Origin: Myxococcaceae bacterium | Lineage (GTDB): Bacteria > Myxococcota > Myxococcia > Myxococcales > Myxococcaceae | DNA: 64,000 bases | Assembly: GCA_017881265.1 (NCBI GenBank) | Contig: JADGRA010000080.1 | Span: 124,001 to 188,000, forward strand | Reading direction: 5' to 3' | Shown: positions 1 through 64,000 of the stretch, one piece after another | How the letters are laid out: each line of letters begins with the position of its first letter | Position numbering within the stretch: position 1 is the stretch's first letter | The notes under the pieces: generated by a model | The model's database searches: none | Seen by the model: only the letters and a program-made list of their open reading frames with translations | What the model was told of the DNA's origin: nothing | Position numbers and translations under genes: made by a program

Positions 1-281
1 TCCCGGGACGACTGCAGCAGCAGCAGTCGCGCACTGGTGCGGGTGAAGGCGTCCGTCTTGGGGTCGCGCGCCACACGCTGGTACGTCCGGTCGAGCGCGC
101 TCGGGTCAGAGATGAATTCTCGTGTCTCGTCCAGCCGAAGCAGTGCCGCCGTTCCGGTGGGGGACGAGGCGCTGGCCAGTACCTGCGCGGTCCGGTCGGC
201 GACGGTCCGGACGATGGGGTCCGTCGCGGGCGCCGCCGAGGCGAGTACGGGCAGGAGCAAGGTGAGCGGGAGGACGGTCAT
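1..281 (-). CDS. Exported protein of unknown function, N-terminal part (cut by window edge)
   Basis: The reading frame starts at ATG 281-279 and runs without a stop to the left edge, so only about 93 N-terminal residues are visible. Residues 1 to about 16 form a typical signal peptide (hydrophobic run ending in ASA-AP), so the protein is probably exported. The mature part is helical and Leu/Arg/Asp-rich, and I recognise no domain. No clear Shine-Dalgarno sequence precedes the ATG. It is divergent from the decayed VOC gene to its right. Function unknown. Confidence 0.55.
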   Translation of the reverse strand, partial: MTVLPLTLLLPVLASAAPATDPIVRTVADRTAQVLASASSPTGTAALLRLDETREFISDPSALDRTYQRVARDPKTDAFTRTSARLLLLQSSR

Positions 282-375
282 CCAGGAGTGGCGGCGCGGG
301 CTTCGCCTTCTCTCATATCCAAGGACGGTGCCCGGCGCCCAACCAACGCTTTCCGGGGGCTGCCTCTTCCCCGGG

Positions 376-399
376 GGTCCGCCGTACCTCAGGCGGACC
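376..399. other. Perfect inverted repeat in a divergent intergenic region
   Basis: Two 8-bp arms (GGTCCGCC at 376-383 and GGCGGACC at 392-399) flank an 8-nt spacer. It lies between the truncated exported-protein gene on the left and the VOC pseudogene on the right. A second C6-T-G6 palindrome sits at 422-434. Either could be an operator or a hairpin in a 5' leader. There is no T-run after it, so a terminator is unlikely. Confidence 0.3.
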
Positions 400-498
400 T
401 GCCCCGCCTATGGTGCCCTCGCCCCCCTGGGGGGACTGGACGGTCGGGGTGTGGTTCGCCTGGCTCGCCCAGGCCCTCGCCAAGGAAGGAGGTTGTGG

Positions 499-867
499 AT
501 GAAGCGCCCTTCGAGAGCCGCCCGCAACGTCGGGGACGTCGTTCCGTTTCTCTAGGTCCGCAGCATGAAGCGCTCGCTTCGCTACTACGTCGACGGCCTC
601 GGCTTCCAGGTGGCCAAGCGCTGGACGGTGGACGGGGGCATCCGCTTCAGGGCCCGCCGCCTCGCGGCCTCCGAGCCGGAGGTGGGAAACGCCATGTGGT
701 TCACGACGCTCACGGACCCGGACGGCTACCGCATCCATTTCGAGAGTGCGACCGAGGTGGCCGAGGACACGAAGCTCTCGGCCTTGCGGGCGCGGTCACC
801 CTCGTCGCCCGGAAAAGCTGGGCGAAGGCATTCGCCACGCCGCGCGCGGCGGGCACGGGCAGTCTGA
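499..867 (+). pseudogene. Decayed VOC (glyoxalase/bleomycin-resistance) family gene
   Basis: A strong Shine-Dalgarno sequence (AAGGAGG at 486-492) precedes ATG 499, but the frame meets TAG at 553-555 after 18 codons and then continues in the same frame from ATG 565. The two parts join into the usual start of a VOC protein: a conserved N-terminus (NVGDVVPFL), then SLRYYVDGLGFQV. The middle is short: the frame jumps from GGIRF directly to the C-terminal part (SEPEVGN, then DPDGYRIHFES), omitting roughly 50 residues that carry beta strands and a metal ligand in relatives. After KLS the frame runs on into an Arg/Ser-rich tail not seen in the family. One nonsense codon, one in-frame deletion and a lost natural stop make a pseudogene the best reading. 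A short product from ATG 565 cannot be excluded. Confidence 0.7.
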
Positions 868-895
868 GCGAGACCTGTCCTGCCAGCTGCTTACC

Positions 896-2434
896 TCAGG
901 AGAACACCCCCCGCCGGTCCATTTCCTTCGGCTGAGGCAGCCCCATCAACCGCAGCAGCGTGGGGGCCACGTCGGCCAGCACGCCAGGGCGTAGCTTCGC
1001 TCCGCGGAAGTCCGGATGGATGAGGTAGAAGGGAACGGGGTTCAAGGTGTGCGAGGTGTGGGGCTCCCGAGTCACCGGGTCGCGCATCTGCTCACAGTTG
1101 CCGTGGTCGGCAGTGACGACTAGGACGTACCCGCTGCGCGCGCACGCATCGCCGAGCGCCCCGAGGCAGCCGTCCACCGTCTCCACCGCCCGCATGGCCG
1201 CGCTCAGCACCCCGGTGTGACCGACCATGTCCGGGTTGGCGTAATTGACGAGGAGGAAGTCGTAGACGCTTGCATCGACGCGCTTCACCAGCTGCTGGGT
1301 AACCGGCACCGCGCTCATCTCCGGCTTCAAGTCGTACGTCTTCACGTCCCTCGGCGAGGGGACCAGCGCTCGCTCCTCTCCGGGAAACACCACCTCCCGT
1401 CCCCCATTGAAGAAGAACGTGACGTGCGCGTACTTCTCGGTCTCGGCCGTGCGGAACTGGCGCAATCCGGCGTCGGCGACCACCTCCGGGAAGATGTGGT
1501 GGGGCTGGTCGGGCGGAAACAGGACGGGCAGCCCGAACGTCGCGTCGTACTCGGTGAGGCAGAGGTAGCGGCCGAGCCGCAGTCCGCCGCGGTCGAATTC
1601 CTTGAAGTCCGGGAAGGCCAGAGCACGGGTAATCTCCCGCGCCCGGTCCGCGCGGAAGTTGAAGAAGAGCACGGTGTCCCCGTCGCGGATGGTGGCCACG
1701 GGCGCTCCGTCGGAGACGAGCACCGTGGGGTGGACGAATTCGTCCGTCACCTTTTCCGCGTAGGCGGCTCGCACTGCCTGCACCGCGCTCGGCGCGCGCG
1801 GGCCGTCGGCGTGCACCATCGCATGGTAGGCGAGCGCTACCCGGTCCCAGCGCTGGTCGCGGTCCATCGCGTAGTACCGGCCGGACACCGTGGCGATGCG
1901 CCCGGTGCCGGTGTCGCGCAGGAAGCGTTCGAATGTCTCCAGGTCGCCGAGCGCGCTCTGCGGCGGCGTGTCCCGGCCGTCGAGGAAGGCGTGGACGTAC
2001 ACCGAGCGCAGTCCTTGCGCCTTGGCCGCCTGCAGCAGGCACTCCAGATGGGCCTGGGAAGCGTGCACTCCTCCGGGGCCGACCAACCCGAGCAGGTGCA
2101 GCGACTTTCCCTCGCGCTTGGTGGCCTCCAGCGCAGCGCGCAGCGTCGGGTGGTTGGCCAGCTCTCCCGACTCGCAGGCGCGGTTGATGCGCACCAGGTC
2201 CTGGTAGACGATGCGTCCGGCGCCGATGTTGGTGTGGCCCACCTCCGAGTTGCCCATCTGCCCCGCGGGAAGGCCCACCGCCAGGCCGGAGGTTTCCAGA
2301 TGGGTGCGGGGCATCCCCTGGAGCATTCGGTCCAGAGCGGGGGTGCCCTGCAGCAGGATGGCATTGTCCGTCCGCTCGTTGCGGATGCCCCAGCCGTCGA
2401 GGATGGCGAGAACGACGCGGTGGGCGGGAGTCAT
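896..2434 (-). CDS. gpmI: 2,3-bisphosphoglycerate-independent phosphoglycerate mutase
   Basis: This 512-residue enzyme interconverts 3- and 2-phosphoglycerate in glycolysis and gluconeogenesis in the cytoplasm, using two Mn ions and a phosphoserine intermediate. DGWG at residues 13-16 gives the first metal ligand, and GNSEVGH places the phosphorylated Ser at 63. Further metal ligands lie in the C-terminal TADHGNCEQM and PHTSHTLNPVPF segments. Length matches the family (about 510). The open frame extends far upstream, but family similarity begins at ATG 2434-2432, so I start there. There is no Shine-Dalgarno sequence, and a TAGAGT hexamer 11 nt upstream suggests a short-leader mRNA. It is divergent from the DUF1624-type gene. 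Confidence 0.96.
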   Translation of the reverse strand: MTPAHRVVLAILDGWGIRNERTDNAILLQGTPALDRMLQGMPRTHLETSGLAVGLPAGQMGNSEVGHTNIGAGRIVYQDLVRINRACESGELANHPTLRAALEATKREGKSLHLLGLVGPGGVHASQAHLECLLQAAKAQGLRSVYVHAFLDGRDTPPQSALGDLETFERFLRDTGTGRIATVSGRYYAMDRDQRWDRVALAYHAMVHADGPRAPSAVQAVRAAYAEKVTDEFVHPTVLVSDGAPVATIRDGDTVLFFNFRADRAREITRALAFPDFKEFDRGGLRLGRYLCLTEYDATFGLPVLFPPDQPHHIFPEVVADAGLRQFRTAETEKYAHVTFFFNGGREVVFPGEERALVPSPRDVKTYDLKPEMSAVPVTQQLVKRVDASVYDFLLVNYANPDMVGHTGVLSAAMRAVETVDGCLGALGDACARSGYVLVVTADHGNCEQMRDPVTREPHTSHTLNPVPFYLIHPDFRGAKLRPGVLADVAPTLLRLMGLPQPKEMDRRGVFS

Positions 2435-2445
2435 CTGGGGCCCGG

Positions 2446-2451
2446 ACTCTA
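2446..2451 (-). promoter_or_regulatory. Putative -10 hexamer for gpmI (TAGAGT)
   Basis: TAGAGT on the minus strand ends 11 nt before the gpmI ATG, where no Shine-Dalgarno sequence is visible. Initiation about 7 nt downstream would give a leader of only a few nucleotides. This is one of several TAnnnT hexamers placed close to start codons in the window. Confidence 0.35.
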
Positions 2452-2548
2452 ACCTCACCCCCCCGGCGGCACACAGCCCGGGCGGCGGAGGGGGCGGCGC
2501 CAGCAAAGGGGCCTTTCGCCGGGAGGACACCCCTGTTAGGCGAGCGCG

Positions 2549-3622
2549 ATGGGCGTCAGTGGTGGACGCATCAAGGCCTTCGACTGGCTCCGGGGACTGG
2601 CGGTCCTGGTAATGGTGGAGACGCACGCCCTGGTCTTTCTCAGGCCGGAGCTCCACCAGACGCGCGCCATGGCGCGCTTGAACTGGGTGAATGGCCTGGT
2701 GGCGCCCTCGTTCATCCTCGCCGCGGGGTTCTCGCTCGGCTTGCTTCAGGTACGGGCGGCCGCCGGGCCGGCCGGACGGTCCGCACGGTTCTGGCGGACG
2801 CTCCGCCGCATCGCCGAGGTGCTGGCGGTGGCCACCCTGGTGAACGTCGTCTGGTTCCCCATCACGGTCGAGCCGCGCTGGCTCACCCGCATCGACATTC
2901 TGCAATGCATTGGGCTGTCGCTCCTGCTCGCCCTGCCGCTCTTGGCCGCCCTGGCCGCACGGCCCCACCTTCTGGTTGGGGTCTCCCTCGGTGTGGCCGG
3001 CGCCATCTTCTTCCTCGCCCCATATGCGGAGCGCGTGACCGGTGGCGTCGCCTCGCAACTCCTCAAGCGCGGGGGCCCGTGGTCCACCGTGTTCCCCCTC
3101 GTGCCCTGGGCGGGCTACGTTTTCCTCGGCGCCGCCCTCGGCGCCCTTTTGGCCACCGGAAACACGTCACGGGTGCACCGGCTGCTGCTGGCGCTGGTCG
3201 GCACAGGCGTGCTGGTGGCCCTGCTGACGCCCGTCTGGCTCGCCATCTACCCGCCCCATGAGTTCTGGGTAACCGACCCCGCCAACTCGGCGCAGCGCTG
3301 GGCGGTGGTATCGGTGCTGCTCTTGGGGTTGCTGTGGCTCGAGAGGTGCCTTCCGGACGCGTGGCGGACCAGCGCCCCGGTGCGCTTCGTCGAGCTCTTC
3401 GGGACCTCGTCCCTCGCGGCGTACTTCTTCCACCTGATGCTGCTCTTCTACCAGGTGCGCGGCCGCTCCCTGGACGTCCTCTTCGGTAAACGCTGCGGGT
3501 GGTGGGGGGACGCCGGCCTCACCCTGTGCGTCATCGCGGGCACCGCGGTGCTGACCGCGTTGACGGACCGGGTGTACCGGGCGCTCGACCGCCGGACGCG
3601 CCCGCCCGCGCCCCGGGACTGA
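2549..3622 (+). CDS. DUF1624 / heparan-alpha-glucosaminide N-acetyltransferase-like membrane protein
   Basis: This 357-residue polytopic membrane protein has about ten hydrophobic segments. It opens with the sequence typical of DUF1624/DUF5009 acyltransferases: RIKAFDWLRGLAVLVMVETH carries the conserved Asp and the candidate catalytic His in the first membrane segment. The stretch RIDILQCIGLSLLLALPLL also fits the family. Relatives move acyl groups across or at the membrane, but the substrate here cannot be told. ATG 2549 is the first start in frame and sits 114 bp from the divergent gpmI start. The gene ends 23 bp from the convergent SelW-like gene. Confidence 0.8.
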   Translation: MGVSGGRIKAFDWLRGLAVLVMVETHALVFLRPELHQTRAMARLNWVNGLVAPSFILAAGFSLGLLQVRAAAGPAGRSARFWRTLRRIAEVLAVATLVNVVWFPITVEPRWLTRIDILQCIGLSLLLALPLLAALAARPHLLVGVSLGVAGAIFFLAPYAERVTGGVASQLLKRGGPWSTVFPLVPWAGYVFLGAALGALLATGNTSRVHRLLLALVGTGVLVALLTPVWLAIYPPHEFWVTDPANSAQRWAVVSVLLLGLLWLERCLPDAWRTSAPVRFVELFGTSSLAAYFFHLMLLFYQVRGRSLDVLFGKRCGWWGDAGLTLCVIAGTAVLTALTDRVYRALDRRTRPPAPRD

Positions 3623-3645
3623 CGGCCCCCGTTTGGGGCAGGGCG

Positions 3646-3891
3646 CTAGTGCGCGACCGACTGCAGGCGGCCCAGCGCCTGGGCGACGGCCTCCACCACG
3701 TCACGTGGCGAGGGGAGGCTGCCGTGGCCCTTGGTCAGCACCCGAAGCCCATCGACTTCCACCTCGAAGCGGGCGGAGTGGCCCCGTACCAGAACGGCCT
3801 CAACGCCGAGCGCCTCGCGCAGCGCGTCCGCGGCTCGCGTCGCATGGGGAAGGTAGTTGCAGGTGACGCAGTAGAAGATGGTGACTGACAC
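3646..3891 (-). CDS. SelW-like (SelT/SelW/SelH, Rdx family) thioredoxin-fold protein, Cys form
   Basis: An 81-residue protein of the selenoprotein W-related family, with the redox motif FYCVTC (Cys8 and Cys11) after the first beta strand of a thioredoxin-like fold. These proteins are thought to act in thiol redox chemistry, but the bacterial substrate is unknown. It starts at GTG 3891-3889. It is a close paralogue of the TGA-containing gene just upstream (4023-4262) on the same strand. Shared segments include YLP-ATRAA, a VEA-LV-GHS core and a FEV strand followed by SP-VV-AV. The pair lies downstream of rlmH and may be co-transcribed with rsfS-rlmH. Confidence 0.88.
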   Translation of the reverse strand: MSVTIFYCVTCNYLPHATRAADALREALGVEAVLVRGHSARFEVEVDGLRVLTKGHGSLPSPRDVVEAVAQALGRLQSVAH

Positions 3892-4022
3892 AGGCGCGCG
3901 CCCTGTAGCGCGTGCGCCGCGGTTGCACAGGAGAGCGATTGAGCGGGGGTCGCCGCACCCCCTCCTTTCGGCCGAAGCGGTGTGCGGGAGCGGACAGTCT
4001 CCTCACCGGGGTCCCGGGCGGG

Positions 4023-4262
4023 TCAGCCCGGCGGAGCGCTTGAGCCAATCGCCCGGGAGACGGCGTCCACCACCTCGGCAGGGGAGGGGAAGCCCGACCG
4101 ACCTTTCGCGGCGACGACCTTGCCGGCCACAGCGACCTCGAAGATGCCGGAGTGTCCCTTCACCAGAGTCGCTTCGACGTCCAGTTCCTCCTTCAACGCG
4201 GCCGCCGCACGGGTGGCCTGGGGGAGGTAGCCTCAGGAGTTGCAGTAGGTAATGGTCACCAT
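4023..4262 (-). CDS. Selenoprotein W-like protein with in-frame TGA read as selenocysteine (CxxU)
   Basis: From ATG 4262-4260 the frame reads nine residues, meets TGA at 4235-4233, and then continues in the same frame to a TGA at 4025-4023, giving 79 residues if the first TGA is Sec. The local motif is TYCNS-U-GYLP: Cys7 and Sec10 form CxxU, as in animal SelW (YCxxUGY). It aligns without gaps to the CxxC of the neighbouring paralogue. Everything after the TGA is conserved with that paralogue (YLPQATRAAAAL, VKGHSGIFEV, GFPSPAEVVDAV), so the downstream part is under coding constraint. A hairpin 15-33 nt after the TGA fits a bacterial SECIS. Standard gene callers would miss or truncate this gene. 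No strong Shine-Dalgarno sequence is visible. It needs selABCD elsewhere in the genome. Confidence 0.85.
4200..4218 (-). promoter_or_regulatory. Bacterial SECIS-like hairpin in the SelW-like mRNA
   Basis: Counting from the nucleotide after the TGA, positions 15-33 can fold: GGCC-A-CC pairs with GG-C-GGCC (one A.C mismatch), closing the five-base loop CGUGC. The loop starts 22 nt after the TGA and has a G in its first two positions. Both agree with the known bacterial SECIS layout (apical loop about 16-37 nt after UGA). The element lies inside the coding sequence, as bacterial SECIS elements do. The fold was found by eye. Confidence 0.6.
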
Positions 4263-4349
4263 GGCCAGCGGTATTTAACCAAGTCCCCCGTGGCTTGCAG
4301 TACGTCGTGCCGCAGGTGCCGTTCCCCCCCACGGCCACGTGGGTGGAAG

Positions 4350-4811
4350 TCAGCGGTGGTAGGGCTCGCCCTTCAGCAGGGTGAAGCCCCGGTACAGCTG
4401 CTCCACCAGCACCAGCCGCGCCAGCCGGTGGGGAAGCGTCAGCGGGGAAAGCGAAAGCACCCGGGCGGCGGCGGCCCGTAGGCCGCTGTCCAGCCCGTCG
4501 TCGCCACCCACCACGAAGAGCAGGTCCTGGCTGCGGTTCTGGGCGTCGGCGAGCAGCCGCGCGAAGCCGGGTGTGTCCAGCCGCTCTCCGCGCTCGTCGA
4601 GCGCCAGCAGCGTTTCCCCAGGACGTCGGGCGGCCAAGAGCCGCTTGGCTTCCGCGGCGCGGGAAGCTTCCGCCGCACCCTTCCCGGAGGAGGCGGGAAG
4701 CTCGGTCAGCTCGAGCCGGGTGTAGTGCTTCAGCCGCTCGGCGTAGCCCTGCACCGCAGGCTCGAACCACCCCGACCGGTCGTGCCCCACCGACAGCACG
4801 CGAACTTTCAG
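4350..4811 (-). CDS. rlmH: 23S rRNA (pseudouridine1915-N3)-methyltransferase RlmH
   Basis: RlmH methylates pseudouridine 1915 in helix 69 of 23S rRNA, using SAM, on the assembled 70S ribosome. The C-terminal half shows the SPOUT knot signature: LLFVVGGDDGLDSG as the SAM-binding glycine loop, then LSLSPLTLPHRLARLVLVEQLYRG, split here by family convention into two helices. The end (GEPYHR) is the invariant RlmH terminus. Relatives begin MKVR, which here corresponds to CTG 4811-4809. That codon overlaps the rsfS TGA and has a perfect AAGGAG 8 nt upstream (4825-4820). The alternative GTG 4841 lacks a Shine-Dalgarno sequence and adds a non-conserved extension. A CTG start is therefore proposed, giving 153 residues. 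It is coupled to rsfS. Confidence 0.92.
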   Translation of the reverse strand: MKVRVLSVGHDRSGWFEPAVQGYAERLKHYTRLELTELPASSGKGAAEASRAAEAKRLLAARRPGETLLALDERGERLDTPGFARLLADAQNRSQDLLFVVGGDDGLDSGLRAAAARVLSLSPLTLPHRLARLVLVEQLYRGFTLLKGEPYHR

Positions 4812-5248
4812 GCCACCTTCTCCTTGGGCGCATCCGCCCACAGGCCGTCCAAGTCGTAGAAGGCACGCACCTCGGTGCTGAAGAGGTGCACTACCACCTC
4901 GCCGAAGTCCAGGAGGACCCAGTGCCCGGTCTCGAAGCCCTCGGCGCCGATGGTGCGGAAGCCCTCCTCGCGAAGCTTCTCGCGGAGGTGCTCGGCCATG
5001 GCGCTGACCTGGCGCTCCGACTCGCCCGAACCGAGGACGAACCAGTCGGCGTAGGAGGTCATGCCCCGCACGTCGAGCAGCACCACGTCCAGCGCCTTCC
5101 TGTCCACCATCAATTCCGCCGCCCGGCGGGCCAGCGCGCGAGCCCGCGGGTCATCGACGGGGGGGAGGGGAGAGGCGTCCGGCGCTGCCAAGCGACGCGC
5201 GGGGCGCTTGCGGGCAACGGCACTTCGAGGTCTTCGGGGCGTGGGCAA
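4808..5248 (-). CDS. rsfS: Ribosome silencing factor RsfS (Iojap family)
   Basis: RsfS binds ribosomal protein uL14 and blocks joining of the subunits when nutrients are scarce. The Iojap/DUF143 core starts near residue 34 (ARALARRAAELMVDRKALDV) and contains MTSYADWFVLGSGESERQV and a late GHWVLLDFGEVVVHLF, both family hallmarks. The first ~30 residues are a basic, Pro/Arg-rich extension; the start at TTG 5248-5246 is uncertain. The stop overlaps the proposed start of rlmH, the usual bacterial partner. It is divergent from a small TPR gene 39 bp away. Confidence 0.94.
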   Translation of the reverse strand: MPTPRRPRSAVARKRPARRLAAPDASPLPPVDDPRARALARRAAELMVDRKALDVVLLDVRGMTSYADWFVLGSGESERQVSAMAEHLREKLREEGFRTIGAEGFETGHWVLLDFGEVVVHLFSTEVRAFYDLDGLWADAPKEKVA

Positions 5249-5287
5249 AAAGGCCTGTCGTCGTGGGATGCTACTTGACTACAAACT

Positions 5288-5602
5288 ATGACTGCCGAAC
5301 GCGAGGCGCAATTCCGGAAATTGGTGGAGCAGTTCCCGGAGTCGCCGATGGGCCACTTCTCCTTGGGAAAACTGCTCCTCGAGCAGCGCCGGTACCCGGA
5401 GGCCGTCGGCCACTTGACGGTGGCCACCCGCCTCGACCCGGCCTACGCCGCGGCGCTGGTCACCCTCGGTGAAGCCTTGCGGAGCAACGGGCAGCTTCAG
5501 GAGGCGCGCGCCACATGGGAGAGGGCCCGGGACCGGGCGCTGGAGCAGAACCACCCGTCCCTGGCCGAGGAAGTCGACGGGCTTCTGGCCGAATTGGGCT
5601 AG
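5288..5602 (+). CDS. Small TPR-repeat protein
   Basis: A 104-residue soluble protein made of about two and a half tetratricopeptide repeats. SPMGHFSLGKLLLEQRRYPEAVGHL and AYAAALVTLGEALRSNGQ show the W/G/Y/A/P-type spacing of TPR helices. There is no signal peptide, so it is probably a cytoplasmic adaptor. It starts at ATG 5288, divergent from rsfS, and its last codons overlap the convergent serine-hydrolase gene by 4 bp. Partner unknown. Confidence 0.75.
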   Translation: MTAEREAQFRKLVEQFPESPMGHFSLGKLLLEQRRYPEAVGHLTVATRLDPAYAAALVTLGEALRSNGQLQEARATWERARDRALEQNHPSLAEEVDGLLAELG

Positions 5603-6627
5603 CGGTCCACCTTCGGCACGGCCTGCCGGAACCAAGCGCGGAGCTGCTGCTCGAGCGGGACCATCCGCTTGAGGTCGCCACGCACCAGCAGCACGCCGGA
5701 GAGGTTGCGTTCCCGGTCCATCCACGCCGTGAAGCCGAAAGCCCCCTGGCACACGGCCTCCAGGCCGCGCCCCTGCCCATCGGTGCGGACCAGCCAGACG
5801 CCCAGGCCCGGCCGGCTGGCCTCGCGGCCGGGGAGGAGTGCGTAGGGCGAGTGCACCAGAGGAGCGCCGCCACTCTGGTCTTGAAACATCGCGTCCACCG
5901 TCGCCGCAGAAAGCAGCCGCACCCCCTGGCGTGTGCCGCCCTGCAGGATGAGGTCGAGCACGGCGCCGTACTCATCCGCGCTGGACTGGGCCCCACCGGC
6001 AATGCGGGGGTTGGCCGTCCGCCCGAAGCCCGTGACGCGTAGGCCCAAGGGCTGGGTGAGGCGCTGGCGGAAGAGGTCCCCCCAGCTTTTTCCGCTCACC
6101 ACCTCGGCCATTCGACCGGCGACTTGAAACCCGGTCGCGCCGTAAATGACGGCGGTCCCAGGGTCCTTTCGCAGCGGCGTCTCGGCGATTTGCTGGATGC
6201 ACGCCTCGAGCGTGCTGTCGCGGTCGTCCAGACAGGGCACGGAAGGCGGAAGGCCAGCGGTGTGCGCCAGCAGCATGCGCAGCGTGATGGCGGCCTTGTC
6301 CTTCGGCCACGTCGTCAGCACCGAGGCCACCTTGGCATCGAGGTCGAGCTGGTGGGCGTCCACCAGGGAAAGGAGCACGACGGTGCTCAGCAGCTGGGTT
6401 CCCGAGGCCAGGGGGATGGCGTCGTCAAGGCGGTAGCCGCCGTACGCCCGCTCGAAGAGGACCTGGCCCGGCTGAGCGACCCGAAGCACCCCGCCCCCCT
6501 CCTGGGGGAGGGCGGCGGCCAGGAGCGCCTCGACGGGTGCCAGGCCCGCCTCCGCGCCCGGCTGGACGGCCGTGGCCGGCGCGCCCGCGAGGGCGAGCAA
6601 CAGCAGGGGGAGGGGAAATGGCGCCAC
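5599..6627 (-). CDS. Exported beta-lactamase-fold (class C type) serine hydrolase homologue with altered catalytic motifs
   Basis: A 342-residue protein with a clear signal peptide (residues 1-20) from GTG 6627, followed by a beta-lactamase/DD-peptidase fold. The family helix that normally carries SxxK reads IPLASGTQLLSTVVLLSLVD: Ser75 is kept but Lys is Gln78. The second motif, YxN or YxG, reads YGA at 162-164. The surrounding fold is well kept (LTLRMLLAHTAGLP-like segment, GRMAEVVSGKSW, late GAFGF). Class C-type relatives hydrolyse esters, amides or peptidoglycan peptides. Losing the general-base Lys argues for weak or no activity, or a changed role such as binding. It converges on the small TPR gene and is divergent from the GGDEF gene. 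Confidence 0.85.
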   Translation of the reverse strand: MAPFPLPLLLLALAGAPATAVQPGAEAGLAPVEALLAAALPQEGGGVLRVAQPGQVLFERAYGGYRLDDAIPLASGTQLLSTVVLLSLVDAHQLDLDAKVASVLTTWPKDKAAITLRMLLAHTAGLPPSVPCLDDRDSTLEACIQQIAETPLRKDPGTAVIYGATGFQVAGRMAEVVSGKSWGDLFRQRLTQPLGLRVTGFGRTANPRIAGGAQSSADEYGAVLDLILQGGTRQGVRLLSAATVDAMFQDQSGGAPLVHSPYALLPGREASRPGLGVWLVRTDGQGRGLEAVCQGAFGFTAWMDRERNLSGVLLVRGDLKRMVPLEQQLRAWFRQAVPKVDR

Positions 6628-6819
6628 GGGCGCAGCAGGCTACCCGGGCTGGGACGTCGCGCCAGGGGGCCGTCGACCGCTGGGGGCGGCCCTTCTTCCT
6701 CTCCCAAGGGGTGTCCGCCGACCCGGCAGAGGCGGGAGCACCCCCGCGCAGCGCTCCATCCTGCTGAAACTCCGGGTGCTTTGGGTGGCGCGCCGTGTGC
6801 TTTCGGTTGCAGGCAGAAG

Positions 6820-7809
6820 ATGGGGACTCCCGCTGACAGTGCCTCCGCCTCTGGCGAGGCGTGTGCCGAGACACTGGCGCCCGCGGCGCAAGGGCAGCGC
6901 CTGCCCGACATCGGCCGGGATGGGCTGGACGTGCTGCGGCAGGCGGCCCACGGCGCCAACGCCCGCCTGGAAGCGCTCCTGCATGGCGTCGCGGTCGGCG
7001 TCCTCTTCGTCGGTCGGGAGGGCCGGGTGGACCTCGTCAACAGAAGCTTCTGCCGGATGCTCGGCGTGGCTTGTGCCGGTGAGCTGGTGGGCCAGCCCGG
7101 CGGGGCCGTGGCCCACCGACTGAGCGACCGCTTCGCTGACCCGGCGGCCTTCGCCCGCCAGGGCCTCCTCGGGGGCGGGGGCCGACTGGCGCTGGCGGAC
7201 GGGAGAGTCCTCAGCCGGGAACTTCTCCCGGTGGGGGATGGAGAGGCGCACGGGATGTTGGTTCTGCTCCGGGAAGTGAGCGCGGCGGTGGAGTCGGCGG
7301 CCGAGGTCGAGCCGCTGCACACCGTCAGCCACGTGGATGAGCTCACCGGGCTCCCCAACCGCCGCGGCTTCCTCGCCCAGGCCAGCCGCCGGCTGCGTCG
7401 CGCGGCGCAGCAGGGGCGTACGTCCACCCTCTTGTGTGTGGACGTGGAGGGCACCCGCACCATCAACGCGCGCCTTGGCCACACCGCGGGCGACCGGGCG
7501 CTGGAGGAGGTGGCCGCGCTGCTCCGGCTCGCCTTCGGCGACTCGGACTTGGTGGGCCGCCTGGGGGGCGACGAATTCGCGGTGCTGGCGCTGGACGTTA
7601 CCGAGGCGCAGCAGCCGGAGATACTCGCCCGGCTGGCGCGGGAAGTCGCCTTGCTCAACGCCCGACCGGCGCGCTCGTGGCGGCTGTCCCTGGGCGTCGG
7701 TGCGGCCTGCTTCGACGCCGTCCACCGGCCGCTGGTGGAGGACCTTCTGGCCTTGGCCGATGCGCGGCTTCACGCCTGGAAGCGCGCGCGGCCGGGGCGA
7801 CGGGACTGA
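6820..7809 (+). CDS. PAS-GGDEF diguanylate cyclase
   Basis: A 329-residue cytoplasmic protein predicted to make cyclic di-GMP from two GTP. Residues about 50-150 form a PAS-like sensor (GVAVGVLFVGREGRVDLVN). The GGDEF domain follows from about 170: HVDELTGLPNRRGF at its start and an intact GGDEF at 249-253, so catalysis is expected. The inhibitory RxxD site is absent (GDSD at that position), so product feedback is unlikely. I start at ATG 6820 because the frame upstream, though open, is antisense to the hydrolase gene and has no domain. No membrane segment is visible; the signal sensed by the PAS domain is unknown. Confidence 0.9.
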   Translation: MGTPADSASASGEACAETLAPAAQGQRLPDIGRDGLDVLRQAAHGANARLEALLHGVAVGVLFVGREGRVDLVNRSFCRMLGVACAGELVGQPGGAVAHRLSDRFADPAAFARQGLLGGGGRLALADGRVLSRELLPVGDGEAHGMLVLLREVSAAVESAAEVEPLHTVSHVDELTGLPNRRGFLAQASRRLRRAAQQGRTSTLLCVDVEGTRTINARLGHTAGDRALEEVAALLRLAFGDSDLVGRLGGDEFAVLALDVTEAQQPEILARLAREVALLNARPARSWRLSLGVGAACFDAVHRPLVEDLLALADARLHAWKRARPGRRD

Positions 7810-7816
7810 GGCAGGG

Positions 7817-7836
7817 CCGGGCGCCGCAGGGCCCGG
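7817..7836. terminator. GC-rich hairpin between convergent genes
   Basis: CCGGGC (7817-7822) and GCCCGG (7831-7836) pair around an 8-nt loop, between the ends of the GGDEF gene and the convergent NTF2-like gene. There is no T-run on either side, so it is at best a weak bidirectional terminator. Confidence 0.3.
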
Positions 7837-7853
7837 GTGCGCCGCCGCGCAGC

Positions 7854-8318
7854 TCAGGGCTTCTTCGCCGGAAGCTCGTACTCCTCGCCCGACAGGTACA
7901 GCCACCCACTCGGCCCCTTCACCCAGACGTCGTGCCAGCCGGAACGGCCGACGTGCTTCACCGGCTTTCCCTTGGACTCCGGGTCAGCCACCACCGTGGT
8001 AACGCTGAGCAGCGCGTCCACCTGCACCTGCTCCCCCTGCTGCTTCACGGAGCGAAGCGTGTACTTGGCACTGCTTCCCGGCCCTAGCGTCTTGAGGAAG
8101 TCACGCACCGCGCTCTCCACGCCGGCGCGGTCCAGCGTCGAGCCGTCGACCAGCGTCCAGTGGACGTCCGGCGCCAGCAGCGCCACCACGGCAGGAAAGT
8201 CCTGCCGGACGCAGGCCGCCGCGTACGCGTCATAGCGTGCCTGCAGCTCCGCCCGGAGCGCCGTCGCTTCCGGGGGCGGGGCAGCTGTCAGCAGCACGGC
8301 GATGAGGATGGGGCGCAC
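7854..8318 (-). CDS. Exported NTF2-like (SnoaL/DUF4440-type) protein
   Basis: A 154-residue protein starting at GTG 8318, chosen because AGGAAGGA lies 8 nt upstream and a signal peptide (MRPILIAVLLTAAPPP) follows at once. The mature part has the NTF2-like pattern: a long first helix (RAELQARYDAYAAACVRQDF), a VVALLAPDVHWTLVDGS strand, then a beta sheet ending in DVWVKGPSGWLYLSGEEY. The family covers enzymes and ligand-binding proteins with a cone-shaped pocket, so no reaction can be assigned. It is divergent from the Nudix gene by 55 bp. Confidence 0.8.
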   Translation of the reverse strand: MRPILIAVLLTAAPPPEATALRAELQARYDAYAAACVRQDFPAVVALLAPDVHWTLVDGSTLDRAGVESAVRDFLKTLGPGSSAKYTLRSVKQQGEQVQVDALLSVTTVVADPESKGKPVKHVGRSGWHDVWVKGPSGWLYLSGEEYELPAKKP

Positions 8319-8373
8319 GTGGGCTTTCCTTCCTGGCAAACGGCCGTAGCCCAAGAGTACACGGAATGGCGCA

Positions 8374-8946
8374 ATGGCCATCCCCCAACCGCTGTTGCAG
8401 TTGCTCGACGTGGTGCGGCCCGGCGACGACAAGGAACGGGGCGACCTCGCCCTGTTGCGCCAGTACGCGGCGACGCTGCCGGAGCCCTTGTCCAGCGCCC
8501 AGCCCGGCGCGCACTTCACCGGAAGCGCCCTGGTGACGGACGGCGCCCGCGTGGCGCTCGTCTTTCACCGGAAGCTTGGGCGCTGGCTGCAGCCCGGAGG
8601 CCATGCCGAGATGGCGGACCGGGGAGATTTGGCGAGGACCGCGCTGCGCGAAGCCCGCGAGGAGACGGGGCTGCCGGTGCAGCTGCACGCGTCGGCTCCG
8701 CGGCCGCTGGACGTCGACGTCCACCAGATTCCCGCCCGCCCCGGCACGCCGGCCCACCTCCATCTCGACGTCCGGTTCCTCGCCGTCGCCGATGGGTTGG
8801 CTCCGCTTTTGGGGCAGGCCGCCGAGGTGGCCGAGGTGCGCTGGTTCACGTTGGAGGACGCCCTGCAACAGGCCGACGACGCGAGCCTGCGCCGGCTGCT
8901 GCACAAGGCCGCGGCCTACCTCCAACGTGCGGGCGGTGCCGGCTAG
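8374..8946 (+). CDS. Nudix hydrolase
   Basis: A 190-residue cytoplasmic hydrolase of nucleoside-diphosphate-linked substrates. The Nudix box lies near residues 73-100: QPGGHAE, then LREAREETGL, which holds the Mg-binding REAxEExG residues. In this subgroup the first Glu sits directly after GGH instead of further along. The N-terminal ~45 residues form an extra helical part (LLRQYAATLPEPLSS) common to a phosphohydrolase subgroup with unknown substrate. ATG 8374. The stop overlaps the pirin stop by 4 bp. Confidence 0.9.
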   Translation: MAIPQPLLQLLDVVRPGDDKERGDLALLRQYAATLPEPLSSAQPGAHFTGSALVTDGARVALVFHRKLGRWLQPGGHAEMADRGDLARTALREAREETGLPVQLHASAPRPLDVDVHQIPARPGTPAHLHLDVRFLAVADGLAPLLGQAAEVAEVRWFTLEDALQQADDASLRRLLHKAAAYLQRAGGAG

Positions 8947-9641
8947 GCGAGGTCGAACACCAGCACCTCGGCCGGCTCCTCGCCTTCCAACACCAGTCGG
9001 GGCTCCCCGCTGATGGCGGCACCGTCGCCCGGGCGCAGCGTCTCCCCGTTCACCTTCACCGTCCCGCGGGCCACCTGCACCCAGGCGTGGCGGCCCTGGG
9101 CGAGCGCAAGCTCCGCGTGCTGGCCTTTGTCGAGGAGGCCGCCATACAGCGCGACGTCCTGGTGGAGGGTGAGGCTGCCGTCGCTGCCAGTCCGGGAGGC
9201 GAGCAGCTTCAGGCGGCCCTGCCGTTCCGCAGCCGCAAAGTGCTTCTGTTCATAGCCGGGGGTCAGGCCCGGACGCTCGGGCAGAAGCCAGATTTGAAGG
9301 AAGTGCACCGGCTCGCTGGCGGAGGCGTTGTACTCGCTGTGCGTGACGCCGGTTCCAGCGCTCATCCGCTGCACGTCGCCCGGGAGAATGGTGGAACCCG
9401 TCCCCAGCGAATCTTTGTGGGCGAGGCCACCTTCCAGGACGTACGAGAGAATCTCCATGTCCCGGTGTGGGTGCGTCCCGAAGCCTGCTGCGGGCTTGAC
9501 CCGGTCTTCGTTAATGACGCGCAGGGCACGGAAGCCCATCTGCGCCGGGTCGTAGTAATCGGCAAAGGAGAAGGTGTGGCGGCTGTCCAACCAGCCATGC
9601 TGGGCATGGCCTCGGTCCTCTGCGCGGCGAAGTTTCATCAT
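8943..9641 (-). CDS. Pirin family protein
   Basis: A 232-residue bicupin of the pirin family (YhhW-like relatives degrade quercetin; others act as iron-dependent regulators). The first cupin keeps the metal-binding set: THPHRDMEILSYVLEGGLAHKDS gives the two His (HPH, split by one residue), a Glu follows, and a late His lies in SAGTGVTHSE. The starting segment (HGWLDSRHTFSFADYYDP) is a pirin hallmark. Two ATG codons occur at 9641 and 9638, with AGAGGA about 11 nt upstream; the longer open frame is antisense noise. It may be expressed alone, since radA ends 197 bp upstream. Confidence 0.92.
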   Translation of the reverse strand: MMKLRRAEDRGHAQHGWLDSRHTFSFADYYDPAQMGFRALRVINEDRVKPAAGFGTHPHRDMEILSYVLEGGLAHKDSLGTGSTILPGDVQRMSAGTGVTHSEYNASASEPVHFLQIWLLPERPGLTPGYEQKHFAAAERQGRLKLLASRTGSDGSLTLHQDVALYGGLLDKGQHAELALAQGRHAWVQVARGTVKVNGETLRPGDGAAISGEPRLVLEGEEPAEVLVFDLA

Positions 9642-9838
9642 GGCGTTTGCGGTCCTCTTGAGCGGGTCACCCCAAGGATGCCCCGAGGCCCGGCAGTGTT
9701 TCTGCGTGGGTAGGGGTATTTCCGCCGCCACCGGGCGCGGGAGACCGCGGAGCACGGGGTTGCCCTCGCGCGCGTCCAGGAGTGTTGCTGCAGGAGCGAC
9801 AATCGACACCCCGGGCGTCGCGCCGTATGGCGCGTCCT

Positions 9839-11236
9839 TCAGCCCCGTCCGGTGGCCGCGACACGGGGCCGGGGCGCGGCGCCGAAGAGGGCCTCCAGGG
9901 CCTCGCCCAGCGTCTCCACGCCCACCACGTCAAGGCGCCGCGTCTCCAGGCGACGGGCGGTGGCGGCCGGGAGCACCACCCGCGTGAAGCCTCGCTTGGC
10001 CGCCTCCGCCAGCCGCGGCTCAGGCTGCGCCACGGCCCGTACTTCCCCGGCCAGGCCCACCTCCCCCAGCACCAGGGTGTGCGAGTCGAGGGGGAGGTTT
10101 CTGAGGGACGAGACGAGGGAGGCGCACACCGCCAGGTCCGAGGCAGGTTCCGACAGCGTCAGCCCGCCGGCCACGTTGACGAAGAGGTCGCACCCGGTGA
10201 GTTGCACGTCCTCCTTCTTTTCCAGCACCGCCGCGAGCAGCGCCACGCGGTTGGTGTCGACGCCGATGGCGGTGCGGCGCGCGGTGCCGTAGCCGGTGGG
10301 CGCCACCAGGGCCTGGACTTCCACCAGAAGCGGGCGGGTCCCGGACAGCGTGGCCGTCACAGTGGAGCCAGCCTGGCCGGCGGGCCGCTCCGCGAGGAAG
10401 AGAGCCGAGGGGTCCGCCACTTCGGTGAGGCCCGAGCCCTTCATCTCGAAGACGCCAATCTCGTCGGTGCTGCCAAAGCGATTCTTGTGTGCCCGGAGGA
10501 TGCGGAAGGCGTGGCCCCGCTCGCCTTCGAAGTACAGGACGGTGTCCACCATATGCTCGAGGACGCGCGGTCCGGCGATACTTCCATCCTTGGTGACGTG
10601 CCCGATGAGGAAGGTGGGGACGCCGGAGCGCTTGGCGTAGGCCATCAGCCGGCCCGCCACCTCCCGCACCTGGCTCAGCGTGCCCGGCGCACTTCCCAGC
10701 TCGGCCAGGTACATGGTTTGGATGGAATCCACCACCAGGGCCAGCGGCTTCAGGGCCTCGGCACTGGCGAGCACCCTGTCCGCATCCGTCTCGGCGAAGA
10801 GGTGGACGTCCGGGGCCTTGACGCCCAGCCGCTCGGCCCGCAGCTTCGTCTGCCGGAGCGACTCCTCGCCCGAGACGTAGAGGACGGGCCCGCTGGCGGC
10901 CAGGTGCTCCACCGCCTGCAGCAGCAGCGTCGACTTGCCGATGCCCGGGTCGCCGCCAAGCAGCACCAGCGAGCCTGGCACCACCCCGCCTCCCAGGACG
11001 CGGTCCAGCTCGCCGAGGCCGGTACGACGGCGTGGCTCGGCCTCGGACTCCACGTCCACCAGTCGAACGGGGCGGGCGGCGCCGCCCGCGGCCCCCCAGG
11101 CGGCGCGACGCTGCTCGGTGGGGGACGCCTCCTCCACCAGCGTGTTCCATCCCCCGCAGTCCGTGCAGCGGCCCAGCCACTTCGGCGTCTGAAAGCCGCA
11201 GGCCTGACAGGAGAAGTGGGTCCGCAGCTTGGCCAT
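9839..11236 (-). CDS. radA: DNA repair protein RadA
   Basis: A 465-residue RecA-like ATPase that drives branch migration of recombination intermediates. It has the full RadA order. The zinc finger is C10-x2-C13 and C24-x2-C27. Walker A follows (GGDPGIGKST), then the KNRFG motif (HKNRFGSTDEIGVFEM), and finally a Lon-protease-like domain lacking the protease Ser-Lys pair (LAVCASLVSSLRN region). Start is ATG 11236. It is separated from the upstream TPR gene by 62 bp and may share its transcript. Confidence 0.97.
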   Translation of the reverse strand: MAKLRTHFSCQACGFQTPKWLGRCTDCGGWNTLVEEASPTEQRRAAWGAAGGAARPVRLVDVESEAEPRRRTGLGELDRVLGGGVVPGSLVLLGGDPGIGKSTLLLQAVEHLAASGPVLYVSGEESLRQTKLRAERLGVKAPDVHLFAETDADRVLASAEALKPLALVVDSIQTMYLAELGSAPGTLSQVREVAGRLMAYAKRSGVPTFLIGHVTKDGSIAGPRVLEHMVDTVLYFEGERGHAFRILRAHKNRFGSTDEIGVFEMKGSGLTEVADPSALFLAERPAGQAGSTVTATLSGTRPLLVEVQALVAPTGYGTARRTAIGVDTNRVALLAAVLEKKEDVQLTGCDLFVNVAGGLTLSEPASDLAVCASLVSSLRNLPLDSHTLVLGEVGLAGEVRAVAQPEPRLAEAAKRGFTRVVLPAATARRLETRRLDVVGVETLGEALEALFGAAPRPRVAATGRG

Positions 11237-11298
11237 GCCACTGTCCTACCGGGCGGCCCTGACGGGCGGCTGGGGCCGCGCCGGCCCGGCTTGCGCCT

Positions 11299-12918
11299 TC
11301 AAAACGCCGACGCGGTCAGCGAGACGTCGGCATGCTTCCAGGCCTCGGTGAAGTCCCGCCGCGCGGCAGACGCCTCCGCCGTCTTCCCCTGGGCCTCGAG
11401 GCTCTGGGCCAGCCCGTACAGGGCCCAGCCGTTGTGCGGGTGGCGCTGCAAGTCGGCCCGGTACACGCCCTCCGCGCGCTGCGCCCGGCCCGCGGCCAGC
11501 AGGGCTGCCCCCAACTGGTGCCGTACCGGGGAGGGCCAGTCGGGCGGTTCGTCGTAGCCCAGCGCGTCCTCGGCGGCCACGGCGGCCTGGAAGCGCGCCA
11601 GGGCCTCCGGCAAGTCGCCCCGGGCGCGGGCCAGCTCGGCAGCGAGGACGTCCCGGGCGATGCCGAGGATGTCACGCGCGGAGTTCATCACCACCTTGGC
11701 GTCGGGGGCTGTCTGCGCACGCAAGGCGTCCAGCTGGGCCAGCGCCGCGGTCGCGCCGGCGACGTCCCCGGTGCGCACCAGGGCCAGCCCGCGCTCGCCA
11801 TGAACGAGGGCTAGGGGAATGGGAAAGTCCGCGGCCGGCAGGGGCTCGGCGAGGAGGTCCTTCCAGCGCCCGAAGCGCGCCAGGCCGAGCGCCGGGTAGG
11901 CCAGCAGGTAGCTCATCTCCGGCATCCCCTTCAGCATCTCCACGGGAAGGCGCGCCAGCATGTCCCGCGCTGCCTGGAGGGACTCCGTGCTGCGTCCCTC
12001 CATCAACGTGGACGCCCAGAGGAACTGGAAGTTGTGGGCGACGTACGTGGTGTAAATGGGGTGGTCATGGGGGGCGGCTGCGTCCGCGGCGATGGCCCGC
12101 CGGTTGGCCTCCGAGGCTTCCGTGTACTGCCCAGTGCGGATGTAGACGTGGCTGGGCATGTGGACGAGGTGCCCGGCTCCGGGCTCGAGCGTCTTCAGCC
12201 GCTCGGCCGCCGCGAGTCCTCGCTCCGGGTGGGGCGACGCCTCGACGGCGTGGATGAGGTAGTGGTTGGCGCCCGGGTGCTGAGGGTGGGCCGCGAGCAC
12301 GCGTTCCAGTGAGGAGATGAGCTCCAGCGTCCCCGGTTGGGGCTTGCCCTCCGGCGTCCACAGCTGCCAGGGCCGAAGGTCCATCAGCGCCTCGGCGAAG
12401 AGGGTGGCCACGTCCGGGTCGCCGGGAAACTGACGTGCCACCGTGCGCATGGCGTTGGCGTACGCGATGTCCAGCGCCCGCTGGGCTTGCGCATCACCCG
12501 GCGGCGGGCGGGCGTACCGCCGTGCCAGGGCACCCACCAGCGCACGTTCCACCGGACTGGCGCCCTTCGCCAGCGCCTGCGCCTTCTGGAGGAATTGCCA
12601 GGCGGCCTCCGCGCGCTCGGGCAGAGCGGGAAGGTTGATGTTGGGCCCGAGGCTGAGCGCTGCCCCCCAAAAGCAGATGCCGCAGGTGGGGTCTCGCCGC
12701 GCGGCCTCCTCGAACGCGGCCTGGGCCTCCTCATGGTTGAAGGCGTACAGCAGCCGAAGGCCCTGGTCGAAGTACGCCTGCGCTTGTGGCGAGTTCGAGG
12801 AGATGGGCCGGTGGTAGCTGCCCAGGGTGTCGAGCAGCGCAGGCGGGGGTGCCGCGGGGGCCAGCGACTGGCCAAGCACCAGCACGGACGTCCAACATGC
12901 AAGGCCGAGGGACGACAT
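11299..12918 (-). CDS. Large exported TPR-repeat protein
   Basis: A 539-residue protein from ATG 12918, which has GGAGGAG about 7 nt upstream. A signal peptide (residues 1 to about 24) leads into TPR-type helices: YFDQGLRLLYAFNHEEAQAAF, a Cys pair in DPTCGICFWGAALSLG, then HPQHPGANHYLIHAVEASPHPERGL-like segments, where the last pattern is cut by family convention. LVHMPSHVYIRTGQY is characteristic of a conserved family of secreted TPR proteins in Gram-negative bacteria, whose function is unknown. The His-rich central part (HYLIH, HMPSH, PHDHP) could bind metal. It is divergent from a small lipoprotein gene. Confidence 0.85.
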   Translation of the reverse strand: MSSLGLACWTSVLVLGQSLAPAAPPPALLDTLGSYHRPISSNSPQAQAYFDQGLRLLYAFNHEEAQAAFEEAARRDPTCGICFWGAALSLGPNINLPALPERAEAAWQFLQKAQALAKGASPVERALVGALARRYARPPPGDAQAQRALDIAYANAMRTVARQFPGDPDVATLFAEALMDLRPWQLWTPEGKPQPGTLELISSLERVLAAHPQHPGANHYLIHAVEASPHPERGLAAAERLKTLEPGAGHLVHMPSHVYIRTGQYTEASEANRRAIAADAAAPHDHPIYTTYVAHNFQFLWASTLMEGRSTESLQAARDMLARLPVEMLKGMPEMSYLLAYPALGLARFGRWKDLLAEPLPAADFPIPLALVHGERGLALVRTGDVAGATAALAQLDALRAQTAPDAKVVMNSARDILGIARDVLAAELARARGDLPEALARFQAAVAAEDALGYDEPPDWPSPVRHQLGAALLAAGRAQRAEGVYRADLQRHPHNGWALYGLAQSLEAQGKTAEASAARRDFTEAWKHADVSLTASAF

Positions 12919-13017
12919 GCGCAGTCTCCTCCAGGTGGGGCCGCCAGCTTTGGGAAACCTTAGCCGAGGCGCCCGTGGGGTTGCCGGACAGGGCGGCAGT
13001 CCGCACCACTTCTCAGT

Positions 13018-13023
13018 TAGCTT
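13018..13023 (+). promoter_or_regulatory. Putative -10 hexamer for the 163-residue lipoprotein gene (TAGCTT)
   Basis: TAGCTT ends 10 nt before GTG 13034, which lacks a Shine-Dalgarno sequence. The spacing fits a leaderless or near-leaderless transcript. Confidence 0.33.
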
Positions 13024-13033
13024 CGCCTCCGAC

Positions 13034-13525
13034 GTGACTCTCTGGCTTCGCCTCGCACGACTGGCGCTGCTGCTGCCATGCATTGCCGGCTGCCGGCGCG
13101 GCCCCGAGTTCTGCTACTTCGACGGGACGAGCATCGGGGTGACGCCCTTGCCCATGGTGGCCATTCACGCGGACGGGACCCTGGACCCGGAGAGTCGCTA
13201 CAGCTGGCAGGAATTCCCCTGGCCAACGAATCCCCAAGTCGACACCGTCCAGCACGTCGCGCCGGCGTGGGTATTTCGCGGAAGCACGGGCGGGGCGGCG
13301 TGGAGCTTCAGCGGTACCTTCTCCGGCCCAGCCAGCGCCTTCGTGCGAACGGCGCAGCAGGGCAGTCCGCCGGCGATGGACGTCCAGGGGCTGAAGGGAC
13401 GGCCGGTGCTGATGCGCTACCGCGTGAAGCCCTGCCGGCAATTCGAAGGGAGCAAGACGGGCGCGCGCACCTGCCTCAGCTGGGGCCGGGAGCTGAATGC
13501 GCAGACGAAGCTGCACTGCGACTGA
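13034..13525 (+). CDS. Lipoprotein of unknown function
   Basis: Starting at GTG 13034 the 163-residue product opens with a lipoprotein signal: a basic end, a Leu-rich core and the lipobox CIAGC (Cys20). The mature part is rich in Trp, aromatic residues and Gly, and has paired cysteines, suggesting a compact beta domain. I recognise no family. The open frame extends further upstream, but that stretch is antisense to the TPR gene, so the lipobox fixes the start. It is divergent from the large TPR gene. Confidence 0.75.
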   Translation: MTLWLRLARLALLLPCIAGCRRGPEFCYFDGTSIGVTPLPMVAIHADGTLDPESRYSWQEFPWPTNPQVDTVQHVAPAWVFRGSTGGAAWSFSGTFSGPASAFVRTAQQGSPPAMDVQGLKGRPVLMRYRVKPCRQFEGSKTGARTCLSWGRELNAQTKLHCD

Positions 13526-13613
13526 AGGCGCTAGGGTGTCCGCCCTCAAGCACCCGGGGAGAGAACGTGCCGGCGGGCGTCAGGGGTCCCCCTTCCCCGG
13601 CCGCCGGAGAGTC

Positions 13614-13641
13614 GTCAACCTACCGGCGAAGAGAGGTTGAC
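13614..13641 (+). promoter_or_regulatory. Predicted BirA biotin operator upstream of bioB
   Basis: A perfect 8-bp inverted repeat, GTCAACCT (13614-13621) and AGGTTGAC (13634-13641), is separated by 12 bp. It is the shape of the BirA operator known from many bacteria (arms of the GTAAACC/GGTTTAC type with a 14-16 bp spacer). Read as GTCAACC-N14-GGTTGAC it matches with G/C-shifted arms. The right arm also forms a -35-like TTGACA (13637-13642), so BirA-biotinyl-AMP binding would block RNA polymerase. It lies about 80 bp before bioB. Confidence 0.72.
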
Positions 13642-13720
13642 AAGCGAGGGGGGCTGGTCGAGCGTCGTGGCTTCAGCCCGAAGACCTCCCGAGCAACAGC
13701 AGAAAGGCAGACGGCCCACC

Positions 13721-14731
13721 GTGTCCCTTCCCGCGCATGCCGAATCTCCGGCCACCCTCCCGCACGGCGTCGTCCTCCGCCATGACTGGACGCTCGCGGA
13801 AGTCCGTTCGCTGCATGACCTTCCCCTCTTGGAGCTGCTGTACCGCGCCCAGACGGTGCACCGGGCGAGCTTCGGAGAGCATCGCGTGCAGCTCTGCTCG
13901 CTGTTGTCCATCAAGACGGGCGGCTGCCCGGAGGACTGTGCCTACTGTCCGCAGGCCGCTCGCCACCACACGGGCGTTGCGGCCGACAAGCTGCTGACCG
14001 AGACGGACGTCTTGGAAGCGGCAACCCGAGCGCGCGCCGCCGGGGCGACGCGCTTCTGCATGGGCGCCGCGTGGCGGGAGGTGAAGGACGGCCCGCAGTT
14101 CGAGCAGGTGCTGGGCATGGTGCGGGGCGTCCGGGCCCTCGGCATGGAGGCCTGCTGCACGCTGGGGATGCTCACCGAGTCCCAGGCGCATCGCCTCGCC
14201 GAGGCCGGGCTCACCGCCTACAACCACAACCTCGACACCTCGGCCGAGTTCTACGGGGAAATTATCTCCACCAGGACGTACCAGGACCGCCTCCGGACGC
14301 TGCGGCACGTGCGCGCCGCCGGCATCAACGTCTGTTCCGGCGGCATCCTCGGCATGGGCGAGTCGGTGGAGGACCGCTGCGGGATGCTGCTCACCCTCGC
14401 CAACCAGCCCACCCACCCCGAGTCGGTGCCCATCAACGCGCTGGTGGCAGTACCCGGCACGCCGCTCGAGCACCAGCGGCCGGTCGAGCCGGTGGAGATG
14501 GTGCGTGTCATCGCCACCGCGCGGCTGCTGATGCCGTTGGCCATGGTGCGGCTGTCGGCCGGACGGCTGTCGATGAGCCGGGAGGCGCAGCTGCTGTGCA
14601 TGATGGCTGGCGCGAACTCGCTCTTCTTCGGCGAGAAGCTGCTCACCACCGACAACCCGGAATACGCCGACGACATGGCGCTGTTGGCTGCGGCCGGCGT
14701 GAAGCCGCTCGAACCGTACGCCGGGCGATGA
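13721..14731 (+). CDS. bioB: Biotin synthase
   Basis: BioB is a radical SAM enzyme that inserts sulfur into dethiobiotin, the last step of biotin synthesis. The SAM cluster cysteines are C69-x3-C73-x2-C76 ([10 protein letters not shown]). Further cysteines for the sulfur-donating [2Fe-2S] cluster lie in [18 protein letters not shown] and [10 protein letters not shown] chose GTG 13721, giving 336 residues, typical for BioB. The frame is open to TTG 13637, but that start would lie inside the BirA operator. The stop overlaps the bioF ATG (ATGA), so the two are translationally coupled. Confidence 0.96.
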
Positions 14732-15909
14732 GCGGGGTGGCGAGCCGGTGGGCGGAAGAGGACCTCGCCGAGCTGGCGTCCCGCGGGCTGCGACGCACCC
14801 TCGAGCCCCTGGACTCGCCACAGGGGCCGGTGGTCCGCGTGGGCAGCGAGTCCCTGCTGAATTTCTCCTCCAACGACTACCTCGGCCTGGCAGCGCACCC
14901 CGCGGTGGTGGCCGCGGCGCGCTCCGCCCTGGAACGCTGGGGGATGGGGACCGGCGCCTCGCGGCTGGTGGTGGGAGACACCGGGGCGCACCGGGCGCTG
15001 GAGGCGCGGCTGCGACACTTCGAGGACGCCGAGGCGGTGCTGCTCTTCAACAGCGGCTACGCCGCAAACCTCGGACTCCTGCCCGCGCTGTTGGGCAAGC
15101 TGGACGCCGTCTTCTCCGACGCGCTCAACCACGCGAGCCTGGTGGACGGCTGTCGCCTCTCTCGGGCCCAAGTCCAGCTGTACCCCCACTGTGACGTCGC
15201 AGCGCTGGCCGCGCTTCTGCAAAGCACGCCAGCCCGACGCAAGCTGGTGGTGACGGACAGCGTCTTCTCCATGGATGGGGACGTGGCACCCCTGGCCGAC
15301 GTGGTGGAGGTCTGCCGCCGGGCCGGAGCGGCGCTGCTGGTGGACGAGGCGCACGCCACCGGCGTCCACGGTGAGCGCGGGGCGGGCCTGTGCGAGGCCC
15401 TGGGCCTCACCCGCGCGGTGGACGTGCGCATGGGGACGCTGGGGAAAGCGCTCGGCACCTTCGGTGCCTATGTCGCGACCAGCGCGCCGCTGGCCGACCT
15501 GTTCGTCAACCGGGCCCGCTCGCTCGTCTTCTCGACGGCGCTGCCGGCGTCCACCTGCGCGGCGGCCGAGGCCGCGGTGCAGCTGGTGGAGCACGACGGC
15601 GAGCTGCGCGCGCGATTGTGGCGCAACATCCACACTTTCGCCAGTGGCCTGCGGGCGCTGGGCCACCCGGCCCAGCCCACCTCCGCCATTTTCCCGGTGC
15701 AGCTTGGCTCCGCGGAGCGTGCCGTGGCCGCCGCGGCCTTCCTCCGGGCCCGCGGTCTTTTGGTGAAGCCCATCCGTCCACCGACGGTCCCAGTGGGCAC
15801 CAGCCGGCTCCGCTTTGCCCTGTCCGCCGCCCACACCCCGGCCCATCTGCAGCTAGCGCTCGACGCGCTACAGGACTTGAAGGCCCATGGACTCCTCGTC
15901 GCGGCATGA
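14728..15909 (+). CDS. bioF: 8-amino-7-oxononanoate synthase
   Basis: BioF is a PLP enzyme that condenses pimeloyl-ACP/CoA with L-alanine to give 8-amino-7-oxononanoate. The 393-residue product shows the alpha-oxoamine synthase pattern: [14 protein letters not shown] near the start, the GSRL-type GASRLVVGD segment, [16 protein letters not shown] with the PLP-binding Asp and His, and the Schiff-base Lys in [15 protein letters not shown] 14728 overlaps the bioB stop by 4 nt, so coupled translation is likely. The 3' end overlaps bioA by 23 nt. Confidence 0.96.
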
Positions 15910-17239
15910 ACGGCTGCTCCGGCTGGACCGGACGCACGTCTGGCACCCCTTCACGCAGATGCAGGAATGGCCCACCGACGAGCCACTCGTCATCGAGCGC
16001 GCCGAGGGCAACTACCTCATCGACGACCTCGGCCGCCGCTACCTCGACGGCGTCTCGTCGCTGTGGTGCAACGTCCACGGCCACCGCAAGCGGGAGCTCG
16101 ACGACGCCATCCGGGCGCAGCTCGACCGCGTCGCTCACACCACGCTGCTCGGGCTGGCCTCGGTGCCCTCCATCGAATTGGCGGCGGAGCTGGTGCGCCT
16201 GGCTCCACCCGGGCTGACGCGCGTCTTCTTCTCGGACTCCGGGAGCACCGCGGTGGAAGTCGCGCTGAAGATGGCCTTCCAGTGCTGGCGCCAGCGCGGC
16301 CGGCCGGAGAAGTCCCGCTTCGTGGCCCTGCAGGAGGCCTATCACGGCGACACGGTGGGGAGCGTCTCGGTGGGGGGGATGGAACTCTTCCACGGCACCT
16401 TCCGCGGCTTGCTGTTTCAAGCGGAACGAATTCCGACGCCTTACGCCTACCGCTGGACGGGTCCGGGGGACTGCGGGGCGGCCTGTCTGGACGTCGCCGA
16501 GCGGGTATTTGCCGAGAAGGGGCACCAGTTGGCGGCGCTGGTGGTGGAGCCGCTGGTGCAGGGCGCCGCGGGGATGCTCACCCAGCCGCCCGGCTTCCTC
16601 CGCCGGCTGGCGGAGCTGTGCCGGCAGCACGAGGTGCTGCTCATCTGCGACGAGGTGGCCACCGGCTTCGGGCGCACCGGGACGCTGTTCGCGGTGGAGC
16701 AGGAGCAGGTGCGCCCGGACTTTCTTTGCCTGGCCAAGGGGTTGAGCGGCGGCTACCTCCCGCTCGCCGCGACGCTCACCACCGAGTCGGTGCACGAGGC
16801 CTTCCTCGGGGACGTCGCCAGCCAGCGCACCTTCTTCCACGGGCACACCTTCACCGGAAACCCCCTTGCCTGCGCGGCCGCGCTGGCCAGCCTGCGTCTC
16901 TTCGAGACGGAGCACGTGCTGGAGCGGCTCCAGCGGACGCTGGCCGCGCTCGCGCCGAAGCTGGCCCGCATCGCCGAGCTCCCGCACGTGGGAGAGGTAC
17001 GCCAGCGAGGCGCCATGGTGGGCATTGAATTGGTGCAGGACCGGCGCACCAAGGCGAGCTACCCGACGGCTGAGCGCATCGGCCACCGGGTTTGCCTCGC
17101 AGCGCGCCGTCACGGCGTGCTGCTGCGTCCGCTCGGGGCCGTGGTGGTGCTGATGCCGCCGCTGTCCCTCACCATGGAGGAGGCGGCCGTCCTGGGCGAC
17201 GCCGTCCACGCGGCCATTGCCGAGGTGACCGGCCCGTGA
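15887..17239 (+). CDS. bioA: Adenosylmethionine-8-amino-7-oxononanoate aminotransferase
   Basis: BioA is a class III PLP aminotransferase that makes 7,8-diaminopelargonate using SAM as amino donor. The 450-residue product begins with HVWHPFTQM, the BioA-specific N-terminal motif. It has [16 protein letters not shown] for phosphate binding, [14 protein letters not shown] with the PLP-binding Asp, and the Schiff-base Lys in [17 protein letters not shown] late [17 protein letters not shown] fits the class. ATG 15887 lies inside the end of bioF, and the stop overlaps bioD (GTGA). Confidence 0.96.
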
Positions 17240-17910
17240 GGGAGCTCCCGCGCTACTTCGTCACCGGCACGGACACTGGCGTCGGGAAGACGGAAGTCGC
17301 CGCTGCGCTGCTCTCGCTGATGGCCGACGCCGGCCTCGCCCCGGGAGTCCTCAAACCCTATGAGAGTGGGTGCACGGACGTGGAGCGCCCGCCGGACGCC
17401 CTCGCCCTGCGCGCCGCCGCCCGGAGCGAGGACGCGCTGGACAAAATCTCCCTGCACCGCTTTCGCGCTCCGCTCGCACCCGGCATCGCCGCCGAGCGGC
17501 TGGGTCTCAACCCCTCCTGGGCGGAGACGCTGAAGGCGTTCCGGGCCTTTCAGGGCCGGGCCCTGGTGGTGGAGGGCGCAGGGGGTCTCCTCGTCCCCCT
17601 GGACCGGCACCACCAGGTGATTGACCTCATCGCCGCGACGCGCCTGCCGGTGGTGCTGGTGGCCCGCGCCGGCCTCGGCACGCTGAACCACACCGGCCTC
17701 TCCCTCCTCGCCCTGCGGGCCCGGCGCCTCCGCGTCCGGGCGGTGGTGCTGGTGCGCACCTCGGCGGTCCGGGACGCAAGCGTCGCCGACAACCGGCGCT
17801 GGCTGCAGCGCCGGGATGCGGTGGAGGTGCTGGGGCCCGTCCCCTTCGTCCCCGAGGCGGCGGCTCGCCGGGCGGCCTTCCGCCAGCAGCTGCGCTCGCT
17901 GGTGGGATGA
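17236..17910 (+). CDS. bioD: ATP-dependent dethiobiotin synthetase
   Basis: BioD closes the ureido ring of dethiobiotin from diaminopelargonate, CO2 and ATP. The 224-residue product has the P-loop FVTGTDTGVGKTEVA at residues 8-22, the substrate loop VLKPYESG, and VVEGAGGLLVPL (Mg and ATP binding). GTG 17236 overlaps the bioA stop by 4 nt. It is the last gene of the bioBFAD operon; bioC and bioH are not in the window. A hairpin follows 18 nt after the stop. Confidence 0.95.
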   Translation: MRELPRYFVTGTDTGVGKTEVAAALLSLMADAGLAPGVLKPYESGCTDVERPPDALALRAAARSEDALDKISLHRFRAPLAPGIAAERLGLNPSWAETLKAFRAFQGRALVVEGAGGLLVPLDRHHQVIDLIAATRLPVVLVARAGLGTLNHTGLSLLALRARRLRVRAVVLVRTSAVRDASVADNRRWLQRRDAVEVLGPVPFVPEAAARRAAFRQQLRSLVG

Positions 17911-17927
17911 GGCCGCCCCCCCCCGGA

Positions 17928-17947
17928 CGGGGGTGACCATTCCCCCG
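17928..17947 (+). terminator. Hairpin after bioD
   Basis: CGGGGG (17928-17933) pairs with CCCCCG (17942-17947) around an 8-nt loop, 18 nt after the bioD stop. No T-run follows, so termination may be inefficient or Rho-assisted. A run of nine C at 17916-17924 lies just before it. Confidence 0.4.
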
Positions 17948-18070
17948 GCGGCTGCGCAACTATTCTTCAGCGCGAAATGGCCGCCGCTATGTGGGTGTAG
18001 CGCGAGAGCGCCAGGCACCCTCGAGCGGGAATTGGACGCCTTCGGCGATCCACGCGATGAACATTCGCAC

Positions 18071-18349
18071 ATGGCAGACGTCATCGACCTCACGCTCGTC
18101 GCCGACGCCAGGCGGTTCTTCTTCAAGCTGCTCGACGCCCGCGGACTCTCCTACTTCCTCCGGAAGGACGGACAGCGGCTCTTCCACATCGAGCAGTCCA
18201 AGGTGGAGATGGTGGTGCGGACCGCCGCCAGGAGTCGGCCCAAGCACCTGCCCAAACCGCCGCTGCCGGCGGTGGACTACTGCCGCAAGGAAATCCGCCG
18301 CGAACTCATCCGCCGCGTGGTCCAGACCATGCTGCAGACCGGCTTCTAG
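18071..18349 (+). CDS. Small conserved-looking protein of unknown function
   Basis: A 92-residue soluble protein starting at ATG 18071. It is basic in its second half (RSRPKHLPKPPLP, then CRKEIRRELIRRVVQTML) and helical throughout, with one Cys. Codon bias is normal for the window and the frame is long for a chance ORF on this strand, so I accept it. The frame is open upstream and a TTG start a little earlier is possible. It lies between the bio operon and the convergent tag gene. No family recognised. Confidence 0.6.
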   Translation: MADVIDLTLVADARRFFFKLLDARGLSYFLRKDGQRLFHIEQSKVEMVVRTAARSRPKHLPKPPLPAVDYCRKEIRRELIRRVVQTMLQTGF

Positions 18350-18360
18350 CCCGCGCGCGC

Positions 18361-18945
18361 CTAGTAGCCACCCTGACGGTCGCTGTGCCGGAAGCAGTGC
18401 ACCAGGTGGTCATCCACCAGCCCCGTCGCCTGCATGAAGGCGTAGCAGATGGTGGGCCCGACGAAGGTGAAGCCCGCCTCGCGCAAGGCCGAGGACATGG
18501 CGCGGCTCTCCACGGTTTCCGCCGGCAGCTGGCGGACGGACCGGCGGTGGTTCACCTTCGGCTCGCCCCCCACGAAGCTCCACAGGAAGCGGGCGAAGCT
18601 TCCGTGCCGCGCGCGCAGGGCCAGGTAACCGCGCGCGTTGCGAATGCTGCCCTCCACCTTGGCGCGGTTGCGGACGATGCCCGGGTTGGCCATCAGCGCC
18701 TCGACGCGCGCCGGCCGCCACCGGGCGATGTCTTCGGGGTGAAACCCCTGGAAGGCCTTCCGAAAATTCTCCCGCTTGCGCAGGATGGTGATCCACGACA
18801 GGCCCGCCTGGAAGCCGTCGAGCACCAGCTTCTCGAAGAGGGCGCGGTCGTCCCACTCGGGGATGCCCCACTCGGTGTCATGGTAGGCCAGGTACAGTGG
18901 GTCGTCTCCCGGCCAGGGGCAGCGGCGTAGCGTCTTCTCCACCAC
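18361..18945 (-). CDS. tag: DNA-3-methyladenine glycosylase I
   Basis: Tag removes 3-methyladenine from alkylated DNA to start base-excision repair. The 194-residue product keeps RCPWPGDDPLYLAYHDTEWG at its start, which carries the zinc ligands Cys and His. It also has GFQAGLSWITILRKRENFRKAF (broken by family blocks) around the base-binding Trp/Tyr, and ends in DHLVHCFRH, which supplies the remaining His and Cys ligands. GTG codons at 18945 and 18942 are both possible starts. The gene is convergent with the small hypothetical and divergent from the aminotransferase. Confidence 0.95.
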   Translation of the reverse strand: MVEKTLRRCPWPGDDPLYLAYHDTEWGIPEWDDRALFEKLVLDGFQAGLSWITILRKRENFRKAFQGFHPEDIARWRPARVEALMANPGIVRNRAKVEGSIRNARGYLALRARHGSFARFLWSFVGGEPKVNHRRSVRQLPAETVESRAMSSALREAGFTFVGPTICYAFMQATGLVDDHLVHCFRHSDRQGGY

Positions 18946-19002
18946 CCCCCAAGCGTTGCACAACCGCGCGACCGCCGGGGGCGCTAGCCTGGGGGCCGAC
19001 GA

Positions 19003-20196
19003 ATGTTTTCCGCGCGCACCGCCTGGAACCGGACGCCGAACCTTCTCGCCCTGCGCCGCGAGACGTTGCGCGCCCGCGGCGTGGACGTCGTCGACCTCAC
19101 CATGTCCAACCCCACCGAGGTGGGGCTGGCCCAGCCCGAGCGCGAGGTGCAGGAGGCGCTCGCCGCCCCGGGGGTGGCGGGCTATGCGCCCGAGCCCTTC
19201 GGGCTGGTGTCCGCCCGCGAGGCGGTGGCGGCCGAGCTGGCCGCCCGCGGCGCCCACCTCTCGGCCAAGCAGGTGCTTCTCACGGCCAGCACCAGCGAGG
19301 CCTACGCCTTCCTCCTCGCGCTCCTCTGCGACCCGGGCGACAACCTCCTCATCCCCATGCCGGGCTACCCCCTGTTGTCCTACCTGGCGGATGCGGCGTC
19401 GGTGGAGCTGCGGGCCTACCCGCTGGAACTCGAGGAGGGCTTCGGCTTCGACACCGAGACGCTGGAGGCCCTCGCCGACGAGAATACCCGCGGGGTGGTG
19501 GTGGTGAGCCCGGCCAACCCCACCGGCCAGGTGCTGGCGCCGGAGGCCCAGGTGGCGCTGGATGCGCTGTGCGCCTCCAGCGACTGGGCGCTGGTGGTGG
19601 ATGAGGTGTTTGGCCACTTCCTCCGCGGTGGGCGCCCCCCCTCCACGGCCGCCGCCCTGGAGGGGGAAGCGCTCACCTTCACGCTGGAGGGGCTGTCCAA
19701 GTCGGTGGGGCTCCCGCAGCTGAAGTGCGCCTGGACGGCCGTCACCGGCGCGGCGCCGCTGCGGGACGAGGCGCTGGCCCGCCTCGAAATCCTCGCCGAC
19801 AGCTTCCTCACGGCGGCCGAGCCGACGCAGCGCGCCCTCCCGCGGCTGCTCGCGCTCGGCCCCCCCTGGCGGCGCCGGGTGGCCGTCCGCGTCGAGGACA
19901 ACCGCCAGACGCTGCTGGCGGCCCGGCCGGCGGAGGCGCCCTGGAGCGTTCTGCCCTGCGAGGGCGGCTGGTCCGCCGTGCTGCGGCTGCCCCAGTCCGC
20001 CGACGAGACGGCGCTCGCCCTGGAGCTGCTGGAGGCAGGCGTCCACGTCCAGCCGGGGCACTTCTACGACTTTCCGCGGGGGCGCTTCCTGGTGCTGTCG
20101 CTGCTTGAGGAGCCCGGCCGCTTTGCCACCGGCGTGCAGCGGCTGGCGCGCACGCTGGCGCGGGTGCTGCGGGTGCCGGAGCGCTCGGGCTGGTAG
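19003..20196 (+). CDS. PLP-dependent class I/II aminotransferase
   Basis: A 397-residue fold-type I aminotransferase. It has the family order: LTMSNPTEVG near residue 35, TASTSEAYAFLLALLCDPGD for PLP phosphate and ring binding, PANPTGQVL with the conserved Asn, VVDEVFGHF with the PLP-nitrogen Asp, and Lys in LEGLSKSVGLPQLK. Relatives act on amino acids (Ala/Asp/aromatic); the substrate is not evident. A TAGCCT hexamer 12 nt before ATG 19003 and the absence of a Shine-Dalgarno sequence suggest a very short leader. It converges on the lipoprotein gene at 20223. Confidence 0.9.
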   Translation: MFSARTAWNRTPNLLALRRETLRARGVDVVDLTMSNPTEVGLAQPEREVQEALAAPGVAGYAPEPFGLVSAREAVAAELAARGAHLSAKQVLLTASTSEAYAFLLALLCDPGDNLLIPMPGYPLLSYLADAASVELRAYPLELEEGFGFDTETLEALADENTRGVVVVSPANPTGQVLAPEAQVALDALCASSDWALVVDEVFGHFLRGGRPPSTAAALEGEALTFTLEGLSKSVGLPQLKCAWTAVTGAAPLRDEALARLEILADSFLTAAEPTQRALPRLLALGPPWRRRVAVRVEDNRQTLLAARPAEAPWSVLPCEGGWSAVLRLPQSADETALALELLEAGVHVQPGHFYDFPRGRFLVLSLLEEPGRFATGVQRLARTLARVLRVPERSGW

Positions 20197-20222
20197 CCAC
20201 CAACGGGGCCGTCCGTCCCTCG

Positions 20223-21122
20223 CTAAGGCGCGGGCTGAGGAGCGATGGTGCTGTCGAAAAGCTTCCAGTCCGTCCCGCCGCGGCCGTCGCGCAGCACGAC
20301 GTAGAAGGTGACGGGCCCTGGGTTGGTGCCGTTGAATTGGCTGGGGGACGTCTCGGTGGTGTCCGCCGGCGTCGGCTCGCGCGAGAAGAAGTAGCTGACA
20401 GAGGGCGCCGTCGCGTACCAGCTGTAGGTGAGGTTTTCGTACAGGGTGCCGCCGTCGAGGCTGGGGTACGTCTCGATGCCGCCGTCGAGGCCGACGCTGG
20501 GCCAGCCCGCATCCGGCCCGCCGACGGGGATGGCCGGCGTGAGGGTGACGTCCTTGCCCGCCGGTAGCTGCGCCCCCTGGAGAGAACCTCCATCCGGGAC
20601 ACTCACTGACAAAAGCTGGGGGTTGTGGTTGGGCCGGCCTGAGAAGCGGACGCTGAGGCGGTAGACGCCCCGCTCGCTGTCAGACGGAAGCGTCCCCCCG
20701 GAGGTGGCGAAGTAGCCGATGGCCACCTGCACCACGCCGGGCTCCGTCGGTGGAAGCCCGCTGTCCGGCAGCCCGCCGTCCAGCGCGGCGAGGAGGGCCA
20801 GCACCTGGGGGTTGGCGACGTCGAGGGTGTCGTCGGGCAGGGGGATGCCGTCCGCGCCCGGGCACTGGACGCTGGCCGAATAGGGGTTCCCGCCGGTGCA
20901 GAGGGCCAGCGTCACCGTCGGCGTCCCACCGTCCGGGGCGAAGGCCAGCACGGTGAAGTGGACGGGCAAGGGCAGCCCGCCGTCGGAGGGCACCACCAGT
21001 TCCGGGGGGTCCGCCCGGATGGCCAGGACGCGCGTGGTGAGCAGTTGGCTCTGGTCCACCACCGTCGGCTCGCAGGCCGTCGAGGCGAACAGGAGGAGGA
21101 GGGGGGAGACCAGGCTTCGCAT
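20223..21122 (-). CDS. Lipoprotein downstream of a TonB-dependent receptor
   Basis: A 299-residue protein with a lipoprotein signal (LLLLFASTAC, Cys17). The mature part has many Asp-Gly and Pro-Asp-Gly turns (DGG, PDGG, LDGG), which suggest Ca-binding loops or a beta-rich domain, and ends in VTFYVVLRDGRGGTDW. ATG 21122 begins 2 nt after the stop of the TonB receptor, so the two are almost certainly one transcript. It may be the surface partner of that receptor. No family recognised. Confidence 0.75.
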   Translation of the reverse strand: MRSLVSPLLLLFASTACEPTVVDQSQLLTTRVLAIRADPPELVVPSDGGLPLPVHFTVLAFAPDGGTPTVTLALCTGGNPYSASVQCPGADGIPLPDDTLDVANPQVLALLAALDGGLPDSGLPPTEPGVVQVAIGYFATSGGTLPSDSERGVYRLSVRFSGRPNHNPQLLSVSVPDGGSLQGAQLPAGKDVTLTPAIPVGGPDAGWPSVGLDGGIETYPSLDGGTLYENLTYSWYATAPSVSYFFSREPTPADTTETSPSQFNGTNPGPVTFYVVLRDGRGGTDWKLFDSTIAPQPAP

Positions 21123-21124
21123 GG

Positions 21125-23731
21125 TTAGAAGACCGCCTTGACGCCGAGGACGGGGATGATGGGCAGGCCCACGAAGTACACCCGCTGCGCGTAGTTGTAG
21201 CTGTAGGTGAGGCCCTCGACGGCGCGACTGTCGGTGGCATTCTGGACGTCCAGGTAGAGGTCCAGGGACCAGGTGTTGAAGACCCACGTCTTGTCCACCC
21301 GAATGTCCAGCTGCAGGAAGTTGGGCAGCCGGCCCGATTCCGGGGCCCCGTAGATGGGGACGAAGGTGTCTGTGTTGTCGTCCTTCACCGCGCCGACGAC
21401 GGGGGTGTAGGGGTTTCCGGAAGCGAAGCGCAACCGGCCGCCCAGCTCCCAGCCGGCGCCCAGCTTATAGCTGAGGATGGCGGTGAGGACGTGCGTCTGG
21501 TCGTACGCGAAGGGCCGCCACTGGTCCCCCGGGGCGTCCAGCCGCTGACTCTTGGTGAAGCTGTAGCTCAGCCATCCGAAGAGGCGGTTGGTGAGCGCCT
21601 GCCGGAGAAAAATCTCGAAGCCCCAGATGCGGCCGATGCCGGTGTTGGCCAGCTTGACCGGCGCCGGCGCCGGGGCCACCAGGTCCGACAGGCGGTTGTA
21701 GAAAGTCTCGGCGGTGAAGAGCAGGCCGGGCCGGATGGTCCACTCCACGCCGAGGCTGGTCTGCACGCTGCGCTGGCTGATGAGGTTGGGGTTGCCGAAC
21801 ACCGGGTCGGTGTCCCCGCCGACGATGCTGGGCGCCTGGTGGTAGATGCCGACGGCGGCCTTCAGTACCAGCGGCGGCGCCAGCGTCCAGCGCACTGCCA
21901 GCCGCGGGTCCGCCGTCCAGCTCGGCTTGGGCTGCAGGTAGAAGAGGGTGTTGTCCACCCGCAGTCCAGCCAGCACCAGCAGGGTGGAGACGGGGCGCCA
22001 GCGCGCCTCCACCCACAGCCCGAGGTCGCTGGCCCAGGCGTGCGTGGATTCGTAGAGGATGGGGTGCAGGGGCCCGCCTGGCAGCGCCTGGCCCTCCTGC
22101 GGCGGCTGCGGGAAGGCCACCGTGATGTCGGCCGGCTGGTACACCGCGTCCAGGACGCCGGCCAGGGTGAGGCTGGGCGCCAGGGCCACCTCGAGGGTGC
22201 TTCTCAGCCCGTACGGGTTGGAGTTGGCCTGCAGCCCCTGGGTGGTGCCGACCTCGAGGTTGATGTGCGTCTCGCCGACGAGCGCGATGGTGTCCCAGCG
22301 CACCGGCCCGTCCAGGTGGGTGTAGCGGAGCCGCAGCTGGTTGAAGCCCGTCTGGTCAACGAAGGTCCGGCCGAGGTTCGGGTTGCGCGAGGGGGTGCTG
22401 CCGGTGACCAGGTTGAAGGCGTCCTGGCTGTGCAGCCCCACCAGGCTGAGGGTGTTTTTCCCGTCCGGTTTCCACACCAGCTTCAGCTGGGCGTCGTCGA
22501 AGACGGGAGCGACGTTGTAGGTGGTGGTCCCGCCCGAGGTGAAGAGGGGCAGGAAAGCGTCGATGTAGGAACGGCGCCCGGCGATGGCGAAGCTGAAGTG
22601 GTCGCCGATGGGCGCCTCGAGAACTGCGTCGGCGTCGATGACGTTGACCTCCACCACGCCGTGGAAGCCATCCGTCCTCGGGTCGCGGCTCTTCACGTCC
22701 ACCACGCCACCGAGGAGGTCCCCATAGTAGGGCGGGAAATTTCCTGGCAGGTAGTCCACCGACTGCAGCAGCTCGCTGTTGTAGACGGCCGTCAGCCCGC
22801 CGAAGTGAAAGAGGATGGGGAGCCGCTCGCCGTCGAGGAAGATGCCCGAGTCCTCTGGACTGGTTCCGCGGATGGCGATGAGGCCGCCGTTGAAGGGCGC
22901 CCGGGCCACCCCGGGGAGGTTCTGCACCACCTTCAACGCATCGCCGTAGGTGCCGGGAATGCGCTGCACTTCCTGCAGCGTCAGCGAGTACTGCGTCACC
23001 TCCTTCTTGTCGCGGTCCGCCCGCACCACCGTCTCGTAGGGCGTGAAGAAGGACTGCAGAAGGTAGTACGTGACGCGCGTCACCTTGCCCGGGACCAGCG
23101 TCTCGGCCGTCTCGAACTTGTCGTAGCCGTTGGCCGCCACCACCACCTTCTGCTTCCCGTCGGGGACGTCGCGGAAGGCGAAGGCGCCCTTGGCGTCGGT
23201 GAGGGTGGAGCGGCCGAGGTAGGGCAGGACCACCTCGGCGCCCGGGACCGGCCGCCGCGTCCCCCGCTCGAGCAGCGTCCCCTCCAGGTTGACCGGCCCC
23301 TCCTGCGGCAGCTGCTGGGCGGGGGCCGCCAACACGAAGTTGTAGGTGTAGTTGATGCGCACCGCTGCCGGCTTGCCGTCCACCTCCGCCGGCGTGAAGC
23401 GGAATTGCCGCACTGCCTGAAGCGCGGCCTCGTCGAAGCCATGGCCGACGGGGGTGAGGACGACGGCGCGGGTGACGTCGCCCTTGGCGGAGATGTCCAC
23501 CTCGAGGAGGACGCGCGCCTCGAGGCCGCTCGAGCGGGCCTCATCCGGGTAGGCGGCCTCGGTGAACGTCTCCAGGACGGGCGGCTTGGTGAGTTTCCCC
23601 TGGGGGGGCGGTGCGGCCGGCGCGACCACGTCCTGCGCCAGCAACGGAAGCGGCAGCAGCAGTGCTCCCACCACCAGCGCGTAGGCGCGCCGCCGCCCCC
23701 CGCGCGGGGCCCGCCTCCAGGACTGAAGCAC
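21125..23731 (-). CDS. TonB-dependent receptor with N-terminal TonB-C and carboxypeptidase-regulatory domains
   Basis: An 868-residue outer-membrane protein. In order: signal peptide (residues 1 to about 33), and a TonB C-terminal-like domain (about 50-130; ARVLLEVDISAKGDVTRAVV, GHGFDEAALQAVRQFRF). Then come a carboxypeptidase-type regulatory beta domain (about 145-215), a plug (NLPGVARAPFNGGLIAIRG, DGERLPILFHFGG) and a 22-strand-type barrel ending in an aromatic residue (Phe). TonB-C at the N-terminus of a receptor is unusual, since this domain normally belongs to the energizing inner-membrane partner. Start GTG 23731 has AAGGGGG just upstream. The ligand is unknown. The gene is followed 2 nt later by a lipoprotein gene. 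Confidence 0.9.
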   Translation of the reverse strand: MLQSWRRAPRGGRRRAYALVVGALLLPLPLLAQDVVAPAAPPPQGKLTKPPVLETFTEAAYPDEARSSGLEARVLLEVDISAKGDVTRAVVLTPVGHGFDEAALQAVRQFRFTPAEVDGKPAAVRINYTYNFVLAAPAQQLPQEGPVNLEGTLLERGTRRPVPGAEVVLPYLGRSTLTDAKGAFAFRDVPDGKQKVVVAANGYDKFETAETLVPGKVTRVTYYLLQSFFTPYETVVRADRDKKEVTQYSLTLQEVQRIPGTYGDALKVVQNLPGVARAPFNGGLIAIRGTSPEDSGIFLDGERLPILFHFGGLTAVYNSELLQSVDYLPGNFPPYYGDLLGGVVDVKSRDPRTDGFHGVVEVNVIDADAVLEAPIGDHFSFAIAGRRSYIDAFLPLFTSGGTTTYNVAPVFDDAQLKLVWKPDGKNTLSLVGLHSQDAFNLVTGSTPSRNPNLGRTFVDQTGFNQLRLRYTHLDGPVRWDTIALVGETHINLEVGTTQGLQANSNPYGLRSTLEVALAPSLTLAGVLDAVYQPADITVAFPQPPQEGQALPGGPLHPILYESTHAWASDLGLWVEARWRPVSTLLVLAGLRVDNTLFYLQPKPSWTADPRLAVRWTLAPPLVLKAAVGIYHQAPSIVGGDTDPVFGNPNLISQRSVQTSLGVEWTIRPGLLFTAETFYNRLSDLVAPAPAPVKLANTGIGRIWGFEIFLRQALTNRLFGWLSYSFTKSQRLDAPGDQWRPFAYDQTHVLTAILSYKLGAGWELGGRLRFASGNPYTPVVGAVKDDNTDTFVPIYGAPESGRLPNFLQLDIRVDKTWVFNTWSLDLYLDVQNATDSRAVEGLTYSYNYAQRVYFVGLPIIPVLGVKAVF

Positions 23732-23787
23732 AGCCCCCTTTTGGGACGCCTGCGCCGCCGGCGCAACCAATTCGACGCGCCGCGGCG

Positions 23788-24381
23788 TCAGTGCGACCCG
23801 GCGTCCGCGTCGGACACGGGGGGCGTCACGCGCTTGTAGCTGAGGGTGTAGTCGACGTCGTGGGGAAGGTGCTTGCTGGTGATGGTGACGTGGACGGCGA
23901 GACTGACGCCATCCGGCCCGAGCGTCCACACCACCTTCCGGGCGCCCTCTTCCCCGCGAAAGTACTGCACCAGCGCGCCGTCGAGGAAGCGCTGGCTGAG
24001 CTTGCTCGTGTCCCCGGACTTCGTGCGGTGGTCCACCTCGCTGCCGTCCGCCGGGCTGACGTCAGACAGCTGGCACGGCCCGGCCACCGTCACCTGGGCG
24101 TCGGTGAAGCTGAGGCGGTAGCTGCTGCAGATTTCGCAGACGTGCATCAACCGGTCGTAGGCGATGCCGCGGGAGATGAAGAACATCCCGTCCACCGAGC
24201 GCTCCACCGCCGCCGGGATGCTTTCGCGCTCCGTCGTCCCGCCGGAGAAGCGGTACTCCCCCGCGTAGCGCTGGCCGAGCTCCCCGGCGTTCAGGGGGCT
24301 GGCCCCGGCCAGCGCCGTGGCGAGGAGAGCGCCAAGGAAGAGTCCAGAGACACAAAGGCTCGACACGGGGGGCCTGGTCAT
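23788..24381 (-). CDS. Exported protein, paralogue of its upstream neighbour
   Basis: A 197-residue protein with a signal peptide (residues 1 to about 28). It is clearly related to the product of 24378-24950: both have an E-LQ/GQRY-G-Y start, a GG-TER/DAER segment, an AAVE helix, a G(T/N)-type core and a closing DYTLSYKR or DFTLTYRR strand. This copy has two extra Cys in HVCEICSSYRLSF and a third in GPCQLSD. The ATG overlaps the upstream stop (ATGA). I recognise no known family. It lies between pckG and the TonB receptor. Confidence 0.75.
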   Translation of the reverse strand: MTRPPVSSLCVSGLFLGALLATALAGASPLNAGELGQRYAGEYRFSGGTTERESIPAAVERSVDGMFFISRGIAYDRLMHVCEICSSYRLSFTDAQVTVAGPCQLSDVSPADGSEVDHRTKSGDTSKLSQRFLDGALVQYFRGEEGARKVVWTLGPDGVSLAVHVTITSKHLPHDVDYTLSYKRVTPPVSDADAGSH

Positions 24382-24950
24382 TTGCGCCTGTAGGTGAGGG
24401 TGAAGTCGACCGGCGCCGAGAGCTGCGTGCTCTCCATCACCCGGTGAACGAGGAGGGTGGCGTCGTCGTCCGCCAGCCGGAAGTCCGTCTCTCCGCCGCC
24501 GTCGTCGCTGTGGCCCTTCTGCACCAGCACGCCCTCGACGAAGCGCCACGTCAGCTGACTCTTGTCGCCGTACTTGTTTTCCTGCGCCACCGGCCGCCCG
24601 TCGAGCGGCCCGGCTTCCACCGGGAAGCCCGGGCTGGAGATGGTGACGTTGCCGAGGCCGTCGAAGGCCAGGGTGTAGCCGTCGCGGACCTCGGCTCGCT
24701 GCTTCAGGCCGGACCGCGCGATGGGCTTGGCCAGGAAGGACAGGCCGGAGATGGCCTGCTCCACCGCGGCCGAGGCGGCCCGGCGCTCGGCGTCGCCGCC
24801 CGCGTAGAGGTAGCTGCCGCTGTAGCGTCGCTGCAATTCGACCTCGGGCCCCGAGACGCGCACCGCGGGTGGTGCGGCCGGTGGCGGCGCGGGGTGGGCG
24901 CAACCCCAGACCAGCGCGAGCAGAGCGCTGCGACCGAGGGAGTGGGACAC
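24378..24950 (-). CDS. Probable lipoprotein, paralogue of its downstream neighbour
   Basis: A 190-residue protein from GTG 24950 with a signal ending in LVWGC (Cys17, an imperfect lipobox). The mature beta-rich domain matches the next gene over its whole length and ends in DFTLTYRRK. The C-terminal half carries short charged loops (GHSDDGGGETDF). The frame is open well upstream through pckG in another frame, so the start rests on the signal peptide. The stop overlaps the next ATG. Function unknown. Confidence 0.7.
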   Translation of the reverse strand: MSHSLGRSALLALVWGCAHPAPPPAAPPAVRVSGPEVELQRRYSGSYLYAGGDAERRAASAAVEQAISGLSFLAKPIARSGLKQRAEVRDGYTLAFDGLGNVTISSPGFPVEAGPLDGRPVAQENKYGDKSQLTWRFVEGVLVQKGHSDDGGGETDFRLADDDATLLVHRVMESTQLSAPVDFTLTYRRK

Positions 24951-24991
24951 GGAAGGCGTGGCCGGGGAGGAGGAAGGGCCGGGGCGCGACG

Positions 24992-26773
24992 TCAGGACAG
25001 CCGTGCCAGCAGCAGCTTGCGCTGCAGCTGCAGGGCCTCGGGCGCATGCTTGCCCAAGAGCTCGAAGAATTCTCCCTGGCTCTGCAGCTCCTCTTTCCAC
25101 TCCTGGGTGCTGATGCTGGTCGCCTCGTCCACCAACTCCGAGGGGATGTCCAGCCCGGAGAGGTCGAGGTCCCCGGCTTTCGGCACCCATCCGAGCAGCG
25201 TTTCCTGGCCGCCCACGCGGACGTGGGAGCGGTCCACAATCCACTTCAGGACGCGCATGTTCTCGCCGAAGCCCGGCCAGAGGAACTTGCCGTCCTTGCT
25301 CTTGCGGAACCAGTTGACCTGAAAAATCTTCGGCGGGTAGGGAATCTTCGTCTGCATCTGCAGCCAGTGCTGCAGGTACTGGCCCATGTTGTAGCCGGTG
25401 AAGGGAAGCATGGCCATCGGGTCCCGGCGCACCACGCCCACCTTGCCGGTGGCGGCGGCCGTCGTCTCGGAGCCGAGCGTCGCGCCCAGAAAGACGCCGT
25501 GCCCCCAGTTGAAGCTCTGCAGGACGAGGGGGACGGTGGTGGCGCGCCGGCCGCCGAAGATGATGGCCGAGATGGGCACGCCGTCCGGGTCGTTCACCGC
25601 CCGGGACAACGCCGGGTTGTTGTTCATCGGCGCCGTGAAGCGGCTGTTGGGGTGAGCGGCCTTCTCCTGGCACCCCTTCTTCCAGGGACGGCCCTGCCAG
25701 TCGATGAGCTCGTCGGGGACCGGCCCGTCCATGCCTTCCCACCACACGTCGCCGTCCTTCGTCATGGCCACGTTGGTGAAGATGGTGTCCTTGGCGATGG
25801 TGGCCATGGCGTTGGGGTTGCTGGCGAAGTTGGTGCCCGGCGCCACGCCGAAGTAGCCATTCTCCGGGTTGACCGCCCACAGCCGGCCGTCCTTGCCTAC
25901 CCGCATCCAGGCGATGTCGTCCCCCACCGTCCACACCTTCCAGCCCGCGAAGCGCTTGGGCGGGATGAGCATGGCGAAGTTGGTCTTCCCGCATGCGGAC
26001 GGGAAGGCACCGGCCACGTAGGTGGTCTGCCCGTCGGGGCTCTCCACCCCGAGGATGAGCATGTGCTCGGCAAACCAGCCTTCCGTCCGGCCGAGGTAGC
26101 TGCCGATGCGCAGGGCCAGACACTTCTTGCCCAACAGCGCATTGCCGCCGTAGCCCGACCCGAAGCTCCAGATGGTGTTGTCCTGGGGGAAGTGGCAGAT
26201 GTAGCGACGCTCGGGATTGAGGTCGCCCGTGCAGTGCAGTCCCCGGTTGAAGTCCGAGTGGTTGCCGAGCAGGTCGAGGGCCTGCTTGCCCATGCGCGTC
26301 ATGATGCGCATGTTGAGCGCCACGTAGACGCTGTCGGTCAGCTCGATGCCCACCTTGGCGAGCGGTGAGCCGACCGGCCCCATCAGGTAGGGCACCACGT
26401 ACAGGGTGCGGTCCTTCATCGAGCCGTCGAACAGCTTGGTCAGCTTGCTGTACGCCTCGCCCGGCTCCATCCAGTTGTTGGTGGGGCCTGCCTCGTCCTT
26501 GCTGGGCGTGCAGATGAAGGTCAGGTGCTCGACCCGCGCCACGTCGTTGGGGTTGCTTCGGTGCAGGTAGCACCCTGGCCGCTTCTTCTGGTTGAGCGGG
26601 ATGAGCACGCCCGTCTCCACCGCGTACTCGGTGAGCCGCACGCGCTCCTCCTCGGAGCCGTCGCACCACACCACGCGGTCCGGCTTGCACAGCGCCGCCA
26701 TGTCTCGCACCCAGCTGAGCAGGGCCGGATTGCGCGTGGGCGCCGATGCTTCCGCCGTCTCTTGCTTTGCCAT
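24992..26773 (-). CDS. pckG: Phosphoenolpyruvate carboxykinase (GTP)
   Basis: PckG converts oxaloacetate and GTP to PEP, CO2 and GDP, opening gluconeogenesis. The 593-residue product has the diagnostic FPSACGKTN with the hyper-reactive Cys and P-loop Lys, [19 protein letters not shown] for substrate and Mn binding, and [20 protein letters not shown] near the end. Length matches the GTP family, not the ATP family. ATG 26773; upstream frame is open but unrelated. It leads a minus-strand run that continues with two small exported proteins and the TonB receptor. Confidence 0.97.
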
Positions 26774-26918
26774 GTTTTGCCTCGCGTCCGCTTTCACGAG
26801 CACGGCCATAGCCGTCTGCGCGCCGGGCGACAACCCGTGCTGCGCGCGTGACTCTGAGCGCTCATCCCTCCCATCAGCAAGCGTTGAGAGTGACGCGCCG
26901 CAGCGAGCGACGCGGGGC

Positions 26919-28763
26919 TTACTCGAGGTCGAAGACCTGGTAGCGGCCGCGCGCGTCGAGGAGGGTGCCCCAGACCCGGTGACTGGCCTGGTGCTCGGAC
27001 GGACCAAAGGACAGCTTGGTGCCGGTCCCGAGGTCCAGGTCCCGGATGGACTCGAGGGCGTCCACCAGCTTCTCGCCGTCCAGCTCGCGCCCGGCGCGCT
27101 GCAGGCCCTCCACCAGGAGACGGCCGACGAGGTACCCCTCGAAGGAGACGGCGTCCGGGCGTTCGTCGGGAGCCGTCTTCTCCAGCTGCTTCTTGTAGGC
27201 CAGCACCGCGCTCGCCCCGGAATCCACCGGCGGCACCACCTGGGTGACGATGACCCCCTCCCCCTGGGCGGGGGACAGCTGCTGCATTTCCTCGGCGAGC
27301 GCGGTGGCGCCGACGCTGGAGACGGAGGCGAAAGACATGCTGGGGGAGTACGCCCGCATCCGGGCAATGAAACGTGCCGCCGCCCGGTAGCTGGCCACCA
27401 TCACCACGGCGCGGATGGGCGGCTGGTGCAGCCGGATGCGCTGCACGGCGTCTTCGATGTCGAGGGTGTTTCGCGGGTAGCCCACCCGGAAGAGCGCCCC
27501 CAGCTTGTAGTCGCGGCGCAACAGCTTCAGCACGCCCTGGTAGGCGGCCTCGCTGGCCGGCCCCTCTTCGCCGAAGAGGGCGAGTAGCTCGGGGCGGATG
27601 CCCCGGCGGATGAGGAAGCGCACCACGGCCACGGCCTCCTCGGCATCACTAGCGCGCAGGTTGAAGACATAGCGGTCCGGCGGGTCGCGCCGCAGCACCT
27701 GCGCGCCGCTGAAGGCGCCGAGCAGCACAGTGCGACGCTCCAGCACGAAGGGCACACTGGCCATGGCATTGGCCGCGCCGACGTTGCCGACCAGGGCAAA
27801 GACTTTGCGCTTCTCCCAGAGGGCCCGCAGCGCCCCTGGCGTCCGCGCCGGGTCGAGGCCGTCGTCCTCGGGCACCACCGACAGCTTGCGGCCGCGGACG
27901 CCGCCCGCCTCGTTGGCCTGGCCGAAGGCGGCCTCGAGGCCAACACGCATCTGCCGGCCGAGTTCCTTGGACGGGCCGCTGAAGGGGGCGGCCAGCCCGA
28001 AGAGGATGCTGTCGGCCGTCACCCCCTGCACGGACGGCAGCGCCGGGGCCGGGGCCGGGGCCGGCGCCGTCGCCACCGCCGGCGCGGCGACGGTTGCCGG
28101 GGTGGCCACCGGTGCCTCGGGGACGGCCGGCGGGGCGTCCTTCGGCTTGAGGAGGAAGAGGAGGACCAGGGCGGCGATGCCGATGAGGGGGATTCCGCCG
28201 AGGATGGCCAGTCCGGTGAGCTTGCGGCCGGAGTCCGCGGCGGCCTCCGCCTCGGCTTCCTCCAGCGGGGTGAGGAGGGGCTCGGCGGCCGCCGGCTGCA
28301 CGCCCACCGGGCCGGTGTGCACCGGCTGGGTGGCCGGCTCCGGGCAGTAGGCGTCCTCGGTGTGCCAGGTGCCGCAGTCCGGGCAGAGCCGGCCCGACGG
28401 CGCACCGGCCGGCAGCGCGTCGTCCCTGGCGCGGGCCGCGCCGCCGGGGGCCGCCACCTCGTCCACGTCGTGCATGCCCTGCAGCAGCACTTCGTTGAGG
28501 GGGACGTGGATGCGGCGCATGGGTGGCCGCACGTCCACCTCCACCTCGAAGGAGCCGCGGCGGATGTGCAGCGCCCGGTAGAGGGCTTCCACGCCCACCC
28601 GCTCGCCGAAGCGCGCGTCGAGCAGTTCCCCGTCGGCCACGAAGAATTCGCCGCGCCCTTCGGGCAGGTCCGGGGTGGACACGCGGATGGCCACCGTCTT
28701 CTTGCTCATGCAGTAGAACTGGATGAGGTCCGGGAAGGAGACGTCGGGAAAATTTCCGACCAT
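26919..28763 (-). CDS. PATAN (DUF4388) - zinc-knuckle - transmembrane - periplasmic-binding-protein fusion
   Basis: A 614-residue predicted receptor. Residues 1 to about 100 match the PATAN/DUF4388 signalling domain ([28 protein letters not shown]). Next comes a Cys cluster (C127-x2-C130, C140) like a small zinc knuckle, an acidic Ala/Glu linker, and one membrane helix (182-205). After a Pro/Ala linker comes a Leu/Ile/Val-binding-protein-type domain (about 245-610; [24 protein letters not shown]-type start, split by family blocks). The topology implies an outer ligand-binding domain coupled to an inner PATAN domain. ATG 28763 has GGGGAG 8 nt upstream. Ligand and output are unknown. It is divergent from the MFS gene. 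Confidence 0.8.
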
Positions 28764-28882
28764 GTCAGGCTCCCCAGCGGGGGAAGACGGCACCCCGAGT
28801 GTCCCGGGGGGCGGGCGTGTCAGTCAATTGGAGGCTCCCTGGCCGCAGCATGGGCGGCAGCCCTGACGGCGGAGGGTTGGCG

Positions 28883-28888
28883 TAGCAT
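28883..28888 (+). promoter_or_regulatory. Putative -10 hexamer for the MHS transporter (TAGCAT)
   Basis: TAGCAT ends 9 nt before ATG 28898. No Shine-Dalgarno sequence is present in the gap, so translation may begin on a leaderless or two-to-three-nucleotide-leader mRNA. Confidence 0.35.
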
Positions 28889-28897
28889 GCCGGGCTG

Positions 28898-30286
28898 ATG
28901 GCCCTCCCCGCGCCCGTGCCGGTTGCCGCCACCATTCCCTACACCCGGAACAGAAGCGAGCGGAACGCCCTCATCTTCGCGGTCGTCACTGGGACCACCA
29001 TCGAGTGGTACGACTTCTACCTGTACAGCTCGCTCGGCCTGGTGCTGAAGGACCAATTCTTCGCCCGGGGCCTCGGCGCCGACCCCATGCTGCAGATGCT
29101 GGCGGTCTACTTCACCGGCTTCGCCGCGCGGCCGCTGGGCGCCCTCTTCTTCGGGCGGCTCGGCGACCTCTACGGGCGAAAGCGCGCCTTCTTCTCCACC
29201 CTCCTCTTGATGGGCGCGGCCACCGTCGGCATCGGCTTTCTACCCACCTACGACCAGATTGGCGTCGCCGCGCCCATGCTGCTGGTCTTCCTGCGCGTGC
29301 TGCAGGGCTTTGCCCTGGGCGGGGAGTACGGAGGCGCGGCCACCTTCGTCGCCGAAAACGTCCCGGACGCCGAGCGCGGCTTCTACACCAGCTTCGTCCA
29401 GCTGACCGCCACCTTGGGCTTCTTCCTCACCCTCGTCGTCCTGCTCGCCATCAAGAGCGGGATGGGGGAGGTCGCCTACAAGGCCTGGGGCTGGCGGTTT
29501 GCCTGGGTGGCATCGCTCTTCCTGCTCGGCATCTCCCTGTACGTGCGGCTGCGCCTGAAGGAATCTCCGCTGTGGGAGCGGCTGAAGGCCGAGCGGCGCC
29601 TGTCGCGCGACCCGGTGCTGGAGAGCTTCAACCGCACCAACGGCCGCGCCATGCTGCTCGCCCTCTTCGGCGCCACCGCCGGGCAGGGGGTGGTCTGGTA
29701 CACGGCCCAGTTCTACACCTTCTTCTGGATGCAGGACCGGCTGCACGTCCCGTCCACCATCGCCAGCGCGGTGGTGGCCATCGCGCTTCTGTGCGCGATG
29801 CCCTTCTTCATCATCTCCGGGCAGCTGTCGGACCTCGTCGGCCGCAAGAAGCTGATTGTGGGAGGAAACCTCCTCGCCGCCTGTCTCTTCCTTCCGCTCT
29901 ACAAGGCGATGGCGCTGGCAGCCAACCCGCTCAACCCGGTGCTGCTGTGCTTCGTGGTGTTCCTGCAAGTCCTCCTCGTCACGCTGGTCTACGGCCCGAT
30001 GGCCGCCTTCCTGGTGGAGCAGTTTCCCGCCCGGGTGCGCTACACCGCTGCGTCGCTGCCCTACCACGTGGGCAACGGCTGGTTCGGCGGGGGCGTCACC
30101 TTCTTCGCGGGGCTTTTGGTGAAGAGTACCGGCAACATGTACGCGGGCCTCTGGTTCCCCATCGCCGTGGCCGCCTCCAGCGGCCTCATCGGCCTTTTCT
30201 TCCTGAAGGAGACGCGCGAGACGCGCATTTGGGCGGAGGTGGTACCGCAGCGGCGCACGCCCACCGGCTCCACCCCGCGCGTCTAG
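28898..30286 (+). CDS. MFS transporter, metabolite:H+ symporter (MHS) family
   Basis: A 462-residue, 12-helix transporter. The start of the first helix, TTIEWYDFYLY, is the MHS-family signature. The loop between helices 2 and 3 has GRLGDLYGRKRAF (the MFS R-K-x-G-R type motif), and helix 4 has RVLQGFALGGEYGGAATFVAEN. The family imports small organic acids or zwitterions (citrate, shikimate, proline/betaine, dicarboxylates) with protons, but the substrate cannot be assigned. It is divergent from the PATAN receptor gene, so the two may share regulation. Confidence 0.93.
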   Translation: MALPAPVPVAATIPYTRNRSERNALIFAVVTGTTIEWYDFYLYSSLGLVLKDQFFARGLGADPMLQMLAVYFTGFAARPLGALFFGRLGDLYGRKRAFFSTLLLMGAATVGIGFLPTYDQIGVAAPMLLVFLRVLQGFALGGEYGGAATFVAENVPDAERGFYTSFVQLTATLGFFLTLVVLLAIKSGMGEVAYKAWGWRFAWVASLFLLGISLYVRLRLKESPLWERLKAERRLSRDPVLESFNRTNGRAMLLALFGATAGQGVVWYTAQFYTFFWMQDRLHVPSTIASAVVAIALLCAMPFFIISGQLSDLVGRKKLIVGGNLLAACLFLPLYKAMALAANPLNPVLLCFVVFLQVLLVTLVYGPMAAFLVEQFPARVRYTAASLPYHVGNGWFGGGVTFFAGLLVKSTGNMYAGLWFPIAVAASSGLIGLFFLKETRETRIWAEVVPQRRTPTGSTPRV

Positions 30287-30312
30287 GGAAAGGCAACCGG
30301 GGCCCCCACAGC

Positions 30313-30774
30313 GTGCAACCCCATGCGTTTTCGGTGGTGTGGGACGTGCGGGCCCTGGACGTGCCCTGGGTAGTGGGGCCCGGCCTCGCCGCGCTGGCCG
30401 TCGCCGTGGCGCTGCTGCAGGTGCGGCGGCGCCTGACGGCCGGCCGCGCGCGCACGCGGCTGTTGGCCGCCGCGGTGGTGCTATTTCTCGCCGCCGTGTG
30501 GTGGACGGCCGGGGGCCTTGGCGCCTGGCGGGCCGGCGTGGAGCGCCTGCGCAACGGGACGGCCGACTTCGTCGAGGGGACGCTTCAGGTGCCCGACGCC
30601 TCGGACGAGGCCTTCAGCGTCGGGCCCCTGTCCTTGCGGCGGGCCCAGGACGCCGTCCTTCCCGCCCGGCACGCCTGCCGCTGGCCGGCCGTCCGGCGCT
30701 TCAGCGGCAGCCGCGCGCGCCTGTGGTTTTTCCAAGGGGACGTGCTGCGCCTGGAGGTGGACACCGGCGGCTGA
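30313..30774 (+). CDS. Small membrane protein of unknown function
   Basis: A 153-residue protein with two hydrophobic segments (about residues 19-38 and 52-70), a basic loop between them, and a C-terminal soluble part rich in Arg and Leu. GTG 30313 is the first start after the transporter stop, 26 nt away, so it may be co-transcribed with that gene. No domain recognised. Its codon use matches the rest of the window, which supports it as real. Confidence 0.55.
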   Translation: MQPHAFSVVWDVRALDVPWVVGPGLAALAVAVALLQVRRRLTAGRARTRLLAAAVVLFLAAVWWTAGGLGAWRAGVERLRNGTADFVEGTLQVPDASDEAFSVGPLSLRRAQDAVLPARHACRWPAVRRFSGSRARLWFFQGDVLRLEVDTGG

Positions 30775-30798
30775 CGTTCGCCCGGGGGACGCGCCACC

Positions 30799-31407
30799 CT
30801 AGTGAATGGCCGCGCGCACCGGCAGCCGGCGCAGCAGCGCGGCCTCCGCCTCCAACAGTCCCGCCAGCCGCGTCTGGGCTGCCGCCCCGTGCACGCGCTC
30901 GGCCAGCCGGAGAAACAGTCGCTGGTGGCCATCCTCGCTCTGGGCCAGCCGGGCGTAAAACGTCTGGAGCTCCCCGGCGGGCAACCCGGACGCCAGAAGG
31001 CCCAGGCGCTCGCAGCTGCGCGCTTCGATGAGGGCGGCCACCAGCAGGCGGTCCAGCTGCCGTTCCCTGGACGACGTCCGCAGCAGTGCTTGCAGCCCCT
31101 GGGCGTACGGGTCGCCCGGGTCCCGTCCCAGCGCCAGCCCCCGGCGCTCCAGCCACTGCAGCACCTGGGCCAGGTGCGCCGCCTCCTCGCGCGCCAGGCG
31201 GGCCATCTGCGCCGGCAGCCCGGGCACCTCGGGGTAGGCCTGCAGCAAGGAGAGGGCATTGGCGGCGGCCTTCTTCTCGCAGTGCGCGTGGTCCACCAGC
31301 ACCGCATCCAGGGCGGCCAGCGCACCGGGAAGCCAGTCGGCCGAGGTGGCGACGCGCAGGACGAGGCCCGCGGCCGCGGGCCTCCGTGTCAGGCGGGAGG
31401 TGGACAT
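30799..31407 (-). CDS. miaE: tRNA 2-methylthio-N6-isopentenyladenosine(37) hydroxylase MiaE
   Basis: MiaE is a non-haem di-iron monooxygenase that hydroxylates ms2i6A37 of tRNA to ms2io6A. The 202-residue product is all-helical and carries the ferritin-like ligand set: DHAHCEKKAAANAL on helix 1, REEAAHLAQVL (ExxH) on helix 2, a Glu in EARSCERLGLL, and SEDGHQRLFL (ExxH) on helix 4. ATG 31407. It is on the same strand as, and downstream of, the ABHD18-like gene with a 64-bp gap. Confidence 0.92.
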   Translation of the reverse strand: MSTSRLTRRPAAAGLVLRVATSADWLPGALAALDAVLVDHAHCEKKAAANALSLLQAYPEVPGLPAQMARLAREEAAHLAQVLQWLERRGLALGRDPGDPYAQGLQALLRTSSRERQLDRLLVAALIEARSCERLGLLASGLPAGELQTFYARLAQSEDGHQRLFLRLAERVHGAAAQTRLAGLLEAEAALLRRLPVRAAIH

Positions 31408-31471
31408 GTCCGTCGGCGGCAGCTCTAGCCCGGGGGCCCGCCGCCCCGCCAGCGGGCAGGCCCCGGGGCGT

Positions 31472-32470
31472 CTAGGGCGCAAGGCCTGAAAAGCCCTCGA
31501 CCACCGCGCCGCGGAGCGCGGCCCGGTGCCGCAGCACGGCGGACACGTGGCCCGCCTCCAGCCAGCGCAAGCGGCTGCCCGGCCAGTGTGCGGCCAGCGC
31601 CCGGGTGTCCTCCGAGGAGACGTAGCCGTCGCTCCGGCAGCCCACCACCACTGCCGCTTCGGGCCGGACGGGCGCCGGCAGCCGGCGCGCGTCGGCCAGG
31701 CCGAAGAGGCGGGCCAGCCGCTCGCGCGCCTTCCCCTCGCCACCGCACGTCCGGCCGAGGGTGCGGAAGTCGACGGAGCGCGAGAGGAGGCCCGCCGTGT
31801 AGACGGGCGCCGGCGTCGTGCCGGCGGCGAGCGCCGCCACGGCGAGCGGCCCGGGGGTGAGCGCGGCGACGAGGGCGGCCATGAAGCCGCCCATGCTGTA
31901 GCCGGCCACGCCGCGCTGGCGGTAGCCCACCCGGGCCAGAAAGCCGAGGAGGGCCCGGGCCTCCTGCACCATGGCGAGGTTGAGCAGGAGGTGGTCGCTC
32001 ACCGTCCGCACCGCGGCGCTGCGCTGGCCGAGCGCGCGCCGGAGGCCAGCGAAGGGGTTCTCCAGGAGAAGCAAGTCCACACCGTCCTGGACAAGGGCCC
32101 CGTGGATGGCCTGCCGTCGGCCGAAGCCCTCCTCCCGCGAGCCGGCCAGCACCAGGCAGGCACGCGACGACGGGCCGCCCGGGCGCGAGAGCCAGCGGAC
32201 GTGGGCGGTGGCCACCCCGGGCGGGAGGCCCGCCTGGGGCGAGGGAAACGTCCCGTCGCGCACCAGCAGTCCCATGCGCCCTTCTGCGCTTGGACCCCAG
32301 GCCGGTTGGGCCGGCTCCGGCGCGTGGGCAAGAAAAGGCCCGGCCGCCGTCTGCTCCAGCAGCGACGCGTCTCCCCAGCCGTCCTGGAAGAAGGGCCGCC
32401 GGCTGGCCTGCCATGCGTAGGCGACGTCCAGCCAGTGCGGACGCGGGGCGGCGGGCGGGCGGGCAACCAT
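31472..32470 (-). CDS. ABHD18-like alpha/beta hydrolase
   Basis: A 332-residue cytoplasmic alpha/beta hydrolase that resembles the ABHD18 (DUF2048) family. The nucleophile elbow is GYSMGGFMAAL (Ser within GxSxG). The closing part supplies the acid and His: GCRSDGYVSSEDTRAL, then LEAGHVSAVL. The N-terminal half is family-specific (WGDASLLEQ). No substrate is known. ATG 32470; it is divergent from the RegB-type kinase 81 bp away. No signal peptide. Confidence 0.8.
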   Translation of the reverse strand: MVARPPAAPRPHWLDVAYAWQASRRPFFQDGWGDASLLEQTAAGPFLAHAPEPAQPAWGPSAEGRMGLLVRDGTFPSPQAGLPPGVATAHVRWLSRPGGPSSRACLVLAGSREEGFGRRQAIHGALVQDGVDLLLLENPFAGLRRALGQRSAAVRTVSDHLLLNLAMVQEARALLGFLARVGYRQRGVAGYSMGGFMAALVAALTPGPLAVAALAAGTTPAPVYTAGLLSRSVDFRTLGRTCGGEGKARERLARLFGLADARRLPAPVRPEAAVVVGCRSDGYVSSEDTRALAAHWPGSRLRWLEAGHVSAVLRHRAALRGAVVEGFSGLAP

Positions 32471-32551
32471 CTTCTAGAGAGGCTTCCTAGCGCAGGCGGC
32501 CGCGCGTGCCACGGCGGCCGGCGCCGGGCGAGGTACGCTGGGGCGGCAGCC

Positions 32552-33868
32552 ATGGCCAGTCCGCTCGAGCCCGGTGCCCTCAACTTCCGCTGGCTCCTCC
32601 GCCTGCGGTGGGGGGCTGCCCTCGGCCAGCTGGCGCTGGTGCTGTCGGCGCAGGCCAGCCTGGGCCTGCGTCTGCCGGTGGGCCCGCTGCTGGCCATCAT
32701 CGGCGTGGAGCTGCTGAGCAACGCGGCCCTCTCCGCCTGGGCCCGGACGGGCCCGCGGATGTTGGCCTCGGATGACGGAGCGGAGAACGCCATTGCCGCC
32801 GTCATGGCGGTGGACTTCGTCCTCCTCACTGTCCTCTTCGCCCTCAGCGGCGGGCCCAACAACCCCTTCAGCGTGCTGTACCTGGTGGAAGTCGCCCTGG
32901 CGGCCGTCATGCTGGCGCCCGGGCGCACCTGGGCCCTGATGGGCTTTGCCCTGGCCTGCTTCGGCACCCTCTTCCTCGCCCCGCGGCTTGGCTGGCAGCC
33001 CGCCCACGGGCTGTCGCACGAGCAGATGATGGAGCTGCACATCCGAGGCATGTGGGTGGCCTTCGGCGTGGCCTCGGCCTTCATCGTCGTCTTCGTCCAG
33101 CGCGTCACCCGCGCCCTCGCCGCGCGCGATGCGGAGCTGCTGGAGGCGCGCACGCAGGCGGCACGGCGCGAGCGCCTCGCCTCGCTAGCCACCCTTGCCG
33201 CCGGGGCCGCGCACGAATTGTCCACGCCGCTGTCCACCATCGCCGTGGTGGCCCATGAACTGGAGCGCCAGCTGGCCACCCTCCCCGAGGCGGCAGAGGA
33301 TGCGCGCCTCATCCGCGACGAGGTGGAGCGCTGCCGGCGCACCCTGTCGCGCATGGCCACCGACGCCGGAGCGCCGGGGGGCGAGCCGAGCGGCCAGGAC
33401 CCCCTACAGTGCGTGGTGGACGAGGCCCTCGACGGGCTGGCTGGCCGGGAACACGTCCGGGTGGTGGCCCTCGGCGACCTCGGGCGGCGGGCCCCGCTGC
33501 TGCCGCTGCGGGCGCTGGGGCGCTCGGCGCAGGCCCTGGTGCGCAATGCGCTGCAGGCCTCCCCGGCCGGAGGCGAGGTGGTGCTGCGGGTGGAGGCCAC
33601 CGCCGGGGCGCTGCGCGTGGAGGTGATGGACCACGGCACCGGGATTTCGCCCGAGGTGCTGCCAAGGGTGGGGGAACCCTTCTTCACGACGCGTCAGCCG
33701 GGGGCCGGCATGGGGCTGGGCGTCTTTCTCGCCCGCAGCCTCTCGGAACAGCTCGGCGGCAGCTTCTCCCTCACCTCGCAGCCTGGCAGCGGGACGCGTG
33801 CGGTGGTGCAGGTTCCGCTGGTCGCCTCGGGCGCGTCCCCACCGCAGGCCGAGCTGGCGCCGCCGTGA
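32552..33868 (+). CDS. regB: RegB/PrrB-type redox-sensing histidine kinase
   Basis: A 438-residue membrane kinase with six hydrophobic segments before residue 185. It keeps the two redox features known for RegB/PrrB: the quinone-site motif GGPNNPF at 100-106 and the redox-active Cys261 in the segment ERCRRTL. The dimerization box is AHELSTPLSTI with His221 as phosphoacceptor. The ATPase domain has NALQASP, DHGTGI and MGLGVFLA boxes. The partner regulator regA starts inside its stop codon. RegB senses the quinone pool and thiol state and in known species controls respiration, CO2 fixation and nitrogen genes. A TACGCT hexamer lies 12 nt before ATG 32552. Confidence 0.9.
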   Translation: MASPLEPGALNFRWLLRLRWGAALGQLALVLSAQASLGLRLPVGPLLAIIGVELLSNAALSAWARTGPRMLASDDGAENAIAAVMAVDFVLLTVLFALSGGPNNPFSVLYLVEVALAAVMLAPGRTWALMGFALACFGTLFLAPRLGWQPAHGLSHEQMMELHIRGMWVAFGVASAFIVVFVQRVTRALAARDAELLEARTQAARRERLASLATLAAGAAHELSTPLSTIAVVAHELERQLATLPEAAEDARLIRDEVERCRRTLSRMATDAGAPGGEPSGQDPLQCVVDEALDGLAGREHVRVVALGDLGRRAPLLPLRALGRSAQALVRNALQASPAGGEVVLRVEATAGALRVEVMDHGTGISPEVLPRVGEPFFTTRQPGAGMGLGVFLARSLSEQLGGSFSLTSQPGSGTRAVVQVPLVASGASPPQAELAPP

Positions 33869-34407
33869 GTGCCCCCAGCTTCTCCATCCTCCTAGTCGAC
33901 GACGATGAAGTCTTCCGCAGCCGCCTGGCGCGGGCCCTGCGCGACAGGGGCCATGAAGTACGCAGCGCCGGCAACGCCGAGGAGGCGCTGGCGCTGGCCC
34001 AGGCCGAGTCCCCGGAGTACGCGGTGGTGGATTTGAAGATGCCCGGCCGGGGCGGGCTGCACCTTGTTGCTGAACTTAAAGCGCTCGACCCCAACACCTC
34101 GGTGGTCGTGCTGACTGGCTACGGCAGCATTGCCACCGCGCTGGAGGCGGTCCGCCGCGGCGCCCTCGACTACCTGGCCAAGCCGCTGGACGCCGATGAG
34201 CTGCTGGCCGTCATCGCCCGGGCGGGCGGCGCCCCCGGGCCGCTTCCGGACACGGCGGCCACGCCGACGCTGGCGCGCGCGGAGTGGGAACACATCCAGC
34301 GCGTCCTCGCCGACTGCGAGGGCAACGTCAGCGAGGCTGCGCGGCGCCTCGGGCTGCACCGCAAGTCCCTGCAGCGCAAGCTGCACAAGTACCCCCCGGC
34401 CCGCTGA
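33865..34407 (+). CDS. regA: RegA/PrrA/ActR-type response regulator
   Basis: A 180-residue regulator with a receiver domain (DDD at 12-14, phosphoacceptor Asp56 in VVDLKMPG, Lys in YLAKPLD). A short linker follows, then a Fis-type helix-turn-helix. The C-terminal segment EWEHIQRVL, NVSEAARRLGLHRKSLQRKL is nearly the RegA family consensus, so this is a DNA-binding activator/repressor, not an NtrC ATPase. GTG 33865 overlaps the regB stop (GTGA), giving coupled synthesis. Targets are unknown. Confidence 0.92.
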   Translation: MSAPSFSILLVDDDEVFRSRLARALRDRGHEVRSAGNAEEALALAQAESPEYAVVDLKMPGRGGLHLVAELKALDPNTSVVVLTGYGSIATALEAVRRGALDYLAKPLDADELLAVIARAGGAPGPLPDTAATPTLARAEWEHIQRVLADCEGNVSEAARRLGLHRKSLQRKLHKYPPAR

Positions 34408-34441
34408 CTGCCTCCGCGCCCGGGGGGGGCCCGCTGGGGCC

Positions 34442-35395
34442 CTACAGCAGCTGCTGCAGCGTGGCACGCACCTGCGCTGCGTCCACCTGCACCGGGGCGC
34501 GGGGGAGATGGGCCAGGGAGAACTGCTCCACCAGCGCCGCCGCCGGCATGGGCCGTCCGTCCGACAGTCCGGCCCAGCCGGCGAGCAGGCCTACCAGGCG
34601 CTCCGGCAAAAGGCGCGCCTCGCGCATTTCGCTGAGGGTGGGCGGTCCGCCGCGCTTGGCCAGCCGCTTGCCGTCCGGCCCCAGCAGCAGGGGCACGTGG
34701 GCGTACATCGGCTGGGGAAGGCCAAGGGCGCGCTGCAGCTGGATTTGGCGGGGCGTCGAGCCGAGCAAATCATCGCCCCGCAGCACGTGGGTGACGCCGA
34801 GGGCGGCGTCGTCCACGACGACGGCCAGCTGGTAGCTGGGGACGCCGTCGTTGCGGCGCACGACGAAGTCGCCCACCGTCGCCTGCACGTCCTGGACGAC
34901 GGGGCCTTGCGCGGCGTCGACGAAGCGCACCGGGCCCGCTGCGACGGCAAAGCGCAGGGCTGGCGTCCGGGTGCGGCTGCGCAGCCGGACGTCGGCCGCG
35001 TCCAGGCCGGCACACGTGCGCGGGTACACCGGCCCGTCGTCCGCCGCGCCGTGCGGCGCGGTGGCCGCCCGGGCCACCTCGGCGCGGGTGCAGAAGCAGG
35101 CATAGACGCGTCCCGGGGAAGCGAGTTGTTCCAGGGCCCGTTGGTAGGCTTCACCCCGCTGGCTTTGGAAGACGACGGGGCCGTCGAAGCGGAGGCCGAG
35201 CCAGTCCAGGTCGCGCCGCAGCAGGTCGACCCACTCCGGCCGGCAGCGGGCAGCGTCCAGGTCCTCAATCCGCAGGGCAAACTGGCCGCCCTCGCTTCTG
35301 GCCCACAGCCAGCCCAGGAGCGCCGCCCAGGCATTGCCCAGGTGCAGCGGCCCGGTGGGACTGGGGGCGAAGCGGCCGGTGTGGGGGGAGGGCAT
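34442..35395 (-). CDS. gluQRS: Glutamyl-Q tRNA(Asp) synthetase
   Basis: GluQRS charges Glu onto the queuosine base at the wobble position of tRNA-Asp. The 317-residue product is a truncated GluRS: HIGH-type motif PTGPLHLGN, zinc site (CFC near residue 105 and a Cys after YPRT), and KMSKS-type KRLAKRGG. It lacks the anticodon-binding domain, as GluQRS does. I chose ATG 35395 because it leads straight into the family start (HTGRFAPSPTG). The TTG 35413 start is less likely. It is divergent from the phosphoesterase. Confidence 0.94.
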   Translation of the reverse strand: MPSPHTGRFAPSPTGPLHLGNAWAALLGWLWARSEGGQFALRIEDLDAARCRPEWVDLLRRDLDWLGLRFDGPVVFQSQRGEAYQRALEQLASPGRVYACFCTRAEVARAATAPHGAADDGPVYPRTCAGLDAADVRLRSRTRTPALRFAVAAGPVRFVDAAQGPVVQDVQATVGDFVVRRNDGVPSYQLAVVVDDAALGVTHVLRGDDLLGSTPRQIQLQRALGLPQPMYAHVPLLLGPDGKRLAKRGGPPTLSEMREARLLPERLVGLLAGWAGLSDGRPMPAAALVEQFSLAHLPRAPVQVDAAQVRATLQQLL

Positions 35396-35460
35396 GGGTG
35401 GACGACGGGGCAAGAGTACTGCTCGCCGGTGCCGGTCCGAGGAGGTTAAAGGGGAGTCCC

Positions 35461-36345
35461 ATGCGGTACCTCCACTGCTCCGACGTCCACGTCACCGACA
35501 ACTACGCCGGTCGGCAGCTGCTCCGGCTGGGCTGGCGAAGGTGGATTGCCATGGCCGAGCTGCAGCTGGGGGGCCGGGCCCGGCGCTTCGCGCAGGCCGA
35601 GGAGACCCTGCGGCGCATCGCCCGGGACGCGGGTGGACTGGGCGTGGACCACGTCATCGTCTCCGGGGACCTCACCGCCTACTCCATGCCGGAGGAATTC
35701 ACCCGCGCCCGGGCGGCCCTCGCCCCGTGGGTGGAAAGCCCCGCCCGGGCCACCGTCATTCCCGGAAACCACGACCGCTACACCCCCGGGGCGCTGGCCA
35801 GCCGGCGCTTCGAGCGTAGCTTTGGCCAGCTCATGTCCTCGGACATTCCCGAGCTGGCCGTGGAGGACGGCTTTCCGGTGGTGCGCCTCCTCGGCCAGTA
35901 CGACGCGGTGGTGGGGCTGTGCTCGGCGCGCGTGCCCCGCTTTCCAGGCATGTCCTTCGGCGTCATCGGCCAGGCGCAGCTGCAGGCGCTGAAGCACCTT
36001 TTGGCACACCCGCGCCTGGCCGGCCGGGCGGTGCTGGTGGCCGTGCACCACGCGCCCTTCAAGGCCAATGGACAGCCGGACCGGCCTTCGCACGGACTGG
36101 TGGACGCCGAGGAGCTGCTCGCGCTGTTGCCTGGCCCGCGCTTCGCGGTGCTGCACGGCCACATCCACCACCGCTTCCACCACCCGGCGACGGCCGGGCG
36201 CCCGCATATTTTCGGTGCCGGCTCCTCCACCGAGGCCGGCGACGAAGGCTACTGGGTGCTGGAGACGGCGGCGGGCCAGCTGTCCAGCGCACGGGCGCTG
36301 CGGCCGCAGCCCCTCATGCCCGCAGCAGTGGCCGGTACGGCCTGA
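35461..36345 (+). CDS. Calcineurin-like metallophosphoesterase
   Basis: A 294-residue cytoplasmic phosphoesterase. All five metal motifs are present: CSDVHV (DxH), SGDLT (GDxx), GNHD, VHHAP, and GHIH. It resembles the class III cyclic nucleotide phosphodiesterase group (CpdA-like), but the substrate is open. ATG 35461 is preceded by AGGAGG and AAGGGGAG, a strong ribosome site. The gene is divergent from gluQRS by 65 bp, and its end overlaps the convergent hypothetical gene by 32 nt. Confidence 0.9.
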   Translation: MRYLHCSDVHVTDNYAGRQLLRLGWRRWIAMAELQLGGRARRFAQAEETLRRIARDAGGLGVDHVIVSGDLTAYSMPEEFTRARAALAPWVESPARATVIPGNHDRYTPGALASRRFERSFGQLMSSDIPELAVEDGFPVVRLLGQYDAVVGLCSARVPRFPGMSFGVIGQAQLQALKHLLAHPRLAGRAVLVAVHHAPFKANGQPDRPSHGLVDAEELLALLPGPRFAVLHGHIHHRFHHPATAGRPHIFGAGSSTEAGDEGYWVLETAAGQLSSARALRPQPLMPAAVAGTA

Positions 36346-36697
36346 CGAAGTGGACCCAGCCGCGGGCGTCCACCTCCACCTGCCAGCGCGCCGACAAAAG
36401 CAGCGGTCGCGCGCCGTCCAGAAAAGCCGCCAGCAGGGCCGCGGCGCCCATCGGGTCGAGTGACGGACCGCGGAAGGCAACGTGCAGCAGAAGGCCGAGG
36501 CGTTCGCTCACGTCCACCGAGGCCACCACCCGGGTGGCGCCGACGCGCCGCTGCAGGTTGACGGGCCGCGCCGAGAGGGCCTCGCCGGGAGCGACGCCCA
36601 CCCAGTTGGTGGGGTCGAGTGCCTCGGCGACGAGCTCGCGGCCCGCTTCCTTCCAGCTGGTGTGTGCGGAGACTGGCTCCATGGCTAGCTCCGCCAT
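36314..36697 (-). CDS. Protein of unknown function
   Basis: A 127-residue soluble protein starting at ATG 36697. The middle has an amphipathic pattern (TRVVASVDVSERLGLLLHVAF), and the end is strongly basic and aromatic (WVHFVRPYRPLLRA). No family recognised. It is downstream of hemY on the same strand (82-bp gap), and its 3' end overlaps the phosphoesterase by 32 nt. Codon position bias on this strand supports it. Confidence 0.6.
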   Translation of the reverse strand: MAELAMEPVSAHTSWKEAGRELVAEALDPTNWVGVAPGEALSARPVNLQRRVGATRVVASVDVSERLGLLLHVAFRGPSLDPMGAAALLAAFLDGARPLLLSARWQVEVDARGWVHFVRPYRPLLRA

Positions 36698-36779
36698 GCC
36701 TCAGTCCGCCGGTGGGACGCAAGGCCGGGCCAGGCCTGGAGCGGCCTTGTGCCGCGCACCGCCTTGACTTCAGCCCCTC

Positions 36780-38129
36780 TCACGGGCCAGCGGCGGCCAG
36801 CATCTGCCGCCCCAACTCCCCGGCCGAGCGCACGCAGTCGGCCACCCCGGCCCCCCGGTAGGCGTTGCCACCCAGCCACAAGCCGGGCCAGCGGCTGGCC
36901 TGGGCCAGAATGCTCGCCACCCGCTGGGCATGGCCGACGTTGTACTGGGGAATGGCCCGCGGCCAGCGGATGACCTGCGTCAGGGTGGGCGCCCGGCTGA
37001 CGCCCAGAAGGGCCGACAGCTCGGCGCGGGCGGCTTGCACCAGCCCCTCGTCGTCGCGCGCCAGCAGCTCGGGCCGGTGCGCCCCGCCCAGCAGGACGGT
37101 GAGCAGCGTGCCACCCCCGGGGGCGCGGAAGGGAAAGGCCGAGGAGACGTAGAGCGCGCCGAGGATGTCGCGCCGCTCGCGGGGCGGGACGAGGAAGCCG
37201 AAGCCCACCGGCTCCGGCTCCAGCGCCGGGCGGTAGCCGAGGTGCACCACCGCCACCGGCACCGTCGGGATGGCGGCGAGCGCCTCGGCCAGCCCGGCGT
37301 CGAAGGGGCGCAAAAGACCGGCCGCCTCGGTGGGCGGCAGCGACAGCACCACCCGCGGTGCCTCGACGGTGCCCGACGGCGTCACCACGGACCAGCCGTC
37401 TCCACGGCGCTCGAGCGCCAGGGCGGGCGCGTTGAGGCGGACGCGGGTGCCCAGCGCGGCGGCGGCGGCCTTGGACAGCGCGCCCAGGCCGCCGTCCAGG
37501 GAAGACAGCTGCACGCGGCCCATGCCCGCCCCCACGCCGCGGCGGCTGCGGATGGCCCCCAGCACCAGGCTGCGGTAGCCGCGCTCCAGCGCCACCAGCC
37601 GGGGAAAGGCCGACGCGGCGCTGAGGCGCTCCATGTCCCCGGCCCAGATGCCCGTCTGCAGAGCGTCCACCATGGTGGCGGTGAGGGTGCGGCCGATGTG
37701 CCGCCGGGCGAAGCTGCCGAGCGACTCATCGACGTCCGGCGGCCCGCGCCGGCTGAAGGGTTCCAAGAGGAGCCGCAGCTTGGCGCCCCAGGGCAGCACG
37801 TCCGAGGTGAACATGGCCGAAGGCGCCGTCGGCAGCTCGCGAAGCCTGCCCCCCAGCACCAGGGAACGTCGGCTGGCGCTGGCGGCCGCCGGGCGCAGCT
37901 GAAGGCCCAGCGACGTCGCCAGGGCCGCCACCGCCCCGTCCCGGTCGAGCAGGCTGTTGGGGCCCGTCTCCAGAAGGAAGCCGTCGCGCTCCAGCGTCCG
38001 GGCGGTCCCCCCGGGGGTGCTGTCCGCCTCGAGCACCGTCACTGGCACCTCGGCGCGGTGCAGAAGGAGCGCCAGCGACAGTCCGGAGATGCCCCCGCCC
38101 ACCACCACCGTCGGCCGCTGCTGCGCCAT
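36780..38129 (-). CDS. hemY: Protoporphyrinogen oxidase (oxygen-dependent, HemY/PgoX type)
   Basis: This FAD enzyme oxidizes protoporphyrinogen IX to protoporphyrin IX in haem synthesis; the myxobacterial homologue is well known as soluble PPO. The 449-residue product starts with the FAD-binding VVVGGGISGLSLALLL, followed by ETGPNSLL (substrate/FAD region) and a C-terminal GNAYRGAGVADCVRSA, typical of the family. ATG 38129 is 16 nt after the pdxH stop, so TRIC-pdxH-hemY look like one minus-strand operon. The gene is also called hemG in some annotations. Confidence 0.95.
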   Translation of the reverse strand: MAQQRPTVVVGGGISGLSLALLLHRAEVPVTVLEADSTPGGTARTLERDGFLLETGPNSLLDRDGAVAALATSLGLQLRPAAASASRRSLVLGGRLRELPTAPSAMFTSDVLPWGAKLRLLLEPFSRRGPPDVDESLGSFARRHIGRTLTATMVDALQTGIWAGDMERLSAASAFPRLVALERGYRSLVLGAIRSRRGVGAGMGRVQLSSLDGGLGALSKAAAAALGTRVRLNAPALALERRGDGWSVVTPSGTVEAPRVVLSLPPTEAAGLLRPFDAGLAEALAAIPTVPVAVVHLGYRPALEPEPVGFGFLVPPRERRDILGALYVSSAFPFRAPGGGTLLTVLLGGAHRPELLARDDEGLVQAARAELSALLGVSRAPTLTQVIRWPRAIPQYNVGHAQRVASILAQASRWPGLWLGGNAYRGAGVADCVRSAGELGRQMLAAAGP

Positions 38130-38145
38130 GGCCTTGCTCGCCTCC

Positions 38146-38727
38146 TCAGGGGTACAGCTGCTGAAGCGTCCAGGGGGCGTCCGGCCCCGGTCGGCTGAAG
38201 ACGTCTCGCTCGTGCAGGCGGCTGTCGCGCCCGACCCAGAACTCGATGTGGTCCGGGACGAGACGGTAGCCCCCCCAGTGGGGTGGCCGGGGGATGGGCT
38301 CTCCCCGGTACCGCGCCTCCACCTCGGCCACCCGCGTCTCCAGCGTGGCGCGGCTGGGCAACGGTGCGCTCTGCGAGGAGGCCCATGCCCCCACCTGGCT
38401 GCCCCGCGGACGCGTGGCGAAGTAGCTGTCCGCCTCCTCCGCCGACACCGGGTGCGCCAGGCCCTCCACCCGCACCTGGCGGCCCAAGGGGCTGAAGTGG
38501 AAGGTAAGCGCGGCCGCCGGCTGGGTGGCCAGCTCGCGGCCCTTCCGGGACTCGAGGTTGGTGTAGAAGACGAAGCCCTTCGCGTCGAAGCCCTTCAGCA
38601 GCACCACCCGGGCGCTGGGTCGGCCGTCTGGACCCACCGTGGACAGCACCATCGCGTTGGGGTCCACCGCGATGGCCTTCACCGCTTCGCCATACCAGGC
38701 GGCGAAGCGGGCAAATGGGTCGTTCAT
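38146..38727 (-). CDS. pdxH: Pyridoxamine 5'-phosphate oxidase
   Basis: PdxH makes PLP from pyridoxine or pyridoxamine phosphate using FMN. The 193-residue product has [21 protein letters not shown] (two adjacent family blocks), [12 protein letters not shown] for FMN binding, and [11 protein letters not shown]-type [14 protein letters not shown]. It ends with [17 protein letters not shown] and [11 protein letters not shown] 38727 or ATG 38742 could be the start; the upstream one has GAAGG about 11 nt before it. It sits between the TRIC and hemY genes. Confidence 0.95.
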
Positions 38728-38756
38728 GGCGGCAGCAACCATAGCGTCAGCGGCCT

Positions 38757-39374
38757 TCAGGATGCGCCGCCAAGACGGGGGATGTTCCACCCCCGCCACA
38801 CGGACACCAGGCGCAGCCCGGTGGCTGCGGTGAAGCCCACGGCGCCGGACACCTCCGGCCCGACGCCCAGGCGGCCCAAGCCGACGTAGAGGACGCTGCC
38901 CAACAGGGCTGCGGTGGCATACACCTCGCGCTGGAAGATGACGGGCGCATCCCCGGCGAGGACGTCCCGGAGGATGCCGCCGCCCACCGCCGTGACGACG
39001 CCCACCAGCACCGTGGGCAGTGGGCTGAGACCCGCCTGGGAGGCCCGAATGCAGCCGATGACGGCGTACAGGCCGAGGCCCGCGGCGTCCACCACCACCA
39101 GGGCGGGAAGCACCCGCCGCACGTGCCGCTCGAAGAAGTAGCCGATGACGGCCGCGGCAATGACGATGAGCAGGTAGGTGGGGTTGGCCAGCGCCACCGG
39201 AAGCCCCCGCTGCAGCAGCACGTCGCGCAAGAGGCCTCCACCGAGGCCCGCCACCAAGGTGAGGAAGGCGAGGCCGCCGACGTCAAAGCGCTTCTGGCTG
39301 GCCAAGAGCGCGCCGCTCAGGCCGGAGGCAAGGACCGCGGACAGGTCGATGACTTCGGTGATGGAGGCGCTCAT
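38757..39374 (-). CDS. TRIC/UPF0126 family membrane channel protein
   Basis: A 205-residue membrane protein with two copies of the UPF0126 repeat, each bearing the glycine-rich [10 protein letters not shown] or [14 protein letters not shown] segment. Six to seven hydrophobic helices fit the trimeric intracellular cation (TRIC) channel fold. Bacterial members form K+-selective channels in crystal studies; the physiological role here is unproven. The start is ATG 39374 (GTG 39380 also possible). The gene ends 15 to 30 nt before pdxH and begins the TRIC-pdxH-hemY run. Confidence 0.9.
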
Positions 39375-39448
39375 CTGCACGTCGGGCCCCGTACCTTAGA
39401 CGAAGAGGGGTTGACGCCGGGCCTCCGCTCGGGCGACTCCACGCTAGC

Positions 39449-40876
<1,428 letters not shown>

Positions 40877-41022
40877 GCGCCCCGGCCGCTGAGGAACTCC
40901 CCAAGCCCTCGGCACCTGGAAGGGTCGACGCACACCCGCTCGGCGCTGGCGGCCATGTCCACGCGGGCGCTAGTGTCGGCGCGAGCGGCAACGGCCCGCT
41001 TGGATTCAGGAGCGCTGAGCGC

Positions 41023-41478
41023 ATGGTCTGGTGGCTGTGGGTCCTCCTCGGGCTCGGGCTGTTGAGCTTCGAGGTCCTGACGCCGGGAGGCTTCTTCGCC
41101 GTCTTCTTCGGCCTGGCGGCGCTCTTGGTCGGAGCGCTCACCGGCCTGGAGCTGTCCGGTCCGCCCTGGCTGCAATGGCTGCTCTTCTCGGGCCTCTCGG
41201 TGGCCCAGGTCCTCCTGCTGCGGCCGCCGCTGCTGTCGCGCGTGAGGGCGGCCCCCAGGTCGCTTCCGCCCATCGACTCGCTGGTCGGCGAGGTGGCCAT
41301 CCTGCTGGAGGACCTTCCACCCGGCGCAGTCGGGAAGGCCGAGCTGCGCGGCAGCGGCTGGACGGCACGGAGCGCGGAGGCCAAGACGCTGGCCAAGGGC
41401 GCGCGCTGCCGGGTCGAGCGGGTGGAGGGATTCACGCTCTGGCTGCGTCCAGAGACCTTGAAGGAGTGGGGACGATGA
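41023..41478 (+). CDS. NfeD-like membrane protein
   Basis: A 151-residue protein with two or three membrane helices (WLWVLLGLGLLSFEVLTPGG and the next one) followed by an NfeD/OB-fold soluble domain (LVGEVAILLEDLPPGAVGKAELRG region). NfeD proteins work with SPFH partners to organise membrane domains and quality control. ATG 41023 has AGGAG 10 nt upstream. The stop overlaps the SPFH gene start (ATGA), the classical NfeD-stomatin pair. Confidence 0.9.
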   Translation: MVWWLWVLLGLGLLSFEVLTPGGFFAVFFGLAALLVGALTGLELSGPPWLQWLLFSGLSVAQVLLLRPPLLSRVRAAPRSLPPIDSLVGEVAILLEDLPPGAVGKAELRGSGWTARSAEAKTLAKGARCRVERVEGFTLWLRPETLKEWGR

Positions 41479-42413
41479 CCACGGGACTTCTGGTGGTGGC
41501 GGTGATTGCGGCGGTGGTGTTTCTTACCCTCGCCAAGACGGCGGTGGTGGTGCCGCAGCAACAGGCCTTCGTTGTCGAGAGGCTGGGCAAGTACCACGCC
41601 ACTCTCAGCGCCGGTTTCCACCTGCTGGCGCCCTTCTTCGATGCCATCCGCTACCGGCACTCGCTGAAGGAGACCGCGGTCGACATCCCGGAACAAATCT
41701 GCATCACCCGCGACAACGTCCAGGTGGCGGTGGACGGCGTCCTGTACCTGAAAGTCATGGACGCCGAGCGCGCCAGCTACGGGGTGGCCCAGTACCTGTT
41801 CGCCATCAGCCAGCTCGCGCAGACCAACCTGCGTAGCGAGGTGGGGAAAATCGAGCTCGACCGCACGTTCGAGGAACGCACCCACATCAACATGATGGTG
41901 GTGAGTGAGCTGGACAAGGCGTCCGAGCCCTGGGGCGTGAAGGTGCTCCGCTACGAAATCAAGAACATCACCCCTCCACGGGACGTCCTGGCGGCGATGG
42001 AGAAGCAGATGCGCGCCGAGCGGGAGAAGCGCGCCGTCATCCTCACCTCCGAAGGGTCCCGGGACGCCGCCATCAACAACGCCGAGGGCGAGAAGCAGCA
42101 GACCATCAAGGCCTCGGAGGCGAAGAAGCAGCAGTCCATCAACGAGGCGGAAGGGGCCGCCCGCGCCATCCTGTCCATTGCCGAGGCGACGGCGGAGAGC
42201 ATTCGCAAGGTGGCCGATGCCATCACCGTCCCGGGGGGCTTCGAGGCCGTCCGGCTGCGCGTCGCCGAGCAGTACGTGAACAAGTTTGGCGAGCTGGCCA
42301 AGGCCAGCAACACCCTGGTGCTGCCGGCGAACGCCGCCGACGTCGGCTCGATGATTGCCCTCGCCATGAATGTGCTGAAGACGACCGGCGGCTCGGGCGG
42401 CCGGGACTCCTGA
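41475..42413 (+). CDS. SPFH/Band 7 (stomatin-like) protein
   Basis: A 312-residue membrane-anchored protein: one N-terminal hydrophobic segment (residues 4-22), then the SPFH core (AFVVERLGKYHATLSAGFHLL, ITRDNVQVAVDGVLYLKV). After that comes a long charged coiled coil (EKQMRAEREKRAVIL, EGEKQQTIKASEAKKQQ) and a short hydrophobic end. Stomatin-like proteins form ring oligomers and act with NfeD. AAGGAG precedes ATG 41475. Confidence 0.94.
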   Translation: MTTGLLVVAVIAAVVFLTLAKTAVVVPQQQAFVVERLGKYHATLSAGFHLLAPFFDAIRYRHSLKETAVDIPEQICITRDNVQVAVDGVLYLKVMDAERASYGVAQYLFAISQLAQTNLRSEVGKIELDRTFEERTHINMMVVSELDKASEPWGVKVLRYEIKNITPPRDVLAAMEKQMRAEREKRAVILTSEGSRDAAINNAEGEKQQTIKASEAKKQQSINEAEGAARAILSIAEATAESIRKVADAITVPGGFEAVRLRVAEQYVNKFGELAKASNTLVLPANAADVGSMIALAMNVLKTTGGSGGRDS

Positions 42414-42479
42414 CCCAAGGCCCACCGGCCGCTGGGGGCCAGCGCCGCCAATTGCCGGCCCAGCGACGGCCGGTCGGGA

Positions 42480-42485
42480 TAGTCT
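42480..42485 (+). promoter_or_regulatory. Putative -10 hexamer for the 305-residue Ser/Thr kinase (TAGTCT)
   Basis: TAGTCT ends 8 nt before GTG 42494. The same TAGTCTCC-N6-GTG arrangement occurs before the kinase at 53601, so the two kinase genes share a leaderless-type start. Confidence 0.42.
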
Positions 42486-42493
42486 CCTCCTCC

Positions 42494-43411
42494 GTGCCGC
42501 TGGAACGGGAGCTCGGGGGCTACGAGATTGTCGGCCGCCTCGCCGTGGGGGGCATGGCCGAGGTCTACCAGGCGCGCGCGCTGGCCGGCACCCAGCGCAG
42601 CGAGGGCGAACCCGACGAGGTGGTGCTGAAGCGGCTGCTGCCCAGCTACCGCAACGACGGCGGCTACGTGAAGCACTTCATCGACGAGGCGAAGCTGGCC
42701 GTGCGGTTTCAGCACCCGCACCTGGTGCGCACCTACCGCTGCTTCAAGGCGGGCCAGGACTACCTCATGGTGCAGGAGCTGGTCCCTGGCCGGAGCCTGG
42801 CCTACTTCCTCCAACTGCTGATTGACGCGGGCACGCCGATGCCCGTGCCCGCGGCCTGCTACGTGGTGTGGTGCGTCCTCGATGCGCTCGACTACCTGCA
42901 CGGCGGGGCGGGGGCCACCCCGCCGGTGCCGGTCCTACACCGGGACGTCAACCCGGCCAACGTGCTGCTCAGTGTGAGCGGCGAGGTCAAGCTGACGGAC
43001 TTCGGGGTGGCAGAGATGGAAGGCCAGCCGCGGGGCGAAAGCGGCGCGCTGCGCGGCACCATCGCCTACATGAGTCCGGAGCAGGTGCTGGGGGAGGCGC
43101 CGGACGCGCGCAGCGACCTCTATTCGGCTGGCATTCTCCTCTGGGAGCTGCTGGCCAACCGGCGGCTGTTCTCCGGCAAGAGTGACGTGGAGCTGCTGCA
43201 CCGCGTTCGCGATGCGCGCGTTCCGGTGCTGGACACCGTGCGGACGGGGCTTCCGGACTACCTGGTGCGGGTGGTCCGCCAGGCGCTCTTCGCGGACAGA
43301 AGCCGCCGCTTCCAGACGGCGGCCGACTTCATGCGCGCACTGCAGGTGGCGGCGCAGCGCAACGGCTGGCCGCTCTCGGTGGAGTCCCTCAACCCCCTGT
43401 TGGGTCGCTGA
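42494..43411 (+). CDS. Soluble Ser/Thr protein kinase (kinase domain only)
   Basis: A 305-residue Hanks-type kinase with no membrane segment or extra domain. The glycine loop is GRLAVGGMAEVYQA, the ATP-binding Lys is Lys46 (VVLKRLL), the catalytic loop is HRDVNPANVL (Asp151), and DFG is at 169-171. The activation segment ends in the usual APE-type SPEQ. GTG 42494 is chosen because it directly precedes the kinase domain and has a close TAGTCT hexamer; the longer frame starts with TTG 42452. The neighbour upstream is the NfeD-SPFH pair. Substrate unknown. Confidence 0.9.
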   Translation: MPLERELGGYEIVGRLAVGGMAEVYQARALAGTQRSEGEPDEVVLKRLLPSYRNDGGYVKHFIDEAKLAVRFQHPHLVRTYRCFKAGQDYLMVQELVPGRSLAYFLQLLIDAGTPMPVPAACYVVWCVLDALDYLHGGAGATPPVPVLHRDVNPANVLLSVSGEVKLTDFGVAEMEGQPRGESGALRGTIAYMSPEQVLGEAPDARSDLYSAGILLWELLANRRLFSGKSDVELLHRVRDARVPVLDTVRTGLPDYLVRVVRQALFADRSRRFQTAADFMRALQVAAQRNGWPLSVESLNPLLGR

Positions 43412-43492
43412 GGCCACCCGAGGCTGGGCGCACGACGTCCGTCCAGACGACGAAGCCCTTCAGGGGGGCGACGGACGCGCCTTCCAACATTT

Positions 43493-43507
43493 CCTCGCCC
43501 CGCGAGG
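43493..43507 (+). terminator. Hairpin after the soluble kinase gene
   Basis: CCTCGC (43493-43498) and GCGAGG (43502-43507) pair around a CCC loop, and a T-rich stretch (TTTTCTTG) starts about 13 nt later, between the convergent kinase and CNNM genes. A Rho-independent terminator for the plus strand is possible. Confidence 0.35.
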
Positions 43508-43532
43508 CGGGAGGCGGGCATTTTCTTGTGCC

Positions 43533-44864
43533 CTAGCTTTTGCCATCGCCGACGCTGGCGGGGGCTGCCGGCGTGCCGACTGGCGCCTTGGGACGTGCCA
43601 CCCGGACGCGGTCCAGCCGCTGGCCCTTCTTCGAGGCCACGGTGAATTGCAGGCCGTCCAGGGTGAAGCGGTCGCCGACCTCCGGGATGGCGCCCGCCAC
43701 CGAACTCAAGTACCCGCCCAAGGTGCCGTACTCCCCCTCCGGCAGCGGCGTTCCGAAGGCCTGGGCAAACGCCTCGACGTCCATCCCCGCGTCGACGAGG
43801 CAGGAGCCGTCGGGCTGCTTCTCCAGCAGCGTCTCCTGGACGGAGAACTCGTCGCCGATGTCCCCGACAATTTCCCGGAGGATGTCCTCCAGGGTGACGA
43901 TGCCCATGAAGCCCCCGTACTCATCCACCACCATCGCCATGTGGATGCGGCGGCCCTGCATCTCGCGCAGCAGGTCACCCACGGGCTTCAGCCACGGCAC
44001 GAAGACGGCTGGGCGGATGATGTCGGACAGCACGATGAGCTCCGGATGCTGCAGCAGCGGCACCAGGTCCCGGGAGTGAAGGACGCCCACCACGCGGTCG
44101 ATGTCGTCCTTGAAGACGGGAAGCCGGCTGTGGTTTTCCTCGGCCAGGATGCGCAGCACCTCGAGGGGCGGCGTCGTCAGCGGCACTGCCACCACGTCGG
44201 TGCGTGGCACCATGACGTCGCGGCAGACCTTGTCCGACAGCTCGAAGACGCTCCGGATGAGACGCGGGGCGCTGGCGTCCACCTCGTGTTGCTCGGCCTG
44301 CACGGTGAGCATCCGCTCCAGTTCCTCCAGCGGGGGGGGCGGCCGCTCGAATCGCACCAGTACGCCAAACGGCGCCGCCAGCAGGTTGACCAGCACCAGC
44401 ATCCCGCGGCCGATGGGCCCTAGGACGGCAGCGAAAGCGCTGGTGAAGCCCGACAGCCGCATCGCCCACACCTCGGGCGCACTGGCCGCCAGGGCCCGGG
44501 CCGTGACTTCCACCATGGTGGCCAAAAGCCCAACCAGAAGCACGCCCAGCAGCGGCGCTCCGAGGCTCAGCCAGGCGGATTCGCCGAAGCGCTCGAGGTG
44601 CACCATCGACGGCGGGGCCAGGGCACCCACGCCCGCGGCGAGAAAGCCGCTGAGCACCATCCCCATCCTCACCGCGGCCGCGGTGGACTCGCGGTTCGTC
44701 TTCAGCCGCAGCACCCGGGCGCCCCGCCGGCCGGCCTCCGTGGCCAGTTGGTGCGCACGCAAGTCCGAGACACCGGAAAGCGCCGCCTCGGCGCCACCGA
44801 GCAGCGCGCGCACGAAGAGGAGCCCGAAGCAGCCGAGCCACAGCGCCCAGGACGTCATCCCCAT
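43533..44864 (-). CDS. CNNM/CorC-type transporter-associated protein (DUF21-CBS-CorC_HlyC)
   Basis: A 443-residue protein. Residues 1 to about 190 form a DUF21 membrane domain with four hydrophobic segments. A tandem CBS pair follows (about 205-330; RDVMVPRTDVVAV, YGGFMGIVTLEDILREIVGDI), then a CorC/HlyC domain (about 350-430; YGTLGGYLSSVAGAIPEVGD). Homologues are linked to Mg2+ or Co2+ efflux and were once called hemolysins. ATG 44864. It is convergent with the kinase and divergent from purS, with a 287-bp GC-rich gap. Confidence 0.93.
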   Translation of the reverse strand: MGMTSWALWLGCFGLLFVRALLGGAEAALSGVSDLRAHQLATEAGRRGARVLRLKTNRESTAAAVRMGMVLSGFLAAGVGALAPPSMVHLERFGESAWLSLGAPLLGVLLVGLLATMVEVTARALAASAPEVWAMRLSGFTSAFAAVLGPIGRGMLVLVNLLAAPFGVLVRFERPPPPLEELERMLTVQAEQHEVDASAPRLIRSVFELSDKVCRDVMVPRTDVVAVPLTTPPLEVLRILAEENHSRLPVFKDDIDRVVGVLHSRDLVPLLQHPELIVLSDIIRPAVFVPWLKPVGDLLREMQGRRIHMAMVVDEYGGFMGIVTLEDILREIVGDIGDEFSVQETLLEKQPDGSCLVDAGMDVEAFAQAFGTPLPEGEYGTLGGYLSSVAGAIPEVGDRFTLDGLQFTVASKKGQRLDRVRVARPKAPVGTPAAPASVGDGKS

Positions 44865-45151
44865 CTGTCTACCGCGGGCCGCCCCTGGCGCGCTCCCGGA
44901 CGCGCTAAGTCATTGAAGTCACAAGGAGTCCCACCCGGGAGAACCGTCCGGCCGCCCCGCGGCACCCAAGGTGGCGGACCGCCCTGCTTTCGCCGCCGTC
45001 GCCACGCTGCGGGCCTTTCCCCAAGGGGGGCCGTCCGCGCCCTCGGCGTCGGAGGAGGTGCCTCGGCGCGCTGTCCACCGCCGTCCGCGGGCACGTTCCG
45101 GCGCGCCGCACAGGGTGGACGGTCCGCTCCGTGCTTGATAGAGGCCAAAGC

Positions 45152-45394
45152 ATGGTGGCTCGGGTGTACATCACGCTGAAACCCGGCGTCCTCGACCCGG
45201 CGGGGAAGGCTGTGCAGAACTCGCTGCACACCTTGGGCTTCCCGGACGTGCATTCGGTCCGGCTTGGCAAGTACGTCGAGGTGCAGCTTCCCGACGGGGA
45301 CCCGGCCGCCGCGCGGGCCCAGGTCGAGGACATGTGCAAGAAGCTGCTCGCCAACACCGTGGTGGAGAACTACCGCGTGGAGTTCGCGGGCTAG
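45152..45394 (+). CDS. purS: Phosphoribosylformylglycinamidine synthase subunit PurS
   Basis: PurS is the small scaffold subunit of the three-part FGAM synthase, joining PurQ to PurL. The 80-residue product matches the family from the start: ARVYITLKPGVLDPAG, then a dimer helix (QVEDMCKKLLAN) and the end (NYRVEF). ATG 45152 fits the family length better than the upstream frame start. It is followed by purQ after 3 nt. The 287-bp region upstream shows no clear Pur operator. Confidence 0.95.
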   Translation: MVARVYITLKPGVLDPAGKAVQNSLHTLGFPDVHSVRLGKYVEVQLPDGDPAAARAQVEDMCKKLLANTVVENYRVEFAG

Positions 45395-45397
45395 CGC

Positions 45398-46060
45398 ATG
45401 AAGGTCGGCGTCGTCGTCTTCCCCGGTAGCAACTGCGACGAGGACGCCCTGCACGTGGTGCGGGACGTCTTTGGACACCAGGCGCGGCTCCTCTGGCACA
45501 AGGACCGGGACCTGCACGGCAGCGACTACGTCATCCTCCCGGGCGGATTCAGCTACGGGGACTACCTGCGCTGCGGCGCCATCGCCCGCTTCTCCCCGGT
45601 GATGGAGGAGGTGGCCGCTTTCGCCAAGCGGGGCGGGCCGGTGCTGGGCATCTGCAACGGCTTTCAAATTCTCACCGAGGCGGGGCTGCTGCCCGGGGCG
45701 CTCCTGCAGAACGCCGGCCAGCACTTCCTCTGCCGCGACGTCCTCGTCCGCGCCGAGGGGCATGCCAGCCGCTTCACCACCGGGCTGTCTCGCACCGCGA
45801 GCTTCCGGCTTCCCATCGCCCACATGGACGGCCGCTACTTCATCGACGAGGGGGGCCGACAGCGGCTGGAGGACGCCGGGCAGGTGGCCTTTCGCTACGT
45901 CGACGACAACCCCAACGGCTCCCTCACCGCCATCGCCGGCGTGGTGAACGTGGCCGGTAACGTGCTCGGGCTGATGCCACACCCCGAGCGCAACGCCGAA
46001 TCCCTGCTCGGGAACCTCGACGGCCGCACCGTCTTCGCGGCGCTGCTGGGAGCCGCATAG
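45398..46060 (+). CDS. purQ: Phosphoribosylformylglycinamidine synthase subunit PurQ (glutamine amidotransferase)
   Basis: PurQ hydrolyses glutamine and sends ammonia to PurL for FGAM formation. The 220-residue class I amidotransferase has the start [18 protein letters not shown], the nucleophile Cys in [10 protein letters not shown], and the His/Glu pair in [11 protein letters not shown] 45398 lies 3 nt after the purS stop, and purL starts 2 nt after its own stop, so the three genes form one operon. Confidence 0.97.
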
Positions 46061-46062
46061 CC

Positions 46063-48282
<2,220 letters not shown>

Positions 48283-48304
48283 GAGATACTCGCTGGTGGC
48301 AGGC

Positions 48305-49111
48305 ATGACTGCTCCGGTCACCCTCACGCACCTGTCCGTCTACCCGGTGAAGTCCTGCCGCGGCATCTCCGTCGGCGCGGCCACCCTGGACCGGTGGGGC
48401 CTGCAGCATGACCGCAACTGGATGGTGGTCGACGCGGACGGCCGCTTCATCTCTCAGAGGACGCACCCCCGCCTGGCCCTCGTCGAGCCGGCGCTGGGGC
48501 GGGAGCTGATGACGCTGCGCGCCCCCGACATGCCGGTGCTCGAGCTCCCCGCCAGCGGCCGGGCCGGCCCGGAGCGGATGGTTTCCATTTGGGAGGACAG
48601 CTGTCGTGCCCTCGACCAGGGCGATGCGGCGGCGGAGTGGTTCTCGCGCTGTCTCGGCCAACCGGCCCGCCTGGTGCGCATTGGCGCCGGCTTCGCGCGC
48701 GCGGTGCCGCAGGCCCGCTACCCAGCCGGGGCGGACGTCTCCTTCGCCGACGCGTTCCCGGTGCTGCTTCTGTCGGTCGCCTCGCTGGGCGCCCTCAACG
48801 CCCGACTGGCCACGCCCGTCCCCATGAATCGCTTTCGCCCCAACCTCGTCATCGACGGCTGCCCGGAATTCGCCGAGGACAGCTGGCGGCACCTGCGCAT
48901 TGGGGGGGTGGAGTTTCAAGTGGTGAGCGCCTGCAAGCGCTGCGTCATCACCACCGTCGACCAGTCGACGGGCACCCCGGGGACGGAGCCGTTGGCCACC
49001 CTGGCCACCTTTCGCCGCGACGCCGAGGGCAGCGTCGTCTTTGGCCGCAACGTCGTCCACCAGGGGGTCGGCACCCTGCGGGTGGGAGACGCAGTGCAAG
49101 TCCTCGCCTGA
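48305..49111 (+). CDS. MOSC domain protein (mARC/YcbX-like)
   Basis: A 268-residue protein with an N-terminal MOSC beta-barrel (LSVYPVKSCRGISV, LDRWGLQHDRNWMVVD) and a C-terminal MOSC domain (MNRFRPNLVIDG, CKRCVITTVDQ with the conserved Cys that binds molybdenum cofactor). This is the mARC/YcbX layout. Such proteins bind Moco and reduce N-hydroxylated compounds. I start at ATG 48305; GTG 48296 is possible. It begins about 20 nt after purL and may be co-transcribed with it. Confidence 0.88.
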   Translation: MTAPVTLTHLSVYPVKSCRGISVGAATLDRWGLQHDRNWMVVDADGRFISQRTHPRLALVEPALGRELMTLRAPDMPVLELPASGRAGPERMVSIWEDSCRALDQGDAAAEWFSRCLGQPARLVRIGAGFARAVPQARYPAGADVSFADAFPVLLLSVASLGALNARLATPVPMNRFRPNLVIDGCPEFAEDSWRHLRIGGVEFQVVSACKRCVITTVDQSTGTPGTEPLATLATFRRDAEGSVVFGRNVVHQGVGTLRVGDAVQVLA

Positions 49112-49123
49112 AAAAGCCCGTGG

Positions 49124-49153
49124 GGGGCGCCCGCTGACCTTCGCGGACGCCCC
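49124..49153. terminator. Bidirectional hairpin terminator between MOSC and DUF2330-fusion genes
   Basis: Arms GGGGCGCCCGC (49124-49134) and GCGGACGCCCC (49143-49153) pair over 11 positions with one mismatch around an 8-nt loop. On the minus strand the hairpin is followed by a five-T run (49115-49111); on the plus strand a weaker TTTTAG follows 19 nt later. It sits just after the MOSC stop and before the end of the converging gene, and probably terminates both transcripts. Confidence 0.6.
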
Positions 49154-49173
49154 GCCAGGCCCCGCCCGCGCTT

Positions 49174-51351
49174 TTAGTGCCAGATTTTCTTCCACCAGGC
49201 CGGGTCACTGGCCGGGGGCGCGTCGGGACCCATCTGCTGTCGGATGTCCGACAGCGACCAGCCGGTGAGGTCGGCCAGCGTCTGTGCCTCCCTGGTGTGC
49301 CGTTCCACGAGGCTGCGCCGGTACTCGTCGGCGGCCGGGCAGTCCATGGCACCCTTATAGGCGTGCTGCAGGATATAGCGGGCCTGGAAGTTGCCGCGGT
49401 CGGCGGTCTCCTGGAAGACGAGGTCCTCGGGGAAGTGTGAAGCGTCGTACCGCACGTGCAGCCGGGTGAGCTGGACGTTCACCGCGCCCCCCATCCGGCG
49501 CATGTAGCCGGGCGGCACCGGCTTGCTCGCATCGTCGAGCCAGAAGACGCCAAGCTGCTGGAGTTCCTCCCGGGACAGCGGCTGCGCCGCACACGGGTCA
49601 CACCAGCCCATGTTCCAGCTGTACTCGGTGAAGAGCGACCGGCCACCTTCCCTGTTCAGCGCCTGGGCGAAGGCGGCCTTGTAGAACTTGCCGAACTCGT
49701 CCTTCACGTACTCGGGCAGGTTGACGTCCGAGGGGACGCGGGTGGTGCGGTAGTTGACCGACTCCACCCGGCCCTGGCGGCTCAGCGCGTACACCACCAT
49801 GTCCTGGGGCCCGCGCGCGTTGGCCATGCCCAAGCGGATGGGCAGCATGAACTTCCTCGACTCATACGCAATCTGCAGCGGCCGCAGGTACTGCATGCCG
49901 GTGGCCGCCTGCTCCTTGAGATTCACCTTGGCCACGAAGAACTTCATGTCCTGGCGGATGTACGGCTGGAGCGCGGCCGAGGCCCGTTCCGGGATGCGGT
50001 AGCCATTCTGCTTGAGCCACGTCTCGAGCCCGGAGGACTCCTTGGCCGAGAGGATGAGGATGTCGTACTCGCCCACCGTGTACCGGGCCTCGATGGTGAC
50101 GCCGAGCGCGCTGTCACTCGTCGCCTCCCGCTGGGCGGCCGCCTTCGCCGCCGGGGCGCCCGCACTCCTGGCCATGTCCATGGCCATGGGTGGCCGGCAG
50201 GGGTCCGCGTCGAAGTACTCCACCAGCCGCGGGGCGGAGTACGCATCCAGGTGCTCGAGCAGCTTGCGGTCGCCGATGTGGATTTGCTCCTTCTGGAGCA
50301 CGCTCGGGACGGGCACCACCAGGGCGAACTCGCTGAGCGGCCCCTGGTAGTCGTTGCTCATGGTGAGCACCGTGCGGTCTCCATCGCGGACGAGCGCCAC
50401 CTGGGAGGCGTCGTTGAAGAGCTGGGTGTCCGCCTTCCCCACGTAGAAGCCACAGAAGGCATGCGCGGGCAGGGCGGTGAGGGCGACGAGGGCGATGAGT
50501 GCCGGGACGAGGGGGCGGACGAAACGCACGGTGCGGCCTTGGGTGAGGGGCCCGGTGGGCCATTGAAAGCGAGACGCTGGCCAGAGCCCGTCGAGGACGG
50601 GCACCAGCGGGGAAAGCAACAGGAGCGCCCAGATGGGCGAATTCATCACCCACAGCTGGTGCTGCAGGAAGAAGGCGAGGCAGGCCACGGCGATGCCGAG
50701 GCCCACCCGCGCACCGCGGCGGTCCGGCGTCGTCTTCGGGTCAGAAATCATGAAGAATGTGAAGAGGATGAGGCTTCCCACCGAGAGCTGGTGCAGCAGG
50801 ACGGGCGCCGGCTGTCCGAGGAAGAGCACCCGGGCGGCCTTCAGGAGCACCCAGGAGCCGAGAAAGGCGAGGCTCACGTCCGTGCGGAACGCGCGGTGCG
50901 TCACCGCGAGCCCGAGTGCCAGGAGCCAGGCGAGGAGGATGCCCCACTCGCCCCACTGTGCCGGCGAGCACCAGGCGTGGCCGGTCAGGAGGATGGCCAC
51001 GGTGAGGCCCAGGTTGGCGGGATTGAAGACGTGCTTGCCGCGGAACCGGAGGAGGAACTTCGAGGAGATGGCGACCACCGCCGCCAGCGGCGCCACCCAG
51101 AAGGTGTCGGTGCGCAGCAACAGCGACAGCCCCAGGGCGGTGATGAGCGGCGACAGGTAGCCGCTGCCAGGTCGGCCCAAAAGGCGCTCGCACAGCCACT
51201 GGGTCGCGCAGGTGGTGGCCAGCAGCACGGGCGGCATCCACATCTCCATTTGGAAGCCCAAGGTGCAGAAGCCCAGCACGAGGAAGGTGCCGAGGAACGC
51301 CACCTGAAGGACGCGGGGGTCAGACGGGGCGAGGCGGGCGAGGGTGCTCAT
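49174..51351 (-). CDS. RnfD/NqrB-like membrane domain fused to a DUF2330 domain
   Basis: A 725-residue predicted fusion. Residues 1 to about 265 form a multi-helix membrane domain resembling RnfD/NqrB (UnbU-type): it opens DPRVLQVAFLGTFLVLGF and has KHVFNPANLGLTVAILLTG, a segment typical of the flavin-binding subunit. The rest is a DUF2330 domain: FCGFYVGKADTQLFNDASQV and a string of short Cys loops. At codon 275 an in-frame GTG (50529) is followed by a good signal peptide. DUF2330 may therefore also be made separately, and its signal would become a membrane helix in the long product. Start ATG 51351. Function unknown; a redox-linked outer protein is a guess. Confidence 0.75.
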   Translation of the reverse strand: MSTLARLAPSDPRVLQVAFLGTFLVLGFCTLGFQMEMWMPPVLLATTCATQWLCERLLGRPGSGYLSPLITALGLSLLLRTDTFWVAPLAAVVAISSKFLLRFRGKHVFNPANLGLTVAILLTGHAWCSPAQWGEWGILLAWLLALGLAVTHRAFRTDVSLAFLGSWVLLKAARVLFLGQPAPVLLHQLSVGSLILFTFFMISDPKTTPDRRGARVGLGIAVACLAFFLQHQLWVMNSPIWALLLLSPLVPVLDGLWPASRFQWPTGPLTQGRTVRFVRPLVPALIALVALTALPAHAFCGFYVGKADTQLFNDASQVALVRDGDRTVLTMSNDYQGPLSEFALVVPVPSVLQKEQIHIGDRKLLEHLDAYSAPRLVEYFDADPCRPPMAMDMARSAGAPAAKAAAQREATSDSALGVTIEARYTVGEYDILILSAKESSGLETWLKQNGYRIPERASAALQPYIRQDMKFFVAKVNLKEQAATGMQYLRPLQIAYESRKFMLPIRLGMANARGPQDMVVYALSRQGRVESVNYRTTRVPSDVNLPEYVKDEFGKFYKAAFAQALNREGGRSLFTEYSWNMGWCDPCAAQPLSREELQQLGVFWLDDASKPVPPGYMRRMGGAVNVQLTRLHVRYDASHFPEDLVFQETADRGNFQARYILQHAYKGAMDCPAADEYRRSLVERHTREAQTLADLTGWSLSDIRQQMGPDAPPASDPAWWKKIWH

Positions 51352-51408
51352 GGCTGTCTCTTTCAACGCAGCCGGCTGGGAAAGGATCTGGTACCGTCCG
51401 CAGCCGTC

Positions 51409-51678
51409 ATGGCGACCCTCAAAGTGACTGACGTCCGCTTCGGAGACCAGGTGTTCCTCGAAGAGGGGGGCACCACGTTCGGGGCGGTGCGGGACATCCG
51501 GACCAGCCCCCACCCCACGCTGGTGGTGAACGTGGAGGGGACGGGAGACATGACCATCCCCTTCCACGCCGTCCGGGCCGTCCACGACGGGAAGGTCATC
51601 GTCGATGCGAGCCGCATCGACGACACGCTGCGGCGAGCCATCCGCCACGCGCACGACCGGGAAGAGCCGGGTCTGTAG
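51409..51678 (+). CDS. Small PRC-barrel-like protein
   Basis: An 89-residue protein starting at ATG 51409 with a short beta pattern: LKVTDVRFGDQVFLEEGGT, PTLVVNVEGTGDMTIP and VIVDASRI, similar to the PRC-barrel/DUF2171 fold. Such domains appear in RNA maturation and stress proteins. The match is only by pattern. A TACCGT hexamer lies 11 nt upstream, and no Shine-Dalgarno sequence is visible. It is divergent from the DUF2330 fusion. Confidence 0.6.
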   Translation: MATLKVTDVRFGDQVFLEEGGTTFGAVRDIRTSPHPTLVVNVEGTGDMTIPFHAVRAVHDGKVIVDASRIDDTLRRAIRHAHDREEPGL

Positions 51679-51697
51679 GGCCCCGGCCCCCCGGCTT

Positions 51698-52123
51698 TTA
51701 GCGCCCGGCCCCGCCGTCGCGAGCCGCGCCTTGGGCGCGCGCGGCGGCTTCTAGCTGCTCAAGACGCGGTTGCAGGGCAGCGCGCAGGTAGGGACGGCGC
51801 CGCAGCTGCTCCTCGAGCCAGTCGGCGACCTGCGCCACGTCGCGCGTCTTCAGCAATTCGTCCACGTGTCGCTTGGCCCCCTGCACGGCGACGTTGCGCA
51901 GGTGCGGGTCGTCCGGGTCGCGGGACAGGCGGGTATCCGCTTCCTCCAGCGCCTCGAAGGGCTTGCCCGCCTGCAGGAGCGCCAGCGCACGGCTCTGCGT
52001 CACCCGCGCCGAGAGGAGCCCGCGCACTCCAAAGGCGAGCAGGGTGGCCAGCACCAAGGCAGCCACCACCACCCAGCGAGCCCCCGGACTCTCGCGGCGG
52101 GGGGAAGGCTGAAAGCGCGTCAC
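51698..52123 (-). CDS. Single-span membrane protein with TPR-like helices
   Basis: A 141-residue protein with one membrane helix (about residues 18-38) after a basic N-terminus. A helical outer part has TPR-like spacing (RALALLQAGKPFEALEEADTRLS in two blocks) and an Arg/Glu-rich end. There is no signal cleavage site. It may anchor a partner at the membrane. It is downstream of the aat gene on the same strand (36-bp gap). No family recognised. Confidence 0.6.
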   Translation of the reverse strand: MTRFQPSPRRESPGARWVVVAALVLATLLAFGVRGLLSARVTQSRALALLQAGKPFEALEEADTRLSRDPDDPHLRNVAVQGAKRHVDELLKTRDVAQVADWLEEQLRRRPYLRAALQPRLEQLEAAARAQGAARDGGAGR

Positions 52124-52159
52124 GGTGCCTTGCTGTCTAACGCGTCGCCGGGCGCCGCG

Positions 52160-52855
52160 TCAGCCCGCCTGCAGCGTCTGAAATACGCCCTCCAGGGAGG
52201 GCCCCTCCACCGCGCCGGCCAGCTCAGCCAGGAAGCGGCGACGTGGCCACGGCTCGGCGCCGAAGCGCGCCAGGTGCTCGGTCTCCACCTGGCAGTCGAT
52301 GAGGCGGCAGCCCGCGGCGAAGAGGGCACCGGCCAGCGTCACGAACGCCACCTTGGAGGCGTCCGGCGCATGGCTGAACATGCTCTCCCCGAAGAAGACG
52401 CTGCCCAGCGCGACGCCGTACAGACCGCCGACGAGCTCGGGTCCCTGCCAGGCCTCGACCGAGTGCGCGATGCCGAGTCGGTGGAGCGCCTCATAGGCGG
52501 TGCGCATCTCGGGGGTAATCCACGTTCCGTCCTGTCCGGGGCGCGGGGTCTCGGCACACGCCTGGAGCACGCGCCCGAAGGCGCTGTCTGCCCGGACGAC
52601 GAAAGCCCCCCGGCGAAGCGTCCTGCGCAGACTCCGCGGCAGGTGAAGCTTGCCCGCCGGCAGCACGAAGCGGGGGTCCGGCGAATGCCAGAGGACGGGC
52701 TGCCCCGGGGCGTACCAGGGGAAAATCCCGCGGTGGTAGGCCGCCACCAGGCGTCGGGGCGTCAGCGTTCCGCCCACTGCGAGCAGACCGCTTCTGTCCG
52801 CCGCCTCCGGGGGCGGAAACGCCTCCTCGTCGTCGCCGAGCAGGAAGACGGTCAC
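52160..52855 (-). CDS. aat: Leucyl/phenylalanyl-tRNA--protein transferase
   Basis: Aat adds Leu or Phe from tRNA to proteins with an N-terminal Arg or Lys, marking them for ClpAP degradation (N-end rule). The 231-residue product has the family core: GLLAVGGTLTPRRLVAAYHRGIFPWY (two blocks), then WHSPDPRFVLP. After that come GTWITPEMRTAYEALHRLG and VGGLYGVALGSVFFGESMFS, which hold the acceptor-end and aminoacyl pocket. GTG 52855 is the start, divergent from the HExxH gene by 37 bp. Confidence 0.95.
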   Translation of the reverse strand: MTVFLLGDDEEAFPPPEAADRSGLLAVGGTLTPRRLVAAYHRGIFPWYAPGQPVLWHSPDPRFVLPAGKLHLPRSLRRTLRRGAFVVRADSAFGRVLQACAETPRPGQDGTWITPEMRTAYEALHRLGIAHSVEAWQGPELVGGLYGVALGSVFFGESMFSHAPDASKVAFVTLAGALFAAGCRLIDCQVETEHLARFGAEPWPRRRFLAELAGAVEGPSLEGVFQTLQAG

Positions 52856-52892
52856 CGCAGCGAACTGCTACCATGGTTTGGAGGCCAAGCCG

Positions 52893-53510
52893 GTGCCCAG
52901 AGCCCCCCTCGACCTCAACCGCGCCATCCGAGAGCTCCTGACCGACGTTTCCGTCCGGATGCACGAGTTCTCCCACGTCCAGCCCGAGCGCATCCTGGTG
53001 GTCGCCGGGGAAGCCCGGCGCGCCTCCCGGGGAAGCGTCAAGCCCCTGGCCTTCGCCGGCGGGAAAAGCCGGGACACCACGGGGTTGCGCAAGCCGGTGG
53101 TGCGCCTGCACGGTCGGCGCATGCTGTACTGCATCACGCTGCGACCGCTCTTCTTCCGGGCCTCGACGCCCGAGGCGCGCATCGAGACGCTGCTGCATGA
53201 ACTCTTCCACGTGAGTGCCGCCTTCGACGGCACGCTGGACGCGTCCCGGCGCCACGCCTGCATCGGCGGCGCCTTCCGGAAACGGTTTCGGCCCCTCGTC
53301 CGCCGCTACCTGCGGCGGTGCCCACCGGAGGTCCGGGCGGCGTTCGCCCACCGGGGCCCGGTGCGGGTCCTCCAGTGGCTGGAGCGGCCGCCGGCCTTCC
53401 ACGTCCCGCGGCCGAGCAAGAATCGCCGCCGTTACACCGAAGAACAGCTCTTCGTGTCAACCATGGAATTCATTACAAAGCCGCGTAAGCGCCGTCCCGC
53501 GGTGCACTGA
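52893..53510 (+). CDS. Putative HExxH metallopeptidase-like protein
   Basis: A 205-residue soluble protein from GTG 52893. I chose this start because GGAGG lies 8 nt upstream; a TTG start at 52878 would overlap that site. It has one zinc-peptidase motif, HELFH at 102-106, on a helix (TLLHELFHVSAAF), and His121 in RRHACIG could be a third ligand. It ends in a basic tail (KPRKRRP). The pattern fits putative SprT- or phage-type metallopeptidases, but no clear family can be named. A TACCAT hexamer at 52869 could be its -10. It may act on protein or DNA-bound protein. Confidence 0.65.
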   Translation: MPRAPLDLNRAIRELLTDVSVRMHEFSHVQPERILVVAGEARRASRGSVKPLAFAGGKSRDTTGLRKPVVRLHGRRMLYCITLRPLFFRASTPEARIETLLHELFHVSAAFDGTLDASRRHACIGGAFRKRFRPLVRRYLRRCPPEVRAAFAHRGPVRVLQWLERPPAFHVPRPSKNRRRYTEEQLFVSTMEFITKPRKRRPAVH

Positions 53511-53586
53511 CGCCCGCTCAGCCTGGGGGGGTGGACGGCTACCCCACGGGGGAAAAACCGGGCGGGACCTCGGGCTGGCCTCAGGG

Positions 53587-53592
53587 TAGTCT
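53587..53592 (+). promoter_or_regulatory. Putative -10 hexamer for the PEGA kinase (TAGTCT)
   Basis: TAGTCT ends 8 nt before GTG 53601, matching the arrangement before the kinase at 42494. No Shine-Dalgarno sequence is visible, so a leaderless mRNA is likely. Confidence 0.42.
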
Positions 53593-53600
53593 CCGTCGCC

Positions 53601-55235
53601 GTGTCGTTAGCTCCTGGGACCCCGGTCGGCCGCTACGTCGTGCGGCGGAAGCTTGCCGAAGGCGGGATGGCAGAGATTTTTCTCGCCGCTTCCCGCGGTC
53701 CCGAGGGGTTCGAGAAGGAAGTGGTCATCAAGCGCATCCGCTCGGCGCTGGCCGATGACCCAAGCTTCGTGCAGATGTTCATCGCCGAGGCGCGGGTGGC
53801 CAGCAAGCTCAACCACCCCAACATCGTCCACATCTTCGACTTCGACCAGCACAGCGACAGCTACTACCTGGCGATGGAGTACGTGCGGGGCAAGTCCCTG
53901 GCCGAGGTGCAGCGCCGCACCCGCGAACGCCAGCTTCACTTCCCCACCGTCCTGGCAGCGCAAGTCGCGCTGGAGGTGGCCCGGGGACTGGCGTACGCGC
54001 ACAAGATGACCGACCACGGTCAGCCGCTGAATCTCGTGCACCGGGACGTCACCCCGCACAACATCCTCATCTCCTACGACGGCTCGGTGAAGCTCACCGA
54101 CTTCGGCATCGCCAAGGCCGGCAACCGCGCCACCACTGCCGGGATGCTGAAGGGCAAGTTCGCCTACATGTCTCCCGAGCAGTCCCGCGGCGAGCCGGTG
54201 GACGCGCGAACGGACATCTTTGCCCTGGGCATCACCCTGTGGGAGCTGCTGACGCAAGGCAAGCTGTTCGACGGGGACAGTGACGTGGCCGTGCTCCGCG
54301 CCGTGCAGGAGCGCCCCATCGAAAGTCCCGCCCAGCTCAACTCGGCCATAGACTCCGAGCTCGACGCCATCGTCCTGCGGGCCCTGCTGCGCGACCCGGC
54401 GGGCCGCTACCAGAACGCGCACGACTTCGAACGCGCCCTGCAGCAATACGTCATCCACCACACCCGCTCCCCGGAAGATGCCGACGTGGGGGCCTACCTG
54501 CGCGAGCTCTTCGCCGAGGAGTTCCGGGCGGACCAGACCGAGCCCGAGGTTCCCCTGCAGCTGCTCACGCCACCTCCAGGCAGAAGCTCGGGGGAGGGCC
54601 TCGCCGTCCGCGGCGGGACCCCTTCGTTGGGAATGGCGCCGGTGGGTATGGACACCGCCGCGTACGCCTTCACTGCCCGGCAGAGCGGAAAGGGCGCCCC
54701 GGCCGGGACGCCCACCGGCGGGCCCGTCCCCTCGGTGGTGACGCAGCGCTCGCCGGCCGGAACGGGCAGCCTCACGGCGGCTGGCATGGGCGGCGCGCGG
54801 CGCTTCCTGGTGCCCGGCATGGTCGGCACCGGCGTCTTCGCGGCCCTGTGCGCCGTCTTCCTCTTGGGCCGTGGCACCTCCTCGGTGGCGCCCGCCTCCG
54901 TTCCGGCTCCCGCCCCCCCGGCCGCGCCCGCACCTCCTCCAGCGCCGCCGGTGCAGGCAACGCTGCCGCCCGCGACCGCCCCGGCGGTGGCCGTCCCGGC
55001 GTCGCCGCCCGTCCAGGTGGGCCCCCCGGGCTTCCTGACGGTGGAAGCGACGCCGTGGGGCAAGCTCGTCATCGACGGCAAGTCGTACGGAGACATCGAG
55101 GGTGTCAGCAAGCGCATCTCCCTGTCTCCCGGGCCGCATGAGGTTCGACTGGTCAACCGCAAGACGAAGAGCTGGACGGTGCCCATCGAATCCGGGAAGA
55201 CGCGGCAGCTGAAGTACAACTTCATCACCGACTAG
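53601..55235 (+). CDS. Membrane Ser/Thr protein kinase with C-terminal PEGA-like domain
   Basis: A 544-residue Hanks-type kinase. The catalytic domain spans about residues 11-285: Lys44 (VVIKRIR), Asp149 in HRDVTPHNIL, and DFG at 167-169. A Gly/Pro-rich linker leads to a membrane helix (401-423), then a long Pro/Ala spacer and a PEGA-like beta domain (about 475-544; FLTVEATPWGKLVIDGKSYG in blocks). This puts the kinase inside and the PEGA domain in the periplasm, a known myxobacterial design for envelope sensing. GTG start 53601. The next gene encodes another PEGA protein and may be its partner. Confidence 0.92.
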   Translation: MSLAPGTPVGRYVVRRKLAEGGMAEIFLAASRGPEGFEKEVVIKRIRSALADDPSFVQMFIAEARVASKLNHPNIVHIFDFDQHSDSYYLAMEYVRGKSLAEVQRRTRERQLHFPTVLAAQVALEVARGLAYAHKMTDHGQPLNLVHRDVTPHNILISYDGSVKLTDFGIAKAGNRATTAGMLKGKFAYMSPEQSRGEPVDARTDIFALGITLWELLTQGKLFDGDSDVAVLRAVQERPIESPAQLNSAIDSELDAIVLRALLRDPAGRYQNAHDFERALQQYVIHHTRSPEDADVGAYLRELFAEEFRADQTEPEVPLQLLTPPPGRSSGEGLAVRGGTPSLGMAPVGMDTAAYAFTARQSGKGAPAGTPTGGPVPSVVTQRSPAGTGSLTAAGMGGARRFLVPGMVGTGVFAALCAVFLLGRGTSSVAPASVPAPAPPAAPAPPPAPPVQATLPPATAPAVAVPASPPVQVGPPGFLTVEATPWGKLVIDGKSYGDIEGVSKRISLSPGPHEVRLVNRKTKSWTVPIESGKTRQLKYNFITD

Positions 55236-55292
55236 AGCGCTCGCCACTGCTGGGGGACGGGTGGACGGGGGCGACGCGAGGGAGGGTGGGCG

Positions 55293-56762
55293 ATGCGAGG
55301 ACGCTGGACCTGGAGTTGGGCAGCGCTGGCGCTGGCGCTGGCGGCGCGGCCGGTCGTCGCTCAAAACGTGCCGCAGAGTGCGGTCGTCGCGGTGGGCCAG
55401 TGCAGCGTCGCAGGGAGCGCCATCGCCGCACGCAGCTTCCGGACCGCGCTCACGCAGAAGCTCGGGGCCGCTGTGCAGCCGGAAGTGCAGACGGCCGCGC
55501 CTCTGGGCGGCCTGGCGGAGCGGACGCTCCCCGAGCTGCAAGCCGCCCTCACTGCGGCGCGCAATGACTTCTACTCGGAGAAGACGGACGTCGCGCTCTC
55601 CTCGGTGAAGGGTGCCCTGGACGACGTCGTCCGGCTCATCCCCTCGGACGCGCGCTGGGCCGTCGAGCGCGACATGCTCACCTTCGAGGCGCAGGTGGAA
55701 CTCAAGTCGGACCGCGCCACCGCCGGAGCAACGCTGGGCCGCATCTTTCGGGTGGAGCCAGACTACAAGCCGGATACCTCGGTTTATCCCCCCTCCTTCC
55801 AGCGCTTCGCGGATGACGTGCGCAAGGCCGCCAAGAAGCTGCCCACCAACCGGCTGGACATTGCCGTCTCGCCGCCGGGCAAACCGGTCTTCGTCGGCGG
55901 CAAGCGCTCCGGCGACGCCCCCATCTCCCTCCGGGTCCCGCCCGGCGAGTACCGGGTGGAGGTGGACTGGGGGTACCGCGGCGTGTCGCGCAACGTCACC
56001 ATCCTGGCGCCGCCGGCGCCCCCCCAGTCGGTCGAGTTCGCGGCGGCGGTGGAAGGCGCCTTCGCGCCGGACGTCGGGCCCTGCGTCGAGCCGCTGCCGG
56101 ACATGAACACGGCGCTCGGCCACCTGCTCCCGCTGTTGAACGTGGGCAAGGTGTACGCCGTTCGCACCCTGACCTGGGGTGGAGACCGCTACGCCAGCGT
56201 GACTGAGGTGAGCGATGCAGGCCTACGCACCGTCCGCGTGAAGCTCCAGCCCGGCGCACCGCAGGGCGAGTCTCTTGGCCTGATGGCCGCGTACTTCGAA
56301 ACCGGTCGCGCAGCGCCGCAGGTGGAAGTCCTCCCCACGGGGATGACCGACCTCCCGCCACCCGTGGCCGCCGCCCCCCCCAAGACGGCACCACCCCCGA
56401 CCGGCACTAAGGCCAATCCCGGTCTGCAGATTGGGGGCTGGGTCAGCGTCGGCGTCGGCGTCCTCGGCCTGGGCGTCAGCGTGGCCGCCTTCATCTCTGC
56501 CAACAACGCGAAAAACTCCCTCAGTGCCAAGCAGGTGAACGGGGCGTTCCCGCCCAACTACCAAAGCCAATTTCAGTCCGCCAACAGTACCATCCAGTCC
56601 AGACAGACGCTCGCCGTCGTGAGCGGCAGCATCGGCGTGGCGGCGCTGGTGACCGGCGTGGTGTTGCTCGTCGTCGGCGGCCCTCACGGTGCGCCCGGTG
56701 TCTCCGTCGCGCCCAGCCTGATTCCAGGCGGCGGCGGCGCCCTCATCGCGGGGAGCTTCTGA
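55293..56762 (+). CDS. Exported PEGA-domain protein
   Basis: A 489-residue protein with a signal peptide (residues 1 to about 24). The N-terminal ~150 residues are helical (TPR-like turns in DFYSEKTDVALSSVKGALDDVVRL blocks), followed by a PEGA domain (RLDIAVSPPGKPVFVGGKRSGDAPISLR in blocks, PPGEYRVEVDW). The end has two hydrophobic Gly/Val-rich segments (about 375-395 and 435-455) that could form membrane helices. ATG 55293 is 57 bp after the kinase stop. It is spaced 2 nt from the next lipoprotein gene, so the three form one operon. Role: probably envelope structure or sensing. Confidence 0.8.
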   Translation: MRGRWTWSWAALALALAARPVVAQNVPQSAVVAVGQCSVAGSAIAARSFRTALTQKLGAAVQPEVQTAAPLGGLAERTLPELQAALTAARNDFYSEKTDVALSSVKGALDDVVRLIPSDARWAVERDMLTFEAQVELKSDRATAGATLGRIFRVEPDYKPDTSVYPPSFQRFADDVRKAAKKLPTNRLDIAVSPPGKPVFVGGKRSGDAPISLRVPPGEYRVEVDWGYRGVSRNVTILAPPAPPQSVEFAAAVEGAFAPDVGPCVEPLPDMNTALGHLLPLLNVGKVYAVRTLTWGGDRYASVTEVSDAGLRTVRVKLQPGAPQGESLGLMAAYFETGRAAPQVEVLPTGMTDLPPPVAAAPPKTAPPPTGTKANPGLQIGGWVSVGVGVLGLGVSVAAFISANNAKNSLSAKQVNGAFPPNYQSQFQSANSTIQSRQTLAVVSGSIGVAALVTGVVLLVVGGPHGAPGVSVAPSLIPGGGGALIAGSF

Positions 56763-56764
56763 CC

Positions 56765-58591
56765 ATGAACTCGACCAGGAAGCTTCGAAGCCTCTTCGTC
56801 CTCTGCGCCCTTGCAGTGGCTGCCGTGGCGGCCCTCAGTAGCCAAGGTTGCAACGGCTTCGGGACGACGTGTTCGACCACTGCGGACTGCCAGGCCAAGA
56901 ACCCGGGCGCCACCTGCGACCCGACCCTCAAGGTGTGCTTCCTCCATCCGGGGCCGTACGTCCGGACCGTCGAACCCGCCAACCAGGCGACGGGCGTGGC
57001 CGCGGCCAGCGGCCAGGTGGTGGTCACCTTTTCCGAGGTCGTCGCCGACGCGGGGGTGAAGGGCACGACGTTCACGGTGAACGGGCAGGGCTTCAACACG
57101 CCGGGAAACTACCTGGTGACCGTGGATTCCGCCGACGCCTCCGTTGCGACCTTCAAACCCTACGCCGGTGGGCTCGCGCTGGGAACGGACTACACCGTCG
57201 ACTTGACGGCCGCCATCAAGGACCTGACGGGCAACACGCTCTTGCCATTCACCAGCACCTTTTCGACCCGGGACGGCGCCTTCATCGCGGGCAACAGCAT
57301 TCGTTACGCCTCGCAGACCGGACAGTTCGCCGTCGCCTCGAATTTCTACGGGAACGTCGTGACGGCGATTAGCTACCTGCTGCCGCCGGTGAATGCCGCG
57401 GACCCCGCGCGCAGCGACTTCGGCATCGCCGGCGGCGTCTCGGCCGCGGGGGGCAATCCCACGACCGTGTCGGGCGCCGTCCAGGCGACGACTGGCATCC
57501 AGGTCAATTTCCCCACCGCCGGCATCGCAGCCGACGGGACCGCCTTCGCCGCCTGGACCAACTCCCCCACCTCTGGGCCCATCACCTACGACGCCGAGGT
57601 CGCCCTCTGGGACCCAACCGTCCAGGCCTGGCGGTCCGTCCTGCACCTGGCCGGGCCAGACGCCAAGACGCAATTCCCACAAGTCGTCGGCTTCAACAAC
57701 GGCAATGGACTCGCCGTGTGGCTTCAGACGTCGGCGGGGAAACAGGTCGTCTTTGGAAGCTTCTTCGTGCCGGACGCGGGCTGGCTCGCCGCCGGCACCA
57801 TCCAAACCGACCAGACCTTGGGTGCCAATCCTTCCGGGCAGGCGCGTCAGCTCACATTGGCAGGCGACATTCCGGGGGACTCGCTGGTTGCGTGGCAGTC
57901 CGAGCAGGCCACCCAGGACGCTGGTCCCCCCCGAATCCTCGCGGCGTACCTGCCGGCCGGCGGGCTGGGGCCGCCGGTGTTCCTCTCGGCGCAGGACAGC
58001 CCATCGGCGCTGCCCAGGGCGGCGCTCGGCATCTACGGGTACGGGGCGGTCGTCTGGGAAACGCAGGCCGGGGCCAACGTGCACGTGTTCGCCTCCACGC
58101 TGGATGCCGCCCGCCCCACCCCCTTCAGCCAGGCGGCGCAACTCGACAACTCCGTCTCGGCCTTCAATCCACAGGTGGGCGTCGCGGCCAACGGGTCTGC
58201 CGTCGCGGTTTGGCAGGAGAGCAGCCAAGGCGGAGCCAATGCGGTCGTGTCGAGTACCTTCACCCGCGGAAGCGACGGCGGCTGGTCAACGCCGGTGACC
58301 CTGGATTCGGACCCGAGCGCCTCTGTCTTTGCACCCGTCATCGCCGTGGACCCTGGCGGGAACGCCATCGCCGCGTGGCTGAAGGGGACGGACGCCACCG
58401 GGTATACGGTGAGGGCCGGCCGCTACACCGTCGATGCGGGGTGGCACGGCGTCACGCAAGTCGGGGCGAGTGCAGACCCGGTGTACAAGTACCCCGTTGA
58501 AATCGTGGTCGACGGACTGGGTCGCGGCTTCGTGCTGGACACCCGGAACCCTGGCAACTCGCTGTACGTGGAATACATTCCGTTTCAGTGA
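56765..58591 (+). CDS. Lipoprotein with SbsA-type Ig-like domain
   Basis: A 608-residue lipoprotein: signal ending in SSQGC (Cys29), then a small Cys-rich segment (TTCSTTADCQAKNPGATCDP). A bacterial Ig-like (Big_5/SbsA) domain follows (YVRTVEPANQATGVAAASG-type start, GTDYTVDLTAAIKDLTGNTL). The remaining ~420 residues show beta-propeller-like repeats (AWQSEQATQDAGPP, AVWQESSQGGANAVV, AAWLKGTD), with tryptophans at regular steps. It is likely a surface or periplasmic binding protein. ATG 56765 begins 2 nt after the PEGA gene stop. No ligand can be named. Confidence 0.82.
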   Translation: MNSTRKLRSLFVLCALAVAAVAALSSQGCNGFGTTCSTTADCQAKNPGATCDPTLKVCFLHPGPYVRTVEPANQATGVAAASGQVVVTFSEVVADAGVKGTTFTVNGQGFNTPGNYLVTVDSADASVATFKPYAGGLALGTDYTVDLTAAIKDLTGNTLLPFTSTFSTRDGAFIAGNSIRYASQTGQFAVASNFYGNVVTAISYLLPPVNAADPARSDFGIAGGVSAAGGNPTTVSGAVQATTGIQVNFPTAGIAADGTAFAAWTNSPTSGPITYDAEVALWDPTVQAWRSVLHLAGPDAKTQFPQVVGFNNGNGLAVWLQTSAGKQVVFGSFFVPDAGWLAAGTIQTDQTLGANPSGQARQLTLAGDIPGDSLVAWQSEQATQDAGPPRILAAYLPAGGLGPPVFLSAQDSPSALPRAALGIYGYGAVVWETQAGANVHVFASTLDAARPTPFSQAAQLDNSVSAFNPQVGVAANGSAVAVWQESSQGGANAVVSSTFTRGSDGGWSTPVTLDSDPSASVFAPVIAVDPGGNAIAAWLKGTDATGYTVRAGRYTVDAGWHGVTQVGASADPVYKYPVEIVVDGLGRGFVLDTRNPGNSLYVEYIPFQ

Positions 58592-58616
58592 GGTGTCCGC
58601 ACCCGCCGTGCACGCG

Positions 58617-58667
58617 CGCGTCGCCTTTCGCGTGCGACGCGGACAGCCCCGGGACGCGTCGCGTCCC
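58617..58667. terminator. Two adjacent inverted repeats after the Ig-like lipoprotein gene
   Basis: CGCGTCGC (58617-58624) and GCGACGCG (58634-58641) form an 8-bp stem, and GGGACGC-GTC-GCGTCCC (58651-58667) forms a 7-bp stem with a 3-nt loop. Both lie within 80 nt of the stop at 58591. No T-run follows, so termination is likely Rho-dependent or weak. The rest of the 58592-58816 gap shows nothing recognisable. Confidence 0.35.
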
Positions 58668-58816
58668 CGCCTGAAGCGCCCGGGGCCTCCCTCCCCGGCG
58701 GGGCCCGGGGGTCAGGCCAGCGTGAACATTCGGGCCCGGGCATACGTCGTATGTGCTGTAAACCGTGCGGGCCGGCAGGGTGACGCCACCGGCAGTCTGC
58801 AGGAAGGTGGCAGGCA

Positions 58817-59920
58817 ATGATGGGCACCAAGAGACAAGTTACCGGATTCATTGGCGTTTTTGCCATGAGCTGGAATTTGTTCTCCGCCCCGGCGTTGGCG
58901 CAGGACTGGACTGCCGCCCCACCGCCCGACGGTGAGGTCCAGGCCAGCTTCGACGAAACCCTCTCGCCCTATGGAGAGTGGGTGGACGCGGACGGCACGC
59001 GCGTCTGGCGGCCCTCTGCGGCCGTCGTCGGTGAGGACTTTCAACCCTACGCGACCAACGGTCAGTGGGTGTCGTCGGACTACGGCTGGTACTTCCAGAG
59101 TGACTTCTCCTGGGGCTGGGCCCCCTTTCACTACGGCCGCTGGGCGATGGACCCGAATTACGGCTGGATTTGGGTCCCAGGCACGGTGTGGGCGCCGGCC
59201 TGGGTCGACTGGCGCAGCGGCGGTGGCTACATCGGCTGGGCCCCGCTTCCGCCGATTGGCTGGTCGGTGGTGGTGCAGCCGTGGCGGCCCTACTGGTGCT
59301 TCGTCCCGGTTGCCCACTTCTCAGGAAACTTCTGGGCCCACCGGCTTCCGGTGGAACACATCCACTACGCCTACGCGGCCACCGCCCCGGTGCACCAGGC
59401 CGTCTCCTACAGTGGGGCGCGCTGGTACGCCGGGCCGCCCGTGTCCCAGGTGGAGCGCGTGACTGCCCAGCCCATCCAGCGGGTGGCCGGTAGCTTCACC
59501 CCGCCAGCGCCCGGCCGCATCCAGCCGGTCCAGCTTCAACCGCCGCGGGGGTACGCGGGCAACCCCGGGGCAGTGCGCCCCGCTGCCGTCCGGCAGAGTG
59601 TTCCTCCCCCCAGCCATCCGCCGCCGCCCAGTCGGCCCGCGCCGGCGCCGGCGCCGACGTCGACCGGGCATTCGGCGCCCCACGGCGCGTACAGCCCGCA
59701 GCCCCCGGCGGCCCCAGCTTCGGAAGGGACTCGCGTCGCCGCCGAGAGCGGCTGGAGCGGCAACCACCCGGCAGCCGGGGGCGGCTGGAGCGGAACCGTC
59801 GCGCACGGGGCCTGGGCACCTGCCGGCAGCCCGACGGCCGTGCCGGTGTCGCCGGGGTTTGCTTCATCCAGTCACGGCCACCCAGCGCCCGGCATCCACG
59901 GCATGGGCGGGCGTCGCTAG
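58817..59920 (+). CDS. DUF6600-type exported protein with proline-rich tail
   Basis: A 367-residue protein with a signal peptide (residues 1 to about 28). The domain is rich in Trp/Tyr/Gly repeats (SPYGEWVDADGTRVWRP, YGWYFQSDFSWGWAPFHYGRW in blocks, GWIWVPGTVWAPAWVDWRS in blocks), typical of DUF6600. The last ~140 residues are disordered and rich in Pro, Ala, Gly and Ser. Homologues are secreted or surface proteins of unknown function. ATG 58817 follows a 225-bp gap and may have its own promoter. Codon 2 is also ATG. Confidence 0.82.
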   Translation: MMGTKRQVTGFIGVFAMSWNLFSAPALAQDWTAAPPPDGEVQASFDETLSPYGEWVDADGTRVWRPSAAVVGEDFQPYATNGQWVSSDYGWYFQSDFSWGWAPFHYGRWAMDPNYGWIWVPGTVWAPAWVDWRSGGGYIGWAPLPPIGWSVVVQPWRPYWCFVPVAHFSGNFWAHRLPVEHIHYAYAATAPVHQAVSYSGARWYAGPPVSQVERVTAQPIQRVAGSFTPPAPGRIQPVQLQPPRGYAGNPGAVRPAAVRQSVPPPSHPPPPSRPAPAPAPTSTGHSAPHGAYSPQPPAAPASEGTRVAAESGWSGNHPAAGGGWSGTVAHGAWAPAGSPTAVPVSPGFASSSHGHPAPGIHGMGGRR

Positions 59921-60246
59921 CTCGGCACCGCCCTTCGTTTCGCACGCGGGGGAAAGGCTGCTCCATTTCCCCCAGTGTGTTGCCTCGCCGACAGCGGTCT
60001 CGTGTACGCGCTTTTCCCGTCCGCCGCGCCGGGTGCCTCCGTCGAAAAAGGGGGGTGAGGGTGGCGTTGGCGTTGCGTTCGCGTGTCGCACGTCCGTGGT
60101 GGCGACGGCGGGCGCACGGCCAGGCAGCCGCGGATTAGGGACCGCCGAGTTCGGACGACGGTGAACGTCAACGTCAACGGAGGCGGGAGCCACGGGCTCA
60201 ACAGGCCGTGGCCTCGTCCCTGTTTCGGGGCGCGCCGCGCGCCATG
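59921..60246. other. 326-bp intergenic region between convergent genes, with a hairpin
   Basis: The longest non-coding stretch in the window. A perfect hairpin lies at 59948-59973 (GGGGGAAA and TTTCCCCC, 10-nt loop), 27 nt after the DUF6600 stop, and could end both converging transcripts. Near 60064-60080 and 60164-60180 there are short repeats of GCGTTG and AACGTC. I see no tRNA, sRNA signature or long reading frame with normal codon use here. Confidence 0.5.
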
Positions 60247-62166
60247 CTACGGGGTGGCCGTCTGGGAAGCGATGCGCTTGGCGGCTTCGGCGGCGTAGGG
60301 GTGGTCCTTCTGCAGGCTGGCCGCGCGCTGGTACTCGGCGAGGGCCTCCTTCTTCTTGCCTTGGGCCTCGTACAGCTGCCCCAGCGCATAGTGGGGCTCG
60401 GCCGCACCCGGGTCCGACTGGGCAGCGGCCTTGAAGGACTCCTCGGCCTTGCCGGGCTGGCGCTGCTCGTACAGGACGTGACCGAGGTAGAGAAGCCCGT
60501 ACGGCTGTCGCGGGTCCGCCGCGAGGACCGCGCGCAGGACTTTGGCCGCCGCGTCCGGGTCTCCCCCGCGGAAATAGAGGAAGCCCAGCTCGGCCTTGGC
60601 CTCGAGCTGCGTCGGGTCGCGCCGCACTAGCGCCTCGAGTTCCGGCAGCGCCAGGTCCGGCCGGCCCTTCCGGGCGTGGAGGATTCCCAGGCGGGAGAGA
60701 ATGGAGGTGTCGTCGGGGCGCTTGTCCTTGGCTGCCGAGAGGAGCGACTCGGCCGCCTGCCAGTTACCCATGGCCAGGTAGAGGTCGGCCAGCCCGACGG
60801 TGGCTGCCAGGTTGTCCGGTGTCTCCGTCAGCACGCCCTTGTAGAGAGGCTCGGCCTTGGCCGCGACGCGCTTCTTGGCGTAGAGGGCGGCCAGGTCGAG
60901 CCGCGCGTCGACGGTGGGGGAGAGGGCGACGCGCTTCTCGGCTTCGATGATGGCGCGGTCGATGTCCCCCATCGCCAGATAGGCGTCGGCCAGCGCGGCG
61001 CGGGCGCTCGCGTCATCCGGGAACTCGTGCACCGCCCGTTGCAGGGTCTCGATGGCGTCGACGAACTTGCCCTGGCCCACGTAGGCCATGGCCAGCCCCT
61101 TGTACGCCTCGGCACTGTGCGAGGCCTTCAGGTCGTCGGCCCGCAGCGCGATGGCCTTCTGGAAGGCCTCCACCGCCTCCTTGCGCTTGCCCATCTTGAG
61201 GTACAGCTGGCCGAGCTGGGTGTACGGCCCGCTGGCCTTTGGCTGCAGCGACAGCGCGCGCTCGAAGGACTTGGTGGCGCGAGCGGTGTCACCGGCGCGG
61301 AACTGGGCAAGGCCGAGGTTGAACCAGGCGTCGGCGTAGGCCGGGTCCCCTTGCGTGGCAGCCTGGAAGTGGCGGGTCGCCCGGGCCACGTCGTCCTTGC
61401 CGTCCATGAGGGCGACGCCCAGGTTGTTGTGGGCCTGGACGTAGGCGGGGTTGAGCGTCAGCGCGCGCTCGAAGGAGGCGATGGCCCCGTCGACGTTGCC
61501 CTCCTTCATGAGGAGCACGCCGAGGTTGTAGTGAATGGCCGGGTCGGCGACGCCGGTGCGCGCCGCCGCCAGCAGCGTGTCCTTCGCCTCCGAGGTGAGT
61601 CCCTTCTCGGCCAGCGCCTTGCCGAGGTTCACCTGCGCGGCGCCCAGCGCGGGGTCCATCGCGAGCGCTCGGCGGTAGCCCTCGATGGCGTCGTCGAGCC
61701 GTCCGGCGTGGTGCTGGGCCTCGGCCAGGTTGAAGCGCAGCGCGGCATCCTGCGGCTGGAGCTCGACGGCCCGCGCGTACTCGGCGATGGCCACGTCGGT
61801 CTCGTCGAATCGCCGTGCCATCAACCCCCGCTCGGCATGCAGCGACGCGTCCCCGGGGTAGGCGGCGATGGCAGCCACCAGGACGGCGCGTGCCTCCGTG
61901 CCCTCGCCGGAAAGTCGCAGCGCCCTGGACAGGAGGAGCCGGGCGGTGGGCCCGTCCCGCCGGCGCACCAGCTCGCGGAACGGCGCGACGGCCTTGTCCG
62001 GCTCGCCGAGGGAGAGGAAGGCGAGCCCGAGGCGTTGCAGCGCTTCAGCATCATCCGGCGCCGCCACCACCCGGGCGCTCTCCTCCTGGATGGCCTTGCG
62101 CAGCTGGGCCTCCTCTGGGTCGGGGTCGGCCGCGAGGAGCGACAGCGCCAGCAGCCACGGGGTCAT
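60247..62166 (-). CDS. Large TPR-repeat protein of the envelope operon
   Basis: A 639-residue protein with a short signal-like start (MTPWLLALSLLAA) and about 15-16 tetratricopeptide repeats filling the rest. Clear units include DAALRFNLAEAQHHAGRLDDAI, PAIHYNLGVLLMKEGNVDGAI split by family spacing, and YVQAHNNLGVALMDGKDDV. Such arrays scaffold protein complexes. ATG 62166 overlaps the stop of the upstream gene by 1 nt, so it is translationally coupled as the last gene of a four-gene minus-strand operon. The group resembles myxobacterial gliding/secretion lipoprotein sets (Glt/Agl), but this is not proven. Confidence 0.82.
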   Translation of the reverse strand: MTPWLLALSLLAADPDPEEAQLRKAIQEESARVVAAPDDAEALQRLGLAFLSLGEPDKAVAPFRELVRRRDGPTARLLLSRALRLSGEGTEARAVLVAAIAAYPGDASLHAERGLMARRFDETDVAIAEYARAVELQPQDAALRFNLAEAQHHAGRLDDAIEGYRRALAMDPALGAAQVNLGKALAEKGLTSEAKDTLLAAARTGVADPAIHYNLGVLLMKEGNVDGAIASFERALTLNPAYVQAHNNLGVALMDGKDDVARATRHFQAATQGDPAYADAWFNLGLAQFRAGDTARATKSFERALSLQPKASGPYTQLGQLYLKMGKRKEAVEAFQKAIALRADDLKASHSAEAYKGLAMAYVGQGKFVDAIETLQRAVHEFPDDASARAALADAYLAMGDIDRAIIEAEKRVALSPTVDARLDLAALYAKKRVAAKAEPLYKGVLTETPDNLAATVGLADLYLAMGNWQAAESLLSAAKDKRPDDTSILSRLGILHARKGRPDLALPELEALVRRDPTQLEAKAELGFLYFRGGDPDAAAKVLRAVLAADPRQPYGLLYLGHVLYEQRQPGKAEESFKAAAQSDPGAAEPHYALGQLYEAQGKKKEALAEYQRAASLQKDHPYAAEAAKRIASQTATP

Positions 62167-62819
62167 CAGAGGCGCTCCACGAAGGGACTGGCCCGAGCGT
62201 CGAAGGTGCGCTTGGCCAGCACCTCCTTGCGCTTCTCCCACTCGGTCCGGGTCCGGGTCAGCATCTCCTCGTCCGGCTTGAGGCCTTTCTTGCGGTCGGC
62301 GACCTCGGCCTCGCAGCTCTTCGCCTGGCGCTCGAAGTCTTCGGGCTTGTAGCCCTCGCTGCCCTTGATTTTCGCCTTGCGCACCGCAAGGAGGCGCGCC
62401 AGCTGGTAGCGCGCCACCGCGCACTGGCGGGCGAGCTCCTCGACGTCGCGGGCTTGCACGTTCAGGGTCTGCCGGGCACGGAGGTACTCGATGCGGGCCC
62501 GCACCTCGTCCACCGTGAGCTGAGCGATTTCCCGCGTGGCCGGGTCCTTGGCCTGGCCCACCTCGTCGCTGGCGATGCCTTCTGCGCGCTTGGCCCGGCG
62601 AATCTGGTCGCGCGTCCGGGCCACCTCGTTCTCGGTCTCGTCGACCTTGTCGTAGGCGATGAAGAGGTCGTTCTCCGCCTCCAGCAGGTCAATCTTGTTC
62701 TCGTAGGGAAGCTGCGCCACCATGTCGTCGGGGACCTTGGCGCTGTAGCGTCCACCGCACGCGGTGGCCACTGCCAGCAGCCCGGCCAGGGGCAGCAAAC
62801 TCGGAAGACGTCTCATCAT
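62166..62819 (-). CDS. Coiled-coil lipoprotein
   Basis: A 217-residue protein with a signal ending in VATAC (Cys21) followed by CGGRYSAKVP. The rest is a long charged coiled coil (NKIDLLEAENDLFIAYDKVDETENEVA blocks, RRAKRAEGI, LTRTRTEWEKRKEVL) with two Cys further on. It may span or brace the periplasm. ATG 62819 overlaps the upstream stop, and its own stop overlaps the TPR gene. No family recognised; the pattern recalls structural lipoproteins of myxobacterial envelope machines. Confidence 0.75.
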   Translation of the reverse strand: MMRRLPSLLPLAGLLAVATACGGRYSAKVPDDMVAQLPYENKIDLLEAENDLFIAYDKVDETENEVARTRDQIRRAKRAEGIASDEVGQAKDPATREIAQLTVDEVRARIEYLRARQTLNVQARDVEELARQCAVARYQLARLLAVRKAKIKGSEGYKPEDFERQAKSCEAEVADRKKGLKPDEEMLTRTRTEWEKRKEVLAKRTFDARASPFVERL

Positions 62820-63319
62820 TGCACCTGAGCCGTGAAAGAGGCGAAGGCCGTGTACCCACAGGCGAAGTCACCGCACAGTTCGAAGGTGACGTTGAAGGCT
62901 CCGCTCACGGACTGCCCGGAACCAGGAATGGGAGTGGCGTTCAGCTTCATGGCCCCGCGCTGCAGGGGTGGGAAGGTCTTGCGCGGGTCATTGGCGACGT
63001 CGCGCGTCACGACGCCCCGCTGACCGACGCCGGTGGGCGGCACCAGGGTGAGGTCCACCGCTCCCCCCGGCTTCACCTCCAAGCCGTCCAGGTCCTCGGT
63101 GACGACGAGGACGGCGTTCTGCGTCTTCCCGGACGTCTGGAGGAAACGCACCGCCACCTGGCCGTTGGTCATGACCCCACCGTCGACCGACCCGCCCGTG
63201 TAGGCGAGCTGCACCGTGTTGTACTGCAGGTCAAGCAGCGCGCTCAGGCTGCCTTGGATTTCCTGCGGTCCGCAGCAGGTGAGCACCAGCGCAAGCGTCA
63301 GGAGGGCAAGCCACTTCAC
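62816..63319 (-). CDS. Small lipoprotein of unknown function
   Basis: A 167-residue protein: signal and lipobox LVLTCC (Cys15 or 16), then a beta-rich domain with a strand pattern like an Ig-type sandwich (AVLVVTEDLDGLEVKPGG, SGAFNVTFELCGDFACGY with a Cys pair). Start GTG 63319 overlaps the upstream stop (GTGA), and its own stop overlaps the coiled-coil lipoprotein start. It is the second gene visible in the coupled operon. No family recognised. Confidence 0.72.
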   Translation of the reverse strand: MKWLALLTLALVLTCCGPQEIQGSLSALLDLQYNTVQLAYTGGSVDGGVMTNGQVAVRFLQTSGKTQNAVLVVTEDLDGLEVKPGGAVDLTLVPPTGVGQRGVVTRDVANDPRKTFPPLQRGAMKLNATPIPGSGQSVSGAFNVTFELCGDFACGYTAFASFTAQVQ

Positions 63320-64000
63320 TTGCAGGCCCTCCAGTCGGGGTCGACGTCGGGCCCGCGAATGGACGCCAGGTCCCGAATCTGCGCCAGCTCCTTCCGGGCG
63401 CCTTCCACGTCGCCATAACGGCAGCGCAGCGCGGCGAGGTTGGCGTGGGCCTTGTCGTAGCCAGGGTCGGCCTCGAGCGCCTTAGCATAGGCGGCGCGCG
63501 CGAGCATCGGTTCGCCCTGGTACAGAAGCGCCAGGCCCAGCGCGTTCTGGGCCGAGGCACGGGTCTCCTGCAGTTCGGTGGCACGGGACAGGATGAGCTG
63601 CGCCTGCCCCACCTGGCGGGCTTCGAGGTAGGCCAGACCGAGCGCCTCCATCGACGGCGCGTCCTGCTTGGCTTCTGCTTGCTTCTGCAGTTCGGCGATG
63701 TTGCCAGCCAGCGCCCCGGGCGTTCCGGGGGAGGGCAGCGGCGAGCGAACTGACTCGCTCTTGGTCCGGCAGCCCAGGACGGCTTCGCTGAAGACCTCGA
63801 GTTGGCTGGCCCGGGCAAGGCACGTCTTGAAGGCCTCCTCGGCCTGGTCCTTGATGGGCTGCACCTGCTGCTGGACGGCGGTGCGGAATTGCTGCGCCTG
63901 CGCTGCGGTGGCGCCGGCCGGCACCGGCGTGGCCTCGACCGTCTCGCCCAGGGACTTGAGGGCCAAGCCCAGCTTCCACAAGGACGCCACCGCCCACTCT
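63316..64000 (-). CDS. TPR-repeat protein, C-terminal part (cut by window edge)
   Basis: The frame continues to the right edge without a start, so this is the C-terminal ~227 residues of a longer protein. The visible part has TPR spacing (MEALGLAYLEARQVGQAQLILS, ASAQNALGLALLYQGEPMLARAAYAKA) and ends in WRACK. A short Gln/Ala coil precedes it. The stop overlaps the start of the small lipoprotein gene (GTGA). It resembles a myxobacterial TPR lipoprotein of the motility (GltE/AglT) type, but the N-terminus is needed to judge. Residue 1 is not visible. Confidence 0.7.
   Translation of the reverse strand, partial: EWAVASLWKLGLALKSLGETVEATPVPAGATAAQAQQFRTAVQQQVQPIKDQAEEAFKTCLARASQLEVFSEAVLGCRTKSESVRSPLPSPGTPGALAGNIAELQKQAEAKQDAPSMEALGLAYLEARQVGQAQLILSRATELQETRASAQNALGLALLYQGEPMLARAAYAKALEADPGYDKAHANLAALRCRYGDVEGARKELAQIRDLASIRGPDVDPDWRACK

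Follow-up and report, generated by a model that had tools for sequence, protein, structure and literature searches.

A SelW-like gene with a predicted selenocysteine codon and a tandem cysteine paralogue in a Myxococcaceae bacterium

A gene encoding a SelW-like protein of the Rdx family, with a predicted selenocysteine (Sec) at codon 10, was found on the minus strand of the window (the whole stretch of 64,000 nucleotides analyzed here), next to a tandem copy in which the Sec position has turned to cysteine. As the earlier note had claimed, the frame (4262 to 4023) runs for 79 codons from an ATG to a TGA stop and is open only if the in-frame TGA at 4235-4233 is read through; according to the alignment of homologues, this codon corresponds to the second residue of a CxxU redox centre. 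The frame, the Rdx profile match, the homologues and a structure model support the gene itself, and its internal TGA is almost certainly translated as Sec, to give a small redox protein belonging to a known family. We assign a probability of about 0.95 to the joint reading of a SelW-like selenoprotein gene with a redox product and a tandem copy converted to Cys.

The deduced product (MVTITYCNSUGYLPQATRAAAALKEELDVEATLVKGHSGIFEVAVAGKVVAAKGRSGFPSPAEVVDAVSRAIGSSAPPG) matched the Pfam Rdx model (PF10262) with 48.3 bits (E 1e-12; curated cut-off, 22.6 bits), placing it in the SelW-like/Rdx family, and the Cys paralogue also scored above the cut-off (34.6 bits). The best NCBIfam models for both genes were those of SelT/W/H proteins, with the epsilonproteobacterial SelW model (NF041051, SelTWH_Campy) as the top match, although scores of 65.7 and 52.6 bits fell below the curated cut-off of 88 required for an equivalog. 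The AlphaFold model of the product of the TGA gene, with Cys modelled for Sec, showed a beta-alpha-beta-beta-beta-alpha arrangement (pLDDT 85) in which C7 and residue 10 follow strand 1, the predicted C7xxU10 centre lying between strand E2-7 and helix H13-27. The top matches of this model in the PDB were all Rdx/SelW proteins, followed by thioredoxins. The best were bacterial Cys-type Rdx structures from other phyla (3dex, 2fa8, 2oka and 2obk; TM about 0.8), and in 3dex a Cys occupies the Sec position of the alignment. Animal SELENOW (2npb, mouse SelW) and MIEN1/C17orf37 (2ljk) share the fold and a centre of the YCxxU/YCxxC type, with about 27-29% identity and structural matches below those of the bacterial SelW-related proteins; no sign of a partner in common with the animal proteins, such as 14-3-3, was found.

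Homologues were widespread in the class, with an Rdx gene in 88 of 147 genomes and exactly one in-frame TGA in 87 of the 89 matches, including those from Corallococcus terminator, C. praedator and an Archangium MAG. When 44 distinct Sec-type homologues were aligned, the TGA fell at the same codon in every one and the frame remained open after it, which, together with the Rdx score, indicates that the TGA frame is not a product of chance. Cys forms were limited to two, namely the tandem neighbour in the window and a gene from genome G042 (locus L047), where none of selA, selB, selC and selD was found; apart from the window pair and G042, every Rdx match of the class was TGA-type and single-copy. 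Cys and TGA both occur at this column and nothing else does, and the Sec form is the usual one in the class and probably also the ancestral one, the Cys paralogue being a derived copy. The earlier note had presented bacterial SelW-like selenoproteins as described but rare: the rarity does not hold in this clade, while members of the family (PF10262/TIGR02174) have indeed been described from Desulfotalea, Geobacter, Symbiobacterium, Desulfotomaculum, Alkaliphilus and Sargasso Sea metagenomes (PMC1794560, PMC1088965, PMC9312934).

The tandem paralogue (3646-3891, minus strand), identified by its Rdx match, the tree and the hairpin comparison, starts with GTG and encodes 81 amino acids with a CVTC motif; its TGC codon at 3861-3859 is aligned with the TGA of the Sec-type gene, so the latter does sit at the second Cys of the neighbour's CxxC, as had been proposed. 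In a phylogeny based on 72 columns, the two window copies were sisters (bootstrap 100, SH-aLRT 74) inside a clade shared with the gene of G002 (99/87), with end branches of 0.95 for the Cys copy vs. 0.094 for the TGA copy. Both copies contain GHS and PSP residues that are missing in most relatives, and the closest sequence to the paralogue was the adjacent TGA copy (58% identity). Estimates of divergence between copies (dN about 0.34, dS about 1.08; NG86, with dS near saturation) suggest that the Cys copy is not evolving neutrally.

Upstream of the selW gene lie rlmH (SPOUT methyltransferase; 4350-4841) and rsfS (4808-5248), both on the minus strand, and the other side is flanked by a convergent gene for a membrane acyltransferase-like protein (HGSNAT_cat; 2549-3622, plus strand), all three supported by profile matches and by synteny with some relatives. 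The order TPR/rsfS/rlmH/selW/HGSNAT/iPGM was common to G006, G026 and L088 (Myxococcaceae MAG RPRB01000073.1; apparently the same place as in G006), and in these three a single TGA-type selW lies between rlmH and HGSNAT. Since relatives with the same gene order hold the TGA copy only, and the tree pairs the two window copies, the neighbour is best regarded as a younger, lineage-specific tandem duplicate that went from Sec to Cys, most likely through tandem duplication followed by a TGA to TGC change in one copy. The opposite history, in which the Cys gene came from an outside source or predates the TGA copy and gave rise to it, would agree with the long branch of the paralogue and with Cys to Sec as the usual direction in thiol-redox families (Zhang et al. 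2006, PMC1794560), but it is improbable in view of the TGA copies held at this place by the syntenic relatives, the residues common to both copies, and a class in which the only other Cys form belongs to a genome without Sec machinery. We consider it likely that duplication with Sec to Cys change left a retained tandem pair, one copy with Sec and its younger duplicate with Cys and without SECIS, that provides selenium-dependent and selenium-independent isoforms in a single Sec-decoding cell. For the SelW-like family, very few or no Cys homologues have been found in Sec-using organisms, and no Sec/Cys conversion was given (Zhang et al. 2006, Table 1, PMC1794560).

That the TGA could be a true stop, in a pseudogene or through a Cys codon misread in sequencing, with the Cys neighbour as the working copy, was also considered, as the neighbouring Rdx gene is intact and termination at the TGA would cut the product after 9 residues. 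This is very unlikely: the pseudogene and sequencing-error readings are contradicted by the conservation of the TGA codon among homologues, the genome has a complete Sec machinery, and the TGA copy, besides its short end branch, showed low dN/dS (dN 0.18 and dS 1.31 against G002; NG86, near saturation). A frameshift or another stop after this codon in close relatives, which the earlier note had named as the mark of a dead gene, was seen in none of the relatives aligned.

The genome from which the window comes (4.4 Mb in 81 contigs, 95.7% complete) contains the complete machinery for Sec decoding, for which the same note had suggested a search. The tRNA-Sec scored 67 bits and was identified by ARAGORN as tRNA-SeC(tca), with anticodon UCA, and selA, selB and selD were all found above cut-off, with cleanly readable products. 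Among 60 relatives, at least two of selA, selB and tRNA-Sec were present in 29 of the 30 genomes with the TGA gene (Fisher P 0.0012, a value that ignores relatedness). The exception, G024, has the TGA gene, yet selA, selB and tRNA-Sec were unmatched in its assembly, which is 87% complete and split into about 900 contigs.

A putative bacterial SECIS hairpin, GGCCACC-CGUGC-GGCGGCC (4200-4218, minus strand), was located directly 3' of the UGA, at +17 to +35 from its U, with six of seven pairs formed, one A.C mismatch and a G at the second base of the small apical loop. This agrees with the bacterial SECIS form, a short hairpin that lies close behind the UGA and has an invariant G in its loop (PMC1088965, PMC4607533). 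The hairpin was conserved across the family, as seven pairs closing a five-base loop, mostly CGUGC. At pair 20-32, which joins third codon positions, C-G was found in 25, U-G in 7 and U-A in 9 of 41 sequences, a covariation reached by none of 20000 shuffles; at pair 17-35, likewise between third positions, G-C was found in 31, A-U in 5, G-U in 2 and A.C in 3 (shuffle P 0.0014). These shuffle tests ignore kinship, and the sequences with changed pairs are spread over several distinct branches of the tree. Synonymous conservation was in excess along the stem (codons 5-11) when compared with the remainder of the gene (P 2.6e-4). The loop codon was CGT in 31 of 44 sequences, while only 5 of 76 Arg codons further along the same genes were CGT. 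The protein sequence does not explain this combination of covariation and codon constraint. The case for the hairpin rests on these two lines, since per-gene comparison of folding energies with synonymous shuffles is too weak on its own: the mean z was -1.1 over the 44 genes, and the window hairpin taken alone did not beat its shuffles (z -1.6, p 0.07). The A.C mismatch of the window copy was common to four relatives that have Thr at the same codon. Decoding of the UGA by near-cognate suppression or generic readthrough instead of Sec-tRNA is highly improbable, given that Cys alone alternates with TGA at this column, that the TGA gene co-occurs with selA, selB and selC, and that the UGA is followed by a hairpin with a conserved loop G.

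With the UGA aligned to Cys or Sec of homologues and SelA, SelB, SelD and tRNA-Sec present in the same genome, the identification as a SelW-like selenoprotein made in the earlier note is upheld. During translation, SelB carrying Sec-tRNA-Sec would bind the hairpin that closely follows the UGA, and the Sec inserted at codon 10 would form part of a C-x-x-U redox centre in a small thioredoxin-like protein. By family homology, the product would act in thiol/selenol redox reactions, most likely as an oxidoreductase of the cytosol or as an electron carrier with an antioxidant role, in line with proposals for SelW; the neighbouring genes, with ribosome-associated rsfS and rlmH upstream, gave no indication of a redox partner, and no sigma-70 promoter-like or terminator-like sites were found around either gene. 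In the paralogue, the ATRAA segment is encoded by other codons and the hairpin is down to three of seven pairs, a loss to be expected once Sec insertion is no longer needed. Following duplication and the change to TGC, this copy most likely lost the unneeded hairpin and diverged fast while remaining a CxxC Rdx protein, and it may serve as a selenium-independent backup.

The window gene resembles the described bacterial SelW-like selenoproteins in its Rdx domain, its CxxU centre, the hairpin 3' of the UGA and the presence of SelA, SelB, SelC and SelD in the genome, and differs from them in the clade-specific CGUGC/CGGGC loop of Myxococcaceae and in its tandem Cys duplicate. As bacterial SelW-like selenoproteins are already a described family, the novelty is modest, the distinctive part being the retained Sec/Cys pair. 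A literature search on myxobacterial selenoproteins and SelW found no relevant paper in the library searched; for Anaeromyxobacter, other selenoproteins have been listed, SelW not among them (PMC1794560). With this analysis, Myxococcota gain a clade-wide set of SelW-type selenoproteins, of the sort that standard gene calling, which stops at TGA, would miss, and epsilonproteobacterial SelW genes have likewise been missed in genome annotation (PMC4607533). It also provides a clear case of Sec to Cys change by duplication in which the Sec parent is kept and the SECIS of the Cys copy is decaying at synonymous sites. If true, the pair would be a natural experiment in which two isoforms of one redoxin are encoded next to each other, and it could serve to ask what Sec gains over Cys within one cell and one gene neighbourhood.

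Loops other than the clade-specific ones were also seen. In distant relatives from other families (L048, L059 and L063), the hairpin of the Sec-type Rdx gene had a GGUCU or AGUCU loop instead of CGUGC/CGGGC, so the SECIS loop has changed within the class. Behind its Cys codon, the Cys gene of G042 shows a stretch compatible with a hairpin of 7/7 pairs and a GGTCT loop, a possible SECIS relic that we do not claim, its energy being no better than that of synonymous shuffles (z +0.4).

The source genome most likely decodes Sec in further genes, judging from the sequences of a Sec-type SelD and two formate dehydrogenase frames. Two probable genes for alpha-type formate dehydrogenase selenoproteins (contig C50, locus L095; contig C38, locus L098) have U at the canonical site (NRTUHAPSVAGL and ARVUHGPTVASL) and a hairpin 3' of each; in the NRTUHAPSVAGL frame the loop is GGUCU, which is also the loop of E. 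coli fdhF. SelD itself has U at HCAGU (contig C49, locus L054, 1001-1933). Its gene contains a TGA in many relatives too and lacks it in other members of the family, across which SelD thus appears to alternate between Sec and a different residue.

Follow-up and report, generated by a model that had tools for sequence, protein, structure and literature searches.

A very probable SECIS hairpin in a selW-like selenoprotein gene of a Myxococcaceae bacterium, with a cysteine copy of the gene beside it

SelW-like selenoproteins, and covarying SECIS elements in selW genes, have already been described in other bacteria (PMC1088965, PMC4607533), and the locus that we describe here is a further example. 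SelW-like proteins were the most abundant selenoprotein family in the Sargasso Sea set (PMC1088965, PMC1794560), and Zhang et al. (2006, PMC1794560) reported that their Cys homologues are very rare or absent in organisms that contain Sec. The epsilonproteobacterial SECIS elements of fdh, selD, and selW have a minimal apical hairpin of 5/6 bp, with covariation and with a loop G that is invariant across families (PMC4607533). The consensus for bacterial SECIS elements (Zhang and Gladyshev; summarized in PMC13188914) has a loop of 3-9 nt, a stem of 4-16 bp, 16-37 nt from the UGA to the loop, a G among the first two nucleotides of the loop that is followed by U or G, and a folding energy of -7.5 kcal/mol or lower.

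We analyzed a stretch of 64,000 nucleotides from a Myxococcaceae bacterium (the window), which contains a selW-like gene on the minus strand at 4023..4262. If the in-frame TGA at 4233..4235 (minus strand) is translated as selenocysteine, then the product has 79 amino acids, starts with MVTITYCNSU-GYLPQATRAAAALKEE, and ends with GSSAPPG (stop codon at 4025-4023). The selenocysteine would be residue 10, in the redox motif C7-N-S-U10 (CNSU) near the N-terminus, which fits CxxU/CxxC. The product is similar to Rdx from Pfam (PF10262; E=1.2e-12, 48.3 bits, with a curated cut-off of 22.6) and to TIGR02174 (CXXU_selWTH) from NCBIfam (44 bits, with a cut-off of 34.2). We predict a small SelW-type redox protein with a thioredoxin fold and a CxxU motif. 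As in the SelW-like bacterial selenoproteins described before (PMC1088965, PMC1794560), a small CxxU Rdx protein is encoded with a hairpin past the UGA; unlike in those, a Cys copy adjoins the Sec copy. Within the literature on SelW-like selenoproteins that we searched, we did not find the lineage of the window (whose relatives are Corallococcus, Archangium, and Myxococcaceae MAGs), and our literature search for selenoproteins of Myxococcus returned nothing relevant.

The initial annotation had placed a SECIS-like hairpin at 4200-4218 without giving its strand; it is present there, on the minus strand, and spans +15 to +33 after the TGA. Its sequence is GGCCACC-CGUGC-GGCGGCC, with the 5' arm at 4212..4218, the apical loop at 4207..4211, and the 3' arm at 4200..4206 (all on the minus strand; the arms were read from the sequence, with counts of pairs among homologues). 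As had been claimed, the stem has seven positions with one mismatch, an A.C at 4214/4204 that also occurs in 9 of 81 other close homologues. The stem starts at nucleotide 15 after the TGA and the first base of the loop is nucleotide 22, so the claimed distance of 22 nt is correct. This leaves 21 nt between the TGA and the loop, which lies inside the published range of 16-37 nt. By itself the hairpin folds with six pairs and the one mismatch at -10.5 kcal/mol. Compared with the consensus, no feature of this hairpin is beyond the numbered limits (a 5-nt loop, and 6 of 7 stem positions paired, or all 7 in most relatives).

The SECIS loop of E. coli fdhF is GGUC(U). The loop in the window is C-GU-GC instead, and the GGUC(U) form is present in the genome's own fdhA. 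Compared with the epsilonproteobacterial elements (PMC4607533), the covarying apical hairpin and the loop G that is shared across families are in common, but the stem here is GC-rich, has seven positions, and is fixed at +15 to +33 in most of the phylum set. A scan of 3950-4300 against Rfam, with E values of up to 5, did not match any model.

The hairpin is part of the minimum-energy fold whether 60, 56, 41, or 25 nt are folded, and in none of these did we see a stronger alternative fold that would hide the loop. It is no more stable than expected by chance, though, if this one sequence is compared to shuffled sequences (z = +0.67, +0.39, +0.25, and -0.28). These z-scores around zero are what we would expect if the hairpin were a by-product, without function in the RNA, of an Ala/Arg-rich helix whose GC-rich codons happen to fold as GGC/GCC. 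The stem is indeed dominated by GCC/GCG repeats. The lone sequence is no proof of an element, and the decisive case for the predicted SECIS comes from comparison among relatives, which also bears on the by-product explanation.

We compared two sets of genomes. The order set has 145 genomes, 87 of them with a selW homologue, and the TGA is at the identical position in all of these homologues except one (L101), which has Cys. The phylum set has 195 genomes, with 100 Rdx genes in 99 genomes, and 97 of the 100 genes have the in-frame TGA. Scanning contigs for further relatives turned up seven named ones (Myxococcaceae/Archangiaceae MAGs and Corallococcus), without adding breadth. One gene from outside the order, L131 (genome G159:C200), encodes an Rdx protein without an in-frame stop and matches Pfam more strongly, at 92 bits, than any other gene.

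If the TGA were a true stop, then the locus would be a pseudogene or two short reading frames, and under the standard genetic code (table 11) translation would indeed terminate at residue 9. But the TGA and the protein downstream of it are conserved in 97 of the 100 genes from the phylum, and the downstream protein is conserved among the 82 closest relatives as well. We consider a true stop to be extremely improbable.

If the TGA encodes selenocysteine, Sec homologues should have a hairpin at about the same distance. We found it in the same register in 94 of the 97 TGA-bearing homologues and shifted by one base in the other three. The shifted hairpins (L102, L104, and L105) are all from one genus and have a 6-bp stem and a GGUC loop, with the G at +23 and the U at +24 kept. 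The initial annotation had pointed to a G within the first two loop positions, and among the 94 homologues with the hairpin in register, position +23 is G in every case, while +24 is U in 81 and G in 13. Eleven homologues from outside the order (32-49% protein identity) keep the same register with other stem sequences, such as GGCCGCA-AGUCU-UGCGGCC, CGCCGCA-GGUCU-UGCGGCG, GGCUUCC-CGUGU-GGAAGCU, and AGCGGUC-GGUCU-GGCCGCU. In a few of these eleven hairpins, one or two positions do not pair, and in L128 the outer end is open (two outer stem pairs).

The proteins of the 82 closest relatives align without gaps over the first 27 codons that follow Sec, so we could compare their nucleotides column by column. 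For the Arg in the loop, 70 of these relatives use CGT and 12 use CGG; none uses CGC or CGA. Elsewhere in these genes, just 3% of Arg codons are CGT and 33% are CGC; in six genes from the window, the proportions are 8% and 42%. This codon choice agrees with the published G[G/U] rule for the loop (PMC13188914). It also bears out the suggestion that constraints on the RNA and on the protein overlap at these codons.

To see how much pairing the protein sequence alone would give, we redrew the codons of the 82 close relatives while leaving each protein unchanged (300 draws). Of the stem cells, 97.2% are paired in the actual sequences, versus 73.6% in the redraws (standard deviation 1.4, maximum 77.9%). 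Similarly, 69 of the 82 relatives have all seven pairs, versus a mean of 5.9 and a maximum of 12 in the redraws. Relative to synonymous redraws, the z-score for local folding averages -1.28 (-1.44 for the gene in the window), and of all 24-nt stretches along the gene, +13..+36 has the strongest score.

The stem also covaries. We ranked the 3,003 pairs of positions in the first 81 nucleotides by which had the most Watson-Crick changes on both sides while pairing remained high, and +18/+30 was first and +15/+33 was second. Both are pairs of the stem, and each joins third codon positions. The relatives include 33 distinct elements, which are 97% paired; compensatory changes, which the initial annotation had proposed comparing, are abundant in these, with five of the seven pairs altered on both sides. 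There are 25 cells with both sides changed, versus 6.1 in shuffles, and if the partner is slid by 1-3 columns, then pairing drops from 97% to 21-71%. An unsupervised consensus fold returned the same seven pairs. On a tree that was built without the hairpin, we counted about four independent double changes for +15/+33 and three for +18/+30; a tree-based sign test went in the expected direction, but with so few independent events it could not reach 0.05.

Judged by comparison across homologues, the putative element is far beyond chance. A by-product of the codons would not explain why 97% pairing is observed when no synonymous redraw exceeds 78%, why the Arg in the loop is usually encoded by CGT, a rare codon, and not once by CGC, or why distant genes hold the register with other letters (compare GGCCGCA-AGUCU-UGCGGCC with GGCUUCC-CGUGU-GGAAGCU above). 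So, despite the GC-rich repeats in the stem, we consider the by-product explanation to be very unlikely.

The genome also has the entire machinery for selenocysteine insertion. It contains a tRNA-Sec with the anticodon UCA (67 bits, above the Rfam cut-off), SelA (540 bits), SelB (295 bits, with the GTPase, SelB-wing_2, and SelB-wing_3 domains), and SelD (377 bits), and the gene for SelD has an in-frame TGA itself. This selD (L109, G000:C49:106875-107807) is a selenoprotein gene with the motif HCAGU, and the hairpin GGCGCAG-GUC-CUGCGCC lies about 27 nt past its TGA (L109 about 1532). The gene for the alpha subunit of formate dehydrogenase (fdhA; L117, G000:C50:19381-21243, minus strand) has an in-frame TGA as well, with the context NNIDSCNRT-U-HAPSVAGLATVFG, and the hairpin CGUCGCC-GGUCU-GGCGACG is just downstream. 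The hairpins of selW, selD, and fdhA from this genome all have GU in the loop. We rejected another candidate, a molybdopterin oxidoreductase-like gene with one internal TGA (L130, G000:C38:53500-57055), as no frame has a convincing Sec motif; it might have a frameshift near the end of the contig.

Across the order set, tRNA-Sec was found in 81 of 86 genomes with a Sec-encoding selW, versus 37 of 59 genomes without one (Fisher p=2e-6, but the genomes are related, so this p-value is only a guide). The five genomes that have the TGA in selW but no match for tRNA-Sec (G001, G003, G012, G089, and G124) are all draft assemblies, and the tRNA is likely missing because these are incomplete, although G003 is 97% complete. 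Conversely, 37 of the 118 genomes with tRNA-Sec have no Sec-encoding selW gene; presumably, other selenoproteins maintain the Sec trait in these genomes.

Stem-loops downstream of stop codons can favor read-through generally, so the hairpin might instead promote insertion of Trp, or of another amino acid by a near-cognate tRNA, without any role for SelB. In that case there would be little reason for the gene to lie in a genome with the full Sec machinery, including tRNA-Sec(UCA) and the wings of SelB, or for the loop to have the same G[U/G] as in selD and fdhA. Also, the TGA in the window aligns with the redox Cys of the Cys homologues. We think that such general read-through is most improbable.

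We conclude that the hairpin in selW is almost certainly a bacterial SECIS element, which would be read by SelB. Support from the sequences includes the conserved TGA, the conserved and covarying hairpin, the invariant G in the loop, the complete set of selA/B/C/D, and the loss of the hairpin in the Cys copy (discussed below). In the mechanism that we propose, the ribosome would arrive at the UGA in the mRNA of the selW-like gene, SelB with its GTP and Sec-tRNA(UCA) would bind the loop (G at +23, U/G at +24) through its C-terminal winged helices, and selenocysteine would be delivered instead of termination.

The window also contains a tandem paralogue on the minus strand at 3646..3891, which encodes an Rdx protein of 81 amino acids with Cys in place of Sec (CVTC; Pfam Rdx, 34.6 bits). 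The stretch of this gene that is equivalent to the hairpin pairs at only 3 of the 7 stem positions, and its best fold is different and weak (-4.4 kcal/mol), so the paralogue is a natural negative control. The sequence closest to it is the adjacent Sec copy (58% identity). Two relatives (L021 and L023) share the gene order RsfS, RlmH, selW, and acyltransferase, but there the Sec gene directly adjoins the acyltransferase gene, which leaves no space for a second copy. No other genome among the 195 from the phylum has two Rdx genes. The simplest reading is that a tandem duplication was followed by a change from Sec to Cys and loss of the hairpin, and that this was specific to the lineage; conceivably, the relatives lost a second Rdx copy instead.

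The other Cys homologue in the order, L101, is from a genome (G038) in which tRNA-Sec was not found. Around 626-680 of L101, all seven stem positions can pair, with some G-U pairs, around a GGUCU loop, but this is not the best fold of the sequence. It is possible that this pairing is a remnant, or fossil, of a SECIS element.

At this locus, the constraint that bacterial Sec insertion places on a coding sequence is directly visible at synonymous sites. Our results also document Sec-containing SelW as widespread in this order, where ordinary gene calling would end at the TGA, and the Cys copy beside a Sec copy allows a comparison within one genome that uses Sec.

The loop might constrain the protein too. 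Eight codons past Sec, all 94 genes with the hairpin in register have an NGN codon whose third base is U or G (Arg from CGT/CGG, Ser from AGT, or Gly from GGT). In five aligned members of the family with solved structures, the residues at this position are E, W, W, Q, and W. These few outside sequences suggest that the G of the SECIS loop may dictate this residue, an idea for which we see about an even chance. If so, this residue would be fixed by the needs of RNA decoding and not by the function of the protein, and the position could drift freely in Cys copies. The Cys copy in the window retains Arg there, with the codon CGA.

Follow-up and report, generated by a model that had tools for sequence, protein, structure and literature searches.

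A very probable BirA operator overlapping a candidate promoter upstream of bioBFAD in a member of the Myxococcaceae

Results

A four-gene biotin operon with a single regulatory gap

We analyzed a 64,000-nucleotide stretch of the genome of a Myxococcaceae bacterium, referred to here as the window, in which four genes for biotin synthesis, bioB, bioF, bioA, and bioD, follow one another on the plus strand (Table 1). All four products score above the cut-offs of their respective NCBIfam models, and the open frame of bioB extends back to position 13637. On the 5' side, a plus-strand open frame that found no match in Pfam or NCBIfam searches ends at 13525. The overlaps between bioB, bioF, bioA, and bioD leave the 195-bp gap (69% GC) 5' of bioB as the operon's sole regulatory gap, as an earlier sequence-only reading of this DNA had proposed. 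NCBIfam searches of the same genome for BioC and BioH returned matches below cut-off only, the best BioC-like protein reaching 90 of the 185 bits required.

Table 1. Features of the bioBFAD locus, in window coordinates
Feature	Position	Strand	Basis
BirA-type operator, TCGTCAACC-N14-GGTTGACAA	13612..13643	+	Sequence; conserved upstream of bioB in 107/130 regions; matches deltaproteobacterial sites in Table 1 of PMC545781
Candidate -35, TTGACA	13637..13642	+	Inside the operator right arm; TTGAC is the best-conserved stretch; in relatives, a -10 follows after 17 bp
Candidate -10, GAGCGT	13660..13665	+	17-bp spacer; agrees with TATAAT at A2 and T6 only
bioB, biotin synthase	13721..14731	+	TIGR00433, 388 bits (cut-off 225); radical SAM and BATS domains; GTG start inferred
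bioF, 8-amino-7-oxononanoate synthase	14728..15909	+	TIGR00858, 443.9 bits (cut-off 426); ATGA overlap with bioB
bioA, DAPA aminotransferase	15887..17239	+	TIGR00508, 550 bits (cut-off 405); start within the end of bioF
bioD, dethiobiotin synthase	17236..17910	+	TIGR00347, 122.5 bits (cut-off 83); GTGA overlap with bioA; start inferred

The gap contains a dyad of the BirA type

Within this gap lies the perfect dyad GTCAACCT-N12-AGGTTGAC, found exactly where the sequence-only reading had placed it, at 13614-13641. Read with the nine-base arms used in the literature, it becomes the longer element of Table 1, which scores 17/18 against the BirA box consensus when the C/G variant at position 5 is allowed. 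The published BirA signal is TTGTAAACC-[N14/15]-GGTTTACAA (Rodionov et al. 2004, PMC545781), and its deltaproteobacterial version is given there as TTGTcAACC-[N14]-GGTTgACAA, in which the inner variable position is C in one arm and G in the other (PMC545781). The earlier description of the dyad as a GC-shifted form of the known BirA operator thus stands as regards BirA but not as regards a shift, since the deltaproteobacterial sites are listed with C and G and this is the usual form of the wider group (PMC545781). The closest comparison is with Geobacter and Desulfuromonas, whose BirA operators share the arms GTcAACC...GGTTgAC, the 14-base spacer, the position before bioB, and a birA gene located elsewhere in the genome (PMC545781). 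The Desulfuromonas bioB site, acGTcAACC-[N14]-GGTTgACAA at -94, differs from that of the window at one arm position, the left arm here starting with TC rather than AC (PMC545781, Table 1); the center of the window site sits 93.5 bases before the GTG start inferred for bioB. Unlike the Geobacter and Desulfuromonas sites, that of the window belongs to a different bacterial group and precedes a bioBFAD operon. It is a new instance of an already known kind of operator, and as such ordinary biology.

A pattern search allowing up to three mismatches found a single exact copy of GTCAACCT-N12-AGGTTGAC in the window's own 4.4-Mb genome. The next-best match has two mismatches (C36:97854-97881, on L002); no biotin gene was recognized beside it, where the nearest minus-strand frame is L002:659-1273. 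All other matches have three mismatches, and a control search with the reversed pattern yields five matches; we treated the remaining ones as chance and rejected them as further BirA targets in this genome.

The dyad is conserved upstream of bioB across the order

Perfect dyads with eight-base arms are not rare in themselves: the window contains 27 with spacers of 10 to 14 bases, six of them with a 12-base spacer, and one turned up in 61 of 2000 mononucleotide shuffles of the 195-bp gap (≈3%). The significance of this one therefore lies in its sequence identity, its position, and its conservation. For the last of these, we searched 145 genomes of the same order, found bioB above cut-off in 131, and scored the upstream DNA of 130. 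The remaining genome (G068) was left out, its bioB being truncated at the 5' end, and for two others (G092 and G004) the 5' fragment of the gene was used. Scoring covered 18 arm positions with spacers of 13 to 16 bases, and at least 15/18 was counted as a site. By this measure the dyad is present in 107 of the 130 regions, whereas the arm-reversed control reached at most 12/18; the best region below threshold scored 14/18. Sequence, spacing, and position are conserved over 31 genera, 28 with a strong BirA DNA-binding domain and three in which birA was not found. This conservation makes a functionless chance dyad, which the abundance of perfect repeats in the window might otherwise suggest, so improbable that we give it practically no weight.

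The exact pattern GTCAACC-N13-16-GGTTGAC occurs in 60 of the 145 genomes, a count that underestimates conservation because 48 of the 84 sites in the window's own family (f1) carry CGTTGACAA as the right arm. In a set of 80 loci, 42 were scored, picked by organism name so as to include all recognizable Myxococcota, and four of these (L008-L011) reach a site score of 16 or 17; L007, with one of the most similar BioB proteins (75%), lacks a site.

Members of another family, f3, have a second exact dyad at around position 1501 of loci L090, L097, and L098, beside open frames that carry alpha/beta-hydrolase or methyltransferase domains. These frames are BioH- and BioC-like candidates, which suggests that the biotin regulon of f3 may comprise two operons.

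The genome encodes a BirA with an N-terminal winged helix

The sequence-only reading had predicted repression by a BirA with an N-terminal DNA-binding domain. The genome yields one match to the biotin protein ligase family and one birA gene (G000:C58, L006:1453-2493, minus strand), encoding 346 amino acids. The protein has an HTH_11 domain at residues 15-68 (47.6 bits against a cut-off of 25), a BPL_LplA_LipB domain at 99-221, and a BPL_C domain at 286-331, all above their Pfam cut-offs; the prediction is borne out, and this N-terminal winged helix, central ligase, and C-terminal domain make up the layout of a group II (bifunctional) biotin protein ligase. The protein also aligns with the solved bifunctional BirA chains 6apw_A (5.9e-45), 1bia_A (1.1e-39), and 3rir_A, in alignments that span its length from residue 13-18 on, including the DNA-binding domain.

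Among the NCBIfam models, the ligase model TIGR00121 gives 196 bits (cut-off 83), the repressor-domain model TIGR00122 gives 50.2 bits (cut-off 70), and the whole-protein models for bifunctional BirA also score below cut-off, NF008848 with 235 of 362 bits. The TIGR00122 cut-off is narrow: only two of 14 control genomes pass it and, within the order, 0 of 145, so we do not take the low score to mean that the domain is missing.

Operator and BirA DNA-binding domain occur together and are lost together

We sorted the compared genomes by hand into classes according to the domain next to the ligase. The presence of the dyad follows that of the BirA DNA-binding domain. With a strong domain (at least 45 bits), a site is found in 104 of 107 genomes; with a weak domain (30-41 bits), in none of 10; and with no domain match, in none of eight. 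Two genomes with matches at E ~1e-4 (G143 and G038) were kept apart and also lack a site, bringing the three site-less classes to 0/20, a number that counts related genomes rather than independent events, with absences outside genus g23 being family-level. Where birA was not found or was present only as a fragment (G121, G026, and G032), the site is there in all three. The three strong-domain genomes without a site are G082, in which the left arm is lost, and G055 and G041, whose upstream regions are among those shortened by contig ends: that of G055 stops 62 bases upstream, and that of G041, which has a 47-bit domain match, shows no site within the 323 bases available.

Other biotin regulators are known to occupy BirA's place. 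BioQ, of the TetR family, does so in actinobacteria, and the boxes of BioR and BioQ are short palindromes of different sequence. The GntR-family BioR replaces BirA in alphaproteobacteria (PMC5343134). That such a regulator acts on the present dyad is nonetheless highly improbable, because both the arms and the spacer of 14-15 bases match BirA and because the dyad vanishes along with the BirA DNA-binding domain.

Genus g23, which belongs to the window's own family (G125-G127; L248-L250, L218, L222, and L223), lacks both the winged helix and the bioB operator in all three genomes, and just 33-46 codons are open before the ligase match of its birA. We count g23 as one clear case of joint loss. 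Its genomes are small, at 2.1-2.7 Mb.

A group of birA 5' ends, from families f2, f5, f6, and f9 (L254, L255, and L258-L264), encodes a winged helix-like N terminus whose recognition helix is without the motif SR[TA]AVWK, and these genomes have no BirA dyad before bioB. In place of the motif, f2 has PRAELLK (PRAELLKRI) and f6 has PRVAVFK or PRVELFR. As to an alternative operator, the best 10-base inverted repeats before bioB in f2, f4, f5, f6, f8, f9, and g23, compared by eye, share no evident sequence. We consider it an even call whether the BirA switch of the order has been dismantled repeatedly in two ways, through loss of the winged helix (in g23 and also in f4, g44, and g46) or through a change of the recognition helix, with the operator gone. 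If so, the BirA proteins with a changed helix would carry a DNA-binding domain that either recognizes a different sequence or has stopped binding DNA.

The right arm coincides with a candidate -35 element

The sequence-only reading had noted TTGACA in the right arm of the dyad and taken it for a -35 hexamer. The hexamer does lie inside the nine-base arm, although its last A falls one base beyond the 13614-13641 interval. A scan of 13500-13800 with the sigma-70 consensus found no full promoter, and the window's own -10 is weak; its GAGCGT is also the hexamer of genus g21. When the f1 sites are aligned on the right arm, the sole strongly conserved downstream column is an A 26 bases further along, with a T four bases later, and the resulting xAxxxT lies 17 bp from TTGACA in 60 of the 84 sites. 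Weighted by genus, its frequency at this distance is 0.42, compared with a mean of 0.02 and a maximum of 0.09 at other offsets. In f3, all 22 sites have a TA-rich hexamer at a spacer of 16-18 bp. The overlap of operator and -35 element is thus supported comparatively, by the -10 conserved at 17 bp in relatives, and weakly by the window alone.

BirA might instead bind away from the promoter, with the true promoter elsewhere in the gap and repression by a roadblock or by leader effects. The poor GAGCGT and the empty consensus scan would fit such an arrangement, but it leaves unaccounted for a -10-like element that keeps its distance from the right-arm TTGAC, exactly 17 bp in f1 and 16-17 bp in f3, enriched up to 30-fold over other offsets, and a search of 13300-13900 matched no Rfam family; we regard it as unlikely. 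With that search empty, a riboswitch or leader RNA was rejected as a candidate.

In the f3 upstream regions (L228-L245), inspection by eye places the ATG of bioB often ≈5-15 bases after the putative -10. The bioB mRNA of f3 may for this reason be nearly leaderless.

Discussion

E. coli BirA is a repressor-ligase with an N-terminal winged helix, and its operator, bioO, is an inverted repeat that lies over the promoter, has arms of the TTGTAAACC type, and serves two divergent promoters. The window resembles this system in having a winged-helix repressor-ligase and an inverted repeat over a candidate promoter, and differs from it in having one promoter, with the -35 inside the right arm. BirA regulons have been reported in gamma- and deltaproteobacteria, and the available text of the same source contains no name beginning with "Myxococc" (PMC5343134).

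We conclude that the dyad before bioBFAD is very probably a BirA operator, an on/off switch that blocks the promoter at high biotin. Two checks named by the sequence-only reading, a winged-helix BirA in the genome and a dyad conserved before bioB of related species, turned out as it expected; its observation is confirmed and its interpretation supported, with small corrections. The site and its conservation, the co-occurring BirA domain, the conserved -35/-10 spacing that relatives share, the operon, and the birA gene were observed here; onto these we project the ligand, dimerization, and repression established for E. coli and other BirA proteins. By that analogy, with ample biotin and few apo-carboxylase molecules still to be biotinylated, BirA loaded with biotinoyl-5'-AMP would dimerize, and the two N-terminal winged helices of the dimer would each occupy one half-site. 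The right half-site doubles as the candidate -35 of the bioB promoter, so that a bound dimer would exclude RNA polymerase and bioBFAD would fall silent. When biotin is scarce, BirA would be monomeric and act as a ligase while bioBFAD is transcribed, so that carboxylase demand for biotin would relieve repression.

The locus offers this group a clean, testable biotin switch, and comparison with relatives links the operator's right arm to the -35 element. That the operator and the BirA DNA-binding domain are present and lost together across the order is a neat natural control, although what it confirms is an established mechanism.
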